Source: Rhodopseudomonas faecalis
GTDB taxonomy: Bacteria > Pseudomonadota > Alphaproteobacteria > Rhizobiales > Xanthobacteraceae
Reading direction: 5' to 3'
Length of the DNA: 64,000 bases
NCBI RefSeq assembly: GCF_003217325.1
Contig: NZ_QJTI01000001.1
Coordinates: forward strand, 158,454 to 222,453
Shown: piece by piece, positions 1 to 64,000 of the stretch
How positions within the stretch are numbered: the stretch's first letter is position 1
How the letters are laid out: each line of letters begins with the position of its first letter
Position numbers and translations under genes: made by a program
The notes under the pieces: generated by a model
The model's database searches: none
What the model was told of the DNA's origin: nothing
What the model saw: only the letters and a program-made list of their open reading frames with translations

Positions 1-1
1 T

Positions 2-101
2 AAAGATAATTTGTAGCCCGGATGAAGCGCAGCGTAATCCGGGGAGATTGTGCTGCGCCTCGACGCCGGTCCCGGATTTCGCTGCGCTCCATCCGGGCTA
101 C
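2..101. repeat. 100-bp direct repeat, left copy
   Basis: This stretch is identical base for base to 2867-2966. It contains an internal palindrome: it starts near GTAGCCCGGATGAAGCGCAG and ends with the inverted form CATCCGGGCTAC, so it could fold into a long hairpin. Dispersed elements of this look are common in Bradyrhizobiaceae. The two copies bracket the nested insertion-sequence scar. Confidence 0.9.
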
Positions 102-236
102 GCTTGCTGCCGCACGATCCGCTCTCGACCACGCGGCGTCCGGCGGGCATTCTTGTGAATGTTCATCCGGTCCTCCTCCGGGAAAGCATGAAGCATCAGC
201 AACTTCAGCTTGCTCGGTCAGGACCGGGTGGACAAC

Positions 237-381
237 CTATTGAAAGCTCAATCGTCGCTGTTTGATGGTCTCGCGCTTGATCCTTTCGCGTTCGAGGAGA
301 ATGGTGTTGCCGCGTCCGAAGTTGACGTCGGCGGGGGTGAGGTTCTTCAGGCTCTCGTGGTAGCGCTGGTGGTTGTGACCT
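237..381 (-). pseudogene. C-terminal fragment of an IS3-family transposase (orfB)
   Basis: On the minus strand the frame ending at the TAG at 237-239 reads YHESLKNLTPADVNFGRG followed by an ERERIKRETI-type tail, the usual C-terminus of an IS3-family OrfB (end of the rve integrase domain). Only about 48 codons remain. The frame is cut at 382, exactly where the terminal sequence of the next IS3 element begins, so that element probably inserted into this one. No catalytic residues are left. The bases between 102 and 236 hold no recognisable gene. Confidence 0.75.
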
Positions 382-393
382 TGCCCCCAAGTT

Positions 394-1317
394 TTATCCA
401 GGTCTGAGTTCGTTCGGGCGGTTGGATGTGCCCATCTGGGCGGTGGCGGGAGCTGGCGCGGAGCTTTCGATATAGCGCAGCGCCAGATCCCGACGCGGAT
501 TGCCGGTGGCGGCGAACTCCGATGGCGTCTGCCACCCGAGCTGTGAGTGCGGTCGTGCATCATTGTAGTCGGCTCGCCAGCACCGGAGCGCGACGCAGGC
601 CTGGGCGAGCGAGGTGAACAGCGTTTCGTTCAGCAGTTCATCCCGCAGGCGGCCATTGAAGCTCTCGATGAAGGCGTTTGGCATGGGTTTTCCCGGCGCA
701 ATGTAGTGCCAGGCGACACGGCTCTGATCGGCCCATGTCAGGATGGCATTGCTGGTGAACTCGCTGCCATTGTCGCTCACCACCATCTTGGGCTTGCCGC
801 GCTCGGCGACCAGCCGGTCCAGTTCTCGTGCGATCCGGGCGCCCGAGAGCGAGGTGTCGGCCACCAGCGCCAGGCACTCGCGGGTGCAGTCGTCGACCAC
901 AGTCAGAATGCGGAAGCGTCGACCATCGGTCATCTGATCCGACACGAAGTCGAGCAACCAGCGCTCATTCGGGAGCACCGGCACGGTCATAGGTGCTCGT
1001 GTGCCGAGGGCCCGCTTGCGGCCACCCCTGCGGCGTACTGTGAGCTTCTCCTCACGGTACAGACGGAACAGCTTCTTGTGATTGACCAGGTAGCCCTCAC
1101 GCTTGAGCAGGACGTGGAGGCGCCGATAGCCAAAGCGCCGGCGCTCATGGGCGATCTCCCTCATACGTTGGCGCAGCCCGGCATCATCGCTCCGGCTCGT
1201 CTGATATCTGGCTGTCATGCGGTAGCAGCCGATGGCTTTACACGCCCGCCGCTCGGTCATCTCGTAGGTGGTCACGAGATGACCGACAGCTTCCCGCTTG
1301 GCGACGGGCGTTACCAT
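394..1317 (-). CDS. IS3-family transposase OrfB (DDE integrase)
   Basis: The 307-aa product carries an HTH_21 region near residues 45-100 ([15 protein letters not shown]), then an rve-type DDE integrase core: D in [11 protein letters not shown] in [12 protein letters not shown], and E in [14 protein letters not shown]. It would normally be made as an OrfAB fusion by -1 frameshifting. Its ATG at 1315-1317 lies in the CATT shared with the junction of the inserted IS1111-type element, so the OrfA part is physically separated. The catalytic domain is complete but a working OrfAB cannot form. Confidence 0.85.
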
Positions 1318-1324
1318 TAATGGG

Positions 1325-1337
1325 ATGGTCCGCCTCG
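1325..1337 (+). repeat. Left subterminal inverted repeat of the IS1111-type element
   Basis: ATGGTCCGCCTCG is an exact 13-base inverted match to 2662-2674. It lies 6 bases inside the inferred left boundary; subterminal placement is characteristic of the IS1111 subgroup. Confidence 0.85.
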
Positions 1338-1381
1338 CCCTCCTGCCGCATCATGAGGCTGTTAGACCGAAGGAGGTTGCA

Positions 1382-2434
1382 ATGCCAAAATGCAATGTGC
1401 AGCGCCGAGCGGCTGCCTACGGAATTGACATTGGCAAGAACATATTTCACGTCGTCGGCCTCGGAAGCGATGGCGTCCCAGTCCAGAAGGTTCGTTTCCG
1501 ACGCGACACACTGCTGCAGTTCTTCGAGCGAGCCGCCCCGGCGATCGTGGGCATGGAATCGTGCGCCGGCTCTCAGTGGCTCGCCAGGAAGATACAGGCG
1601 CTCGGGCATAAGGTGCGCTTGATCCCAGCACAATTTGTGAAGCCCTACGTCAAATCGAACAAGAGCGACATCATCGACGCGGAGGCAATCGCTGAGGCAG
1701 CCACTCGACCGACGATGCGATTCGCTGCACTAAAGAGCGAGGAACAAGCCGATCTTCAGGCTTTGCACCGGGTCCGGGACCAGATGATCGGAACGAGAAC
1801 GCGTCTGATCAATCAGATGCGGGCCTTCTGCCTTGAATACGGCATCGCTCTACGCCAGGGCGCAGGTCAGTTCAAAGTTGATCTTCCACTGGTTCTCGAG
1901 GATCAATCAAACGACCTTTCGCCGGCAATGCGTAAGCTGATCGCTGAGTTGTTCAGCGATCTGCGCCAATTGGAGAAGCGGATTAGTGACGTCACACGCG
2001 AGATCGAGGCGATTGCCAGTCGCGAGGATGTGGCTCGACGGCTCATGACGATCCCCGGCATTGGAGCCTTGGGAGCAACCGCACTTCTGGCGGCCGTTGG
2101 TTGCGGACGACAATTCCAGAAGGCTCGCGACCTGGCTGCTTGGCTGGGGCTTGTCCCTCGAGAATACTCGACCGGCGGGAAGCAAAGGCTTCTCGGCATC
2201 AGCAAGCGAGGAAACCGCTATGTTCGCAAACTTCTCGTGCATGGCGCGCGTTCGTGCTTTCGGCACCTCGATCGAACAAAAGATCGATTGGGGAGCTGGT
2301 TGGATGGCCTTCAGGCTCGGATGCATCCCAACAAAGCTGTCGTCGCACTTGCCGCTAAGATTGCCCGGATCGTCTGGGTTGTCCTGACTAAGCCTGGAGC
2401 GCTCTACGAACGTAGAGATCCTGCGTTCACCTAA
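1382..2434 (+). CDS. IS110-family (IS1111-type) transposase
   Basis: The 350-aa product has the DEDD RuvC-like N-terminal domain: D16 in GIDIGK, E59 in GMESCA, and D96/D99 in SDIIDAEA. A coiled region follows, then the transposase_20 domain with IPGIGALGATALLAAVG (near residue 225). The REYSTGGK segment holds the serine expected to be nucleophilic in this family, followed by KRGNRYVRKLL. The ATG at 1382 is chosen because AAGGAGG lies at 1370-1376; an earlier in-frame start at 1298 would lie in IS3 DNA. The gene looks intact, so the element may still be active. Family members recombine DNA under the direction of an RNA encoded by the element. Confidence 0.9.
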   Translation: MPKCNVQRRAAAYGIDIGKNIFHVVGLGSDGVPVQKVRFRRDTLLQFFERAAPAIVGMESCAGSQWLARKIQALGHKVRLIPAQFVKPYVKSNKSDIIDAEAIAEAATRPTMRFAALKSEEQADLQALHRVRDQMIGTRTRLINQMRAFCLEYGIALRQGAGQFKVDLPLVLEDQSNDLSPAMRKLIAELFSDLRQLEKRISDVTREIEAIASREDVARRLMTIPGIGALGATALLAAVGCGRQFQKARDLAAWLGLVPREYSTGGKQRLLGISKRGNRYVRKLLVHGARSCFRHLDRTKDRLGSWLDGLQARMHPNKAVVALAAKIARIVWVVLTKPGALYERRDPAFT

Positions 2435-2674
2435 CGCTCCTGGCTCGATTGCAAGGCTCGGGAATGGTGATGACGAAACAGTGGATCAACATGCCGTAAG
2501 TCCTGTGCAAAAAAGCGGGCTTCGTGCCCGAACCATTTATTGGGAACGGCGTGTGCGAATCTCATCATGGCCTGGCTGCAACAGCAGTCCACTCGCGAGA
2601 GGCCGGATACATTTATGCAACTGGAATCGTCATTTGCGATGTCGCGCAGCCCTTGCATGGACGAGGCGGACCAT
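2435..2674 (+). ncRNA. Candidate bridge RNA / seekRNA of the IS1111-type element
   Basis: No gene occupies the 240 bases between the transposase stop and the right inverted repeat, the place where IS1111-subgroup elements encode their guide RNA. Two segments share CATTTAT (2534-2540 and 2610-2616). The first is ACCATT-TAT-TGGGAA: ACCATT (2532-2537) equals the left flank of the interrupted target (1313-1318) and TGGGAA (2541-2546) is complementary to the right flank TTCCCA. The second begins ATACATT (2607-2613), identical to the element's own right end (2673-2679). This is the arrangement expected of target-binding and donor-binding loops. The right donor guide was not found, so RNA ends and folding are inference. 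Confidence 0.5.
2662..2674 (-). repeat. Right subterminal inverted repeat of the IS1111-type element
   Basis: CGAGGCGGACCAT is the exact reverse complement of 1325-1337 and lies 5 bases inside the inferred right boundary. Confidence 0.85.
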
Positions 2675-2679
2675 ACATT

Positions 2680-2829
2680 CTTTCCCAGAAGATCCTTCAG
2701 GGCGGCATTGTCCAGCATGGCGTCCGCCAACAGCCGCTTGAGCCGCGTGTTCTCGTCCTCCAGCGCCTTCAGCCGCTTGGCCTCCGACACGTCCATTCCG
2801 CCGAATTTGGCCTTCCACTTGGCGCTTTT
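2680..2829 (-). pseudogene. IS3-family OrfA fragment
   Basis: On the minus strand this reads KWKAKFGGMDVSEAKRLKAL, then a leucine-zipper-like segment ending ALKDLLGK. This is the C-terminal half of an IS3 OrfA. The helix-turn-helix N-terminus is missing: the frame breaks at about 2830 where a palindromic repeat begins. The C-terminal side is cut by the IS1111-type element at 2679. It is the missing partner of the orfB at 394-1317. Confidence 0.8.
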
Positions 2830-2866
2830 CGGCGGATTACGCTACGCTAATCCACCTACGAGCTTG

Positions 2867-2966
2867 AAAGATAATTTGTAGCCCGGATGAAGCGCAGCGT
2901 AATCCGGGGAGATTGTGCTGCGCCTCGACGCCGGTCCCGGATTTCGCTGCGCTCCATCCGGGCTAC
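2867..2966. repeat. 100-bp direct repeat, right copy
   Basis: This is an exact copy of 2-101 in the same orientation. A shorter palindromic unit (about 2830-2860, GGCGGATTACGCTACGCTAA) lies between it and the truncated IS3 element. Confidence 0.9.
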
Positions 2967-3000
2967 AGCTTTCTGCCGAGTTGATCAAATAGCGGACGCG

Positions 3001-3252
3001 TTATGACCCGACCCGCTCACTTTGGCGGGTGACGTCGCCCCGTCCTGCAAGCAGGCCTGCGACGGATATGTCCTCGTCGAGCTCGTCCCAGTGCAGCCCG
3101 ACGCGGCTAATCTCGACATTGGTGCGCTGCGATGGCGTTGCGTGCAGCAGGCGAGGGAACCAAGCCAGCGGAATTCCCAAGGTGCGGCCGTCGCTGAGCG
3201 CAACCCACATCACGTCGTCGTCGAATTTAACGCTGGTCGCCGAAATGCTCAT
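3001..3252 (-). CDS. DUF2442 domain-containing protein
   Basis: This 83-aa acidic protein follows the DUF2442 pattern: VKFDDDVMWVALSDGRTLGI, then WFPRLLHATPSQR, then ISRVGLHWDELDEDISVAGL at the C-terminus. DUF2442 genes are small, found mostly in accessory DNA and often paired with a DUF4160 gene as a possible toxin-antitoxin module. No DUF4160 partner is visible here; upstream on the minus strand is a palindromic repeat. Molecular function is unknown. Confidence 0.8.
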   Translation of the reverse strand: MSISATSVKFDDDVMWVALSDGRTLGIPLAWFPRLLHATPSQRTNVEISRVGLHWDELDEDISVAGLLAGRGDVTRQSERVGS

Positions 3253-3276
3253 GCCAAGCCCTTGGGATCAACGAGT

Positions 3277-3354
3277 GTAGGGCGCAATAGCGCAGCGTAT
3301 TGCGCCGCCGCGCGGTGTAGGGCGGATTACGCTTCGCTGATCCGCCCTACGGGC
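3277..3354. repeat. Palindromic intergenic repeat (double hairpin), copy 1
   Basis: The unit begins GTAGGGCGCAATAGCGCAGC and ends TGATCCGCCCTACGGGC. It contains two adjacent inverted repeats, GGCGCAATA..TATTGCGCC and GGCGGATTACG..CTGATCCGCC. Related copies lie at 4098-4175 and 4907-4978, with a half unit near 2830-2860. Confidence 0.8.
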
Positions 3355-3387
3355 TATCGAGCAAATCAGGACTTTAGAAGCTGCCTG

Positions 3388-3981
3388 TCATTCAATCTCG
3401 ACGGCAATTGCAGTGCATATTCCCCCATTTGTAGGGTGAAAATCCACGGAACACGCCGTTATAACGAGGAGCAAATCCGTTTCGGCGCGCAACACCACAT
3501 TGCCTCCAGGTGGATTGTTTGAGGCCAGGACTTCCAAGCGTCCATTTGGTTGAGGCGATGAGTTCTGGAAGAAGTTCACCGGGTCCGGTACAATAGCAGG
3601 CTCTATCCCGGCTTCGTGCACCGCTGCCAGCAGATTGTCCCGACAATTCGGATGACCCGACAGTCCGGCTCGCTCGTACAACCCAGGATTGCAGGCCGGG
3701 AACAGCGTGTCATGTAGGCTAGGGGAATTGTTCTCGACCAGCGTCAACAATCGCTCGGCACGCTCGCTGTAAAAACATTCGCCGGCAATCGGGAAGAGGC
3801 GTTCGGTAATGTCGCGGGTCTGCGACGTGCTGAGCCAATCCAGTCCGCCGCTGGTGGTGAAAGCCCACATATCCGCCACTTGCTGTCCTTCGGGATCGAT
3901 CACGCGGACATGCTGCCCTTGCCTGACACGGAATCCTCGCCCGGACTGAGGTGGAACAACAAAGTGGCGGAGTGAATTCAC
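3388..3981 (-). CDS. DUF1989 (urea carboxylase-associated) family protein
   Basis: The 197-aa protein has the DUF1989 signature: a beta-rich N-terminus with GQHVRVIDPEGQQVADMWAF, then DITERLFPIAGECFYSE, TLFPACNPGLYERAG, and DPVNFFQNSSPQPNGRLEV. The family is linked to urea carboxylase loci and contains conserved Cys/His residues, but no urea carboxylase or transporter gene is near, so the substrate cannot be stated. The start is a GTG at 3981 preceded by GGAGGTAGATCATC. The gene is monocistronic and flanked on both sides by palindromic repeats. Confidence 0.8.
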   Translation of the reverse strand: MNSLRHFVVPPQSGRGFRVRQGQHVRVIDPEGQQVADMWAFTTSGGLDWLSTSQTRDITERLFPIAGECFYSERAERLLTLVENNSPSLHDTLFPACNPGLYERAGLSGHPNCRDNLLAAVHEAGIEPAIVPDPVNFFQNSSPQPNGRLEVLASNNPPGGNVVLRAETDLLLVITACSVDFHPTNGGICTAIAVEIE

Positions 3982-4097
3982 GATGATCTACCTCCAGCCG
4001 CGAAGGTGTCGCCGGTCGGGCGATCGCGTCGGCCATATTCGAACGCCTGATGGCTCACAATGTCCATCAGCGTCGGTCGCGGAAATCTGCACAGCAC

Positions 4098-4175
4098 GTA
4101 GGGCGCAATAGCGCAGCGCATTGCGCCGCCGCGTGGTGAATGGCGGAATACGCTCCGCTATTCCGCCCTACGGGC
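4098..4175. repeat. Palindromic intergenic repeat (double hairpin), copy 2
   Basis: Begins GTAGGGCGCAATAGCGCAGC and ends TATTCCGCCCTACGGGC; same layout as copy 1 with a handful of substitutions, several of them compensatory within the second hairpin. Confidence 0.8.
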
Positions 4176-4624
4176 TTACCCGACCCACAGAAACACGAAA
4201 TTGGGTTGGACCGAAAGACGGCCGCGTTTCTGGTCTACAGGGCGCGCACCTGATCGGAGACAAGCTTTGGGACTCGCTTCCTTTCCTGAATGACCTCGCG
4301 CGATTTGGAATCGGGCCCAATAGTCTCTCGAACGGATCTCTTCTTCCAGAGACCCAACGCGGCGGGGCGGTCTTATACCAAGGGCGCCGCTCTCTGACTC
4401 ATTTGTGAACGCGAGCCCGGCGCCGATCTGATTCGATGGCGCGGGGAGGATTCGCTCGATGCCATCAGCGGTGCCATTGCGAACGGACTTTTCGGCCGGC
4501 GAGCTTCGGCGATTGGCGAAGCGGTCGAAGGACAACAACCAAAGTCGTCGGCTGTTGTCTCTTGCGGCGGTTTTGGACGGGATGAACCGCACCGACGCAG
4601 TGCATGGCCGGGAGCAGACACCGT

Positions 4625-4759
4625 GTAGGATGGGTTGAGCCCTTGCGAAACCCATCGTCCCGAACGCCCGTGCATCGGTAGGATGATTGAGCTCTTGCGA
4701 AACCCATCAGCCGCGCAGGTTCGTATCGATGGGTTTCGCAAGGGCTCAACCCATCCTAC
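4625..4759. repeat. Long imperfect hairpin repeat plus extra half copy
   Basis: GTAGGATGATTGAGCTCTTG at 4678 is matched by the inverted ..CAAGGGCTCAACCCATCCTAC ending at 4759, giving a stem of about 30 bases around a loop of about 20. A further direct half copy, GTAGGATGGGTTGAGCCCTT, lies at 4625-4657. Its translation (MGFARAQPIL) explains several spurious reading frames here. Confidence 0.8.
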
Positions 4760-4792
4760 GTGCTGACCTGCAAACTGCCAGAATAGGTATCT

Positions 4793-4827
4793 GTAGCCCG
4801 GATTTCGCTTCGCTCCATCCCGGCTGC
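4793..4827. repeat. Short palindromic repeat of the GTAGCCCGG type
   Basis: GTAGCCCGGATTTCGCTTCG followed by CTCCATCCCGGCTGC is a half-length relative of the 100-bp repeat at 2-101. Confidence 0.6.
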
Positions 4828-4906
4828 GCTGGCTGGCGGTTGGGGTTCATTGTTGGGCGGGTGAGCGGCGGGAGCCAGCGCGGAGCCATCAGCATAGCGC
4901 AGACGT

Positions 4907-4978
4907 TTAGGGCGCAATAGCGCAGCGTATTGCGCCGCTTAGCGATTGGCGGATTACGCTGCGCTAATCCGCTACGGG
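4907..4978. repeat. Palindromic intergenic repeat (double hairpin), copy 3
   Basis: Starts TTAGGGCGCAATAGCGCAGC and ends GCGCTAATCCGCTACGGGC. It is the most diverged of the three copies and ends only a few bases from the stop codon of the TIR gene, so it could act as that gene's 3' structure. Confidence 0.75.
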
Positions 4979-4990
4979 CTCTAAATTCGA

Positions 4991-5482
4991 TCAGTCAAAC
5001 ATCTTGTAGGAGTAAGAATATTTTGCTCGTTTTTCGTCATTACTGAGTTGACGATAGAAAGCGGGAAAATTGCTCATTGCGTGCTTCAAGGCGTCCAGCT
5101 TATAGGGAATGTGTACAACTGCAGCGCAGTCTCGAATAATTGCAGGACAAAGATCTGAGTCTTGGCCATTCTTTTTGTTGAGGTTCGCAGCAATAATGGG
5201 CACCCCGAGTTCTAGCGCTAGCTCCAGTTCCCAGCGCACGTACTTGTATAGATTCTTTGTTTTCTGCCCAACCAAGACCACAACTGCCTTTGACTGACAC
5301 ATTCTTTCTCGCAATTTAGACTTGACATAGTGCTCTCCCTGCGCCCGAGAAGTCATGTTGTCGAGGTCGTGTGCGTCATTGTATTCAAAGTCGATGTTTT
5401 TGTTTGCCTTCCATCCCTTTATGTAACCGTAAGCCCACATGTCATTGTCGCCGTCGAATACGATGTAAGCCGTTTCTGTCAC
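4991..5482 (-). CDS. ThsB-type TIR-like domain protein
   Basis: The 163-aa protein matches the MTH538/ThsB TIR-like pattern: beta strand AYIVFDGDND at the N-terminus, IKGWKANKNIDFEYNDAHDL (residues 21-40), CQSKAVVVLVGQKTKN (62-77), and YVRWELELALELGVPIIAAN (81-100). E85 after W84 is in the position of the TIR catalytic glutamate. TIR proteins of this class act in Thoeris defence by making NAD-derived signals; activity here is inference. The start is GTG at 5482, with TGAGGAAT upstream; the upstream gene's TGA lies inside that ribosome-binding site, so translation is probably coupled. Base composition is clearly A+T-richer than the flanking core genes, which suggests horizontal transfer. Confidence 0.8.
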   Translation of the reverse strand: MTETAYIVFDGDNDMWAYGYIKGWKANKNIDFEYNDAHDLDNMTSRAQGEHYVKSKLRERMCQSKAVVVLVGQKTKNLYKYVRWELELALELGVPIIAANLNKKNGQDSDLCPAIIRDCAAVVHIPYKLDALKHAMSNFPAFYRQLSNDEKRAKYSYSYKMFD

Positions 5483-5494
5483 TTGATGTATTCC

Positions 5495-6370
5495 TCAGTC
5501 GGATTGTCTTGCGATCCACAGTGTGTGCTCGCGAGAAAATGCTTTCTCCGCGTCGTTCACAAATTCAGAAAATTCCGCGTCTGTTGAGATCGCGTCGGTC
5601 TGCATTTTGATGAGGCCAATTTCATGGGCGGTAACAGTATAGGCGGCTGCTAATTCGTTAAACTTCTTGATCTGCATCCAGCCAACCACGGAGGCTGCGA
5701 TCACAATCAAAGGCTCGATTGGCCAATACAGCCATTCCGGCGCAGCGATACGTCCCAATGCGAGCGCACAGGCCGATACATATACGCATGCACTCACGGC
5801 GACCCAGAGGGTCGCCCCCTTCTTGTTGCGTGTCGCTTTTCGAGTGTACCACTCTCTTTGATCAGCAATTCGATTCTTGATGTAGTAAGCTAAGCGATCT
5901 TGCATTGTCATTGAGCGGATTTTCCGCATTCCGTCGGTAATCTGGTCGTTGCCAGACCAATCACTAGTGATCTTCTCGGCAGTTGTTCGGTTCTGGGCAA
6001 AAATCGAATGAAGCTGATTTCGAAGTTCGGCCTTAGCTTGTTGCTCGTCGCCAGATAGGTGATCGAATGGTGCCGCATGCATAACATAGCGCCAAGTTAA
6101 AGTTTTCACGCTTTCGGCGAGTGCGCGGCACCGATACCAGTCTTGCTCTGGCTTGCGCAGTGCCCTTGTGAGCAATACCGCCAAGCCAATCAGGAAAATC
6201 ATAGCATACGAAAAATAGTACCAAACTCCGTTCAGAAAATTCATGGAGAATACTGCGGCTAGGAAGAGTGCGGCATATTCAACTCTTACCAACAGCAGGA
6301 ACTGCGATTGAAACTTGTTTGAGGCGTCATCTGAGCACAAGAAGAGAGCCGGATAGTCGGTATCGGTCAT
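5495..6370 (-). CDS. DUF4231 (SLATT-like) four-TM membrane protein
   Basis: The 291-aa protein starts MTDTDYPALFLCSDDASNKF, typical of DUF4231. Two hydrophobic hairpins are visible, about residues 30-70 and 185-233, separated by a charged cytoplasmic-looking segment with RCRALAESVKTLTWRYVMHA (81-100). A conserved-looking helix follows the last membrane segment. DUF4231 belongs with SLATT-type membrane proteins, proposed effectors in nucleotide-signal conflict systems (from memory of Burroughs and colleagues). It is the promoter-proximal gene of a two-gene unit with the TIR gene, 12 bp apart. The likely role is a membrane-disrupting effector triggered by the TIR product; this is inference. Confidence 0.8.
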   Translation of the reverse strand: MTDTDYPALFLCSDDASNKFQSQFLLLVRVEYAALFLAAVFSMNFLNGVWYYFSYAMIFLIGLAVLLTRALRKPEQDWYRCRALAESVKTLTWRYVMHAAPFDHLSGDEQQAKAELRNQLHSIFAQNRTTAEKITSDWSGNDQITDGMRKIRSMTMQDRLAYYIKNRIADQREWYTRKATRNKKGATLWVAVSACVYVSACALALGRIAAPEWLYWPIEPLIVIAASVVGWMQIKKFNELAAAYTVTAHEIGLIKMQTDAISTDAEFSEFVNDAEKAFSREHTLWIARQSD

Positions 6371-6447
6371 TCGGTCTCCGAACTTAGAGTAGGCGCTTGT
6401 TGAAATGAACGGGCATGCTATCTGCTTATACGATCGGCTTACTGCGG

Positions 6448-6687
6448 CTAGTGCTTACGATCCCTCGGAGGGATCGGGTCGTTTCCATAGCTGTCGCTGT
6501 CCTGAATGCGGCCGTTGCGCCCATGTTCGACTAGCTCGGTTTGTCGGTCTCGCGCTAACTCCCTTCCTCTGCCCATGGCATCGGACTTGCGCTCAAAATG
6601 GCCGCTTGATCTTTCTGATCCCTCGCGCCGGATGTCCCAGCCACCACGATCGCCATTTGGTACCACATGATAATCGCGCTTCGCCAT
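6448..6687 (-). CDS. DUF2188 domain-containing protein
   Basis: The 79-aa hydrophilic protein begins MAKRDYHVVPNGDRGGWDIR and ends with GRIQDSDSYGNDPIPPRDRK, the two conserved blocks of DUF2188. Function is unknown. It sits divergently isolated between the DUF4231/TIR cassette and nrdJ, on the same strand as both, with 77 bp to the DUF4231 start. It could share transcription with the cassette but its composition is more like the host. Confidence 0.8.
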   Translation of the reverse strand: MAKRDYHVVPNGDRGGWDIRREGSERSSGHFERKSDAMGRGRELARDRQTELVEHGRNGRIQDSDSYGNDPIPPRDRKH

Positions 6688-6785
6688 GTTCGGCTCCTAT
6701 TGCTGCATCTGATATCGTTCATGATATGTTCTGTAATGTGAAGGGCGGCGAGTAGTCGCCGCCCTTCAACCTGTGGACTAGTAGC

Positions 6786-9700
6786 TCAGCTGCACCCCGT
6801 CGTGCTTCCGCAGGTATCGCACTTCATGCAGGTGCCGTTGCGCACCAGCGTGAAGTTGCCGCACTCCGAGCACATCTCGCCCTCATAGCCCTTGGCCTTC
6901 GCTTCCGCGCGGCGTTCGGCCTTGGAGGGCGCGGCTTGTTCGCGCACCTGCGTGGTTTTGCCCCGCTGCAGCGCTTCGAGCTTTTCGGTCGGCGACAGAT
7001 CGTGCTCGGCTTCCTGCTTCAACGCCGTGGTGCCTTCGATCTGATCGGCGACGCGCGCGCTGCTGTGGCTGCCGCCCAGCGAGGTGACGTTGGCGGTCGA
7101 GACGCTGCGCGTGGTCTCGGCGCCGGAGGGCTGGCGCATCACCACCAGATTATCGGTGCGCGAGCGGGTCAGGCCCTTCGACAGATATTTGGTGGCCGAG
7201 GCCGGGGCAGGGGCGGTGCCATCGGGGGTCTTGCCCTCGGCGATGCCGCGGCCGAGCGCATCAAAACCGCTCTCGGTCGGATCGACATGGGCGAGGTCGA
7301 AGCGGCCCATATAGCTCACCGCCAGCTCACGGAACACGTAGTCCAGGATCGAAGTGGCGTATTTGATCGAGTCGTTGCCCTGCACCGGGCCGGCGGGCTC
7401 GAAGCGGGTGAAGGTGAAGGCATCGACATATTCCTCGAGCGGCACGCCATATTGCAGGCCGAGCGACACCGCGATCGCGAAATTGTTGATGAAGGAGCGC
7501 AGCGCCGCGCCTTCCTTGTGCATGTCGATAAAGATCTCGCCGAGCCGGCCGTCATCATACTCGCCGGTGCGCAAATAGACCTTGTGGCCGCCGACCACCG
7601 CCTTCTGGGTATAACCCTTGCGGCGATCGGGCATGCGCTCGCGTTCGCGCATCACCACGATGCGCTCGACCAGGCGCTCCACCACCTTTTCGGAGACGTG
7701 GGCGGCGCGCGCCGCCATCGGCTTCTCCAAAAACGCCTCGAGCGCGTCGTCTTCGTCCTCATCGTCGCTGATCAGCTGCGCGTTGAGCGGCTGCGACAGC
7801 TTTGAGCCGTCGCGATACAGCGCGTTGGCTTTCAGCGCCAGCTTCCACGACAGCATGTAGGCCGACTTGCAGTCTTCGACCGTGGCGTCGTTCGGCATGT
7901 TGATGGTCTTGCTGATCGCGCCGGAGATGAACGGCTGCGCCGCCGCCATCATGCGGATGTGGCTTTCCACCGACAGATAGCGCTTGCCGATCTTGCCGCA
8001 CGGATTGGCGCAGTCGAACACCGCATAGTGTTCAGGCTTGAGATGCGGCGCGCCTTCCACGGTCATGGCACCGCAGATGTGGATGTTGGCGGCGTCGATC
8101 TCGCGCTTGCTAAAGCCGAGCGCGGCGAGCAGGTCGAAATTCGGCTGCGCCATCGCTTCGGCGTCGATTTTCAGCGTGTCCTTGAGGAAGTCCTCGCCAA
8201 AAGTCCACTTGTTGAAGGCGAACTTGATGTCGAACGCGGTCGGCAGCGCCTTTTCGACCTTGGCGAGCGCGTCGTCATCAAAGCCCTTGGCTTTCAGCGT
8301 GCTGTGGTTGATCGCCGGGGCATTGGCGAGCGAGCCGTGGCCGACCGCATAGGCTTCGATCTCGGCGATCTGGTGCTCGGGATAGCCCAGCACCCGCAGC
8401 GCCGCCGGCACCGCGCGGTTGATGATCTTGAAGTAGCCGCCGCCGGCCAGCTTCTTGAACTTCACCAGCGCGAAGTCGGGTTCGATGCCGGTGGTGTCGC
8501 AGTCCATGACGAGGCCAATGGTGCCGGTCGGCGCCAGCACGGTGACCTGGGCGTTGCGATAGCCATGCTCTTCGCCGAGCGCCAGCGCCTTGTCCCAGGC
8601 GGCCTTGGCGTGCTCGATCACCTGCGGCTGCGGGCAGGATTCGTGGTCGAGCGGCACCGGATTGACGGCGAGCGCTTCATAGCAGCGCGCTTCGCCATGG
8701 GCGGCGCGGCGATGATTGCGGATCACCCGCAGCATGTGCTCGGCGTTCTTCTTGTAGCCGGGGAAGGGGCCAAGCTTCTGCGCCATCTCGGCCGAGGTGG
8801 CGTAGGCGGTGCCGGTCATGATCGCGGCAATGCCGCCGCACAGCGCGCGGCCTTCCTTGGAGTCGTAGGACAGGCCCATCGACATCAACAGGCCGCCGAT
8901 ATTGGCAAAGCCGAGACCCAGGGTGCGGAATTCGTAGGACAGTTCGGCGATCTGCTTTGACGGGAACTGGGCCATCAGCACCGAGATTTCCAGCACGACG
9001 GTCCACAGCCGGCACAGATGCTCGAACGCATCAATGTCAAAGCGGTTCTGCTCGGTGTCATAGAGCGCCAGCAGATTGGCCGAGGCCAGGTTGCAGGCGG
9101 TGTCGTCCAAAAACATGTATTCCGAGCACGGATTGGACGCACGGATCTCGCCGGACGCCTTGCAGGTGTGCCAGTCGTTCATGGTGGTGTTGAAGTGCAG
9201 GCCGGGATCGGCGCTGGCCCAGGCGGCGTAGCCGATCTTGTCCCACAGATCGCGCGCCTTCAGCGTCTTCACCACCTTCTTGGTGGTGCGGCCGGTCAGA
9301 TTCCAATCGCCATCGGTTTCCACCGCGCGCAGGAAGTCGTCCTTGAGCGATACCGAATTATTGGAGTTCTGGCCCGAGACGGTGAGATAGGCCTCGGAGT
9401 CCCAGTCGGTGTCATAGGTCGGGAAGTCGAGATCCTTAAAACCCTGCTTGGCGAACTGGATCACGCGCTTGATCATGTTGTCGGACACCAGCGCGCGGCG
9501 GGCGAGCTTGATCTCGCGGCGCAGCGCCGGGTTCTTCTCCGGATCAAAGCAATCGTCGCCCGAGCCCTGGCAGTTGACGCAGGCCTTCAGCACCGCCTTG
9601 AGGTGTTTTTGGTTGATCTTGGAGCCGGTCACCAGTGCGGCGACCTTCTGCTCCTCTTTCACCTTCCAGTCGATATAGGCCTCGATATCGGGGTGATCGA

Positions 9701-10553
9701 CATCGACCACCACCATCTTGGCGGCGCGGCGGGTGGTGCCGCCCGACTTGATGGCGCCGGCAGCGCGGTCGCCGATCTTGAGGAAGCTCATCAGGCCGGA
9801 CGAGCGGCCGCCGCCCGACAGGCGTTCACCTTCGCCACGAAGGCGCGAAAAATTGGAGCCGGTGCCGGAGCCATACTTGAACAGCCGGGCTTCGCGCACC
9901 CACAGGTCCATGATGCCGCCCTCGTTGACGAGGTCGTCCTCGATGCCCTGGATGAAGCAGGCATGCGGCTGCGGATGCTCATAGGCCGACTTGGAGCGGG
10001 TCAGCTTGCCGGTCTTGTAATCGACGTAATAGTGGCCCTGGCCGGGGCCATCGACGCCGTAAGCCCAGTGCAGGCCGGTGTTGAACCATTGCGGCGAATT
10101 CGGCGCGACCATCTGCTTGGCGAGCATGAAGCGCAGCTCGTCGAAGAAGGCGCGGGCGGAGTCCTCAGACTCGAAATAGTCGCCCTTCCAGCCCCAATAG
10201 GTCCAGCAGCCGGCGAGGCGGTCAAACACCTGCTTGGCGGAAATCTCGCTAATATAGCGCTCGTTCTCCGGCAGCTTGGCGAGCGCCTCGGTGTCCGGCA
10301 CCGAACGCCACAGCCAGGACGGCACGGTCTCTTCTTCGACCTTCTTCAGCCGCGCAGCGACGCCAGCCTTACGGAAATATTTTTGCGCCAGCACGTCGGA
10401 GGCGACCTGCGACCAGCCCTCGGGCACTTCCACATTGTCGAGCCGGAACACCACGGAGCCGTCCGGATTGCGAATCTCGCTGGTGGTCAGCCGAAACGCA
10501 ATCTCCGCATAGGGAGACTGGCCGTCCTTGGTGTAGCGCCGTTCGATTCGCAT
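6786..10553 (-). CDS. nrdJ: Adenosylcobalamin-dependent ribonucleoside-diphosphate reductase
   Basis: This class II enzyme reduces ribonucleotides to deoxyribonucleotides using a B12-derived radical, with or without oxygen. The 1255-aa length matches the large NrdJ/NrdZ form. Visible are the glycine-rich N-terminal catalytic part ([40 protein letters not shown]), the catalytic finger-loop region [20 protein letters not shown], and a C-terminal Cys-rich tail ([27 protein letters not shown]). The ATG at 10553 is used because [20 protein letters not shown] is the usual family start; an in-frame ATG at 10610 would add an unusual Arg-rich leader. It is monocistronic. No cobalamin riboswitch was recognised upstream. 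Confidence 0.95.
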
Positions 10554-11421
10554 GGTCTTGCCCCGTTCTCGTTGCCGTCTCCGCCTTAGGCGCGCCGGCG
10601 ATTTCGTCATATGCAGGCGTTGGCCCGCGGCGGCCGGGTGGTCCCGGTCCTGTTTACTCTGCGCCTGACCCTGGGCCGGCGATGCCGGCAGGGTCCTGCT
10701 TCTTCAACGCCTCGCTACTGGTTCAGACCGTTATTCGGTCTGGATTCGCTGAGCTCGCCCATCGGATCGCGCCGGTCGGCCTAAGCCCAGCTGTGAGCCC
10801 AACGTGTCAGCCCGGTTCGAGCCCCGTTTGGGTCCATGAAACAGGCACAGATGCGCCGTCCTCCGTTACCTCTATGGTTGACGGAGCTGGCGTTCTGGGC
10901 CCGTTATGGAAACGTCCGGCGGGACTGAAGAAACAACGGCGCCGAACGAGCCAAACCTAGGCCGACTCCTTTGTGCCCGTCAAGGATTAGTGCGGGTCTC
11001 TAAACGAAACACTAAATGTGGTGGAAAATGGGGATGGTTGCAGGCCGGCGCCGGTTCCTGACCGCTCAAGTATCAGTGAGTCCGCCGTGTTTTTGAAGGG
11101 AAAAAGCGGCTCGGAACGGTAGCGGGCCATGCTGCACCCGATGTTCACAGGGCCGGTATTGGAGCCCGCGACGGGCTTGCTTTGCGGCGACTCATATGTC
11201 TTCGTTGCAACAGTCCGCCGGTAATTAGTTGCGGCACAAAAAGCCGGCCGACCAGCGCTGTTGCGAGGCATGTGCTGCTGGCGGCGGCCCGTCGCCGTGG
11301 ATAACTCGACGTCCGGCCAATTGCGCCTAAAAAAGCCATAGGGTTTCTGGAACAAGCGTGCGGCCGCCGGCGTTGCCGCCGGTTGCGCGCCAGACAGATC
11401 TCCGTCGGGGACTTAAAAATC
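10554..11421. other. Divergent intergenic region upstream of nrdJ
   Basis: Nearly 870 bp separate the starts of nrdJ and the next plus-strand gene. It must contain the nrdJ promoter. A small hairpin CAGACCG/CGGTCTG lies at 10724-10742. Open frames on the minus strand (10987-11355, 11145-11576) lack any recognisable domain and are read as chance frames. No NrdR box or riboswitch could be assigned with confidence. Confidence 0.6.
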
Positions 11422-12192
11422 TTGAGCCAGAACGATCCCACCAATTCCGCGCTCGCCGCGATTGCCAGCATTTTTGGACCGTCGCGGCGGGTTCCTGCCG
11501 AACAAGCGACGGCGCCGGAAGGCGACGCCCGCCAGGCGGAGGAGGCGGCCGCGCCGCCGAGCGCGTCAGGCGGCACCGACGAGCCGCAGGCTGCGTCCGA
11601 GCTTTCCGAGGCCAGCAGCGACGATAAGGTTGAAACCGAAGCCGCCGCCGAGCAGCCGGAGCAGGACGCCGAAGCCTCTAACGAACAGGCCGAGGCTGAC
11701 GAGAGCGCCGGCGACGAGGCTGACGCTGACCAAGCTGCCGCTGACGATAGCGATGCCGGACCGGTTGCCGAGGGCGATCAGCCGGCCGAGGCCGAGCAGG
11801 CCGCTCAGCCGAGCGAGGAGGCCGAACCGGCGCAGGACGAGTCAGTGGCCAGCGAGCCGGCTGCGGTCGCGGCGCCCATGGTGCCGATGTCGGATGAGGA
11901 GATCGACGGCTATTCGCGCTCCGGTCCGGGACCGCTCGATTCGCTGCGCTTCAAATGGACCGCGCGGCGCGACGAGGACGGCGCGTTCTTTGTCGATGAA
12001 ACCATCGGCTTTGCGTCGCGGCCGATCAGCACCGGCCCGCTGCCGCGCGAGCAGGTGATCGCCTTCATCGACCAGCGCGCCCAAGAGGCGCAGGAGCGCT
12101 TTGACGCGCTGCGCAGCGAGATGATCCGCCCGTCGGCCGAGCGGCAACAGCAGGCCGAGCGCCACTATGAAGATGTGGACGGCGAGGGCTGA
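11422..12192 (+). CDS. Acidic low-complexity protein of unknown function
   Basis: The product is about 256 aa. Residues about 20-155 are almost entirely Ala/Glu/Asp/Gln/Pro/Ser, which looks intrinsically disordered and strongly acidic. The C-terminal 95 residues are ordinary and probably folded: SDEEIDGYSRSGPGPLDSLR, FKWTARRDEDGAFFVDETIG, GPLPREQVIAFIDQRAQEAQ, with a charged helical end. I recognise no family. The start is uncertain: a TTG at 11422 (SQNDPTNSALAAIASIFG follows) has GGGGA upstream; another in-frame TTG lies at 11383. It is transcribed divergently from nrdJ. Confidence 0.6.
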   Translation: MSQNDPTNSALAAIASIFGPSRRVPAEQATAPEGDARQAEEAAAPPSASGGTDEPQAASELSEASSDDKVETEAAAEQPEQDAEASNEQAEADESAGDEADADQAAADDSDAGPVAEGDQPAEAEQAAQPSEEAEPAQDESVASEPAAVAAPMVPMSDEEIDGYSRSGPGPLDSLRFKWTARRDEDGAFFVDETIGFASRPISTGPLPREQVIAFIDQRAQEAQERFDALRSEMIRPSAERQQQAERHYEDVDGEG

Positions 12193-12294
12193 TCAAGCCC
12201 ACGCCTCCGACCGCTTCTCCATTGAAGGCCGCCATTTCAGTTCGCTGACGCGAGATGGGTGGCGGCCGTCCGCACGACACCTGTGCCGCTTGAA

Positions 12295-12332
12295 GGACGT
12301 CATACCCGCGACCAGCGCGGGCATGACGAGGG
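12295..12332. repeat. Fragment of a dispersed intergenic repeat
   Basis: GACGTCATACCCGCGACCAG followed by CGCGGGCATGACGAG matches the end of the units at 26795-26882 and 48496-48592. Confidence 0.55.
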
Positions 12333-12347
12333 CTGGTTCGGCGTCAG

Positions 12348-12959
12348 CTATTTGATCTTGGAGAACGCCTGCGAGATTTTGCTCCAGGTGCGCTCATAGA
12401 CCGCCGCGGTTTCGCCAAGCCCACTCTTCAACGCATCCCAGGTCTCGTCGCCGGCCGCTGACAGCTGGGTGAGTTTGGGGCCGAGGGTCTTTTCGGCTTC
12501 CTCGGTCCAGCGTCGCAGCGCCGATTCGACATCCTTGCGGCCCTGATCGACCGCGGCCGCGGCGTTGCTGTGCATGGCCTGCATCGCCGCCTGCACCGAT
12601 TGCCGCTGCGCTTCGGCGCGGGCCGCCAGCGTCTCCTTGACCAGGTTGGCCTGATCGCCGGAGGTCGCCAAAAACTTCTGGAACGCCAATTCCACCTCGG
12701 TCCATTGCGCCGACACCGCCTGCAGCGCGGCGTCGGTCACCTGCTTGGAGGCGCCAAGATCGGCCGACAGTTCGTCGACCTTGGTTTTGAAGGCGTCTTG
12801 AGCGGTGCGTAGCTGCGCCAGCGCCTCAGCGCTTTGGGCACTGGCGCTGTCGGCAAGCTTGCCGACCGCTTCCTCGACCTTGGCGAGGGTGGCGGCCGAT
12901 TCATCGAGCTTCTGCTTGGTCCATTCCAGATAGGCTTGGGTGAGATCGGGGGTCGACAT
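12348..12959 (-). CDS. Coiled-coil, phasin-like protein
   Basis: The 203-aa protein is nearly all helix: long Ala/Glu/Lys-rich heptad-like stretches from MSTPDLTQAYLEWTKQKLDE to the C-terminal ERTWSKISQAFSKIK, with no Cys and few aromatics. This resembles phasins and apolipoprotein-like helical bundle proteins, but no diagnostic motif settles it. The ATG at 12959 is preceded by GGAAG. It is monocistronic. A role on granules or as a structural bundle is only a guess. Confidence 0.6.
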   Translation of the reverse strand: MSTPDLTQAYLEWTKQKLDESAATLAKVEEAVGKLADSASAQSAEALAQLRTAQDAFKTKVDELSADLGASKQVTDAALQAVSAQWTEVELAFQKFLATSGDQANLVKETLAARAEAQRQSVQAAMQAMHSNAAAAVDQGRKDVESALRRWTEEAEKTLGPKLTQLSAAGDETWDALKSGLGETAAVYERTWSKISQAFSKIK

Positions 12960-13423
12960 GGCAGCTTCCTTTCGAGTTGCGCCGGCAGCGTGGTTGCCGC
13001 GGCGGATGACGAGAAGCAGTCCGCTCTGGTTCATCCGGGGCCGGAGTGGCCGCCGCAAACCAGCGCATCGCATCAATGGCGGGGAGGCGGGCATTGCGCG
13101 GCTCCCCAGCCGAGTGCCCCAGCATGACAGCGCGCCATGACCGGAACTTGGCAAAATGCCGCCGCCGATCATCAATCGCGCCGATCTGTGTTGGCCGGAG
13201 CCGCTGCGGCTTGGTCGCGAGCGATCCCAGTGCTGGGCTGGATGATGTTACCTTTAGCTTGAGTGGTGGTGACGTTCGGGCGGCCCTGTGCTGCGCGACC
13301 GCAGCCAAGATCGTGGCCATGCTACGCGCCTAGCAACTAACCGCAAGATCAACGGCGGTGACGATGAATCACATCGGAGCCATGGCGGCTTGGCCGATTG
13401 TCGCAGGCCACGAAAACACCATG
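12960..13423. other. Intergenic region between the phasin-like gene and glnA
   Basis: No gene is supported in these 464 bases. Frames on both strands overlap each other and lack ribosome-binding sites and family signatures. It should hold the promoter of the phasin-like gene. Confidence 0.6.
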
Positions 13424-13454
13424 AAAAAAGGCGCCCCAGGTGACCAGGGCGCCT
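13424..13454 (-). terminator. Rho-independent terminator of glnA
   Basis: Read on the minus strand: AAGGCGCCCTGGT, a short loop, CCTGGGGCGCC and then TTTTTT. It lies about 40 bp past the glnA stop codon. Confidence 0.85.
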
Positions 13455-13491
13455 TGATCCATTGCGAGACGCGGCAAAAGCCGCGCCGCGA

Positions 13492-14901
13492 TCAGTACGA
13501 GTAGTACATCTCGAACTCGACCGGGTGCGGGGTCATTTCGAACCGCGCCACTTCGCTCATCTTCAGTTCGATGAAGGCGTCGATGAAGTCGTCGTCGAAC
13601 ACGCCGCCGACCTTGAGGAAGGCGCGATCCTTGTCGAGGTTTTCGAGGGCTTCACGCAGGCTGCCGCACACGGTCGGGATCTGCTTCAGCTCTTCCTTCG
13701 GCAGGTCGTACAGATCCTTGTCCATCGCCGGACCCGGATCGATCTTGTTCTTGATGCCGTCGAGACCGGCCATCAGCATCGCGGCGAAGGCGAGATACGG
13801 GTTGGCCATCGGGTCCGGGAAGCGGACTTCGACGCGCTTGGCCTTCGGCGAGGTGGTGTAGGGGATGCGGCACGAGGCCGAGCGGTTGCGCGCCGAGTAG
13901 GCGAGCAGCACCGGCGCTTCATAGCCCGGGACCAGACGCTTGTAGGAGTTGGTCGACGGGTTGGTGAAGGCGTTGATGGCCTTGGCGTGCTTGATGATAC
14001 CGCCGATGTAGTACAGGCAGGTTTCCGACAGGTCGGCATACTTGTTGCCGGCGAAGGTCGGCTTGCCATCCTTCCAGATCGACTGGTGCACGTGCATGCC
14101 CGAGCCGTTGTCGCCATAGACCGGCTTCGGCATGAAGGTCGCGGTCTTGCCGTAGATGTGGGCGACCTGATGGATGCAGTACTTATAAACCTGCATCTGG
14201 TCGGCCATGTAGGTCAGGGTGTCGAACTTCATGCCGAGCTCGTGCTGGGCCGAAGCGACTTCGTGGTGATGCTTCTCGACCTTGACGCCCATCTTGGCCA
14301 TGGCGCCGAGCATTTCCGAGCGCATGTCCTGCACCGAGTCCTGCGGCGGAACCGGGAAGTAGCCGCCCTTGGTGCGGATGCGGTGACCGAGGTTGCCGCC
14401 TTCATATTCAGTGTCGGAGTTGGTCGGCAGCTCCGAGGAGTCGAGCTTGAAGCCGGTGTTGTACGGAGAGGCTGAATAGCGCACGTCGTCGAACACGAAG
14501 AATTCGGCTTCCGGACCGACATAGACCGCGTCGCCGATGCCCATCGCCTTGACCTGAGCTTCCGCCTTCTTGGCGATGCCGCGCGGGTCGCGGTTGTAGG
14601 GTTCGCCGGTCGACGGCTCGAGAATGTCGCAGGTCAGGACCATGGTGGTCTCTGCGAAGAACGGGTCGATGCAGGCGGTGGTGGGGTCCGGCATCAGCGT
14701 CATGTCGGACTCGTTGATCGCCTTCCAGCCGGCGATCGAGGAGCCGTCGAACATGGTGCCTTCAGTGAAGATCTCTTCGTTGATCATGCTGACGTCGAAG
14801 GTGACGTGCTGCCACTTGCCCCGCGGGTCGGTGAAGCGCAGATCGACGTACTTCACGTCGTTGTCCTGGATGGACTGCAGGACTTCTTTAGCGGTCGTCA
14901 T
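13492..14901 (-). CDS. glnA: Glutamine synthetase type I
   Basis: Forms glutamine from glutamate, ammonia and ATP; central to nitrogen assimilation. The 469-aa length is normal for GSI. Beta-grasp N-terminus ([20 protein letters not shown]), ATP/metal-site segments ([39 protein letters not shown]) and the adenylylation loop [11 protein letters not shown] with its regulatory tyrosine near residue 397 are present, so control by GlnE adenylylation is expected. The ATG at 14901 begins [11 protein letters not shown]. It lies 82 bp downstream of glnB, is probably co-transcribed with it, and is closed by the terminator at 13424-13454. Confidence 0.97.
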
Positions 14902-14983
14902 GGGTACCCCTTGTGTCGCTAGTCGTAAAAGATCGGCAACCGATGCTGGCCGCCAGGGTGATGGGTTCGGTGGGTGGCTAGGG

Positions 14984-15734
<751 letters not shown>

Positions 15735-17234
15735 ATGATGGAAATCCTCAGTATTCCCGAGATGCAGCGCGCCGACCTGTTGACGATTGCCAACGGGTCA
15801 TCGGGCTTTGCGCTGATGCTGGCGGCAGGGCGGGCGGTTGCCAGCGCCGCCAATGACCTGGTCGAAGAGGGCCCGATCCTGGTGGTGGTCGGCGCCGGCA
15901 ATAATGGCGGTGACGGTCTGATCGCCGCCACCGAACTGATGGCGATGGGCCGAGAGGTCTCGGTGATCATGCTCGGCGATCGCGAGGCGCTCAAGGGCGA
16001 CGCGGCGCTGGCGGCGCGGGAATGGAAGGGGCCGGTGTTCCCATTCCATCCGCAGGCGATCCGGCAGCCGGCGCTGATCATCGACGCACTGTTCGGCGCC
16101 GGCCTGAACCGGCCGGTGAAGGGCGACGCGCTGGCGGTGATCGAGGCGATCAATGCTTCCGGCGCGCCGGTGCTGTCGATCGACCTGCCGAGCGGCATCA
16201 ACGGCACCACCGGCATGGTGATGGGCGTGGCGGTGCGCGCGGTCGAGACCGTGACCTTCTTCCGGCGCAAGCCCGGCCATCTGCTGCTGCCCGGCCGGCT
16301 GCATTGCGGCCGGGTGCGGGTGGCCGACATCGGCATCGACGACGCCGTGCTCGATGAGATCAAGCCGCTCACCTTCGAGAACTGCGTGGCGTTGTGGCAG
16401 AGCGCCTTTCCGGTGCCGCGCATCGATGGCCATAAATATGGCCGCGGCCATGCGGTGGTGCTGTCGGGCGGGCTGGCGGCGACCGGCGCCGCGCGGCTGG
16501 CGGCGCGGGGCGCGTTGCGCGGCGGCGCCGGGCTGGTGACGGTGGCATCGCCGCGCGATGCGCTGGCGGTCAATGCCGCGGCGCTGACCGCCATCATGAT
16601 TCGCGCGATCGACACCGCAGTCGAATTCGAGACGCTGCTGTCCGACCGCCGCTTCAATGCCTGCGTGATCGGCCCGGGGCTCGGCGTCGGCTACCGCACC
16701 CGCGAATTGGTGCAGGCGGCGCTGGCGGCGCCGTGCCGCTCGGTGCTCGACGCCGATGCGCTCACCAGCTTTGCCGATGCGCCGGACCGGCTGTTCGAGG
16801 CGATCCGCGCCGCGGGTGCCGAGCTGGTGCTGACCCCGCACGAGGGCGAGTTCCCGCGGCTGTTCAGCGACATGAGCAACAAGAACCCGCTGCGCTCCAA
16901 GCTGGAGCGGGTGCGGGTTGCCGCCGAGCGCTCCGGTGCGGTGGTGTTGCTCAAGGGACCCGATACCGTGGTGGCGGCGCCCGATGGCCGGGCCGCGATC
17001 GCCTGCAACGCGCCGCCGTGGCTGGCGACCGCGGGTGCTGGTGACGTGCTGTCCGGCATGATCGCGGCGCTGCTGGCCCAGCATGTGCCTACTTTCGAGG
17101 CCGCCTGCATCGGCGCCTGGATGCATGGCGAGGCCGGCGGCGAGGCCGGGCCGGGGCTGATCGCCGAGGATCTGCCCGAAGTGCTGCCGGCGGTGTTTCG
17201 GCGGCTCTATGACGAGTTCGGCATCGACTATTGA
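15735..17234 (+). CDS. nnr: Bifunctional NAD(P)H-hydrate epimerase / dehydratase
   Basis: Repairs hydrated NADH and NADPH. The first 215 residues form the YjeF_N epimerase domain (GNNGGDGLIAATEL, then DALFGAGLNRPVKGDALAVI and IDLPSGINGTTG). The rest is the ribokinase-like dehydratase domain, with GGLAATGAARLAARGALRGG, LTPHEGEFPRL, LLKGPDTVVAAPDG and the catalytic TAGAGDVLSGMIAALL. The 499-aa length matches the fused form. The start could be either of two adjacent ATG codons (15735 or 15738). It is divergent from glnBA and convergent with the multicopper-oxidase-like gene, 16 bp away. Confidence 0.95.
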   Translation: MMEILSIPEMQRADLLTIANGSSGFALMLAAGRAVASAANDLVEEGPILVVVGAGNNGGDGLIAATELMAMGREVSVIMLGDREALKGDAALAAREWKGPVFPFHPQAIRQPALIIDALFGAGLNRPVKGDALAVIEAINASGAPVLSIDLPSGINGTTGMVMGVAVRAVETVTFFRRKPGHLLLPGRLHCGRVRVADIGIDDAVLDEIKPLTFENCVALWQSAFPVPRIDGHKYGRGHAVVLSGGLAATGAARLAARGALRGGAGLVTVASPRDALAVNAAALTAIMIRAIDTAVEFETLLSDRRFNACVIGPGLGVGYRTRELVQAALAAPCRSVLDADALTSFADAPDRLFEAIRAAGAELVLTPHEGEFPRLFSDMSNKNPLRSKLERVRVAAERSGAVVLLKGPDTVVAAPDGRAAIACNAPPWLATAGAGDVLSGMIAALLAQHVPTFEAACIGAWMHGEAGGEAGPGLIAEDLPEVLPAVFRRLYDEFGIDY

Positions 17235-17250
17235 GCGGTGCCGGCCGTCA

Positions 17251-18561
17251 TCATTCGACGGCGTAGCTGCGCAGGAGCCGCGGCGCCGACCATTGCGCGG
17301 CCATCGCCTCCAGCAGCCAGCGTCCCGGCTGCTCGGCGGCGAACGCGATTCGCTCGGTCTGCTGCGCGCCGATCGTGAGCGTATCGAGCCAAAACGGCTT
17401 CCAGCCGTCATCGAGCCGATCCAGCAGCCGGAACCAGTGGCCGTGCAGGTGAAACACCATCGGCTGCGGGCCGGGATTGCTGAGCGCCAGCACCGCGACC
17501 CGGTCGGGCTTGAGCTTGAAGGCTGGCGCGGTGGCGGCGGTGAGGTCGGCCGGCCGCCTCCAGTCCGGGCCGCCGAGCGGTAACTCGACCCGCAGTGCCG
17601 ATTTCAGATCAAGACGCTCAGGTAAGCCATTGGATGGCAACGGTCCAAGCGGGGCAGCGGGCGCCGCGCGCAGCGCCGGTTCGGCGCCATAGACCAGCCT
17701 GCCGAGCGGCCGGGCGCTGCTGCCGTCATGCAGCAGGATCACCGCCTCCGAGCCCGGAGGCCGCAACGCATCGACCATTGCATCGACCCGCGAACCCGGC
17801 GCCAGCACCACTTGGCCGGCGCGGGCCACAAACGGCTCGGCCGGCTGGCCGTCCACCGCCATCACCCGCAGATCGTGATCGGCGATTTTGAGCGCTATCA
17901 CAGAGCGATGGCAGCCATTGATAAAGCGAAGTCGCAGGCGCTGGCCGCTGCGCACCGGCAGCTCGAAGCCCAGTCTGCCATTCAACAGCAGCAGTGAGCT
18001 GGCTGGGACGGCGTCGCGGCCCGGCGCCAGAGCGCGGCCATCGCCATCGAGCCGGACGTCCTCGATCAGCAGCACCTCGTCGCGATCGACCGCGACCGGC
18101 TCGCGCTCAGCCACTACCAAGGCGCGTACCGGCATCGGTGCCGAATCATCGCCCCACAGCCGCAGGTCGCACAGCCCGGTGCCGGCATGGCGCAGTTTGA
18201 GCGGAAAACTGGCGCGCGCCCCGGGCGCGGCCGGTTGCCGCGCCAGCAGCGGCTCGGCGCCGGCGGTGCCGCCGCCGCGGATCGAGAGCAGCGCCGGGGT
18301 GGGCAGGGCATTGGCCAGGCTGACCGCAACTTCATCGCCGCGCTGGAACCGCAGGGCGCCGTCGCCACCCGCGCCGATCAGGGTGGCGAGTGCGGTATCT
18401 GGTAGCCCCGGACGCAGCGCGCGCGCGCCGATTTGCGCGGTCAGCTCGAGCGGTCGCGGCGCCTGGGCCAGTGCGCCGGGCGCGGCGCTGGCCAAGAAGC
18501 CGGTGGCGGCGAGCCCGGTCAGTAGCCGGCGGCGGGTCAGAGCGAGGTCAGGGGCGGTCAT
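17251..18561 (-). CDS. Multicopper-oxidase-fold protein lacking most copper ligands
   Basis: The 436-aa precursor has a Tat-type signal, TRRRLLTGLAATGFLASAAP, with cleavage near ALA-QAP, so it is periplasmic. The three cupredoxin domains follow, but ligand motifs are degraded: the first is LLSIRGGGTAG where HWHG is expected, and the WxHxH of domain 1 reads LCDLRLWGDD. Domain 3 keeps FHLHGHWFRL but the final HCH motif is replaced by GRWLLEAMAAQWSAP. This resembles FtsP/SufI, which uses the fold without copper, more than an active laccase. Start ATG at 18561. Function in division or envelope stability is possible but unproven. Confidence 0.75.
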   Translation of the reverse strand: MTAPDLALTRRRLLTGLAATGFLASAAPGALAQAPRPLELTAQIGARALRPGLPDTALATLIGAGGDGALRFQRGDEVAVSLANALPTPALLSIRGGGTAGAEPLLARQPAAPGARASFPLKLRHAGTGLCDLRLWGDDSAPMPVRALVVAEREPVAVDRDEVLLIEDVRLDGDGRALAPGRDAVPASSLLLLNGRLGFELPVRSGQRLRLRFINGCHRSVIALKIADHDLRVMAVDGQPAEPFVARAGQVVLAPGSRVDAMVDALRPPGSEAVILLHDGSSARPLGRLVYGAEPALRAAPAAPLGPLPSNGLPERLDLKSALRVELPLGGPDWRRPADLTAATAPAFKLKPDRVAVLALSNPGPQPMVFHLHGHWFRLLDRLDDGWKPFWLDTLTIGAQQTERIAFAAEQPGRWLLEAMAAQWSAPRLLRSYAVE

Positions 18562-18640
18562 CCCCGATCCGGACCATTTTCGCGCGGTTCTGTCCAGCGC
18601 GACCCGCGCCCTCAAGATGCCGCAGTCGATGGCTTTTTTG

Positions 18641-18671
18641 TTGCCGCGAACGCCAAAAGCCATGTTATAAG
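18641..18671 (+). promoter_or_regulatory. Probable promoter of tRNA-Leu
   Basis: TTGCCG (18641-18646) and TTATAA (18665-18670) are separated by 18 bases, 40 bp upstream of the tRNA. The -35 match is moderate. Confidence 0.4.
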
Positions 18672-18710
18672 CCGCCGCCTGCGGCATCGCGGCCGGACAT
18701 GATGCTCCTC

Positions 18711-18795
18711 GCGGGCGTGGCGGAACTGGTAGACGCGCTGGATTTAGGTTCCAGTGACGAAAGTTGTGGGGGTTCGAGTCCCTCCGCCCGCACCA
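18711..18795 (+). tRNA. tRNA-Leu (anticodon TAG)
   Basis: The 85-nt class II tRNA has acceptor arms GCGGGCG / CGCCCGC, anticodon stem CTGGA/TCCAG around loop TTTAGGT, a long variable arm, the T-loop GGTTCGAGTCC, and an encoded CCA end. The anticodon TAG reads CUA/CUG codons. Confidence 0.95.
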
Positions 18796-18945
18796 AACGC
18801 TTTTGCGTTAGCGCATGACGAATTTCCGGAGGACGTATTCGCAAGGATATGTGCCGCCAAACCACCGATGCAGGCGCTGCCGTGCATCGACTACATTGAC
18901 GAATCCCGGTCTTCGGCCGGGTTAAGCGGGAAGAAGATTGACGCC

Positions 18946-20307
18946 ATGCAGGTCAAGGAAACCGTCGCTGACGGGTTGAAGCGCGAATACCAGGTCACCA
19001 TTGCGGCCAGCGACATCAGCGGCAAGGTCGATGCCCGGCTCGACGAGCTTAAGGACAAGGTGCGCCTGAACGGCTTCCGTCCGGGCAAGGTGCCGGTTGC
19101 TCACCTGAAGCGGATGTATGGCCGCTCGGTGACCGCCGAGACCCTCGAGAAGCTGATTCGCGACAGCAACGATCAGATCTTCACCGAGCGTGGCTTCCGT
19201 CTCGCCACCGAGCCGAAGATCACCATGCCGACCGAGCCGCAGGAAATCGAGGACGTGCTCGCCGGCAAGGCCGACCTGAACTACTCCGTGGCGATCGAAG
19301 TGGTGCCGACCATCGAACTGGCTGACTTCAAGACCATCTCGGTTGAGAAGCCGGTGGCCGAGGTCAGCGACAGCGACGTCGATGACGCCATCAAGCGCAT
19401 CGTCGATGCCAACCGCAGCTATGCCGACAAGGGCGAGGGCGCCAAGGCCGAGAGCGGCGACCGCGTCACCGTGTCGTTCAAGGGCACCATCGACGGCACC
19501 CCGTTCGAAGGCGGCTCCGCCGAGGGTATTCCGGTGGTGATCGGCTCCGGCACCTTCATTCCGGGCTTTGAAGATCAGCTGATCGGCATGGCGGTCGGCG
19601 AGACCCGGGTCGTGAAGTCGACCTTCCCGGAAAACTATGCCAGCGCCGAGCTGGCCGGTAAGGCCGCCGAATTCGAGACCACCGCGACGCTGGTGGAAGC
19701 GCCGAAGGACACCGTGGTCGACGACGAATTCGCCAAGTCGCTCGGCATGGAATCGCTCGACAAGCTCAAGGAAGCCGCGCGCGCGCGGCTCGCCGCCGAA
19801 TATGCCGGCGCCACCCGCATGCGCGTGAAGCGTCAGCTGCTCGACAAGCTCGACGAAGCCCACAAGTTCGATGCCCCGCCGTCGCTGGTGGAGCAGGAAT
19901 TCGAGCTGATGTGGCGCTCGATCAAGGCCGAGATGGAATCGACCGGCAAGACCTTTGAGAGCGAAGGTTCGACCGAGGAAGCTTCCAAGGAAGAGTACCG
20001 CAAGATCGCCGATCGCCGCGTGCGGCTCGGCCTGGTGCTGTCCGAGATCGGCGAGAAGAACAAGATCCAGGTCTCCGACGACGAGGTCGGTCGTGCGGTG
20101 ATGCAGCGCGCCCGCCAGGTGCCGGGCCGCGAGAGGGAAGTCTGGGAATACTACCGCAAGTCCCCCGAAGCGCTCGCGCAGCTGCGCGCGCCGATCTTCG
20201 AGGACAAGGTGGTGGACTTCATTCTCGAACTGGCCACCGTCACCGAGAAGACGGTGTCGCGCGAGGAGCTGTACAAGGACGACGACGCCGACAAGTCGGC
20301 GGCCTAA
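18946..20307 (+). CDS. tig: Trigger factor
   Basis: A ribosome-associated chaperone and peptidyl-prolyl isomerase that receives nascent chains. The 453-aa product has the N-terminal ribosome-binding domain with the signature GFRPGKVP (residues about 44-51), the central FKBP-type domain ([40 protein letters not shown]) and a long helical C-terminal domain. The ATG at 18946 gives the normal family start [19 protein letters not shown]; an earlier in-frame ATG at 18754 would lie inside the tRNA. It heads the tig-clpP-clpX-lon quality-control cluster and is followed by its own terminator. Confidence 0.97.
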
Positions 20308-20692
20308 GTTCGCGATGGCGGGCCGCCTCCGTCACGGATGCGGCCTGACCTCATCGATTTGCATTGGTCACGAAAGGGCCGGCGCCGCGCGTCGGCCCTT
20401 TTTTGTCGCCCGGCGCTGTCCATGATCGTCCCGGCTATCCTTGGGGTGCGAATCAGGGCCAACTTGCGGTGGATAGAGTGGTCCGCGCGCGGGATGGCTT
20501 TACCGCTCGTTAGGGCGAGTCGGCCGATGGTTCCCGCGCGTTGACCGGCTTTGCCGCGGCGGCCTTGTCGCTGGCGATCCGGTCCATATCTGTGTGTCTT
20601 GTCTAGCAGTCCTGCATCACGGGACGCGCTGCCAATGCCGGCCCGGCGCAGTGGGTTTGGCGGCGTGCGTCCGACAACCTTCAGGTGAATTT
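20308..20692. other. Intergenic region tig-clpP
   Basis: Apart from the tig terminator, this 385-bp stretch contains no supported gene. It should carry the clpP promoter; I could not fix hexamers. Confidence 0.55.
20374..20404 (+). terminator. Rho-independent terminator of tig
   Basis: AAGGGCCG, loop GCGCCGCGCGT, CGGCCCTT followed by TTTT, about 67 bp after the tig stop codon. Confidence 0.85.
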
Positions 20693-21328
20693 ATGCGCGA
20701 TCCGGTGGAAACCTACATGAACCTGGTGCCGATGGTGGTCGAGCAGACCAACCGCGGCGAACGGGCCTACGACATCTTCTCGCGCCTGCTGAAGGAGCGC
20801 ATCATCTTCGTGACCGGCCCGGTCGAAGACGGCATGTCCACTTTGATCGTGGCGCAGCTCTTGTTCCTGGAAGCCGAGAATCCCAAGAAGGAAATCTCGA
20901 TGTACATCAACTCGCCGGGCGGGGTGGTGACCTCGGGTCTGGCGATCTACGACACCATGCAGTTCATCCGGCCGCCGGTATCGACGCTGTGCACCGGCCA
21001 GGCCGCTTCGATGGGTTCGCTGCTGCTCGCCGCCGGCGAGAAGGACATGCGGTTCGCGCTGCCGAATGCCCGCATCATGGTGCATCAGCCCTCCGGTGGC
21101 TTCCAGGGCCAGGCCACCGACATCATGCTGCACGCCCAGGAAATTCTGAGCCTGAAGAAGCGGTTGAACGAGATCTACGTCAAGCACACCGGCCAGACCT
21201 ACAAGGCGATCGAGGACGCGCTGGAGCGCGACAAGTTCCTGACCTCCGAGATGGCTCGCGATTTCGGCCTGGTCGACAAGGTGATCGACAAGCGCGCCGA
21301 GGAGCCGGCGCCGACGAAGGCACCGTAA
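20693..21328 (+). CDS. clpP: ATP-dependent Clp protease proteolytic subunit
   Basis: The tetradecameric serine protease works with ClpX or ClpA. The 211-aa chain shows [20 protein letters not shown], the nucleophile serine in [15 protein letters not shown], the catalytic histidine in [18 protein letters not shown] and the aspartate region near [19 protein letters not shown]. The ATG at 20693 starts [20 protein letters not shown], the standard family start without a long propeptide. It lies upstream of clpX in the same direction with 412 bp between, so each has room for its own promoter. Confidence 0.97.
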
Positions 21329-21740
21329 AAATGGCTGCACCTCGTGTCAGCACGAGGTGCGCCGAGCGAACCGCAGGTTGATGCTGCATGCCGCGGCCAG
21401 CCGCACGAGAGTTCCACAATCGTGCGGTTGCAGTTCAGTGGCAGACGCACAACGCGACCCTGATTTCCCAGATCGAGGGTCGCGCAATCGCCGCAAATCA
21501 CGCTATTGTCACGCCTTGGTGGCATCCGGCTGATTAGCGAATTCTTGATAGTCGGATGACACCATGGTTGGCTCAAGCGGTTCGACTGAGTTGTTTGGGG
21601 GATGCGTAATGGCCGTAAATGGCGCGGCAAGCTGAACCGGGGGTCTTTTTTGGTGCGGTTCTTGCTCCAATTCTAGGCAGCCTTAAGCTTCCAGAATTGG
21701 GCGAACGGCGGAAAAGATCGGACGGCGGACGGAGATATAC
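21329..21740. other. Intergenic region clpP-clpX
   Basis: 412 bp without a gene. A strong hairpin lies just after clpP (21337-21360). The part from about 21530 to 21740 should contain the clpX promoter. A possible heat-shock promoter (CTTGAT..CACCAT near 21544) has spacing too short to accept. Confidence 0.55.
21337..21360 (+). terminator. Stem-loop after clpP
   Basis: GCACCTCGTG-TCAG-CACGAGGTGC is a perfect 10-bp stem with a 4-base loop starting 9 bp after the clpP stop. No T-run follows, so it may stabilise the 3' end rather than terminate alone. Confidence 0.55.
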
Positions 21741-23015
21741 ATGAGTAAGGTCGGCACGAGCGACTCCAAGAATACGCTGTACTGCTCGTTCTGCGGAAAG
21801 AGCCAGCACGAAGTCCGCAAGCTGATTGCAGGGCCCACCGTATTCATCTGCGACGAATGCGTTGAGCTGTGCATGGACATCATTCGCGAGGAAAACAAAT
21901 CCTCGCTGGTGAAGTCGCGCGACGGCATCCCGACCCCGAAGGAAATCTGCAAGGTCCTCGACGACTACGTGATTGGCCAGAGCCACGCCAAGAAGGTGCT
22001 GTCGGTCGCGGTGCACAATCACTACAAGCGGCTCAATCACCAGACCAAGCACAACGACGTCGAGCTTGCGAAGTCGAACATCCTGCTGATCGGTCCGACC
22101 GGCTCGGGCAAGACGCTGCTGGCGCAGACGCTGGCGCGCATTCTCGACGTGCCGTTCACGATGGCCGACGCCACCACGCTGACCGAAGCCGGTTATGTTG
22201 GTGAGGATGTCGAGAACATCATCCTCAAGCTGCTGCAGGCGGCCGACTACAATGTCGAGCGCGCGCAGCGTGGCATTGTCTACATCGACGAAATCGACAA
22301 GATTTCGCGCAAATCCGACAATCCGTCGATCACCCGTGATGTATCGGGCGAGGGCGTGCAGCAGGCGCTCCTGAAGATCATGGAAGGCACGGTTGCGTCG
22401 GTGCCGCCGCAGGGTGGCCGCAAGCATCCGCAGCAGGAGTTTTTGCAGGTCGACACCACCAACATCCTGTTCATCTGCGGTGGTGCGTTCGCGGGCCTCG
22501 AGAAGATCATCTCTTCGCGCGGCCGGACCACCTCGATCGGCTTCGCCGCGCAGGTGCTGGCGCCTGAAGATCGCCGCACCGGCGAAATCTTCCGGCATGT
22601 CGAGCCCGAGGATCTGCTGAAATACGGCCTGATCCCGGAATTCGTCGGTCGTCTGCCGGTGGTGGCGACGCTCGAGGATCTTGACGAGAACTCGCTCAAG
22701 AAGATCCTCACCGATCCGAAGAACGCGCTGGTCAAGCAGTATCAGCGGCTGTTCGAGATGGAGAACATCGAACTCACCTTCGCCGACGAGGCGCTCGGTG
22801 CAGTGGCGCGCAAGGCGATCGAACGCAAGACCGGCGCGCGCGGCCTGCGCTCGATCCTGGAAGCGATCTTGCTGGAAACGATGTTCGACCTTCCGGGTCT
22901 GGAAGGCGTCGAGGAAGTGGTGATCTCGCGCGAAGTCGTCGAGGGCACCGCGCGGCCGCTCTACATCTACGCGGATCGCTCCGATCGCGCCGCCGAGACC
23001 AGCGCCAGCGCCTGA
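21741..23015 (+). CDS. clpX: ATP-dependent Clp protease ATP-binding subunit ClpX
   Basis: AAA+ unfoldase that feeds substrates to ClpP. The 424-aa chain has the N-terminal zinc-binding domain ([22 protein letters not shown]), Walker [16 protein letters not shown] (about residue 115), Walker [10 protein letters not shown], pore loop [10 protein letters not shown], sensor region RGRTTSIGF and the ClpP-contact IGF-type loop region, then the small AAA subdomain. Length and domain order are normal. In Alphaproteobacteria ClpXP also controls cell-cycle regulators. A strong terminator follows at 23040-23078. Confidence 0.98.
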
Positions 23016-23401
23016 TCGCGCGGCGCCAGAGCAAGATTGATCGCGGGACTCGCGCAAGCGAGGGCCCGCGATTTTTTTGCTGCGGAACGGCCGTTTTCGC
23101 TTGGAACTTGACCGTGGATAACGCGGTCTTAAGCGCGTTGTCCGGGCCGCCGCCATCGCCGCGACGCATTGTTCGCACACCGATAACGATTGAAGTAACC
23201 GCCAACAGGCAGCGGCTTGACACCTATCGGGGGGATCGCCACCTTATGCGTTGGCGACTTTCAAACTAGTCGGATTCGCCATCTCGATACCGGAAACGTG
23301 GAGCCTGATGCGGCCGAACCGACCGGACCACCTCAGCACCTTGTGGCAGTGGCGCGTTGTTGCGGGCTGCGAGCAGGGGGGCGCAGCAAAAGGAATGGGC
23401 C
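23016..23401. other. Intergenic region clpX-lon
   Basis: The 386 bp carry the clpX terminator and, beyond it, the presumed lon promoter. No gene is supported. Confidence 0.55.
23040..23078 (+). terminator. Rho-independent terminator of clpX
   Basis: ATCGCGGG and CCCGCGAT form a stem around an inner hairpin CTCGC-GCAA-GCGAG, followed by seven T residues. Confidence 0.9.
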
Positions 23402-25828
23402 ATGACCGCTTCCAAACCCCGGCCGACGATCGTCCACGGAGAGAGCCACGCCTATCCGGTGTTGCCACTGCGCGACATCGTCGTGTTTCCGCACATGATC
23501 GTCCCGCTGTTCGTCGGCCGCGAAAAGTCGATCCGTGCGCTCGAAGAGGTGATGAAGAGCGATGCGCTGATCATGCTCGCGACGCAGAAGAATGCGTCCG
23601 ACGATGATCCGGCGCCGGACTCGATCTATGAGATCGGCACGCTGGCGAGCGTGCTGCAGCTTTTGAAGCTGCCCGACGGCACCGTGAAGGTGCTGGTCGA
23701 AGGCCTCGAGCGCGCCAAGGTCGAGAACTACACCGACCGTTCCGAATACTACGAAGCCACCGCCGTGGCGCTCGCCGACACCGATGCTACTTCGGTCGAG
23801 GCCGAGGCGCTGGCGCGCTCCGTGGTGTCGGACTTCGAGAGCTACGTGAAGCTCAACAAGAAGATTTCGGCCGAGGTGGTCGGCGTCGTGCAGGCGATCA
23901 CTGATTTCGCCAAGCTCGGCGACACCGTCGCTTCGCATCTCGCCGTGAAGATCGCCGATCGGCAGAGCATTTTGGAGACGCTGTCGGTGACGCAGCGGCT
24001 CGAGAAGGTGCTCGGCCTGATGGAGAGCGAAATCTCGGTGCTGCAGGTCGAGAAGCGCATCCGCTCGCGCGTCAAGCGCCAGATGGAGAAGACCCAGCGC
24101 GAGTACTATCTCAACGAGCAGATGAAGGCGATCCAGAAGGAGCTCGGCGACGACGAAGGTCGCGACGAGCTGGCCGATCTGGAAGAGAAGATCGCCAAGA
24201 CCAAGCTCTCCAAGGAAGCGCGCGAGAAGGCGCAGCACGAGCTCAAAAAGCTGCGGCAGATGTCGCCGATGTCGGCCGAAGCCACCGTGGTGCGCAACTA
24301 TCTCGATTGGCTGCTGTCGATCCCGTGGAACAAGAAGTCCAAGGTCAAGAAGGACCTGGCCTCGGCGCAGGAAGTGCTCGACAGCGATCACTATGGCCTC
24401 GAGAAGGTCAAAGAACGCATCATCGAGTATCTGGCGGTGCAGAGCCGCGCCAATAAGCTGACCGGCCCGATCCTGTGCCTGGTCGGCCCCCCCGGCGTCG
24501 GCAAGACCTCGCTCGGCAAGTCGATCGCCAAGGCCACGGGGCGCGAGTTCGTGCGCGTGTCGCTCGGCGGCGTGCGCGACGAAGCGGAGATCCGCGGTCA
24601 TCGCCGCACCTATATCGGCTCGATGCCTGGCAAGATCATCCAGTCGATGCGCAAAGCGAAGACCTCGAACCCGCTGTTCCTGCTCGATGAGATCGACAAG
24701 ATGGGCGCCGATTTCCGCGGCGATCCGTCCTCGGCGCTGCTCGAGGTGCTCGATCCGGAGCAGAACACCACGTTCAACGACCACTATCTCGAGGTCGACT
24801 ACGATCTGTCGAACGTGATGTTCATCACCACGGCGAACACCCTGAACATTCCGGGGCCGCTGATGGATCGTATGGAGATCATCCGCATCGCCGGCTACAC
24901 CGAGAATGAGAAGGTGGAGATCGCGCGTAAGCACCTGATCCCGAGCGCGCTCACCAAGCACGGTCTCGCCGAGAAGGAGTGGTCGATCGACGACGAGGCG
25001 TTGCTGCTGATCATCCGCCGCTACACCCGGGAAGCCGGCGTGCGTAATCTCGAGCGCGAAATCTCCACACTGGCCCGCAAGGCGGTGAAGGAGCTGATGC
25101 TTTCGAAGAAGAAGGAAGTGAAGGTCACCGAGAAGTCGGTCGAAGACTTCCTCGGCATCCCGAAATTCCGCTACGGCGAGATCGAAAGCGACGATCAGGT
25201 CGGCGTGGTCACGGGTCTGGCCTGGACCGATGTCGGCGGCGAGCTGCTGACCATCGAAAGCGTGATGATGCCCGGCAAGGGCCGCATGACGGTCACCGGC
25301 AATCTTCGCGATGTGATGAAGGAGTCGATCCAGGCGGCGGCGTCTTATGTGCGCTCGCGGGCGATCACCTTCGGCATCGAGCCGCCGTTGTTCGAGAAGC
25401 GCGACATCCACGTGCACGTGCCGGAGGGGGCGACCCCGAAGGACGGCCCGTCGGCTGGCGTGGCGATGGCCACCACCATCGTCTCGGTGCTGACCGGCAT
25501 TCCGATCCGCCGCGACATCGCCATGACCGGCGAGATCACGTTGCGCGGCCGGGTGCTGCCGATCGGCGGTCTTAAGGAGAAGCTGCTGGCGGCCGCGCGT
25601 GGCGGCATCAAGACGGTGCTGATCCCGGAGGACAACGCCAAGGATCTCACCGAGATCTCGGATGCCATCAAGGGCGGGCTGACCATCATCCCGGTGGCGC
25701 GCATGGACGATGTCATTCCCCATGCTCTGGTGCGCAAGCCGGTGCCGATCGTCTGGGAAGAGCCGACCACGGTCGCCGCCGCCCCGGATGCCGCCGACGA
25801 AGCCGGTGGCGGTCTGACCGCGCACTGA
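23402..25828 (+). CDS. lon: ATP-dependent protease Lon
   Basis: Homohexameric AAA+ serine protease degrading damaged and regulatory proteins. The 808-aa chain has the LON substrate-binding domain ([20 protein letters not shown]), a central coiled region, Walker [21 protein letters not shown], Walker [11 protein letters not shown], and the C-terminal protease domain with the catalytic serine in [13 protein letters not shown] and the lysine in [13 protein letters not shown]. The ATG at 23402 (AAAGGAATGGGCC upstream) gives the normal N-terminus. It closes the tig-clpP-clpX-lon cluster and has its own terminator. Confidence 0.98.
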
Positions 25829-25851
25829 GGCCAAGCCGCACAATCATTGCG

Positions 25852-25883
25852 ACGGCGCTCCGCAAGGGGCGCCGTTTGCTTTT
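25852..25883 (+). terminator. Rho-independent terminator of lon
   Basis: ACGGCGC, loop TCCGCAAGGG, GCGCCGT followed by TTGCTTTT, 24 bp after the lon stop codon. Confidence 0.85.
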
Positions 25884-25911
25884 GGGGGATGGCAGACAAC
25901 ACTGAAGGGGA

Positions 25912-25988
25912 TGGTGGGCGGCGAGAGATTCGAACTCCCGACCCTCTCGGTGTAAACGAGATGCTCTAACCAGCTGAGCTAGCCGCCC
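25912..25988 (-). tRNA. tRNA-Val (anticodon TAC)
   Basis: The 77-nt gene shows acceptor arms GGGCGGC / GCCGCCC, anticodon loop TTTACAC between TCTCG and CGAGA, T-loop GGAGTTCGAATCTC and an encoded CCA. TAC reads GUA and related valine codons. It lies convergent with lon. Confidence 0.95.
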
Positions 25989-26091
25989 GATTGGCGTTAT
26001 CTACCCGTTGGCTGGTGTCTGCGCAAGGCGACCGCGCCGGTCCACAAGGCGAGCTTGCGCAGCCGCCACAGCCGCCGTCCTCCGCCGCAGG

Positions 26092-26570
26092 TCAAACCGC
26101 CTCCGAGGCCGGTTTGGTTTTCTTGCGATTGCTGATGCGCTGCAGCACCGTGAAAAACGCCGGCACGAACAGCACCGCGAGCCCGGTCGAGGCCAGCATG
26201 CCGGCCACCACGGCGATGCCGAGCGACACCCGCGCGCCGGCGCCGGCGCCCGAGGCGAAGGCCAGCGGCAACATGCCGAGGATGAAGGCGAATGACGTCA
26301 TCAGGATCGGCCGGAACCGCAGCCGTGCCGCCTCGACCGCGGCTTCGGCCGCGCTCATGCCCTCCTGGCATTTTTCGCGGGCATATTCGACGATCAGAAT
26401 CGCATTTTTGGCGATAGCACGCGGCCCTTTTTCACCGCTTCGCCGTCGGAATAATCGACGCTTTCGAGAAAGCCCTGGACGCGCGCTTCAAGATCGATGG
26501 TGGCAACGGCAGCGGTGTTGCCGGTGAACTCGGCATAGAGCGTGACGGCCGATTTGTCGGGTGGCCACCG
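26092..26570 (-). pseudogene. Decayed RND efflux locus: adaptor N-part joined to pump C-end
   Basis: On the minus strand about 26570-26425 encodes an adaptor segment, with LYAEFTGNTAAVATIDLEAR and VQGFLESVDYSDGEAVKKGR, the HlyD/AcrA-type N-terminal region. The next bases shift frame and read as the last part of an RND pump: IAKNAILIVEYAREKCQEGM, RFRPILMTSFAFILGMLPLA, GIAVVAGMLASTGLAVLFVP, ending at 26092. More than 3 kb of adaptor plus pump must have been deleted between the two. Upstream of the adaptor segment the frame is also broken. It lies 104 bp upstream, on the same strand, of tRNA-Val. Confidence 0.8.
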
Positions 26571-27158
26571 CGACTTTAGCCGGCGGCGGCGCCGCGTATT
26601 TGTTTGGCCCCTTGCATACCGACAGCATCAAGGGCGCACATCACAACAGCGACGCTCCCCGTCGCTGTTACAGACGGTAGCGAGGCAAGGCGTCCCTGAT
26701 CATCTCATGATCTCCATCATGTCGTGCGCTTAGCCAAGCTCGACGTGGAACTCAGAGCTGATAGCAACGGCGATTGATACCAGCCACTCCGAACGTCGTG
26801 GCCGGGCTCGTCCCGGCCATCCACGTCTCTGATCTTGCAGCGATTTTATGACGTTGGTACCCGCGACCGCGCAGGTATGACGGTCATTGATACGACCCGG
26901 TGGTATGATGCCCTCGTGCTGGTCCAACGGCTGAAACAAAAACCACCCACGCCGCATCACCTTCGGCATCAGCCGTGTGCTGAAGACGGCGATGGTGGGG
27001 CGCCGCCAGCTGCGTAGCCCGACAGGGAGGCTGAGCCGGATCAGGCCGTGCTATCGCGCGAAGTGGAGGCCCGTTTGTGCCAAGAGAGCGCGCTAAGGAA
27101 ACGAGGCAGAGCGTCAAAGTGGCAGCGTCGGTTCTGATGGCATCAGAACCGAGCGAGC
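26571..27158. other. Gene-free stretch next to the RND remnant
   Basis: No gene is supported. The start probably contains further decayed adaptor sequence (an APPPAKVAVA-like segment in a shifted frame near 26570-26610). A dispersed repeat occupies 26795-26882. Confidence 0.55.
26795..26882. repeat. Dispersed GC-rich intergenic repeat, copy A
   Basis: GTCGTGGCCGGGCTCGTCCC, then GGCCATCCACGTCTCTGATC, and the end ACCCGCGACCGCGCAGGTAT match 48496-48592 closely, and 12295-12332 over the last part. The GGCCGGGC..GTCCCGGCC core is palindromic. Confidence 0.7.
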
Positions 27159-28436
27159 CTAGCCGCGCTCCGCCCAGATCATCGCCAGATGCACGATGGT
27201 CTCGGCGGCCTTTTCCATGTCCTGGCGGCTGACCCATTCCAGCCGGGAGTGGAACGCGTGTTCGCCGGCGAAAACATTGGGGCAGGGCAGCCCCATGAAT
27301 GACAGCCGCGAGCCGTCGGTGCCGCCGCGAATGCTGCTGCGCACCGGGGTGAGCCCGGCGCGGCGGATCGCTTCCAGCGCGTAATCGACCACTTCGGGGT
27401 GGCGATCGAGCACTTCTTTCATGTTGCGATATTGCGGCTTGATCTCGAGCTTGGCGCTTGAGCGCGGATAATCGCGCATCACTTCGTCGATGATCCGCTG
27501 CAACAGCGCGGCCTTGTCGCGCAATCCCTGTTCGCTGAAGTCGCGCACGATCAGGCTGAGCGTGGCATTTTCCAGCGTGCCGCTGATGCCGACCGGATGC
27601 AGAAAACCGTCACGGCCCTCGGTGGTCTCCGGCGAACAATGATGCTTGGGCAGCCGTTCGACGATCGCGGCGGCGATCTTGATGGCGTGCTCCATCTTGC
27701 CCTTGGCGAAGCCGGGATGGGCGCTGACGCCGTCGATATTGATCACCGCGGCATCGGCCGAAAATGTCTCGTCCTCGAGATGGCCGACGGTCTCGCCATC
27801 GATGGTGTAGGCGAAGTCGGCGCCGAGCTTGCGCAGATCGACATTATCGACGCCGCGGCCGATCTCTTCGTCGGGCGTGAACAACAGCCGAATCGGGCCG
27901 TGCTTGAGCTGTGGATTGCTGAGCAGAATCTCCGCCGCATCCATGATCGCGGCGATGCCGGCCTTGTTGTCGGCGCCGAGCAGCGTGGTGCCGTCGCTGG
28001 TGATGATGTCGTGGCCGATCTGGTCGGCAAGGGCAGGGTGCTCGTTGAACCGGATCACCTGGCTCGGATCGCCAGCCAGCACGATATCGCCGCCCTGATA
28101 ATTGTGGACTATCTGCGGTTTCACGCCCGCGCCGGAGCAATCCGGCGAAGTGTCCATATGGGCGCAGAAGCAGATCACCGGCACCGGCTGGTCGGTGGTG
28201 GCCGGCAGCGTGGCATAGACATAGCCATGACGATCGAGCTCGGCGTCGATAACGCCGAGCTCGCGCAGTTCACGCACCAGCAAAGCGCCGAGCACGGTCT
28301 GTTTGGCCGTGGACGGGCAGCTCTGCGAGGTGGGGTCGGACTGGGTGTCGATCGTGACGTAGCGCAGAAAACGCTCGGTGACCCGATGGTGACAATCGAA
28401 GCGACGAAACGCCGTCGCTGCGCCTGACAAGGTCAT
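27159..28436 (-). CDS. pepT: Peptidase T (tripeptide aminopeptidase)
   Basis: M20-family zinc aminopeptidase that removes the N-terminal residue of tripeptides. Metal-site motifs are visible: CAHMDTSPDCSG, LLGADNKAGIAAIMD, FTPDEEIGRG, TIDGETVGHLEDE and the C-terminal FAGEHAFHSRLEWV. The 425-aa length from the ATG at 28436 is close to the family norm; GAGGAG lies just before it, while an earlier in-frame start at 28496 lacks such a site. It is followed downstream by the RND remnant region and preceded by the HU-like gene, same strand, 70 bp away. Confidence 0.92.
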   Translation of the reverse strand: MTLSGAATAFRRFDCHHRVTERFLRYVTIDTQSDPTSQSCPSTAKQTVLGALLVRELRELGVIDAELDRHGYVYATLPATTDQPVPVICFCAHMDTSPDCSGAGVKPQIVHNYQGGDIVLAGDPSQVIRFNEHPALADQIGHDIITSDGTTLLGADNKAGIAAIMDAAEILLSNPQLKHGPIRLLFTPDEEIGRGVDNVDLRKLGADFAYTIDGETVGHLEDETFSADAAVINIDGVSAHPGFAKGKMEHAIKIAAAIVERLPKHHCSPETTEGRDGFLHPVGISGTLENATLSLIVRDFSEQGLRDKAALLQRIIDEVMRDYPRSSAKLEIKPQYRNMKEVLDRHPEVVDYALEAIRRAGLTPVRSSIRGGTDGSRLSFMGLPCPNVFAGEHAFHSRLEWVSRQDMEKAAETIVHLAMIWAERG

Positions 28437-28506
28437 GAACTCCTCGCATCGCTGCTGTGCGACTGTACTTGCGGTCGCCACAGCGCCGTCAGTCACTGAT
28501 CCGAAT

Positions 28507-28818
28507 TCAGATCGCTTCTTTCAGTTCCTTAGCGGGGCGGAACGCCACCTTCTTGCTGGCCTTGATTTCGATCGGCTCGCCGGTGGCCGGATTGCGGCCG
28601 GTGCGGGCGGCGCTGGTGCGCACCTGCAAGATGCCGAGGCCGACGATGCGAATCCGCTCGCCATCCTGGAGATGCTTGGTGATGCGGCCGACCATGTCGG
28701 TGAGAATCTCTTCGGACTTTTTCTTCGAGAGTTCGTGATCTTCGGCCAGCGCGGCAGCCAAATGCTTCAACGTGATGGTTGCGGGGGTTGCAGCTTTTTC
28801 GGTCGCATTTTTCGCCAT
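28507..28818 (-). CDS. HU/IHF-family DNA-binding protein
   Basis: The 103-aa basic protein binds and bends DNA as a dimer. It has the Bac_DNA_binding fold: helices LKHLAAALAEDHELSKKKSE and ILTDMVGRITKHLQDGERIR, the strand IVGLGILQVRTSAARTGRNP with the DNA-intercalating arm residue in GRNPATGEPIEIKASKKVAF, then RPAKELKEAI. A short Ala/Thr-rich N-terminal tail (MAKNATEKAATPATIT) precedes the fold. The ATG at 28818 follows GGAGGCCCT. It may be the first gene of a unit with pepT. Whether it equals the main HU of the cell cannot be said. Confidence 0.9.
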   Translation of the reverse strand: MAKNATEKAATPATITLKHLAAALAEDHELSKKKSEEILTDMVGRITKHLQDGERIRIVGLGILQVRTSAARTGRNPATGEPIEIKASKKVAFRPAKELKEAI

Positions 28819-28968
28819 AGGGCCTCCAGAGTCATGCTGTCGAAAGAAACCCAATCATATCAGGCCTGAAGCGATTCGATATGGCGCCGCTGCACCACGG
28901 CGCAGCAAGCCGACGCTATTTGACAATTCGCGGTGCAATAAAAGCTGCACAAAGTGTGCACTGACTGC

Positions 28969-28996
28969 TTGACTTGCGGCCGCGCGCGCTTTAATT
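28969..28996 (+). promoter_or_regulatory. Promoter of tRNA-Asp
   Basis: TTGACT (28969-28974) and TTAATT (28991-28996) are 16 bases apart; the tRNA begins 27 bp later. Confidence 0.6.
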
Positions 28997-29023
28997 CCCA
29001 CCCACCTGCGGGGCGCAGACCAC

Positions 29024-29100
<77 letters not shown>

Positions 29101-29827
29101 CTTCGATGGTTTCTCCATCGGTGGCCCACACAACGCCTCTAACCCTTCTCACACATCTTCAATAACTCGATCGCAGCTTGCGCTTGTTCGTGCGCATTGC
29201 AGATGACGACGGCTGCCGCGCTGCGCGCATCAGCCGTGGTTTCGTTTATTGCTGTGCAACGATCGCGCTGGCGACGGGTTGTCCACATTATAGGTGTTAG
29301 ACGGAGCTGCTCCGCGCATCAGGCGCGCGCGGCGATTGTCATGGGTCGGCGCTGATTGCGGCGCCCTACAGCCCGGTCGCTTGAATGCGACGTGTGGCTT
29401 CCCACGTCACTCAAAGAACGTCATGCTGAAGCTGGATTTCAGTGCGGGCGTTTTGGCGTGCCAGGATGGCCGAACGAGCGCGGGATTGGCGCAGGGCCGT
29501 GACGTGAGGGCGGGGCGAGACTGAATGTCGCATCTAGTTTGACAATGGAGTGGGGCAGGCTCTCGCTACTTTGTTACCGTTCCACAGATATTGCATTGCA
29601 GTTCTTGGTTGTGTGCGTGTGCGAACAAAAAGCGTAAGCGTTAGAGATTCACTTGTATGTTCGGGGGTTGTGGCATTTGGCGCTGCATCGTGGCCGCCAA
29701 GTCCGCTAAACTGAAAGGGAACCGCGCGCCGCGCGCGTCTTGCCACCCCTGCTGCGCTGCGCTAAGGCTCAGAATAATTCAAATCAACGAATCTGCGGCG
29801 TGGTTTGCCGCAGGATAGGGATCGCCG
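29101..29827. other. Intergenic region upstream of the nuo operon
   Basis: No gene is supported in 727 bp. It must contain the nuo promoter. TTGACA occurs at 29539-29544, but the nearest -10-like TACTTT is 22 bases away, which is too far for confidence. The last 200 bp are A+T-richer than the average here. Confidence 0.55.
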
Positions 29828-30193
29828 ATGAGCGGCATCTTGCCGAATTATCTTCCGATCGTGATCTTCATCATGGTCGCGGCGGGGTTGAGTCTGGCGC
29901 TTCTGGTCGCCCCCTTCATCGTCGCCTACCAGCAGCCAGACCCCGAAAAGCTGTCTGCTTATGAATGCGGATTCAGCGCTTTCAGCGATGCCCGGATGAA
30001 GTTCGATGTTCGCTTCTATCTGGTCGCCATTCTGTTCATCATCTTTGATCTCGAGGTCGCGTTCCTGTTCCCGTGGGCGGTGGCGTTTGGCAAGCTCGGG
30101 GCCACCGGCTTCTGGTCGATGATGGTGTTCCTTGGCGTGCTGACCGTCGGGTTTGCTTACGAATGGAAGAAGGGCGCGCTGGAATGGGATTGA
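29828..30193 (+). CDS. nuoA: NADH-quinone oxidoreductase subunit A
   Basis: Small membrane subunit of respiratory complex I, at the junction of the hydrophilic and membrane arms. The 121-aa chain has three membrane helices (about 6-32, 60-85, 92-112) and the conserved cytoplasmic loop [20 protein letters not shown] with its quinone-site cysteine. It is the first gene of nuoA-N. Its stop codon overlaps nuoB, so the two are translationally coupled. Confidence 0.97.
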
Positions 30194-30780
30194 ATCCAGG
30201 TTCCGCCAAGCTGGCCTCGCAGCCGCTGATTGCGCCGTCCCCGACCGGGGTGCTCGACCCGCGTACCGGCCTTCCGGTCGGCGCCGACGACCGCTTCTTC
30301 GTCGAGGTCAATAATGAGCTGTCCGACAAGGGCTTCTTCGTCGCCGCCGCCGATGACCTGATCACCTGGGCGCGAACCGGCTCGCTGATGTGGATGACGT
30401 TCGGTCTCGCCTGCTGCGCGGTCGAAATGATGCAGATGTCGATGCCGCGCTACGACGCCGAGCGCTTTGGCTTTGCGCCGCGCGCTTCGCCGCGCCAGTC
30501 CGACGTCATGATCGTTGCCGGCACGCTGACCAACAAGATGGCGCCTGCGCTGCGCAAGGTCTATGACCAGATGCCGGAGCCGCGTTACGTGATCTCGATG
30601 GGGTCATGCGCCAATGGCGGCGGCTATTATCATTATTCGTATGCCGTGGTTCGCGGCTGCGACCGGATCGTGCCGATCGACATCTATGTGCCAGGGTGTC
30701 CGCCCACTGCGGAAGCCCTGCTGTATGGCGTGATGCTGCTGCAGAAGAAGATCCGCCGCACTGGAACCATTGAACGCTAG
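30184..30780 (+). CDS. nuoB: NADH-quinone oxidoreductase subunit B
   Basis: Carries cluster N2, the last iron-sulfur cluster before quinone. Ligand cysteines appear in [33 protein letters not shown] and [17 protein letters not shown]. The 198-aa product has a short extra N-terminus ([20 protein letters not shown]) before the conserved core. The ATG at 30184 lies inside the end of nuoA, 10 bp before its stop codon ends. Confidence 0.97.
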
Positions 30781-30790
30781 GGCGCAGGCT

Positions 30791-31396
30791 ATGGATGACA
30801 ACAGGCTCGACGCCTTGGGGCAGATGATCGTCGCCGCGTTGCCGGGTTGCGCGATCGGCCACGAATTGGCGTTCGGCGAGCTGACCGTCACGATCTATGC
30901 CGAGAAGGTGATCGAGGTGGCGCGCTTCCTGCGCGATGACGCGCGCTGCCGCTTCATCAGCCCGATCGACGTCACCGCGGTCGACTATCCCGGCCGGGCC
31001 AATCGCTTCGATCTGGTCTACCATCTGCTGTCGCCGACCTTGAACACCCGGATCAGGCTGCGCGCCGAGGCCAATGAGAACAGCCTGGTGCCGTCGCTGA
31101 TTGAGTTGTTCCCTGGCGTCGATTGGTTCGAGCGCGAGGTCTACGACCTCTACGGCGTGATCTTCACCGGCCATCCGGACATGCGCCGCATCCTGACCGA
31201 TTACGGTTTTGACGGTCACCCGCTGCGCAAGGACTTTCCGCTCTCGGGCTTCGTCGAGGTGCGCTACGACGACGACCAGAAGCGTGTCGTGTACGAGCCG
31301 GTGCGGCTCAATCAGGAATTCCGCAAGTTCGATTTTCTCTCGCCGTGGGAGGGCGCGGACTATCCGCTGCCGGGGGACGAGAAGAGAAGCGAATAG
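30791..31396 (+). CDS. nuoC: NADH-quinone oxidoreductase subunit C
   Basis: 30-kDa-type subunit of the connecting arm, separate from NuoD as usual in Alphaproteobacteria. The family signature is [21 protein letters not shown] followed by [20 protein letters not shown]. The 201-aa product ends ..DEKRSE; its TAG stop falls inside the first heptad of the left inverted repeat of the inserted cassette (31389 onward), so the natural C-terminus may have been slightly altered by the insertion. Start ATG at 30791, 10 bp after nuoB. Confidence 0.96.
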
Positions 31397-31418
31397 CGAA
31401 TTGGCGAATGGCGAATAG
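31389..31418 (+). repeat. Left heptad repeat flanking the four-helix-bundle cassette
   Basis: Near-tandem GCGAATA units (31389-31395, 31396-31402, then GGCGAATG and GCGAATAG up to 31418). They are the inverted counterpart, with A/G differences, of the TACTCGC units at 31831-31858. Confidence 0.75.
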
Positions 31419-31442
31419 TTCAAACGAAACAGGAGGGCTGCG

Positions 31443-31817
31443 ATAGAGATCAGTTCATACCGGGATCTCAAGGTTTGGCAGGAAGCTATGACGCTGGCGG
31501 AACGGGTCTACCGTTTGACGGCGAGTTTCCCCAAAGACGAGGTCTACGGCATGACCAGCCAGATTCGTCGTGCGGCCGTATCGATTGCGGCCAATATCGC
31601 CGAAGGGCATGGCCGCGAACACAGCGGATCGTTCATTCAATTTCTTCGGATCGCTCAGGGGTCGCTGAAAGAGTTGGAAACGCATCTGATGCTCTCGTCG
31701 CGGGTCGGATTTGTTCCGGCCGTCGAGGTTGAGCCGTTGTTGAGGCAGTGCGACGAACTCGGGCGGATGTTGAGGTCACTGATCCGATCGATCCAGCGCA
31801 GGCAGACCGATGATTGA
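31443..31817 (+). CDS. Four-helix-bundle protein (23S rRNA intervening-sequence family)
   Basis: Conserved blocks are [40 protein letters not shown] and the [20 protein letters not shown] / [20 protein letters not shown] helices. Members occur as inserts in 23S rRNA genes and as scattered genomic cassettes; the molecular role is poorly known. The natural N-terminus includes [11 protein letters not shown], and the only possible start for it is ATA at 31443, seven bases after AGGAGG. A normal ATG exists only at 31488 and would remove the first 15 residues, including the signature. The gene interrupts the nuo operon between nuoC and nuoD, same strand, framed by inverted heptad repeats. Confidence 0.8.
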
Positions 31818-31830
31818 ATACGGTTTCGAC

Positions 31831-31858
31831 TACTCGCTACTCGCTACTCGCTACTCGC
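31831..31858 (+). repeat. Right heptad repeat flanking the four-helix-bundle cassette
   Basis: Four exact tandem copies of TACTCGC (31831-31858). The reverse complement GCGAGTA differs by one base from the GCGAATA unit on the left side. Confidence 0.85.
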
Positions 31859-31894
31859 CCTTTGGCGCTCTCGCGCCTGTTGTGGAATTCGATC

Positions 31895-33085
31895 ATGCCT
31901 GAAGGCGCGCTGCGCAATTTCACCATCAATTTCGGGCCGCAGCATCCGGCGGCGCACGGCGTGCTGCGCCTGGTGCTGGAGCTGGACGGCGAAGTGGTCG
32001 AGCGGGTCGATCCGCATATCGGGCTCTTGCATCGCGGCACGGAGAAGCTGATCGAGCACAAGACCTATCTGCAGGCGATCCCGTATTTCGATCGGCTCGA
32101 CTACGTCGCGCCGATGAATCAGGAACACGCGTTCTGTATGGCGGCCGAGCGGCTGCTCGGCATCACCGTGCCGCGCCGCGCTCAGCTGATCCGGGTGCTG
32201 TATTCCGAGATCGGCCGCATCCTGTCGCATCTGCTCAACGTCACCACCCAGGCGATGGACGTTGGCGCGCTCACCCCGCCGCTGTGGGGCTTTGAAGAAC
32301 GCGAAAAGCTGATGGTGTTTTACGAGCGTGCCTCCGGCAGCCGGATGCATGCCGCGTATTTCCGGATCGGCGGTGTGCATCAAGACCTGCCGCCGCAGCT
32401 GATCGACGACATCGCGGCGTGGTGCGAGGCATTTCCGCAGGTGATCGACGATCTCGACCGGCTGCTGACCAACAACCGCATTTTCAAGCAGCGCAATGTC
32501 GACATCGGCGTCGTCACGCTGGCGCAAGCCTGGGAATGGGGCTTCTCCGGGGTCATGGTGCGCGGCTCGGGCGCCGCTTGGGATTTGCGCAAGGCTCAGC
32601 CCTACGAATGCTATGCCGAAATGAGCTTTGATATTCCCATCGGCAAGAACGGCGACTGCTACGACCGCTACTTGATTCGTATGGAGGAAATGCGGCAGTC
32701 GGTGCGCATCATGAAGCAGTGCATCGCCAAGCTGCGCGCGCCGGACGGGCAGGGCCCGGTGGCGATCGAGGATCACAAGATTTTCCCGCCGCGGCGTGGC
32801 GAGATGAAGCGCTCGATGGAAGCGCTGATCCATCACTTCAAGCTCTACACCGAAGGTTTCCGCGTGCCAGCCGGCCAGGTCTATGCCGCGGTCGAAGCGC
32901 CCAAGGGCGAGTTCGGCGTCTATCTGGTCTCGGACGGCACCAACAAGCCCTATCGCTGCAAGATCCGCGCGCCGGGCTTTGCCCATCTGCAGGCGATGGA
33001 CTTCATGTGCCGCGGCCATCTGCTCGCCGACGTCTCGGCCATTCTCGGATCGCTGGACATCGTGTTCGGGGAGGTCGATCGGTGA
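31895..33085 (+). CDS. nuoD: NADH-quinone oxidoreductase subunit D
   Basis: 49-kDa subunit; with NuoB it forms the quinone-reducing site. It shows [20 protein letters not shown] with the key histidines, [36 protein letters not shown] and the C-terminal [12 protein letters not shown]. The ATG at 31895 ([18 protein letters not shown]) gives a 396-aa protein of normal length; an upstream in-frame ATG at 31814 would translate the heptad repeat and is rejected. Confidence 0.97.
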
Positions 33086-33173
33086 TCGCCCGCCCGCTTA
33101 ACCAATTCGATCGCGCCTCGTGCCGGCTGAACGCCGCGGCCGGGCGGCGCGTGCAATGAGAGATTGAACCACG

Positions 33174-33923
33174 ATGGCTGTCCGACGTTTGGCACCCAAA
33201 GAACTGCAGCCGGCGAGTTTTGCGTTCACGGACGAAAACCTCGCCTGGGCCAAGCAGCAGATCGCGAAATATCCGGAAGGCCGGCAGGCTTCCGCGGTGA
33301 TCGCGATCCTGTGGCGCGCGCAGGAACAGCTCGGCGGCTGGGTGTCGGAAGCGGCGATCCGGGCGGTCGCCGATCTGTTGCAGATGCCGCATATCCGGGT
33401 TTTGGAGATCGCGACCTTTTACACGATGTTCCAGCTCAGCCCGGTCGGCCGCAAAGCCCATGTGCAGGTGTGCGGCACCACGCCCTGCCGGCTGCGCGGC
33501 GCCGAGGACATCATCAAGGTTTGCCAGCACCGCATTCACCACGAGCCCGGGCAGCTGTCGGCCGACGGCAATTATAGCTGGGAAGAGGTCGAGTGCCTCG
33601 GCGCCTGCGTCAACGCGCCGATGGTGATGATCGGCAAGGATACGTATGAGGACCTCACTCCCGACAATTTCGGCAAGGTGCTGGATGGTTTTGAGAGCGG
33701 CCAGCCGCCGCATCCGGGCCCGCAGGGGGGGCGGCAGTTTGCTGCGCCCGAAGGTGGGCCGCGGGTTTTGAAGGACATCGATGTGCTCGACGCCGGGCAC
33801 GGCGCGGTGCAGGAGCCGGTGCTGACCGACGCCGAACCGAAGATGGCGGGCGAAGCTGCCAACGTGCAGGAACGCCCATCGCCGAAGCCGCCGATGGACG
33901 ATGCGACCAGGAAGGACAGGTGA
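33174..33923 (+). CDS. nuoE: NADH-quinone oxidoreductase subunit E, extended
   Basis: 24-kDa-type subunit with a thioredoxin-like fold and one [2Fe-2S] cluster (cysteines in QVCGTTPCRLRG and VECLGACVNAP). The conserved part ends near residue 175 (PDNFGKVLDGFESG). About 70 further residues, rich in Pro/Gly/Ala/Glu, follow (PPHPGPQGGRQFAAPEGGPR to the end) and look disordered; similar tails are known in related Alphaproteobacteria. It lies 88 bp after nuoD. Confidence 0.95.
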   Translation: MAVRRLAPKELQPASFAFTDENLAWAKQQIAKYPEGRQASAVIAILWRAQEQLGGWVSEAAIRAVADLLQMPHIRVLEIATFYTMFQLSPVGRKAHVQVCGTTPCRLRGAEDIIKVCQHRIHHEPGQLSADGNYSWEEVECLGACVNAPMVMIGKDTYEDLTPDNFGKVLDGFESGQPPHPGPQGGRQFAAPEGGPRVLKDIDVLDAGHGAVQEPVLTDAEPKMAGEAANVQERPSPKPPMDDATRKDR

Positions 33924-33969
33924 TGATGGGCACGCCGCTGTGTCCCGCACCAAACAGTGTGGTGGGGCC

Positions 33970-34134
33970 ATGAACAACCTGCGTTACATTCTGCTGCACG
34001 CGGTTGCGGCCGGTACCTTCATCTTCTTGTTGCAGCACTACGCGCTGAGCGCGACGCTGGAATCCAGCCTGGTATGGGCGCTGACCTTCGGCGGATGCGC
34101 CGCGGGTCTGGCTTACATGCAAACCAAGCGCTGA
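33970..34134 (+). CDS. 54-aa membrane protein within the nuo operon
   Basis: The protein MNNLRYILLHAVAAGTFIFL.. has two hydrophobic helices (about 5-27 and 33-49) and a basic end, MQTKR. Its spacing (46 bp after nuoE, 18 bp before nuoF) and ATG with GGTGGGG upstream suggest real translation. It is not one of the 14 Nuo subunits. It could be an assembly or accessory subunit of complex I, but no domain is recognised. Confidence 0.65.
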   Translation: MNNLRYILLHAVAAGTFIFLLQHYALSATLESSLVWALTFGGCAAGLAYMQTKR

Positions 34135-34152
34135 TCGGGAGAGGCGCCAGCC

Positions 34153-35478
34153 ATGCTCGACGACAAGGACCGCATCTTCCGCAATCTCTACGGCCTGCAT
34201 GATTGGGGGCTTGCCGGGGCGCGGCGTCGCGGCGGCTGGGACGGCACCAAAGCGATCATCGACAAGGGCCGCGACTGGATCATCAACGAGATGAAGGCGT
34301 CCGGGCTGCGCGGCCGCGGCGGCGCCGGCTTCCCGACCGGCATGAAATGGTCGTTCATGCCCAAGGAAAGCACTGATGGCCGGCCGAGCTATCTGGTGGT
34401 CAATGCCGACGAGTCCGAGCCGGGCACCTGCAAAGACCGCGAGATCATGCGCCATGATCCGCATACGCTGATCGAAGGCTGTCTGCTTGCCAGTTTCGCG
34501 ATGGGCGCGCACACCGCCTATATCTATGTGCGCGGCGAATTTATTCGCGAGCGCGAGCATCTGCAGGCGGCGATCGATCAGGCCTATGAGGCCAAGCTGA
34601 TCGGCAAGGACAACGTCCACGGCTGGCCGTTCGACCTGTACGTTACCCACGGCGCCGGCGCCTATATCTGCGGCGAAGAAACCGCGCTGCTGGAAAGCCT
34701 GGAAGGCAAGAAGGGCCAGCCGCGGCTCAAGCCGCCGTTCCCGGCCAATGTCGGCCTGTTCGGCTGCCCGACCACCGTCAACAATGTGGAGTCGATCGCG
34801 GTCGCGCCGGCCATTCTGCGCCGCGGCGCCGCCTGGTTCGCCTCGATCGGCCGGCCCAACAATGTCGGCACCAAGCTGTTCGGCATCTCCGGCCACGTCA
34901 ACACGCCGTGCGTGGTCGAAGAGGCGATGAGCATTCCGTTCCGCGAGCTGATTGAAAAGCATGGCGGCGGCATCCGCGGCGGCTGGGACAATCTGCTCGC
35001 CATCATTCCGGGTGGCGCGTCCTGTCCGCTGATCCCGGCGGCGGATTGCGAAAACCTGATCATGGATTTCGACGGCACCCGCGCGGTGAAATCGTCGTTC
35101 GGCACCGCCGGCGTGATCGTGATGGACAAGTCCACCGACGTGATCGCCGCGATCGCGCGCATCTCCTACTTCTTCAAGCATGAGAGCTGCGGCCAGTGTA
35201 CGCCGTGCCGCGAGGGCACCGGCTGGATGTGGCGGGTGCTATCGCGCATGGTCGAAGGCCGCGCCCATCGCCGCGAGATCGACATGCTGCTCGAAGTTAC
35301 CAAGCAGGTCGAAGGCCACACCATCTGCGCGCTCGGCGACGCGGCGGCATGGCCGATCCAGGGCCTGATCCGCGCCTTCCGGCCGGAAATCGAGCGCCGG
35401 ATCGACGATTTTTCGCGCAAGGCGCGGCTCGACGATCAGGGCGTGCTCGATCCGGTCGAGATGGCGGCGGCGGAGTAG
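34153..35478 (+). CDS. nuoF: NADH-quinone oxidoreductase subunit F
   Basis: NADH- and FMN-binding subunit with one [4Fe-4S] cluster. FMN/NADH motifs [20 protein letters not shown] and [20 protein letters not shown] are present; the cluster ligands lie in [20 protein letters not shown] and the distal cysteine in [15 protein letters not shown]. The 441-aa length is normal for Alphaproteobacteria. The gap to nuoG is 113 bp and contains no recognisable gene. Confidence 0.97.
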
Positions 35479-35591
35479 GGCGATGGTAACTGAAACAAAC
35501 AGCAGCTCTCTCGTCGCGCGGCGCGCTTGGCGCGGCGCCGGGAGCGGCCGGCTGAGTTCATTGCGCTGATGATGAAAGCGACCGAAACGAA

Positions 35592-37667
35592 ATGATCAAG
35601 CTGATCGTCGACGGCAAGGAAATCGAGGTCCCGCCGGACTACACGCTGATGCAGGCTTGCGAAGCCGCCGGCGCCGAGATTCCGCGGTTCTGTTACCATG
35701 AGCGGCTGTCGATCGCCGGCAATTGCCGGATGTGTCTGGTCGAAGTGAAGGGCACGCCAAAACCGGTGGCGAGCTGCGCCTGGGGCGTGCGCGATTGCCG
35801 TCCGGGTCCGAAGGGCGAGCCGCCGGAAATCTCCACCAAGTCGCCGATGGTGAAGAAGGCGCGCGAAGGGGTGATGGAGTTTCTGCTCATCAACCATCCG
35901 CTCGACTGTCCGATCTGCGACCAGGGCGGCGAATGCGATCTGCAGGACCAGGCGATGGGCTATGGTGTCGACACCAGCCGGTTCGCCGAAAACAAGCGTG
36001 CGGTCGAAGACAAATATCTCGGCGTCTTGATCAAGACCTCGATGACGCGCTGCATCCAGTGCACCCGCTGCGTGCGCTTTGCGTCCGAGATCTGCGGCGT
36101 GCCGGAAATCGGCGCGATCGGCCGCGGCGAGAATATGGAGATCACCACCTATCTGGAAAGCGCGCTCACCTCGGAGCTGCAGGGCAATCTCGCGGACATC
36201 TGCCCGGTCGGCGCGCTGACCTCAAAGCCCTACGCCTTTTCGGCGCGTCCCTGGGAGCTGACCAAAACTCAGTCCGTGGACGTGATGGACGCGCTCGGCT
36301 GCGCGATCCGGGTTGATACCCGCGGCCGCGAGGTGATGCGCATTCTGCCGCGCGTCAATGACGCGGTGAACGAGGAATGGATTTCCGACAAGAGCCGCCA
36401 TGTGGTCGATGGGCTGCGCACCCAGCGGCTCGACCGGCCCTATGTCCGCGATGGCGGCAAGCTGCGCCCGGCGAGCTGGCAGGAGGCGTTCGACGCCATC
36501 GCCGCCAAGATCGGCACCAGCAAGGGCAAGCGCATCGGCGCGATCGCCGGCGATCTCGCCGCGGTCGAAGAGATGTTCGCGGCCAAGGACCTGCTGTCGC
36601 GGCTTGGCTCGGCGAATGTTGCGACCCAGCTCAGCGACGCCTTTGTGCCGCAGGCCGGGCGCGCCGGCTATCTGTTCAACCCGACCATCGCCGGCATCGA
36701 GCAGGCCGACGCGCTGTTGATCGTCGGCAGCAATCCGCGCCGCGAGGCCGCGGTGCTCAATGCCCGGATTCGCAAGCGCTGGCGTACCGGCCAGCTCAAG
36801 ATCGCGCTGATCGGAGAGCCGGCCGAGCTGACCTATCGTTACGAGCATCTCGGCGCCGGTCCGGAGACGCTCCAGGCGGTCGCCGCCGGTTCGCATCCGT
36901 TTGCCGAGGTTCTGAAGGGCGCCAAGAATCCGATCGTGCTGGTCGGAGCTGGCGCCACCGCGCGGCCCGATGGCGCCGCGGTGCTGGCGCTGGCGGCCAA
37001 GCTCGCCGATCAGGTCGGGGCCATCAAGGACGGCTGGAACGGCTTTGCGGTGCTGCACAGCGCGGCCTCGACGGTCGGCGCGCTCGAGATCGGCTTTGTG
37101 CCGGGCGAGGGCGCCCTGAATGCGGCGCAGATGACCGCGTCCGGTGGGCTCGACGTGCTGTTCCTGCTCGGCGCAGACGAAGTGCGGGTGCCGGACGGGG
37201 TGTTCGTGGTCTATCTCGGCACCCATGGCGACCGCGGCGCCCATCGCGCCGACGTGATCCTGCCCGGCGCCGCCTATACCGAAAAGTCCGGCATCTACGT
37301 CAATACCGAGGGCCGGGTGCAGATGGCGGCGCGCGCCGCATTCCCGCCGGGCGATGCCCGCGAGGACTGGGCGATCCTGCGCGCACTGTCGCAGGCGCTT
37401 GGCCATACGCTCGGCTATGACTCGCTGGCGGCGCTGCGCAAGACGATGTTTGCCGCCGTGCCGCAGCTGATGCGCATCGACCAGATCACGCCGGCTGACG
37501 GCGCCGCGATCGCGGCGCTGGCGGCGCGTGGCGGCGAGCCGGCCAAGGCGCCGCTCGTGTGTCCGATCCAGGATTTTTACATGACCAACCCGATCGCCCG
37601 GGCATCGGCGGTGATGGCGGAATGTTCGCGCCTCGCCGCCGGTCGGATGCCGGCGGCAGCGGAGTGA
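35592..37667 (+). CDS. nuoG: NADH-quinone oxidoreductase subunit G
   Basis: 75-kDa subunit carrying the iron-sulfur wire of the peripheral arm. The N-terminal [2Fe-2S] ferredoxin domain shows [19 protein letters not shown], then [19 protein letters not shown] (His-ligated cluster) and [20 protein letters not shown] with [15 protein letters not shown]. The C-terminal molybdopterin-oxidoreductase-like domain (about 220-690) lacks a cofactor, as in the family. The 691 aa are normal. Confidence 0.97.
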
Positions 37668-37677
37668 GCGCAGGCTG

Positions 37678-38703
37678 ATGGCTGATTTCTGGACCAACTA
37701 TCTGCTGCCGTTCCTGATCGTGGTCGGCCAGAGTTTTCTGCTGATCACGGTGCTGCTCATCGTGATCGCCTACATTCTGCTCGCCGACCGCAAGATCTGG
37801 GCGGCGGTGCAGATCCGGCGTGGTCCGAACGTGGTCGGGCCGTGGGGGTTGCTGCAATCCTTCGCGGACCTTTTAAAATTCGTGTTCAAGGAGCCGATGA
37901 TCCCATCGGGCGCCAATAAGGGCGTGTTCCTGCTGGCGCCGCTGATCACCTGTATTCTGGCACTGGCGACCTGGGCGGTGATCCCGGTCAATGCCGGCTG
38001 GGTGATCGCCGACATCAATGTCGGCGTGCTGTACATTCTGGCGGTGTCGTCGCTGTCGGTGTACGGCATCATCATGGCCGGCTGGGCCTCGAACTCGAAA
38101 TACCCGTTCCTGGCCGCGCTGCGCTCGGCCGCGCAGATGGTGTCCTACGAGGTCTCGATCGGCTTTGTGATCGTGTGCGTGCTTTTGTGCGTCGGCTCGC
38201 TCAATCTGACCGCGATCGTGGAAGCACAAAACACCAAATACGGCATGCTCGGCTGGTATTGGCTACCGCTGTTCCCGGTGTTCGTGATCTTCTATGTCTC
38301 GGCGCTGGCCGAAACCAACCGGCCGCCGTTCGATCTGGTCGAGGCGGAGTCCGAGCTGGTCGCCGGCTTCATGGTCGAATATTCGTCGACCCCGTATCTG
38401 CTGTTCATGCTCGGCGAATACGTCGCCATCACCACGATGTGCGCGCTCGGCGCGATCATGTTTTTGGGCGGCTGGCTGCCGCCGCTGCCTTACGCGCCGT
38501 TCACCCTGGTGCCGGGGGTGATCTGGTTCCTGCTCAAAGCGTTCTTCATGTTCTTCCTGTTCGCGATGGCGAAGGCGATCGTGCCGCGCTACCGCTACGA
38601 CCAGCTGATGCGTCTGGGCTGGAAGGTGTTTTTGCCGCTGTCGCTGGTGATGGTCGTGATCGTCGCCGCGGTGCTGCAGTTCGCGGGGCTTGCGCCGAAA
38701 TGA
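37678..38703 (+). CDS. nuoH: NADH-quinone oxidoreductase subunit H
   Basis: Membrane subunit holding the quinone-access channel. The 341-aa chain has eight or nine membrane helices and the conserved [20 protein letters not shown] loop, the acidic loop [20 protein letters not shown] and [19 protein letters not shown]. It starts 10 bp after nuoG and ends 7 bp before nuoI. Confidence 0.97.
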
Positions 38704-38710
38704 GGTGGTC

Positions 38711-39199
38711 ATGAGTCTGAACACTGCCGCTCGCTCGCTGCTGCTGACGGAGTTCGTTTCGGCGTTCTTCCTGGCGATGCGCTATTTCTTCAAGCCGAAG
38801 CCGACGCTGAATTACCCGTTCGAGAAGGGGCCGATCTCGCCGCGTTTCCGCGGCGAGCATGCGCTGCGCCGGTATCCGAATGGTGAGGAACGCTGCATCG
38901 CCTGCAAGCTGTGCGAAGCGGTGTGCCCGGCGCAGGCCATCACCATCGAGGCCGGTCCGCGCCGTAACGACGGCACGCGCCGCACGGTGCGCTACGACAT
39001 CGATATGGTGAAATGCATCTATTGCGGGCTGTGCCAGGAGGCTTGCCCGGTCGACGCCATTGTCGAGGGGCCGAACTTCGAGTTCGCCACCGAGACCCGC
39101 GAGGAGTTGTATTATGACAAGGCGAAGCTGCTCGCCAATGGCGATCGCTGGGAGCGGGAAATCGCCAAGCATATTCGACTCGACGCGCCTTACCGATGA
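38711..39199 (+). CDS. nuoI: NADH-quinone oxidoreductase subunit I
   Basis: Eight-iron ferredoxin-like subunit passing electrons to NuoB. Two [4Fe-4S] motifs are plain: [18 protein letters not shown] and [18 protein letters not shown]. The 162-aa length fits. The ATG at 38711 ([20 protein letters not shown]) is the family start. Confidence 0.97.
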
Positions 39200-39208
39200 G
39201 ATGAAGGC

Positions 39209-39847
39209 ATGACGCTTCCTGACCTGTTCTTCTATCTCTACGCCGGGGTGTGCGTAGCCTCCGCGGTGATGGTGATCGTGGCCCGCAACCCGGTGCACGC
39301 GGTGCTGTTCCTGATCCTGGTGTTCGTCAATTCCGCCGGGCTGTTCATGCTGATGGGGGCGGAGTTCCTCGCGCTGATCCTGGTGATCGTCTATGTCGGC
39401 GCGGTCGCGGTGCTGTTCCTGTTCGTCATCATGATGCTGGACATCGATTTCAAACAGCTGCGCCAGGGCTTTTTGCGCTATCTGCCGTTCGGCATGCTGG
39501 TCGGCCTGGTGTTTCTGGCCGAGCTGCTGCTTTTGGCTGGCGGCTGGGTGGTGCGACCGACCGTGGTTAAGAACGTCACGGCGCCGATCCCGACCGATAT
39601 CGGCAACACCGAGGCGCTCGGCCTCGTGCTGTACACGACCTACATCCATTACTTCCAGATCGCCGGCGTGGTGCTGCTGGTGTCGATGATCGGTGCGATC
39701 GTGCTGACCATGCGGCATCGTTCCAGCGTGAAGCGGCAGAATATCGCCGCGCAGAACGCCCGCAGCCCGGAGACGGCGATTGCGGTGCGCAAGGTGACGT
39801 CGGGGCAGGGGCTCCGCGAACAGGACTCGGCGGAGTGGGTGCAATGA
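39209..39847 (+). CDS. nuoJ: NADH-quinone oxidoreductase subunit J
   Basis: Membrane subunit with five helices; the conserved third helix reads [20 protein letters not shown]. The 212 aa include a hydrophilic C-terminal tail of about 35 residues. The stop overlaps the nuoK start (ATGA), indicating coupled translation. Confidence 0.96.
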
Positions 39848-40152
39848 CGGTCGGCTTGGGACACTACCTTTCGGTCGCGGCGATCCTGTTCACCATCGGT
39901 ACGCTCGGAATCTTCCTCAATCGCCGCAACGTCATCATCATCCTGATGTCGATCGAGTTGATGCTGCTCGCGGTCAACATCAACCTGATCGCGTTCTCGG
40001 CCTTCCTGAATGACCTCGTCGGCCAGGTGTTCGCGCTGCTGGTGCTGACCGTGGCCGCCGCAGAAGCGGCGATCGGGCTCGCAGTGCTGGTGGTCTATTT
40101 CCGCAATCGCGGCTCGATCGCGGTGCAAGACATCAACCTGATGAAGGGCTAG
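39844..40152 (+). CDS. nuoK: NADH-quinone oxidoreductase subunit K
   Basis: Small three-helix proton-channel subunit, 102 aa. The MrpC-like signature [20 protein letters not shown] holds a membrane glutamate required for proton transfer, with a second in [18 protein letters not shown]. Start ATG at 39844 overlaps the nuoJ stop. Confidence 0.97.
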
Positions 40153-40159
40153 TCGGCAG

Positions 40160-42265
40160 ATGATTCAGGCCATCGTCTTCCTGCCGCTGATCGGTGCGCT
40201 GATCGCAGGTGCGATCGCGTTGATCGGCGCCCATGCCCGCCATCCGAGCGGTGACACCGTCGATCACGACGGCCATGGCGGCCATGCCCATGGCAACGAC
40301 GCGCCGCTGGTGGTGCACACCTCGTATGACGAGGCCCCGCAGGTCTCGCCGATGGGCCCGGACGATCGCGGCCATCACGTGCTGCCGCTGGAATTGCAGG
40401 CGGCTGGCTCGCGCGCGGCCGAATGGATCACCACCGGCCTGCTGATGGTCGCGGCGGCGCTGTCCTGGCTGACCTTGGTCGATATCGGCTTCATGCATCA
40501 CGACGCGATCCGGGTCACGGTGCTGCCCTGGATCAATTCCGGCGAATTGCAGGTGGCGTGGGCGCTGCGCGTCGATACCTTGACCGCGGTGATGCTGGTG
40601 GTGGTCAACACCGTGTCGGCGCTCGTGCACCTTTATTCGATCGGCTACATGCAAGACGATCCGCACCGGCCGCGGTTCTTCGGCTATCTGTCGCTGTTCA
40701 CCTTCACCATGCTGATGCTGGTGACCGCCGACAATCTGGTGCAGATGTTCTTCGGCTGGGAAGGAGTCGGTCTCGCCAGCTATCTGCTGATCGGCTTCTG
40801 GTATCAGCGCCCCTCGGCCAATGCCGCGGCGATCAAGGCGTTCGTCGTCAATCGCGTCGGCGATTTCGGCTTCCTGCTCGGCATCTGCACGGTGTTCTTC
40901 CTGGTCGGCTCGACCGACTTCGAGACCATCTTTGCCGCGGCGCCGGGCCTGACCGGCCGCACCATCGACTTCTTCGGCCTCAACGTCGATGCGCTGACGC
41001 TGGCCTGCCTGCTGCTGTTCATGGGCGCGATGGGCAAGTCGGCGCAGTTCCTGCTGCACACCTGGCTGCCGGACGCGATGGAAGGCCCGACCCCGGTGTC
41101 GGCGCTGATCCATGCCGCGACCATGGTCACCGCCGGCGTGTTCATGGTGGCGCGGTTGTCGCCGCTGTTCGAACTGTCGCCGGTGGCGCAGAACGTGGTG
41201 CTGTTCTTCGGCGCCACCACCGCCTTCTTCGGGGCCACCGTTGGCCTGGTGCAGAACGACATCAAGCGGATCGTCGCTTACTCGACCTGTTCGCAGCTCG
41301 GTTACATGTTCGTGGCGATGGGCACCGGCGCCTATTCGGTCGGCATGTTCCATCTGTTCACCCACGCGTTCTTCAAGGCGCTGTTGTTCTTGGGGGCCGG
41401 CTCGGTGATTCACGCCATGCATCACGAGCAGGACATCCGCCACATGGGCGGGCTCTGGAACCGGATTCCGTTCACCTATGTGGCGATGGTGATCGGCACG
41501 CTGGCGCTGACCGGCTTCCCGCTGACCGCCGGCTATTTCTCGAAGGACGCCATCATCGAGGCGGCGTTTGCCTCGGGCAACAGCATGGCGTTCTACGCCT
41601 TCCTGATGACCGTGATCGCCGCCGGCCTGACCTCGTTCTATTCCTGGCGGCTGGTGTTCAAGACCTTCCACGGCACGCCGCATGACCGCGCCCACTACAC
41701 CGCGGCCCATGAGAGCCCGGTCTCGATGCTGATCCCGCTGGGCGTGCTCGCGGCCGGCTCATTCCTGGCGGGCTTCCCGTTCAAGGAGCTGTTCGCGGGC
41801 CACGGCGTCGCCGAGTTCTTCCGCGACTCGCTGAAGGTCAATCCGCAGATCCTCGAGGCCATGCATCACGTGCCGGCAGCGGTGGCCTATGCGCCGACCG
41901 CAATGATGATTCTGGGCTTCCTGGTGTCGTGGATGTTCTATGTCAGCAGCCCGAACATGCCGGTCGATCTCGCGAACCGGATGCCGCGGCTCTACAATTT
42001 CCTGCTCAACAAATGGTACTTCGACGAGGCCTATGACGCGATCTTCGTCCGTCCGGCCAAGCGCTTTGGCCGCTTCCTGTGGAAGGCCGGTGACGGCGCG
42101 ATCATCGACGGGCTCGGGCCGGACGGCATCACCGCGCGCGTGCTCGACGTCACCCGCGGCGTGGTGCGGCTGCAGACCGGCTATCTGTACCACTACGCCT
42201 TCGCGATGCTGATCGGCGTTGCCGGTCTGATCACTTGGTTCTTGCTCGGCTCGGGGAGCCACTGA
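40160..42265 (+). CDS. nuoL: NADH-quinone oxidoreductase subunit L
   Basis: Large antiporter-like subunit with the long lateral helix. The 701-aa chain shows [40 protein letters not shown] and [20 protein letters not shown] with the conserved Glu/Lys/His proton residues. An early segment, residues about 30-75, is rich in His/Asp/Gly ([17 protein letters not shown]) and could bind metal; such His-rich loops occur in related genomes. The stop codon overlaps the nuoM start. Confidence 0.96.
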
Positions 42266-43785
42266 TGACGGCCTCCATCATGACTTGGCCCATTCTGTCG
42301 GTCGTCACCTTCCTGCCGGTGGTCGGTGCGCTGGCGATCTATGTGATCCGCGGCAGCGAGGAGACCGGGGCGCGCAACGCGCGCTGGATCGCGCTGTGGA
42401 CCACCGTGATCACCTTTGCGGTGTCGCTGATCCTGGTGCAGCGCTTTGATCCGAGCTCGCCGGAATTCCAGTTCGTGGAGAAGGCGCCCTGGCTCGCCGC
42501 CGGCATCGGCTATCACATGGGCGTCGATGGCATCTCGCTGCCGCTGGTGATCCTGACCACCGCGCTGATGCCGTTCTGCATCATCGCCAGCTGGAAGTCG
42601 GTGACGCTGCGGGTGCGCGAATACATGATGGCGTTTCTGATCCTGGAAACGCTGATGGTCGGCACCTTCTCGGCGCTCGATCTGGTGCTGTTCTATCTGT
42701 TCTTTGAAGGCAGCCTGATCCCGATGTTCCTGATCATCGGGGTGTGGGGCGGCCCGCGCCGGGTGTATGCCACCTTCAAATTCTTCCTCTACACCTTGCT
42801 CGGCTCGGTGTTGATGCTGCTGGCGATCATCGCGCTCTATCTGCAGGTCGGCACCACCGACATTCCGACGCTGCTGCACAGCAATCTGCCGCGCAATCTG
42901 CAGACCTGGGCGTGGCTGGCATTCTTCGCCTCGTTCGCGGTCAAGATGCCGATGTGGCCGGTGCACACCTGGCTGCCGGACGCCCACGTCGAAGCGCCGA
43001 CCGCGGGCTCGGTGGTGCTGGCCGCGATCCTGCTGAAGATGGGCGGCTATGGTTTCCTGCGGTTCTCGCTGCCGATGTTCCCGCTGGCGTCGGCCGACTT
43101 CGCGCCGCTGATCTTCACGCTGTCGGTGATCGCGATCGTCTACACCTCGCTGGTGGCGCTGATGCAGGAGGACATCAAGAAGCTGATTGCCTACTCTTCG
43201 GTGGCGCATATGGGCTTCGTCACCATGGGCATCTTTGCCGGCACCACCCAGGGCATCGCCGGCGGCGTGTTCCAGATGGTGTCGCACGGCATCGTGTCGG
43301 GCGCGCTGTTCCTGTGCGTCGGCGTGGTCTACGACCGCATGCACACCCGCGAGATCGCCGCCTATGGCGGGCTCGTCAACCGCATGCCGCTCTATGCGAT
43401 GGTGTTCATGGTGTTCACCATGGCCAATGTCGGGCTGCCCGGCACCTCTGGCTTCATCGGCGAATTTTTGACGCTGCTCGGCACGTTCCGCGTCAACATC
43501 CCGACCGCGACCGTGGCCACGCTCGGCATCATCCTGTCGGCGTCCTATGCGCTGTGGCTGTACCGCAAGGTGGTGTTCGGCGCGATGGTCAAGCCGTCGT
43601 TGGCGTCCATCAAGGATCTGACCTGGCGGGAAGGGGTGACGCTGGCGCCGCTGGTGGTGCTGACCATTCTGTTCGGAGTCTATCCGAAGCCGGTGCTCGA
43701 CATGTCGGCCGCCTCGGTCAATCTCCTCGTCCAAAACTATGCATCTGCGCTGACGGCCGTGAAGGCTGCCGCGCTGCTGCCATGA
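42265..43785 (+). CDS. nuoM: NADH-quinone oxidoreductase subunit M
   Basis: Antiporter-like proton-pumping subunit, 506 aa and about 14 helices. Signature segments are [40 protein letters not shown] and [20 protein letters not shown]. The ATG at 42265 is inside the nuoL stop (TGATG). Confidence 0.97.
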
Positions 43786-43810
43786 ACGCTGCAGTTCAGG
43801 ATCGCACGCC

Positions 43811-45247
43811 ATGACATTCGAGATCGCCGGCTACCAACTGCTCCCGGTGCTGCCGGAACTGCTGCTGCTGACGGGCGGCATGGTGCTGCTGATGATCGGC
43901 GCCTATGGCGGCCAGCGCACCACGGGGCTGGTCACCGGGCTGGCGGTGCTGCTGCTCGGCGCCACCGGCGCCGCGGTGCTGATGCTGCCGGCCGGACGGC
44001 TGGAGACCTTTGGCGGCAGCTTCGTGCTCGACGATTTTGCGCGCTTCATGAAGGTGCTGGCGCTCGGCGCCTCGGCGATCACCCTGATTCTGTCGCGTGA
44101 ATTCCTGTCGGACCCGTCACGGCGCATCTTCGAGTTTGCCGTGCTGGTGGTGCTGTCGTCGGCCGGCATGATGGTGCTGATCTCGGCCGGCGACCTGATC
44201 ATGGTCTATCTCGGCCTCGAATTGATGAGTCTCGCGCTCTACGTGGTCGCGGCCAGCAATCGCGAGGACCCGAAATCCAACGAAGCCGGCATGAAGTATT
44301 TTGTGCTCGGCGCGCTGTCGTCCGGCATGCTGCTGTATGGCGCCTCGTTGGTTTATGGCTTCACCGGCACGGTCAGTTTTGCCGGCATCGCGGCCGCGGC
44401 CAAGGATGGCAGCGTCGGGCTGGTGTTCGGCCTGGTGTTTCTGCTGGCTGGCCTGTGCTTCAAAGTTTCGGCGGTGCCGTTCCACATGTGGACGCCCGAC
44501 GTCTATGAGGGCGCGCCGACCCCGGTGACCGCGTTCTTCGCCTCGGCGCCCAAGGTCGCGGGCGTGGCGGTGTTCGTGCGGGTGGTGCTGACCGCGTTCC
44601 CCGACGTGCTGCAGCAGTGGCAGCAGATCGTGGTGTTCGTCGCGATCGCCTCGATGGCGCTCGGCTCGTTCGGCGCGATCGGCCAGAAGAACATCAAGCG
44701 GCTGATGGCCTATTCGGCGATCGCCCATATCGGCTTTGCGCTGGTCGGGCTGTCGGCCGGCACTGCTGAAGGCGCTCAGGGCGTGCTGGTCTATATCGCC
44801 ATCTATGTGGTGATGACGCTCGGCGGGTTCTCGGTGATCCTGGCGATGCGTCGCAATGGCCAGGCCGTGGAACAGATCAGCGACTTCGCCGGCCTGTCGC
44901 GCACCAATCCGCAGCTTGCCTTCTTCTTCGGGATGCTGATGTTCTCGCTGGCCGGCATCCCGCCGCTCGCGGGCTTCTTCGCCAAGTTCTACGTGTTCCT
45001 GGCAGCGGTGAAGGCCGGCCTGATCGCGCTGGCGGTGATCGGCGTCATCACCAGCGTGGTGGGCGCCTATTACTATCTGGCGATCGTCAAGGTGATGTAT
45101 TTCGACCCGCCGAAAACCGCGATCGATCCGGTGCGGTTCGAGGTCGGCGGCGTGGCAGCGGCGGCGGGTCTGCTCAATCTGCTGTACTTCGTTTATCCGG
45201 GGCCGCTGGTCAGTGCCGCGGGCGTTGCGGCCAAGTCGCTGTTCTAG
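43811..45247 (+). CDS. nuoN: NADH-quinone oxidoreductase subunit N
   Basis: Third antiporter-like subunit, 478 aa. It shows MVYLGLELMSLALYVVAASN, VPFHMWTPDVYEGAPTPVTA and KRLMAYSAIAHIGFALVGLS. It completes the nuoA-N set. birA begins 1 bp after the stop codon, so the operon probably continues. Confidence 0.97.
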   Translation: MTFEIAGYQLLPVLPELLLLTGGMVLLMIGAYGGQRTTGLVTGLAVLLLGATGAAVLMLPAGRLETFGGSFVLDDFARFMKVLALGASAITLILSREFLSDPSRRIFEFAVLVVLSSAGMMVLISAGDLIMVYLGLELMSLALYVVAASNREDPKSNEAGMKYFVLGALSSGMLLYGASLVYGFTGTVSFAGIAAAAKDGSVGLVFGLVFLLAGLCFKVSAVPFHMWTPDVYEGAPTPVTAFFASAPKVAGVAVFVRVVLTAFPDVLQQWQQIVVFVAIASMALGSFGAIGQKNIKRLMAYSAIAHIGFALVGLSAGTAEGAQGVLVYIAIYVVMTLGGFSVILAMRRNGQAVEQISDFAGLSRTNPQLAFFFGMLMFSLAGIPPLAGFFAKFYVFLAAVKAGLIALAVIGVITSVVGAYYYLAIVKVMYFDPPKTAIDPVRFEVGGVAAAAGLLNLLYFVYPGPLVSAAGVAAKSLF

Positions 45248-45248
45248 G

Positions 45249-46061
45249 ATGACGCTCGCGCTCGGAGTGAGGGCGCAGGCCGCCGGCACGAGGCTGGCCT
45301 GTTTCGACCAGCTTGGCTCGACCAATGCCGAGGCGGCGGCAAGGGCTAGGGCCGGCGAGGTTGGTCCGATCTGGTTCGTCACCACCGAACAGACCGCGGG
45401 ACGGGGCCGCCGACAGCGGCCCTGGATCGCGCCGCGCGGCAATCTCGCCGCCAGTCTGCTGGAAGTGATCGATGTCAGCCCAGGGATGGCGGCGACGCTC
45501 GGCTTTGCCGCCGGGCTGGCGCTTGAGTCGGCGCTGCAGGCGGTCACCGCGCATTATATCGCCAGCTACGCGGTGCCGCTGGCCATCGATTACCGGCTGA
45601 AATGGCCCAATGACGTGCTCGCCAATGGCAACAAGCTCGGCGGCATTCTGCTGGAGGCCGAGAACATGGCCGATGGCCGCCTGGCGGTGGTGGTCGGGAT
45701 CGGCACCAACATCGTCGCGCATCCGACCGGCACCCCGTATCCTGCTACCTCGCTGCATGCGTTGGGGCTGCAGGTCAGCGCCGAACAGGTGTTTGCGGCG
45801 CTGTCGGACAGCTGGACCGAGCTGCGCGGGCTTTGGGACAATGGCCGCGGATTTGCCGAAATCCGAAGGCTTTGGCTGCAGCGCGCCAAGGGTTTGGGCG
45901 AGCCGGTCTCGATCCGCACTGGCACAACCGTGATAGAAGGCCTATTCGACTGCATCGATGAGGCAGGCTGCCTGATCGTCAGGACGCCTGAAGGCCGACG
46001 GATTCCGATCGCCGCGGGCGACGTGCATTTTGGTTCGACGGCCTCCGCGGGAGCTTCTTAA
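45249..46061 (+). CDS. birA: Biotin--[acetyl-CoA-carboxylase] ligase
   Basis: Attaches biotin to carboxylase carrier domains. The 270-aa protein has STNAEAAARARAG, the biotinyl-AMP loop AGRGRRQRPWIAP, and DYRLKWPNDVLANGNKLGGI, then a C-terminal SH3-like cap. It lacks the N-terminal HTH domain of E. coli BirA, so it is not a repressor. ATG at 45249. It overlaps rnj by one base; the nuoN-birA-rnj spacing suggests read-through transcription. Confidence 0.93.
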   Translation: MTLALGVRAQAAGTRLACFDQLGSTNAEAAARARAGEVGPIWFVTTEQTAGRGRRQRPWIAPRGNLAASLLEVIDVSPGMAATLGFAAGLALESALQAVTAHYIASYAVPLAIDYRLKWPNDVLANGNKLGGILLEAENMADGRLAVVVGIGTNIVAHPTGTPYPATSLHALGLQVSAEQVFAALSDSWTELRGLWDNGRGFAEIRRLWLQRAKGLGEPVSIRTGTTVIEGLFDCIDEAGCLIVRTPEGRRIPIAAGDVHFGSTASAGAS

Positions 46062-47731
46062 TGGCACGACCGGATGAACTCACCTTCGTTCCCCTCGGGG
46101 GCGTCGGTGAGATCGGCATGAATTTGTATCTTTACGGGATCGGCAAGGGGCCTCAGCGCAGCTGGCTCGCCGTCGATCTCGGGGTGTCGTTCGGCGATGA
46201 GGAGCACCTGCCGGGCATCGATCTGATCATGGCCGACATCGCGTTTCTGGAAAAGGAGCGCAAGAATCTGGTCGGCCTGGTGCTGACCCACGCCCATGAA
46301 GACCATTTTGGCGCCATTCTCGATCTGTGGCCGCGGCTGCAATGCCCGATCTACGCCACGCCGTTCTCAGCCGCGCTGTTTCAAGCGAAATGCGAAGCCG
46401 AGCGTGAGCCGCCCAAAATTCCAGTGACGGTGGTGCCCTCGGGCGGCCGTGTCGATGTCGGCCCGTTCAATGTCGAATTCGTGCCGGTGGCGCATTCGAT
46501 CCCGGAATCGCATGCGCTCGCGATCCGCACCACCGCGGGCCTGGTGCTGCACACCGGCGACTGGAAGATCGACCGCACGCCGATCATCGGCGCGCCGACC
46601 GACGAAAAGCGGCTGCGCGAACTCGGCGACGAGGGCGTGCTGGCCCTGATCGGCGATTCCACCAATGCGGTGCGCGACGGCTGTTCGCCGTCCGAGTCCG
46701 AAGTGGCACGCACCATCGCCGAACTGGTGAAGGCCGCCAAAGGCCGCGTTGCGGTCACGACCTTTGCCTCCAATGTCGGGCGGCTGCGTGCCATCGCCGA
46801 TGCCGCGCGCGAAGCGGAGCGCGAGGTGGTGGTGGTCGGCCGCGCCATGGAACGCCTGGTGCAGGTGGCGCGCGAGACCGGCTATTTCGACGGCGTGCAG
46901 AATTTCCGCAGCGCCGAGTATTATGGACACTTTCCGGCCGACAAGGTGCTGGCGCTGTGCACCGGCAGCCAGGGCGAGCCGCGCGCGGCGCTGGCGCGCA
47001 TCGTCAATGACGATCACCCGCAGGTGACGCTGAACCGCGGCGACTGCGTGATCTTCTCGTCGCGCACCATTCCCGGCAATGAGAAGTCGGTCGGCCGCAT
47101 CATCAACGGTCTGGTCGAGCTCGGCGTCGAAGTGATCACCGACCGCACCCATCTCGTCCATGTGTCCGGCCATCCGCGCCGCGATGAAATGCGCGAACTG
47201 CTGTCCTGGGTGCGGCCGCAACTGGTGATTCCGGTGCATGGCGAGGCGCTGCATCTGCACGAACACGCCAAGCTGGCGCGCGCAGCCGGCGTGCCCAAAG
47301 TGCTGATCTGCGGCAATGGCGATCTGGTGCGGCTCGGCCCCGGCGATCCGTCGATCATCGGCGAGATTCCGGTCGGCCGGCTCTACAAAGACGGTTCGAT
47401 CCTGGAACAAGAGAGTTCGCGCGCGGTTGTCGAGCGCCGGAAAATGGCATTCTCCGGCTGCGTCTTCATTGCGCTGGCGCTCACCGACAAGGGCGAACTG
47501 GCCGACGATCCCGAAGTCGATTTGGTCGGCATTCCGGAAAAGAACGCCAACGGCGAAGTGCTCGACGATCTGGTGTTCGAGGCGGTGCAGGCGACTTTTG
47601 AGACGCTGCCGCGCGCCCGCCGCCGTGATCCCGATGCGGTCGCCGAAGCGGTGCGCCGTGCGGTGCGCGCCGCCGTGAATGCCGAGTGGGGCAAGAAGCC
47701 GCTGTGCTTCGTGCACGTATTGACGGTTTGA
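46061..47731 (+). CDS. rnj: Ribonuclease J
   Basis: Metallo-beta-lactamase/beta-CASP nuclease with 5'-exo and endo activity in rRNA and mRNA processing. The metal-binding motif LTHAHEDHFGAILDLW and later HIS/ASP sites (VHTGDWKID-type region LVLHTGDWKIDRTPIIGAPT, DSTNAV) are present. The beta-CASP part has HVSGHPRRDEMRELLSWVRP and LVIPVHGEALHLHEHAKLAR. The 556-aa length is usual. It is the third gene of the nuoN-birA-rnj string. Confidence 0.95.
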   Translation: MARPDELTFVPLGGVGEIGMNLYLYGIGKGPQRSWLAVDLGVSFGDEEHLPGIDLIMADIAFLEKERKNLVGLVLTHAHEDHFGAILDLWPRLQCPIYATPFSAALFQAKCEAEREPPKIPVTVVPSGGRVDVGPFNVEFVPVAHSIPESHALAIRTTAGLVLHTGDWKIDRTPIIGAPTDEKRLRELGDEGVLALIGDSTNAVRDGCSPSESEVARTIAELVKAAKGRVAVTTFASNVGRLRAIADAAREAEREVVVVGRAMERLVQVARETGYFDGVQNFRSAEYYGHFPADKVLALCTGSQGEPRAALARIVNDDHPQVTLNRGDCVIFSSRTIPGNEKSVGRIINGLVELGVEVITDRTHLVHVSGHPRRDEMRELLSWVRPQLVIPVHGEALHLHEHAKLARAAGVPKVLICGNGDLVRLGPGDPSIIGEIPVGRLYKDGSILEQESSRAVVERRKMAFSGCVFIALALTDKGELADDPEVDLVGIPEKNANGEVLDDLVFEAVQATFETLPRARRRDPDAVAEAVRRAVRAAVNAEWGKKPLCFVHVLTV

Positions 47732-47770
47732 CTTCTAACAATTTGAAACAGACGGAAGATGGAGAAAGCC

Positions 47771-48175
47771 ATGCTGGGGCGGTTGAATCACGTTGCGATC
47801 GCGGTGAAGGACGCGGAGAAGGCCGCCAAGATCTATGGCGTCGGCTTCAATGCCGAGATTTCGGCGCCGGTGTCGCTGCCGGACCACGGCGTCATCACCG
47901 TGTTCGTGACGCTGCCCAACACCAAGATCGAATTCGTGCAGCCGCTCGGTGAGACTTCGCCGATCGCCAAGTTCTTGGAGCGCAATGCCGACGGCGGCAT
48001 TCATCACGTCTGCTACGAAGTGCCGGACATCATCGAGGCGCGCGATCGGCTGATCAAGGAAGGCGCGCGGGTGCTCGGCGATGGCACGCCCAAGATCGGC
48101 GCCCATGGCAAGCCGGTGCTGTTCTTCCATCCCAAGGACTTTTCCGGCGCCTTGGTCGAGATCGAGCAAGCCTAA
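47771..48175 (+). CDS. mce: Methylmalonyl-CoA epimerase
   Basis: Interconverts (2R)- and (2S)-methylmalonyl-CoA on the propionyl-CoA route. The 134-aa VOC-fold protein begins MLGRLNHVAIAVKDAEKAAK; metal ligands are in NHVAIAV, KIEFVQPLGETSPI, GGIHHVCYEVPDI and GALVEIEQA. An ATG at 47759 is in frame, but GGAGAAAG precedes the ATG at 47771 and the latter gives the family start. It lies 39 bp downstream of rnj. Confidence 0.93.
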   Translation: MLGRLNHVAIAVKDAEKAAKIYGVGFNAEISAPVSLPDHGVITVFVTLPNTKIEFVQPLGETSPIAKFLERNADGGIHHVCYEVPDIIEARDRLIKEGARVLGDGTPKIGAHGKPVLFFHPKDFSGALVEIEQA

Positions 48176-48178
48176 TCG

Positions 48179-48454
48179 ATGACAAGCATCAGCACCGCCC
48201 TCGCGATCTACTTCGTGCTGTGGTGGGTGGTGCTGTTTGCCATTCTGCCGTTCGGGGTGCGCAGCCAGTCCGAACAGGGGCAGCGGGCGCCGGGCACTGA
48301 TCCCGGCGCGCCGGTCAAAGCGCAGATGCTGCGCAAGCTGCTGTGGACCACGCTGATCTCGGCACTGATCTATGCCGCCGCCGCGCTCGCCTATCGCGCC
48401 GGCTACCTCGATATCGATCGATTATCAAAGCTGTTCGGCCTGCCGCTGAACTAG
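48179..48454 (+). CDS. DUF1467 family membrane protein
   Basis: The 91-aa protein has two membrane helices (about 7-27, with LAIYFVLWWVVLFAILPFGV, and 54-74) and the DUF1467 pattern PFGVRSQSEQG..PGTDPGAP in the loop. Function is unknown. It follows the epimerase gene by 3 bp, an arrangement typical of Rhizobiales, so co-transcription is likely. Confidence 0.9.
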   Translation: MTSISTALAIYFVLWWVVLFAILPFGVRSQSEQGQRAPGTDPGAPVKAQMLRKLLWTTLISALIYAAAALAYRAGYLDIDRLSKLFGLPLN

Positions 48455-48495
48455 CAACTACGCGCCAAGATTATTGATCGTGCTGATCCATCCGC

Positions 48496-48592
48496 ATGTC
48501 ATGGCCGGGCTCCGTCCCGGCCATCCACGTCTTTGATCTTGAAACGCTTTCAAGACGTGGGTGCCCGCGACAAGCGCGGGTATGACGAGGCA
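48496..48592. repeat. Dispersed GC-rich intergenic repeat, copy B
   Basis: GTCATGGCCGGGCTCCGTCC, then CGGCCATCCACGTCTTTGAT, and the end GCCCGCGACAAGCGCGGGTA correspond to 26795-26882. Confidence 0.7.
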
Positions 48593-48640
48593 TTGGTGGA
48601 AACTGTTAGATAACAGCATCGTTGACACCGGCTGCGCCCC

Positions 48641-48668
48641 AAAAAAAAGAGCAGGGTGTCAACCCTGC
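48641..48668 (-). terminator. Minus-strand rho-independent terminator
   Basis: On the minus strand GCAGGGT-TGAC-ACCCTGC is followed by TC and eight T residues. No annotated minus-strand gene precedes it except the short frame at 48687-48851. Confidence 0.75.
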
Positions 48669-48686
48669 CCGGACATCCATCCATCC

Positions 48687-48851
48687 CTAACTCCCGCCAT
48701 TCTCATTGTTATTGAGGCGGGCGACGCAATTGTTGTGCGCCAGGGTTCCTCCCGAGACTTGGACCACCAGACCGCCGGTTGGTTCCTGCGGCCTGAGACC
48801 TAAGTGGTAACCGATCCAATCGGCATTGTCATCATCGGCAGCAAGCTTCGT
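48687..48851 (-). other. Short open frame upstream of a terminator, possible gene remnant
   Basis: The frame of 54 codons reads LAADDDNADWIGYHLGLRPQ and later GGLVVQVSGGTLAHNNCVAR, ending LNNNENGGS and stop. The composition looks protein-like and the terminator at 48641-48668 lies directly downstream, but no ATG, GTG or TTG opens the frame, and the bases upstream are a stop codon. It is either the end of a truncated gene or a small gene with an unseen start; I recognise no family. Confidence 0.3.
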
Positions 48852-48965
48852 TTAAGATTCACCGCTCTGACGCAATGATCGTTTGTTTGCGCTCAGAGGT
48901 TGTGAGTGCGGTCCTCGATTGCATCGAAGCGAAAGCACATGGTATCCGTTTGCAAACGGAGGGCT

Positions 48966-49376
48966 GTGACCCCGATGCGCCGTTGGTTGCGACCGATCCT
49001 GCCTGTTGCGGCGATCGCCCTGTGGCTGCAGCTGCTGGCGCCGGTGATGGCGTGCCAGGCGGTGGCGAACGCCGCCGCTGATCCAATCAGCTTCGCAGAG
49101 CTATGCGGCGCGCAGCATTTTAGCCGGCTCGCGCCATTTGATCGCGATACTGGTCCGCCGTCATCTAATCCTGCTTCTTCCAGCGACCATGCCTGCTGCG
49201 CGTTCTGCGCCGCCAGCCATAGCGGCGCGCTGCCGGTTGATCCCGCGCGCGAGGGCGCGGCGGTGCTGTGGTTGGGCGGTGAGCAACAACAGTGGTTGTC
49301 TTCGCCGCCGCGATGGTCGCGCGGTGAGCAAGGGTCCGCGAACCGGGCGAGGGCGCCGCCGCACGCGCTGGCCTGA
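48966..49376 (+). CDS. DUF2946-like protein, probably copper-related
   Basis: The 136-aa product has an N-terminal signal/anchor (MRRWLRPILPVAAIALWLQL, cleavage near VMA-CQA) and the Cys pattern SDHACCAFCAASH (about residues 73-85), the usual core of DUF2946. GTG at 48966 is chosen because GGAGGG lies just upstream; in-frame ATGs at 48906, 48939 and 48975 are alternatives. The family is often found beside copper genes, and here the next gene is a PCuAC copper chaperone 135 bp downstream. Confidence 0.7.
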   Translation: MTPMRRWLRPILPVAAIALWLQLLAPVMACQAVANAAADPISFAELCGAQHFSRLAPFDRDTGPPSSNPASSSDHACCAFCAASHSGALPVDPAREGAAVLWLGGEQQQWLSSPPRWSRGEQGSANRARAPPHALA

Positions 49377-49511
49377 GCGGCGTCGCAGCAGGCTTGCGGC
49401 GGCGCTCGCCATCGCCGGGGCGTGGATCGGCTTTCACCAATCCACATCGCCTACCGGCGCTTCGTCACCCGCTTTCCGCGCGCAATTGCGCATCCGTTTT
49501 GGGAGATCATC

Positions 49512-50036
49512 ATGTCGACCCTGTTCCGCTCCATCGCCGGCGCCGTGCTGCTGCTGGCCTCGAGTTACGCCGCTGGCGCTGCCGAAATCAAAGCCGGCGA
49601 TCTTGTCATCACCGAACCCTGGAGCCGCGCCACCCCGGCCGGCGCCAAGGTCGCCGGAGGTTTTCTGACCATCGAGAACAAGGGCACCGCGCCCGACCGG
49701 CTGCTCAGCGGCTCGGCGGCGGTCGCCGGTAAGTTCGAGGTGCACGAGATGCGCATGGAGGAGGGCGTGATGAAAATGCGCCCGCTCGACAACGGCCTCG
49801 AGATCGCGCCCGGCAAGACCGTCAAGCTGGTGCCTGGCGGCTATCATCTGATGCTGATGGATCTGCACCAGCCGCTCAAGGAAGGCGAGAGCGTGCCGGT
49901 GACGCTGCAATTCGAGAAGGCCGGCACCGTGCAATTGACGCTCGATGTGCAGGCGGTCGGCGCCAAGGCGCCGGCGGGGGCGGCGGCCGATCACGGCGGC
50001 CATCAGATGGCCCCGGGCCATTCGATGGCGAAATAG
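49512..50036 (+). CDS. PCuAC-type periplasmic copper chaperone
   Basis: The 174-aa precursor has a signal peptide ([20 protein letters not shown], cleavage near GAA-EIK). The copper-binding motif H(M)x10Mx21HxM is visible as FEVHEMRMEEGVMKMR and, after the spacer, GGYHLMLMDLHQPL. The end is His/Met-rich (DHGGHQMAPGHSMAK), a second Cu(I) site as in extended PCuAC proteins. The family delivers copper to the CuA/CuB sites of cytochrome oxidase. Start ATG at 49512. Confidence 0.9.
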   Translation: MSTLFRSIAGAVLLLASSYAAGAAEIKAGDLVITEPWSRATPAGAKVAGGFLTIENKGTAPDRLLSGSAAVAGKFEVHEMRMEEGVMKMRPLDNGLEIAPGKTVKLVPGGYHLMLMDLHQPLKEGESVPVTLQFEKAGTVQLTLDVQAVGAKAPAGAAADHGGHQMAPGHSMAK

Positions 50037-50199
50037 CCGTAAACCCAGCCCGATCGGGCGGCGTGCCGCGGGGCATGCCGCCCGGCATGGCAGATGCGAA
50101 CCCAGTGCCGAAGCGCCGCTGCGGCCGCCCTTGTGTTTTGCCGCTCAATCCGGTTTGACTGCCGCCTGACCTCAATTCCACCGATTCTCGAGTAACCCC

Positions 50200-51519
50200 A
50201 TGCGATTGTCGCGCTATTTCCTGCCGATCCTCAAGGAAACCCCCAAGGAGGCCGAGATCGTCTCGCACCGCCTGATGCTGCGCGCCGGCATGCTGCGGCA
50301 GGAGGCGTCCGGCATTTATGCCTGGCTGCCGCTCGGGCATCGGGTGCTGAAGAAGATCGAGCAGATCGTGCGCGAGGAGCAGAACCGCGCCGGCGCGATC
50401 GAACTGTTGATGCCGACGCTGCAGCTCGCCGATCTGTGGCGCGAGAGCGGCCGCTATGACGCCTATGGTCCGGAAATGCTGCGCATCACCGACCGCCACA
50501 AGCGCGAACTGCTGTACGGGCCGACCAACGAGGAAATGATCACCGAGATCTTCCGCGCCTATGTGAAGTCCTACAAGAACCTGCCGCTCAACCTGTACCA
50601 CATCCAGTGGAAGTTCCGCGACGAGCAGCGTCCGCGCTTTGGCGTGATGCGCGGCCGCGAATTCCTGATGAAGGACGCTTACTCGTTCGATCTCGACGAG
50701 GCCGGCGCGCGCCGCGCCTATAACAAGATGTTCGTCGCCTATCTTCGGACCTTTGCCCGCATGGGGCTGAAGGCGATCCCGATGCGCGCCGAGACCGGCC
50801 CGATCGGCGGCGACCTCAGCCATGAATTCATCGTGCTGGCCGACACCGGCGAATCCGGCGTGTTCTGCGATCGCGATGTGCTCGATCTGCCGGTGCCGGG
50901 CGAGGACGTCGATTATGACGGCGACCTGACCCCGATCATCAAGCAGTGGACCTCGGTCTATGCCGCCACCGAAGACGTCCATGACGCCGAGCGTTTTGAG
51001 CGCGAGGTGCCGCAGGAGCGGCGCTTGAACACCCGCGGCATCGAGGTCGGCCAGATCTTCTATTTCGGCACCAAATATTCCGAGCCTATGAAGGCGCTGG
51101 TCGCCGGCCCGGACGGCGCCGAGGTGCCGATCCATGGCGGCTCCTATGGCGTTGGCGTGTCGCGGCTCTTGGGCGCAATCATCGAGGCCTGCCACGACGA
51201 GAACGGCATCAAGTGGCCGGAGGCGGTGGCGCCGTTCCGCGTGGCGATCCTCAACCTCAAGCAAGGCGATGCTGCCACCGATGGCGCCTGCGAGCAGCTC
51301 TATCGCGAGCTGTCGGCCAAGGGCGTCGATGTGCTTTACGACGACACCGATCAGCGCGCGGGCGCGAAATTCGCCACCGCCGATCTGATCGGCATTCCGT
51401 GGCAGGTGCTGGTCGGGCCGAAGGGGCTGGCCGAGGGCACCGTCGAATTGAAGCGTCGCGCCGATGGCACGCGCTGCAATGTTGCGCTCGCCGAAGCCGT
51501 CGCACGTCTGACGCAGTGA
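50200..51519 (+). CDS. proS: Prolyl-tRNA synthetase (short, editing-domain-less form)
   Basis: Charges tRNA-Pro. The 439-aa chain begins [20 protein letters not shown], with class II motif 2 region [20 protein letters not shown] and motif 3 region [20 protein letters not shown], then the anticodon-binding domain. At this length it lacks the INS editing insertion found in E. coli ProS, as usual in Alphaproteobacteria. It lies upstream of lolC-lolD. Confidence 0.95.
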
Positions 51520-51607
51520 ACACTTATCCACCGCGGGCGGGCGGTGGCGGGAACGGCGCGGCCAGAATAAGCCCGAATCGTGTGAGATTCGGGCTATGGA
51601 TGAAGCC

Positions 51608-52876
51608 ATGAGCGACCCAGTTCGTACCCCTCCCTTTGCGCCATTCGAATGGCTGTTGTCCGGCCGCTATCTGCGGGCGCGGCGCAAGGAGGGATTCATC
51701 TCGGTGATTGCCGGGTTTTCGTTCGTCGGCATCATGCTCGGCGTCGCGACCCTGATCATCGTGATGGCGGTGATGAACGGCTTCCGTAAGGAGCTGCTCG
51801 ACAAGATCCTCGGCCTCAACGGCCATCTGCTGGTGCAGCCGCTGGAAAGCCCGCTCACCGACTGGAAGGACGTCGCCGACCGCATCAACGGCGTCACCGG
51901 CATCCGGCTGGCGGCGCCGGTGGTCGATGGTCAGGCGCTGGCGTCCTCGCCATTCAACGCCTCGGGCGTGTTCGTGCGCGGCATCCGCGCCGACGACCTC
52001 AATAATCTGACCTCGATCGCCAAAAATATCCGGCAAGGCACGCTGGAGGGCTTTGATCAGGGGCAGGGCGTCGCGATCGGCCGCCGGCTCGCCGATCAAT
52101 TGTCGCTGCATGCCGGCGACAGCGTCACGCTGGTGGCGCCGCGCGGCGCGGTGACGCCGATGGGCACCACCCCGCGCATCAAGCCGTACAAGGTCGCGGC
52201 GGTGTTCGAGATCGGCATGTCGGAATACGACTCGACCTTCGTGTTCATGCCGCTCGCCGAAGCGCAGGCCTATTTTAACCGCTCGTCCGACGTCACCGCG
52301 ATCGAGGTCTACACCTCCAATCCGGACCGGATCGACATGTTCCGCAAGGCGGTGACCGAGTCGGCCGGCCGCCCGGTGTTTCTGGTCGATTGGCGGCAGC
52401 GCAATTCCACGTTCTTCAATGCGCTCCAGGTCGAGCGCAACGTGATGTTCCTGATCCTGACGTTGATCGTGCTGGTGGCGGCGCTCAACATCGTGTCCGG
52501 TCTGATCATGCTGGTGAAGGACAAGGGCTCCGACATCGCCATTCTGCGCACCATGGGCGCCTCGCAAGGGGCGATCATGCGGGTGTTCCTGATCACGGGC
52601 GCCGCGATCGGTGTGGTCGGCACGCTGACCGGCTTCATCGTCGGGCTGGTGGTCTGCCTGAATATCGAGTCGATCCGGCAGTTCGTGTCCTGGCTGACCA
52701 ATACCGAACTGTTTTCGCCCGAACTGTATTTCCTCTCGAAGCTGCCTGCCGAGATCGACGTCGGCGAGACCAGCGCGGTGGTGATCATGGCGTTGACGTT
52801 GTCGTTCCTGGCGACCCTGTATCCATCCTGGCGCGCGGCGCGGCTCGATCCGGTCGAAGCGCTGCGTTACGAATGA
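51608..52876 (+). CDS. lolC: Lipoprotein-releasing ABC transporter permease
   Basis: Membrane part of the LolCDE-type complex, which extracts lipoproteins from the inner membrane. The 422-aa product has TM1 near residues 30-55 ([20 protein letters not shown]), a large periplasmic MacB-like domain, then three TM helices at about 275-295, 320-345 and 385-410. The FtsX signature is clear and the end reads [18 protein letters not shown]. The ATG at 51608 or 51596 could be used. Alphaproteobacteria commonly have one LolF-like permease, so the symbol could also be lolE/lolF. The stop overlaps lolD. Confidence 0.9.
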
Positions 52877-53583
52877 GCGTGCCGATGGAGGAAGTTGCCG
52901 AAGAGGTGCCGGTCGTTTATCTGCACGACATCAAGCGGCAATACGTGCAGGGCGAGTCGGTGCTGACCATTTTGGGCGGCGCCAAGCTGGCGCTGTGGGC
53001 CGGGCAGTCGGTGGCGCTGGTGGCGCCGTCGGGCTCGGGCAAATCGACGCTGCTGCATATCGCCGGGCTGCTCGAACATCCCGACGAGGGCGAGGTCTAT
53101 ATCGGCGGCACCGCCACCTCCGGGCTGAGCGATGCTGAACGCACCCAGATCCGCCGCACCGACATCGGCTTTGTCTATCAGTCGCACCGGCTGCTGCCGG
53201 AATTCTCGGCGCTGGAAAACGTGATGCTGCCGCAGATGATCCGCGGCCTGAAACGGTCCGAGACCGTGTCGCGCTCCAAGGAAATTCTTGGTTATCTCGG
53301 GCTTGGCGATCGCATCACCCATCGTCCGGCCGAGCTGTCGGGCGGCGAACAGCAGCGCGTCGCGATCGCCCGCGCGGTCGCCAATGCGCCGCGGGTGCTG
53401 CTGGCCGACGAGCCGACCGGCAATCTCGATCCGCACACCGCCGACCATGTGTTCCAGGCGTTGATGCAATTGGTGCGCGCCACCCAGGTGGCGATGCTGA
53501 TCGCGACCCACAATATGGAGCTCGCGCATCGCATGGATCGACGGGTGTCGATCCAGGACGGTCAGGTCATCGAACTCGATTGA
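52873..53583 (+). CDS. lolD: Lipoprotein-releasing ABC transporter ATPase LolD
   Basis: ATPase partner of the permease immediately upstream. The 236-aa protein shows Walker [21 protein letters not shown], signature [20 protein letters not shown] and Walker [18 protein letters not shown]. The ATG at 52873 overlaps the lolC stop (ATGA), so translation is coupled. Confidence 0.95.
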
Positions 53584-53644
53584 GCGCGCCCACCGCGCGG
53601 GCCAGTCTCGCGCGGGCAGGGCGTCTAGCTAGCTGCGCTGGCGG

Positions 53645-53890
53645 CTAGCGCTGCTGATGGCGTCTGGCGCGCGGCTGTTGCGGCGGCGTGTAGAACGGAT
53701 TGACCATGCAGGCCGCGGCGCGGCCGGTGGCCGACGGCCGGCATTGCTCCATCGAAATGTAGCTGCAATCGTCATAGGTGATCGGGCCATAGACGTGCAG
53801 ACAATAGGGCGCCGAGCTTTGCGCCGACGCCTCGGCCGCGACCAGCAGCGCGGCCGAACAACTGATCAGGGCTAGTCCAACGCGGCGCAT
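53645..53890 (-). CDS. DUF3551 family secreted protein, copy 1
   Basis: The 81-aa precursor has a signal peptide (MRRVGLALISCSAALLVAAE, cleavage near ASA-QSS) and the DUF3551 cysteine pattern: APYCLHVYG, YDDCSYISMEQCRPSATGRA, ACMVNPFYTPP. The ATG at 53890 follows GGAGG. Mature proteins of this family are small, periplasmic and of unknown function; they are abundant in Bradyrhizobiaceae. A paralogue lies at 54079-54348. Confidence 0.85.
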   Translation of the reverse strand: MRRVGLALISCSAALLVAAEASAQSSAPYCLHVYGPITYDDCSYISMEQCRPSATGRAAACMVNPFYTPPQQPRARRHQQR

Positions 53891-54078
53891 CACGGCCTCC
53901 TGCATCAGAACCTCCTGTTGGCGCGTGGCGAAGGTGCGCGCGCCCGGCGGCAGGGCCGGTGTTACAGCTTCGGTTCTGACGTCATCAGAACGAAGCCGTA
54001 ACTTTATGCTCTGATGCGTTTTCGTGACGCGAACCGGGATCCACTTCGCTCGACAACGCCATCGGCCGGCCGTGCGGC

Positions 54079-54348
54079 TCAGTCGCGGGTGCGGCGCACC
54101 TTCTTTTTGTAGGTGCGGCGCTGAGGCGGTTCTTCATATTTGTAGAACGGGTTGACGTCGCAATAGGCGTAGCGCCCCGAGGCGCTGGCCTGGCACTGGG
54201 CATAGCTGGTGTAGCTGCAGTCACCGAGCGGGGCCAAATATTCCCGGGCTTTTAGGCAAAACGGGTAGTCCCGGGCCTGCGCCGGGCTCGCGGCATCAAC
54301 AGCCGCAACCGCGCTCAGCGCCAGCAATGACAGAAACGCACGCCGCAT
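54079..54348 (-). CDS. DUF3551 family secreted protein, copy 2
   Basis: The 89-aa precursor has a signal peptide (MRRAFLSLLALSAVAAVDAA, cleavage near AQA-RDY) and the same layout as the neighbouring paralogue: DYPFCLKAREYL, GDCSYTSYAQCQASASGRYA, YCDVNPFYKYE. Its C-terminus is strongly basic (RTYKKKVRRTRD), unlike copy 1. The two copies are separated by about 190 bp, which argues for an old duplication. Confidence 0.85.
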   Translation of the reverse strand: MRRAFLSLLALSAVAAVDAASPAQARDYPFCLKAREYLAPLGDCSYTSYAQCQASASGRYAYCDVNPFYKYEEPPQRRTYKKKVRRTRD

Positions 54349-54529
54349 CTGGTCCTCCATTCGGCCACCGCCGACTCCATGTTCCGCAAAGACCAAGCCG
54401 CGATTGCCGTGCCGCGTCAACTCGGTTGCATGCACGAGGTTCGCTGGTGTGGCCCCCAGCGCACAGCGTGTCATTCACCATGTCGGATGCCAACCGGGGC
54501 GACGCTAGTGATGCTGTGAGAAAGGGCGC

Positions 54530-54572
54530 TTGACTTCTAGAACAAATGTGGAACACTGTTCATGTTACGTTC
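54530..54572 (+). promoter_or_regulatory. Double LexA (SOS) operator and promoter
   Basis: Two alphaproteobacterial LexA boxes are exact: GAACAAATGTGGAAC (54540-54554, GAAC-N7-GAAC) and GTTCATGTTACGTTC (54558-54572, GTTC-N7-GTTC), 3 bases apart, giving a symmetric array. TTGACT at 54530-54535 is a likely -35 element, so LexA would cover the spacer and the -10 region. The next gene begins 18 bp later with GGGAGGAAGCC before its ATG. Confidence 0.8.
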
Positions 54573-54590
54573 TCTTGGCGGGAGGAAGCC

Positions 54591-54689
54591 ATGCTGAAGA
54601 CGTTCATTGAAGAAGCCGCGGCCCTGACCTCGATCGTGTTGTTCGTCGGCATGATTGCCGTCTGGGCCCAAGTCATTCCCCAGCTCTAA
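54591..54689 (+). CDS. 32-aa SOS-controlled single-TM peptide, SidA-like
   Basis: The ORF begins MLKTFIEEAAALTSIVLFVG and ends MIAVWAQVIPQL. Residues 1-9 are a short amphipathic, acidic start; about 11-29 form one hydrophobic helix. It has a strong ribosome-binding site (GGGAGGAAG) and lies directly behind two LexA boxes. In Caulobacter the SOS response induces SidA, a membrane peptide of about 29 residues that blocks division; this peptide has the same size, topology and control. Homology has not been tested. It is distinct from dnaE, whose start is 335 bp downstream. Confidence 0.75.
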   Translation: MLKTFIEEAAALTSIVLFVGMIAVWAQVIPQL

Positions 54690-55024
54690 TTCAAATTCCT
54701 GCAGCTTGAAGGTCCCGAGTCGGGTCGCATAGCTCTGCCCTGTGAACGGGTGCAGCGCTGTGGTACGGGGCCAGTTCTGGGCATTCGCGCTTGGCCCCCG
54801 ACGCTGCTGGCCCGTTTTGAGCGGGCTGGCAGCGGCTGGGGAAAAGCCAGGCAGCGGCCGCGCCAGGCGGCCTGGCCGGGGCGACGGCCGTGGACTTGGG
54901 CGGGACGGCGACGCACCATCCAGGTCCCGAGTCGGGGCGCCCCCCGCCGTTGCGTGGCTCCCCGCGGGGCGCGCTGGTGCCCCGATCGCGTTTTGGTTCC
55001 CGCTTGTCGGATTGTTGCTGCGTC
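54690..55024. other. Intergenic region upstream of dnaE
   Basis: 335 bp without a supported gene. Open frames here belong to the in-frame upstream extension of dnaE and have no family support. The dnaE promoter could lie here, or transcription could continue from the LexA-controlled unit. Confidence 0.5.
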
Positions 55025-58000
55025 ATGTCCTCTGCCGGTTTCATTCACCTGCATGTCCATTCGGCTTTTTCGCTGCTGAAAGGCTCGATCAAGGTCCAGA
55101 AGCTGGCCGAGCTCGCCAAGGCGGATCACCAGCCGGCGCTGGCGCTGACCGACACCGACAACATGTTCGGCGCTTTGGAGTTTTCCGAGAAGCTCGCGGG
55201 CTATGGCATTCAGCCGATCATCGGCTGCGAGCTCGCGATCGATTTCGGCGACATCGATCCCAACGCCCGCACCCCGCTGGCGTCGGCGCCGTCGCGGATC
55301 GTGCTGCTGGCGGCGCGCGAAGCCGGCTATCTCAGCCTGATGAAGCTCAATTCGCGGGCGTTTTTGGAAACGCCGGTCAATCAGGCGCCGCACATCAAGG
55401 TCGACTGGCTCAAGGGCGAGACCGAGGGCGTGATCGCGCTCACCGGCGGTCCGGACGGCTCGATCGCACAGGCGCTGGCGTTCGACCATGCCGATCTCGC
55501 CGCGCAGCGCTGCGACCGGCTGGCGGAGCTGTTTGGCGACCGGCTCTATATCGAGCTGCAGCGTCATGGCGTCGATGCCGAACGGCGCGTCGAGCCGGGC
55601 CTGATCGATCTGGCCTATGCCAAAGGGCTGCCGCTGGTCGCGACCAACGAGCCGTATTTCGCCAGCACCGATGATTACGAAGCCCATGACGCGCTGCTGT
55701 GCATCGCCGGCGGCAAGCTGATCGCCGAAACCGACCGGCTGCAGCTCACGCCTGATCACCGTTTCAAAACCCGCGCTGAAATGGCGGTGCTGTTCGCCGA
55801 TCTGCCCGAAGCGCTGGCGTCCACCGTCGAGATCGCCGAGCGCTGTGCCTATCGGCCGCGCACCCGCAAGCCGATTCTGCCGCTGTTTACCGTCGGCGCC
55901 GGCGATCATGCCGCCGACGCCGCCAGCGCCGAGGCCGAGGAACTGCGCGGCCAGGCCGAGCGCGGCCTTGTCAAGCGGCTGGAGGTGCATGGCCTCGCGC
56001 AGGGCGCCAGCGAAGAGGACTATCGCGCGCGACTGGCATTCGAGCTCGACGTCATCAGCCGCATGAAATACGCCGGCTACTTCCTGATCGTGTCGGACTT
56101 CATCAAATGGGCCAAGCAGCACGGCATTCCGGTCGGGCCGGGCCGTGGTTCGGGCGCCGGCTCGCTGGTCGCTTACGCGCTGACCATTACCGACCTTGAT
56201 CCGATCCGCTTTGGCCTGCTGTTCGAGCGCTTCCTCAATCCGGAACGCGTCTCGATGCCGGACTTCGATATCGACTTCTGCCAGGATCGCCGCGGCGAAG
56301 TGATCGAATATGTGCAGCAGCGTTACGGCCGCGATCAGGTCGCGCAGATCATCACCTTTGGAACGCTGCAGGCGCGCGGCGTGCTGCGCGACGTCGGCCG
56401 CGTGCTGCAAATGCCCTATGGCCAGGTCGATAAGCTCACCAAGCTGGTGCCGCAAAACCCGGCCGCGCCGGTGACGCTCAAGCAGGCGATCGAGGGCGAA
56501 CCGAAGCTGCAGGCGTTCCGCGACGAAGACCCGGTGGTGGCGCGTGCTTTCGACATCGCGCAGCGGCTCGAAGGCCTCAATCGCCACGCCTCGACCCACG
56601 CCGCCGGCATCGTGATCGGCGACCGGCCGCTCTCGGAATTGGTGCCGCTCTATCGCGATCCGAAATCGGACATGCCGGTCACCCAGTTCAACATGAAATG
56701 GGTGGAGCCGGCCGGGCTGGTGAAGTTCGACTTCCTCGGCCTGAAGACGCTCACCGTGCTCGACGTTGCGGTCAAACTGCTCAAGCAGCGCAACATCCAT
56801 GTCGAACTGCCAAAAGTGCCGCTCGACGATCCCGATACTTTTGCGATGCTGACGCGCGGCGATGTGGTCGGCGTGTTCCAGCTGGAAAGTCAGGGCATGC
56901 GGCGCGCGCTGATCGATATGCGCCCCGACCGTTTTGAAGACATCATCGCGCTGGTGGCGCTGTATCGCCCGGGCCCGATGGCGAACATTCCGACCTATTG
57001 CGCCCGCAAACATGGCGAGGAGGAGCCGGAATATCTGCATCCGATCCTGGAGCCGATCCTGAAGGAGACGTTCGGCGTCATCATCTATCAGGAGCAGGTG
57101 ATGCAGATCGCGCAGGTGATGGCCGGCTACTCGCTCGGCGACGCCGACCTGTTGCGCCGCGCCATGGGTAAGAAAATCCGCGCCGAGATGGATAAGCAGC
57201 GCGCGATCTTTGTCGCAGGCGCGGTCAAGAACGGCGTCGCCAAGGATGCCGCCGACACCATTTTCGACTTGCTCGCCAAATTCGCCGACTACGGCTTCAA
57301 CAAGAGCCACGCCGCGGCCTATGCGCTGGTGTCGTATCACACCGCCTATATGAAGGCACATTATCCGGTGGAGTTCTTGGCGGCGTCGATGACGCTGGAA
57401 ATCCACAACACCGACAAGCTGTCGGAATTCCGTTCCGAGGCGCAGCGGCTGGGGATCAAGGTCGAACCGCCGTCGATCAACCGTTCCGGCCCGACCTTCG
57501 AGGTTGCCGACAACACCATCTTCTACGCGCTCGCCGGTTTGAAGGGCGTCGGCCACCACGCGGTCGAGCAGATCGTGGAGGGGCGGCAGGGCGGCAAGTT
57601 CAGCTCGCTCGCCGACTTCGCCGCCAAGGTCAATCCGCGCGCCATCAACAAGCGCCTGGTCGAATGTCTGGCGGCGGCCGGCGCCTTTGACGAGATCAAT
57701 CGCAACCGTGCCGCGGTGTTCGCCGGCGCCGAGGCGATCATCGCCGCCTGCCAGCGCCATAACGAGGCCAAGGAGCTCGGGCAGAGCGACATGTTCGGCG
57801 GTATGTCGGACGCGCCGAGCATCATGCTGCCGCAGGTCGAGCCGTGGTTGCCGGCCGAGCGGCTGCGCCGCGAATATGATGCGATCGGCTTCTTTCTGTC
57901 CGGCCATCCGCTCGACGATTATGCCACCGCGCTAAAACGGCTGCGGGTGCAGAGCTGGGCGGATTTCTGCAAGGCGGTGAAAGCCGGCGCCACCGCCGGC

Positions 58001-58519
58001 AAGGTCGCCGCAACCGTGGTGACGCGCCAGGAGCGCCGTACCAAGACCGGCAATAAGATGGGCATTTTGGGCCTGTCCGACCCGACCGGCCATTTCGAGG
58101 CGGTGCTGTTTTCCGAAGCGCTGGCCCAGTTCCGCGAGATTCTGGAGCCGGGCGCGGCGGTGTTGCTGCAGCTCGGCGCCGAGCTGCAGGGCGACGACGT
58201 GCGCGCCCGGATTCTGCAGGCCGATCCGCTCGATGACGCCGCCGCCAAGACCCAGAAGGGGCTGCGGGTGTTTTTGCGCGATACCAAGCCGCTGGAATCG
58301 ATCGCCAAGCGGCTGCAATCGCCCGAGGCCGCGGCCAGCCCGACCCCGGCGTTCGGCCGGCGCGGCGGCAGCAATGGCGATGGCGACGTCACCTTGGTGA
58401 TGATGATCGACCTGGAAACCGAGGTCGAAGTGAAGCTGCCGGGCCGCTACCGGGTGTCGCCGCAGATCGCCGGCGCGCTGAAAGCGGTGACCGGCGTGGT
58501 CGACGTTCAGACGGTGTAG
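55025..58519 (+). CDS. dnaE: DNA polymerase III subunit alpha
   Basis: Replicative polymerase. The 1164-aa chain starts MSSAGFIHLHVHSAFSLLKG with the PHP domain. The polymerase core has GPGRGSGAGSLVAYALTITD and the catalytic aspartates in MPDFDIDFCQDRRGEVIEYV; later come YQEQVMQIAQVMAGYSLGDA, the helix-hairpin-helix region (LKGVGHHAVEQIV) and the OB fold (GNKMGILGLSDPTGHFEAVL). Length and PHP domain fit DnaE1; the error-prone DnaE2 is shorter and travels with imuA-imuB, absent here. The ATG at 55025 is the family start. Confidence 0.95.
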   Translation: MSSAGFIHLHVHSAFSLLKGSIKVQKLAELAKADHQPALALTDTDNMFGALEFSEKLAGYGIQPIIGCELAIDFGDIDPNARTPLASAPSRIVLLAAREAGYLSLMKLNSRAFLETPVNQAPHIKVDWLKGETEGVIALTGGPDGSIAQALAFDHADLAAQRCDRLAELFGDRLYIELQRHGVDAERRVEPGLIDLAYAKGLPLVATNEPYFASTDDYEAHDALLCIAGGKLIAETDRLQLTPDHRFKTRAEMAVLFADLPEALASTVEIAERCAYRPRTRKPILPLFTVGAGDHAADAASAEAEELRGQAERGLVKRLEVHGLAQGASEEDYRARLAFELDVISRMKYAGYFLIVSDFIKWAKQHGIPVGPGRGSGAGSLVAYALTITDLDPIRFGLLFERFLNPERVSMPDFDIDFCQDRRGEVIEYVQQRYGRDQVAQIITFGTLQARGVLRDVGRVLQMPYGQVDKLTKLVPQNPAAPVTLKQAIEGEPKLQAFRDEDPVVARAFDIAQRLEGLNRHASTHAAGIVIGDRPLSELVPLYRDPKSDMPVTQFNMKWVEPAGLVKFDFLGLKTLTVLDVAVKLLKQRNIHVELPKVPLDDPDTFAMLTRGDVVGVFQLESQGMRRALIDMRPDRFEDIIALVALYRPGPMANIPTYCARKHGEEEPEYLHPILEPILKETFGVIIYQEQVMQIAQVMAGYSLGDADLLRRAMGKKIRAEMDKQRAIFVAGAVKNGVAKDAADTIFDLLAKFADYGFNKSHAAAYALVSYHTAYMKAHYPVEFLAASMTLEIHNTDKLSEFRSEAQRLGIKVEPPSINRSGPTFEVADNTIFYALAGLKGVGHHAVEQIVEGRQGGKFSSLADFAAKVNPRAINKRLVECLAAAGAFDEINRNRAAVFAGAEAIIAACQRHNEAKELGQSDMFGGMSDAPSIMLPQVEPWLPAERLRREYDAIGFFLSGHPLDDYATALKRLRVQSWADFCKAVKAGATAGKVAATVVTRQERRTKTGNKMGILGLSDPTGHFEAVLFSEALAQFREILEPGAAVLLQLGAELQGDDVRARILQADPLDDAAAKTQKGLRVFLRDTKPLESIAKRLQSPEAAASPTPAFGRRGGSNGDGDVTLVMMIDLETEVEVKLPGRYRVSPQIAGALKAVTGVVDVQTV

Positions 58520-58812
58520 GACCGGGCCTTGGCCTGCCGGGCCCTCGGACGACCGGTCCGCGCTCGGCCGCCGGCAGGCCGTCCGGACGGGGGGCTGTCG
58601 CCTGGTGTCGGCTTCGCTTGGATTGAACGACAGAGCAGGCCGCTGTCTGCCAAAGGCGGCCGGTTGGCTACGCCTGGTTGTCGCGCGGAGTGTTTTGGAT
58701 GCCGTAGGCGAGGGCCGGGGCTCTGACCGGGCCTGATGATTCCGTGCGCGCCAAGCCTCTGCCGATCATTGAGGCGTTGACGCCCGCTGCCGGTAATTTG
58801 AGCTTTCAGGAT

Positions 58813-58831
58813 AAACTAAACGGTTTAGTTT
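58813..58831. promoter_or_regulatory. Perfect 19-bp palindrome, TetR-type operator
   Basis: AAACTAAAC-G-GTTTAGTTT has 9-bp arms and a single central base, the form typical of TetR-family operators. It lies 8 bp before an ATG at 58839 that opens a decayed frame. Confidence 0.65.
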
Positions 58832-58838
58832 TGCGGTG

Positions 58839-59091
58839 ATGCCGCGCATTCCGAGGGCGCGGCCAATCCGCGCGACCTCAGCTTGGCTTCGCCAACCACG
58901 ATGATCTGTCCGAGCTCGTCGAGCGGGGGCGCGGCAAGGCGCTTCTTGCCAGCGAGGACGGGGCCAAGACCTTTGTTGTCGCCTAAAAATTGCTCGGCCG
59001 GGTGCTGGTGCAGCATCGCCGGGACGAGCTATTGAAGGATTTGGCCGGCTTGTTCGGCAGCTCCATAAAGACGTTGAAAACCGCGCCTTAG
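58839..59091 (+). pseudogene. Decayed gene behind the palindromic operator
   Basis: From the ATG at 58839 the first frame reads MPRIPRARPIRATSAWLRQP and then stops. A shifted frame continues HDDLSELVERGRGKALLASE, a TAA at about 58984, then RVLVQHRRDELLKDLAGLFG and a stop at 59091. The helical, protein-like composition suggests a gene broken by at least one frameshift and one stop. Its place next to a TetR-type operator makes an autoregulated TetR repressor plausible, but no HTH is recognisable. Confidence 0.4.
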
Positions 59092-59149
59092 TGCGGCCCG
59101 GCGCGGCCCGCTGCGGCATCGGGGCGGGCAGGGCAAATGCTCGATTTTC

Positions 59150-59177
59150 TTGCTTCTTCCCAGAATCCGGCTATACA
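59150..59177 (+). promoter_or_regulatory. Promoter of rpsB-tsf
   Basis: TTGCTT (59150-59155) and TATACA (59172-59177) are 16 bases apart. The leader to the rpsB ATG would be about 115 nt, enough for the S2 autoregulation seen in other bacteria. Confidence 0.55.
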
Positions 59178-59297
59178 GCGCGGCATCTCACACGGAAACA
59201 TGGCTCAAAAGGCCGTCCGGTGGCTGCCGGATCGCAGGTCATCCTGTTGGTTCGGCTGCTCACAGCGTTTCCGGAGGAACCAACCGGAGAATAGAAA

Positions 59298-60290
59298 ATG
59301 GCACTTCCTGAATTCACCATGCGTCAGCTGCTCGAAGCCGGCGTGCATTTCGGCCACCAGTCGCATCGCTGGAACCCGAAGATGGCGGACTACATTTTTG
59401 GTAGCCGCAACAACATCCACATCATCGACCTCGCGCAGACCGTGCCGTTGCTGCACCGTGCGCTGCAGGCGGTGAGCGACACCGTTGCCAAGGGTGGCCG
59501 CGTGCTGTTCGTCGGCACCAAGCGTCAGGCTCAGGACGTGGTGGCGGAAGCCGCGAAGCGTTCGGCGCAGTACTATGTGAACTCGCGCTGGCTCGGCGGC
59601 ACGCTGACCAACTGGAAGACCATTTCGGCCTCGATCAAGCGCCTGCGCTTCCTCGACGAAGTGCTGAATTCGGGCGACGCCGCTGCCTACACCAAGAAGG
59701 AGCGGCTGACGCTGCAGCGCGAGCGCGACAAGCTCGACCGCTCGCTCGGTGGTATCCGCGACATGGGTGGTCTGCCGGACCTGATCTTCGTGATCGACAC
59801 CAACAAGGAAGACATCGCGATCCAGGAAGCCCAGCGGCTCAACATCCCGGTGGCGGCGATCGTCGATACCAATTGCGACCCGAAGGGCATCACCTATCTG
59901 GTTCCGGGCAATGACGACGCTGGCCGCGCCCTGTCGCTTTATTGCGATCTGGTGGCTCGTGCGGTGATCGACGGCCTGTCGCGCGCCCAGGGCGAAGCCG
60001 GCTTCGACGTCGGTGCTGCGGTCCGCCCGCTGCGCGAGGACCTGCCGGCCGTGACCGAGTCCGGCTTCCAGGGTCTTGCTGGTCCGCGCGGCGTTGCCGA
60101 CGATCTCAAGAAGCTGACCGGCGTGTCCGGCGCGATCGAGAAGAAGCTCAACGACCTCGGCATCTTCCACTACTGGCAGCTCGCCGAACTCAATCACGAT
60201 ACCGCTTACAAGATCGGCGAAGAAGTCGGTCTGCCGAGCCGTGCCGACGCCTGGGTGGCGCAGGCCAAGGCGCTCACTGAAGCTGAGTAA
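59298..60290 (+). CDS. rpsB: 30S ribosomal protein S2, C-terminally extended
   Basis: Essential small-subunit protein. The conserved S2 core covers residues 1-235 ([80 protein letters not shown]). About 95 extra residues follow, ending in a helix-hairpin-helix-like unit ([32 protein letters not shown]) like the one seen at the ends of L21 and other alphaproteobacterial proteins. The 330-aa length is normal for Rhizobiales. It heads rpsB-tsf-pyrH-frr-uppS-cdsA. Confidence 0.97.
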
Positions 60291-60296
60291 CTCGTG

Positions 60297-60325
60297 CGTT
60301 GCGGCCGGGACATCCGGCCGCAACG
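60297..60325 (+). terminator. Stem-loop between rpsB and tsf
   Basis: CGTTGCGGCCGG-GACAT-CCGGCCGCAACG is a perfect 12-bp stem, followed by TTT. It may act as an attenuator reducing tsf relative to rpsB. Confidence 0.6.
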
Positions 60326-60419
60326 TTTCGACGGCACATTCTATTTTTGATTCCTGATCGCGGACCGCGGCGGCGATGGGCTGTTTCGCGGCCGCTCTGG
60401 CAGGCAAAGGACGTTAACA

Positions 60420-61343
60420 ATGGCGACGATTACTGCGGCGATGGTTAAGGAGCTCCGTGAGACCACGGGCGCTGGCATGATGGATTGCAAGCAGGCGCTG
60501 TCGGAGAACGACGGTGACATGCAGGCTGCGATCGACTGGCTGCGCAAGAAGGGCCTTTCCAAGGCTGCCAAGAAGGCGGGCCGTGTCGCTGCGGAAGGTC
60601 TGATCGGTGCTTTGACCGACGGCAACAAGGGCGTGCTGGTCGAGGTCAACTCCGAGACCGACTTCGTGGCGCGCAACGATCAGTTCCAGGGTCTGGTCAA
60701 GATGATCGCGCAGGTCGCGCTCAAGGTCGGCGCCGACGTCGACGCGATCAGCGCCGCGCCGGTTGGTTCCGCGACCGTTGCCAATGCGGTTGCCGACGCG
60801 ATCGCCACCATCGGTGAAAACATGACGCTGCGCCGCGCCGCTTCGCTGGAAGTCGCCAACGGCGTGGTCGGCAGCTACGTCCACGGTGCGGTGGTCGATG
60901 GCGCTGGCAAGCTCGGCGTGCTGGTTGCTCTCGAGTCGACCGGCAAGACCGACGAGCTGGCCGTGCTGGCCCGTCAGATCGCGATGCACGTCGCCGCTGC
61001 CAACCCGCAGTCGCTCGACGCCGCCACCCTCGATCCGGAAGTGGTGCGCCGCGAAAAGGACGTGCTTGCCGACAAGTATCGTCAGCAGGGCAAGCCGGAA
61101 GCCATGATCGAGAAGATCGTCGAGTCCGGTCTGAAGACCTACTACAAGGAAGCTTGCTTGCTCGATCAGGCCTTCATCCACGACACCGGCAAGTCGGTGG
61201 CGCAGGCGGTGAAGGAAGCCGAAGGCAAGGTTGGCGCGCCGATCAAGCTGGCCGCGTTCGTGCGTTATGCGCTCGGCGAGGGCATTGAGAAGCAGACCAC
61301 CGACTTCGCCGCGGAAGTGGCGGCGGCCAGCGGCCAGAAGTAA
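60420..61343 (+). CDS. tsf: Elongation factor Ts
   Basis: Nucleotide exchange factor of EF-Tu. The 307-aa product has the UBA-like N-terminus ([20 protein letters not shown]), the core signature [20 protein letters not shown] and the second half of the dimerisation domain. Start ATG at 60420. It follows rpsB as in most bacteria. Confidence 0.97.
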
Positions 61344-61364
61344 GCGCCGCGATTGGCTTACGGT

Positions 61365-61386
61365 CTCCCGGCCGTCCGGCCGGGAG
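61365..61386 (+). terminator. Stem-loop between tsf and pyrH
   Basis: CTCCCGGCCG-TC-CGGCCGGGAG is a perfect 10-bp stem 22 bp after tsf. No T-run follows, so it may be a processing or stability element. Confidence 0.45.
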
Positions 61387-61415
61387 TACGAACTCGATAA
61401 CGGAGCGATGGCATC

Positions 61416-62132
61416 ATGAGTCAGCCGGTCTATCATCGGGTGGTGGTCAAGATCTCCGGCGAGTATCTCGCCGGTGATCAGTCGTTCGGCATTCATCAGC
61501 CGACGATCGATCGGGTCGCGACCGACCTGATCGAGGCACAGCACCGCGGCGTCGAGGTTGCGGTAGTGGTCGGCGGCGGCAACATTTTCCGCGGCGTGGA
61601 AGTATCATCCCGCGGTGTGTCGCGCCCGACCGGCGACACCATGGGCATGCTGGCCACAGTGATGAACTGCCTGGCGCTGGAAGCTGCGATCGAGCGGCGC
61701 GGCGTCTCGGCCCGGACCTTGTCGTCCATGGTGATGCCGCAGGTCTGCGAGCTGTTCACCCGCGCCACCGCCCATCGTTATTTGTCCGAACGCCGTATCG
61801 TGCTGCTGGGTGGCGGTACCGGTAATCCGTATTTCACCACGGATACCACGGCGGTATTGCGTGCCGCTGAGATCGGCGCGCAGGCGGTGCTGAAAGCCAC
61901 CAATGTCGATGGCGTCTATAGCGCCGATCCCAAGAAGGATCCGACCGCGCGCCGGTTCGATCGGTTGACGCATTCGCAGGCGCTGGAAGGCGGCTACAAG
62001 GTGATGGACGCAACCGCTTTCGCGCTTGCCCGTGACACCTCGCTGCCTATCATCGTGTTTTCAATTGCCGAGCCGGGTTCGGTTGGGGCGATTTTGAGCG
62101 GCGGCGGGCGGGGCACCATCGTCGCTGGATAG
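61416..62132 (+). CDS. pyrH: UMP kinase
   Basis: Phosphorylates UMP to UDP. The 238-aa amino-acid-kinase-fold hexamer shows [40 protein letters not shown] and [20 protein letters not shown]. It begins 72 bp after tsf, same strand. Confidence 0.96.
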
Positions 62133-62193
62133 CGCAGGGCGTCGCCGGAGTTCGTCGGGATTATCAAGAGTTTTGGAAAAAGAAGGGGCAGTC

Positions 62194-62757
62194 ATGCCGA
62201 CCGACAGTTTCGACATCAATGACTTGAAACGCCGCATGCAGGGCGCGACCCAGTCGCTCAAGCATGAATTGGGGGGATTGCGCACCGGCCGCGCCTCGGC
62301 CTCAATGCTCGAACCGATTCAGGTGGACGCCTATGGCAGCCACATGCCGCTCAATCAGGTGGCCACCATCAGCGTGCCGGAGCCGCGGCTGCTGTCGGTT
62401 CAGGTCTGGGACCGCTCGATGGTGAAGGCGGTCGAAAAGGCGATCGTTGATTCCAATCTCGGCCTGAGCCCGGCCACCGAGGGCCAGGTGGTGCGGCTGC
62501 GGGTTCCGGAGCTCAATGAGGAGCGCCGTAAGGAGCTGGTCAAGGTTGCTCACAAATACGCCGAAGCGGCGCGGGTCGCGGTGCGCCACGTCCGCCGCGA
62601 CGGCCTCGACACTTTGAAGAAGCTCGAGAAGAACCACGAGATTTCTGAAGACGATCAGGAGCGTCTGGCGCAAGATGTCCAGAAGGCGACGGATGCGACG
62701 ATTCACGAAGTCGATCAGCTGCTCGCGGTCAAGGAAAAGGAAATCCTGACCGTCTAA
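62194..62757 (+). CDS. frr: Ribosome recycling factor
   Basis: Releases ribosomes from mRNA after termination, with EF-G. The 187-aa chain has the tRNA-like fold signature [40 protein letters not shown] and [20 protein letters not shown]. The ATG at 62194 (GAAGGGGCA upstream) gives [20 protein letters not shown]; an in-frame start at 62173 is less likely. Confidence 0.96.
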
Positions 62758-62870
62758 GACCGCTGCGGTCGCCCGGCGCCGAGCTGGGCGGCCCTAGCTC
62801 GTTTGACTGAATTGACGTAGTTGCGGCAAACGGGAAGCCTCTTTGCGGACCACGCTTTAGGATACGGCCT

Positions 62871-63629
62871 ATGTCGAACGCCGCCGCGCCGCTGCAGGGA
62901 CGATCGGACAGTTCTGATCTGCCGTTGCATGTGGCGATCATCATGGATGGCAATGGCCGCTGGGCGGCGGCGCGCGGGTTGCCGCGGGCCGAAGGCCATC
63001 GTCGTGGTGTTGAGGCTTTGCGGCGGGTGGTACGAGCGGCCCGCGAGCTTGGGGTGCAATACCTCACAATCTTCTCGTTTAGTTCTGAGAACTGGTCGCG
63101 GCCGGCGAGCGAGATCGTCGATCTGTTCGGGCTGCTGCGCCGCTTCATCCGCAACGATCTGGCGTCACTGCATCGCGACGGCGTGCGGGTCCGGGTGATC
63201 GGCGAGCGCGAGGGCCTTGAGCCCGATCTGTGCGCGCTGCTGACCGAGGCCGAGGAGTTGACGCGCGGCAATAGCAAGCTGCATCTGGTGGTCGCCTTCA
63301 ATTACGGCTCGCGCAAGGAAATCGCCAATGCCGCGCAGCGGCTGGCGCGCGAGGTTGCCGAGGGCAAGCGCGACTGGAGCAGCATCGATCCGGACGCGCT
63401 CGGCCGCTATCTCGACGCGCCGGAAATTCCCGATCCCGATCTGATTATCCGCACCAGCGGGGAACAGCGGCTCTCCAACTTTTTGATGTGGCAGGCCGCC
63501 TATAGCGAACTTGTGTTCGTGCCGATTCACTGGCCTGATTTCGACAAGGCCGCGCTCGAGGGCGCAATGGCCGAATATTCCCGCCGCGAGCGCCGGTTCG
63601 GCGGTCTGGCCGCGAAGACAGGGTCGTGA
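62871..63629 (+). CDS. uppS: Undecaprenyl diphosphate synthase
   Basis: cis-Prenyltransferase making the lipid carrier for peptidoglycan and other polymers. The 252-aa chain shows [20 protein letters not shown] with the catalytic aspartate, [51 protein letters not shown] and [20 protein letters not shown]. It is directly followed by cdsA (4 bp). Confidence 0.96.
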
Positions 63630-63633
63630 TTCT

Positions 63634-64000
63634 GTGAGCGATAATTCGAGGGCGCCGGCAGCTGCCGGCGACAGCGGCACGCGCAATCTGGTGACGCGCG
63701 CCGTCACCGCGCTGGTGCTGGCACCACTGGCGATTGGCATCGTCTATGCGGGCGGCTGGTTCTGGACCGTGCTGGTCACCGCGGTTTCCGTCGGCATTTT
63801 TATCGAATGGCTGATGATCGTCGGCGCACGCGACAACCTGCGGGTGTTGGGCGCGGGCGTCGGCGCGTTGGCGATCACCGGGCTGTGCCTGGGGTTTGAG
63901 CGCTATGACGGCGCGCTGCCGTTTGCGCTGCTAGGCCTGGTGGTGGTCGGCTATCTCGGCGGCGAGCAGCGGCGCTGGACCGCTTCCGGCTATTTCTATG
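63634..64000 (+). CDS. cdsA: Phosphatidate cytidylyltransferase, N-terminal part
   Basis: Makes CDP-diacylglycerol from phosphatidate and CTP. Only the first 122 codons are in the window. A GTG at 63634 opens the frame (SDNSRAPAAAGDSGTRNLVT), followed by three hydrophobic helices (LVLAPLAIGIVYAGGWFWTV and beyond) and the conserved ExxE-like FIEWLMIVG. The C-terminal CDS signature lies past the edge. The call rests on position after uppS and on the hydrophobic pattern. Confidence 0.8.
   Translation, partial: MSDNSRAPAAAGDSGTRNLVTRAVTALVLAPLAIGIVYAGGWFWTVLVTAVSVGIFIEWLMIVGARDNLRVLGAGVGALAITGLCLGFERYDGALPFALLGLVVVGYLGGEQRRWTASGYFY

Follow-up and report, generated by a model that had tools for sequence, protein, structure and literature searches.

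Organization of the region upstream of dnaE

The window, i.e. the whole stretch of 64,000 nucleotides of Rhodopseudomonas faecalis DNA that was analysed, contains a 32-codon ORF on the + strand (54591–54689) directly upstream of dnaE. The latter encodes the DNA polymerase III alpha subunit (55025–58519, + strand), was identified by PF07733, PF17657 and PF02811 and by dnaE N-terminus searches, and serves as the syntenic anchor downstream. On the other side lie an ABC ATPase gene (52885–53583, + strand; PF00005), which we take to be lolD-type, and a permease gene (51596–52876, + strand; PF12704 and PF02687), presumably of the lolC/E type. Two DUF3551 genes (53645–53905 and 54079–54474, − strand) are located between lolD and the ORF, the nearer one divergent from it. 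A simple scan of the gap between the ORF and dnaE (54690–55024) found no terminator-like site on the + strand; GGTCCCGAGTCGGG occurs twice in this gap, at 54711 and 54923.

All elements in front of the ORF are on the + strand. The likely −35 element, TTGACT (54531–54536), is followed by two exact LexA boxes inverted to each other, box 1 of the GAAC-N7-GAAC form (GAACAAATGTGGAAC, 54540–54554) and box 2 of the GTTC-N7-GTTC form (GTTCATGTTACGTTC, 54558–54572), and then by a ribosome-binding site (GGGAGGAAG, 54580–54588). The boxes are 3 bp apart and box 2 is 18 bp from the ORF, which confirms the original prediction of two exact LexA boxes with this spacing 5′ of an ORF with a strong ribosome-binding site. 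As TTGACT is the likely −35 element, the boxes sit where RNA polymerase would bind; a generic promoter scan gave no full consensus promoter. An upstream in-frame start at 54546, giving a 47-aa reading, was rejected because it falls inside box 1, and the ribosome-binding site and the conserved start point to 54591.

Single exact LexA boxes occur in the window at about the level expected by chance (three seen, 1.78 expected, with 26 of 100 shuffles reaching three), and their genome-wide count is 105, compared with 89 when the pattern is reversed. The double arrangement of 33 bp is rare, with one place in the genome and 24 carriers among 397 genomes of the order; read backwards, as a control, it is present in one genome of this list. 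Seventeen of the 24 carriers belong to the window's family, and in each of them the operator adjoins the peptide by coordinates, while five belong to a second family, f22. The double operators of the remaining two (G136 and G362) adjoin other ORFs and were not counted as support; the one in G362 (locus L058, family f6) is perfect and lies 5′ of a different, unidentified ORF (MALYQAPSFEALERLSQSRD...). The genome also has lexA, with its own LexA box 93 bp 5′ of the lexA start.

A further exact LexA box in the window (GTTCATGATATGTTC, 6717–6731) is located 29 bp before a DUF2188 gene (6448–6687, − strand); downstream of it, also on the − strand, lies a gene (5495–6370) for a defence-type 2TM effector with SLATT_3 and SLATT_1 domains. 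The two genes are possibly an SOS-controlled effector unit. The box was rejected as an operator of the ribonucleotide reductase gene, as that gene, on the − strand, ends there and the box precedes the DUF2188 gene. A further copy of this 15-mer, at G000:C2:111222, is 3.6 kb away from a second gene for a DNA polymerase III alpha subunit, probably dnaE2.

The 32-codon ORF is a constrained gene

Using the window peptide (MLKTFIEEAAALTSIVLFVGMIAVWAQVIPQL) as the query at a threshold of E 0.1 or better, we obtained matches in 51 of 101 genomes, namely in 49 of the 61 from the window's own family and in two of the 40 from the rest of the order; at this threshold the remaining 12 family genomes gave no match. 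A further search brought the family genomes with a match to 62, in which 64 loci were read. Within 120 nt of the start, 58 of these loci carry two exact LexA boxes, five carry one and a single locus carries none, the last being a second, unlinked copy in G037. This copy (L380, on G037:C13; MLKTVLHEAVRLASVALLVGVVIAWAAVKTGGV) exists alongside a linked one. Another genome, G019, also has two copies of the peptide, with two LexA boxes each. Among the 44 best-scoring of the 64 loci, the boxes are spaced by 3 bp in 42, by 1 bp in one and by 31 bp in one, and TTGAC lies within 14 nt 5′ of the first box in 43. A Shine–Dalgarno-like site was found in all 44 and in all 20 further loci.

The 44 best-scoring loci comprise 43 distinct coding sequences, for which pS is 0.541, pN is 0.137 and dN/dS is 0.158, with pS exceeding pN in 903 of 903 pairs. 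Identity at the three codon positions is 0.77, 0.94 and 0.57, compared with 0.29 3′ of the stop codon. The 32-codon ORF is thus a real, constrained gene. Of the conditions set out with the original prediction, conservation of the peptide in relatives and a synonymous/non-synonymous signature of coding are fulfilled, and the LexA boxes are conserved as well, with at least one box in 63 of the 64 family loci. AlphaFold2 gives one confident helix (residues 2–31, mean pLDDT 96.4), in agreement with the single hydrophobic helix that had been proposed for the product. Neither Pfam nor NCBIfam has a family for the three peptides searched (the best Pfam hit, DUF5516, has an E-value of 0.062 and 13.3 bits against a cut-off of 25), and no match to the peptide was found in the plasmid collection.

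Small membrane peptides lie upstream of dnaE across the class

The five f22 genomes (L059–L063) carry the same double operator 5′ of quite different peptides of 24–32 aa. In L059, dnaE directly follows, and in the other four the operator is upstream of dnaE by coordinates. Since the peptides differ while the operator and its position relative to dnaE stay, the region upstream of dnaE was read in other genomes. The link to dnaE is also seen in a linkage test based on sequence alone, in which 14 genomes had both a peptide match and a place for dnaE; in 14 of 14 a match lies on the same strand and no more than 700 nt upstream of dnaE, the gap reaching about 700 nt.

Searches for the dnaE N-terminus located it in 274 of 289 genomes of the class, 138 of 140 genomes of the order and 29 of 30 named Caulobacterales. 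From these, 186 dnaE loci were read (30 and 60 from the class search, 67 from the order search and 29 from the named Caulobacterales); they are not independent, since the window itself is among them and there are several close relatives. Of the 186 loci, 74 have an exact LexA box in the 800 nt 5′ of dnaE, and in 65 the box is followed by a ribosome-binding site and an ORF of 20–60 aa with a hydrophobic helix. These 65 ORFs are in fact 26–47 aa long. For five decoy patterns, the corresponding counts were 0, 0, 0, 1 and 0.

A locus was counted as a member of the family if it has a box plus peptide, or a match at 1e-3 or better to the profile described below. By this rule, members are present in 39 of 71 loci of the order, representing 25 of its 51 families read, in 16 of 86 other loci of the class and in 24 of the 29 Caulobacterales. 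No member was found by this rule in the remaining 26 families of the order or in 70 of the 86 other class loci.

A lolD relative is within the range read at 40 of 64 dnaE loci with the peptide, compared with 67 of 119 without it (three of the 186 were dropped because of short upstream sequence), and was not seen at the other 24 peptide loci. As it is also found where there is no peptide, lolD marks the neighbourhood of dnaE rather than the peptide.

The Caulobacterales 29-mer probably corresponds to SidA

In named Caulobacterales, an ORF of 29–30 aa with a single helix is found directly upstream of dnaE at 27 of 29 loci, starting 114–161 nt 5′ of dnaE; eight of nine further named genomes have a match to a profile made from these peptides. 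In a Caulobacter vibrioides MAG (L173), neither dnaE nor the peptide was found, and PopZ, used as a marker in 46 other genomes of the class, did not pick out a Caulobacter. Among 36 such ORFs, an exact LexA box lies within 120 nt in 18 and is absent in 18, and one-mismatch boxes are present in eight of 10 rows without an exact box. At L254, L255, L259, L262–L264, L269 and L271, the promoter carries GAAC-N7-GAAT, with one mismatch, and a second one-mismatch box just after it; repression at these loci may rely on two weak boxes.

Caulobacter SidA is reported to be 29 aa long (PMC4211646) and is encoded by CCNA_02004 (PMC10769358). Its start codon has been re-mapped by ribosome profiling (PMC4117421), and the passage available does not give the new length. 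On one side, CCNA_02005 is an inosine–uridine nucleoside hydrolase (PMC3667746), and in L279 the 29-mer is flanked, on the side away from dnaE, by a PF01156 gene (E 6.9e-78). On the other, dnaE is listed as CC1926 and lexA as CC1902 (PMC1839093), and lexA also as CCNA_01979 (PMC11535069); the offset of 77 between the two lexA tags makes dnaE CCNA_02003, if the offset holds over 24 genes. From its length, its gene order and tags and its neighbours, we infer that the 29-mer upstream of dnaE is SidA; the sequence of SidA from C. crescentus NA1000 itself was not read.

The window peptide is homologous to the Caulobacterales 29-mer

A profile was built from 29 peptides upstream of dnaE in the order, which were chosen by box, ribosome-binding site and hydropathy only, without regard to sequence similarity, and which exclude the window's family and the Caulobacterales. 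Run on 245 sequences, it recovers the window peptide at E 1.7e-13 and 14 Caulobacterales peptides at 8e-7 to 2e-3, the first unrelated ORF appearing at E 0.31. Many of the top rows are labelled background; these were judged by eye to be family members missed by the filter. When every small ORF upstream of dnaE was searched, 33 of the 157 loci not used for training had a profile match at 1e-3, and of 829 antisense ORFs 0 matched at 0.1 or better. With this antisense count and the decoy counts given above, a chance origin of the box and peptide was rejected. In block shuffles, the score of the window peptide was reached in 0 of 2000 and that of the 29-mer in 1 of 2000. An hhalign comparison gave P 5.6e-5 over 26 columns with 35% identity, with a probability of only 66%, and plain BLASTP gave no alignment between the window peptide and the 29-mer. 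These results support the common descent of the window peptide and the Caulobacter peptide, as judged from sequence comparison. The original description of the peptide as like SidA in size, topology and control is supported, and the homology together with the shared position upstream of dnaE strengthens it from SidA-like to SidA ortholog.

The best explanation, which we hold with considerable confidence, is that the ORF represents this lineage's sidA, an ortholog of the Caulobacter gene, and encodes a LexA-repressed division inhibitor; the binding of LexA, the induction, the orientation of the peptide and its action on FtsW and FtsN are inferred. It could still be that a relative of SidA has moved to another target in the divisome, such as FtsN in the manner of DidA, or to an unrelated membrane partner. 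The family diverges fast, the f22 peptides of 24 aa going unrecognized by the profile. Two class peptides (L148 and L103) and four of the five f22 peptides are among the background in the profile search (E 0.33–4.8), and the membership of these six therefore rests on operator and position alone. We nevertheless regard a change of target as improbable, given that the conserved position argues for orthology and that two-hybrid tests show contacts of SidA itself with FtsW as well as with FtsN (PMC4211646).

Pairwise comparisons bear on whether the peptide might instead depolarize or slow the cell rather than inhibit the divisome. TisB is a LexA-controlled SOS membrane peptide of E. coli, and a peptide of the TisB or DinQ type would share the size class, the SOS control and the single hydrophobic helix with the window peptide. 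DinQ is described as a toxic single-transmembrane SOS peptide (PMC3567139). In shuffle-tested alignments, the window peptide aligns to the 29-mer with p 0.0007 and 0.0033, whereas alignments to TisB (p 0.66 and 0.53), KdpF and CydX are no better than shuffles (p 0.4 or more); for these three, the sequences used were not database records. Three residues are kept across families: of 41 rows, not all of them independent, 36 have an acidic residue preceding the core of the helix, 27 a Phe in the middle and 27 a Trp towards the far end. All three are found in the window peptide, and the 29-mer has the acidic residue and the Phe. Their retention suggests a specific contact, and this, together with the profile match to the Caulobacter 29-mers and the same gene position, makes a depolarizing peptide decidedly improbable. 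TisB and DinQ occupy other gene positions.

That the ORF is merely a translated leader of dnaE, or a route for bringing dnaE under LexA with the peptide product secondary, as its position before dnaE, the short distance in Caulobacterales and the absence of a + strand terminator-like site between the genes in our simple scan might suggest, is barely credible: a leader and nothing more would not be expected to show constraint on its amino acids or residues kept from family to family, the gap to dnaE is up to about 700 nt, and SidA is reported to suffice for inhibiting division in Caulobacter (PMC4211646).

Proposed mechanism and relation to known systems

If the ORF is the sidA of this lineage, in undamaged cells LexA would be bound to both boxes, 3′ of the −35 element and 5′ of the start codon, and the promoter would stay shut. 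DNA damage would activate RecA, LexA would be cleaved and the promoter would open. The 32-residue peptide would then be made and inserted into the inner membrane, its N-terminus probably inside (an inferred orientation), where it would lie along FtsW, possibly also FtsN, in the divisome, and septal wall synthesis by FtsW/FtsI/FtsN would be held inactive until repair is complete. That LexA binds the boxes, that damage induces the gene and that division is arrested through FtsW/FtsN are all inferences by analogy with SidA; the literature searched yielded no data on expression, binding or phenotype in this lineage. The genome does contain ftsW. The sidA promoter responds to mitomycin C in Caulobacter (PMC5189948), SidA is proposed to hold FtsW/FtsI/FtsN inactive (PMC4211646), and AlphaFold3 models place SidA on FtsW TM7, not at high confidence (PMC13396833).

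The peptide shares with Caulobacter SidA (CCNA_02004) a small size, a single inner-membrane helix, predicted control by LexA, a place directly upstream of dnaE and profile homology. It differs in having 32 residues rather than 29, a Trp where the 29-mer has Val, a lolD-type upstream neighbour rather than the nucleoside hydrolase of L279, and no functional data. The two inverted LexA boxes also differ from Caulobacter, where ~97% of SOS promoters are reported to carry one box (PMC12700426); by this comparison the double operator is unusual, and we can only guess that two boxes give tighter repression of a growth-stopping product. DidA of Caulobacter is likewise a small damage-induced inner-membrane inhibitor of division that acts on FtsW/I/N (PMC4211646), yet it is SOS-independent, being controlled by DriD, and binds FtsN; the promoter of the window peptide carries LexA boxes, which speaks against that mode of control here. 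YneA of Bacillus, SosA of Staphylococcus and ChiZ of Mycobacterium are damage-induced membrane division inhibitors as well, and AlphaFold3 places them on FtsW TM7, again not at high confidence (PMC13396833). They are other proteins, ChiZ with a LysM domain, and in these models SidA sits across TM7 from them (PMC13396833). TisB and DinQ of E. coli are SOS-controlled single-helix peptides too, but they are membrane toxins, and TisB has no sequence resemblance above shuffles.

A broader hypothesis holds that the class Alphaproteobacteria has had sidA as a checkpoint gene from ancient times, that the link of sidA to dnaE predates the split between Caulobacterales and the window's order and has been kept since, and that this link is functional, in that the opened LexA promoter would also raise dnaE transcription and couple division arrest to DNA synthesis. 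SOS transcription may run into dnaE, as no + strand terminator-like site was seen in the gap and the Caulobacterales ORFs start so close to dnaE. We consider the hypothesis as a whole unlikely.

In the literature searched, which did not include the paper that first described SidA or the 2004 survey of the LexA regulon, all descriptions of SidA come from Caulobacter, and we found no SOS division inhibitor for rhizobia or their relatives; an earlier mention of relatives is not excluded. The 'sida' strings in PMC9638019 and PMC10811719 refer to the Sidak test, not to SidA. The kind of system is known, and what is new, in that the literature searched did not turn it up, is this member and the breadth of the family. 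With them, what was a peptide of a single genus becomes a family that is broad, changes fast and keeps a fixed place in the genome. The putative SOS division inhibitor that the evidence offers for a large family is given with its exact ORF and promoter; members were found in 25 of the 51 families of the order that were read, and its natural variants at the acidic residue, the Phe and the Trp are material for mapping how a helix of 30 residues stops FtsW.
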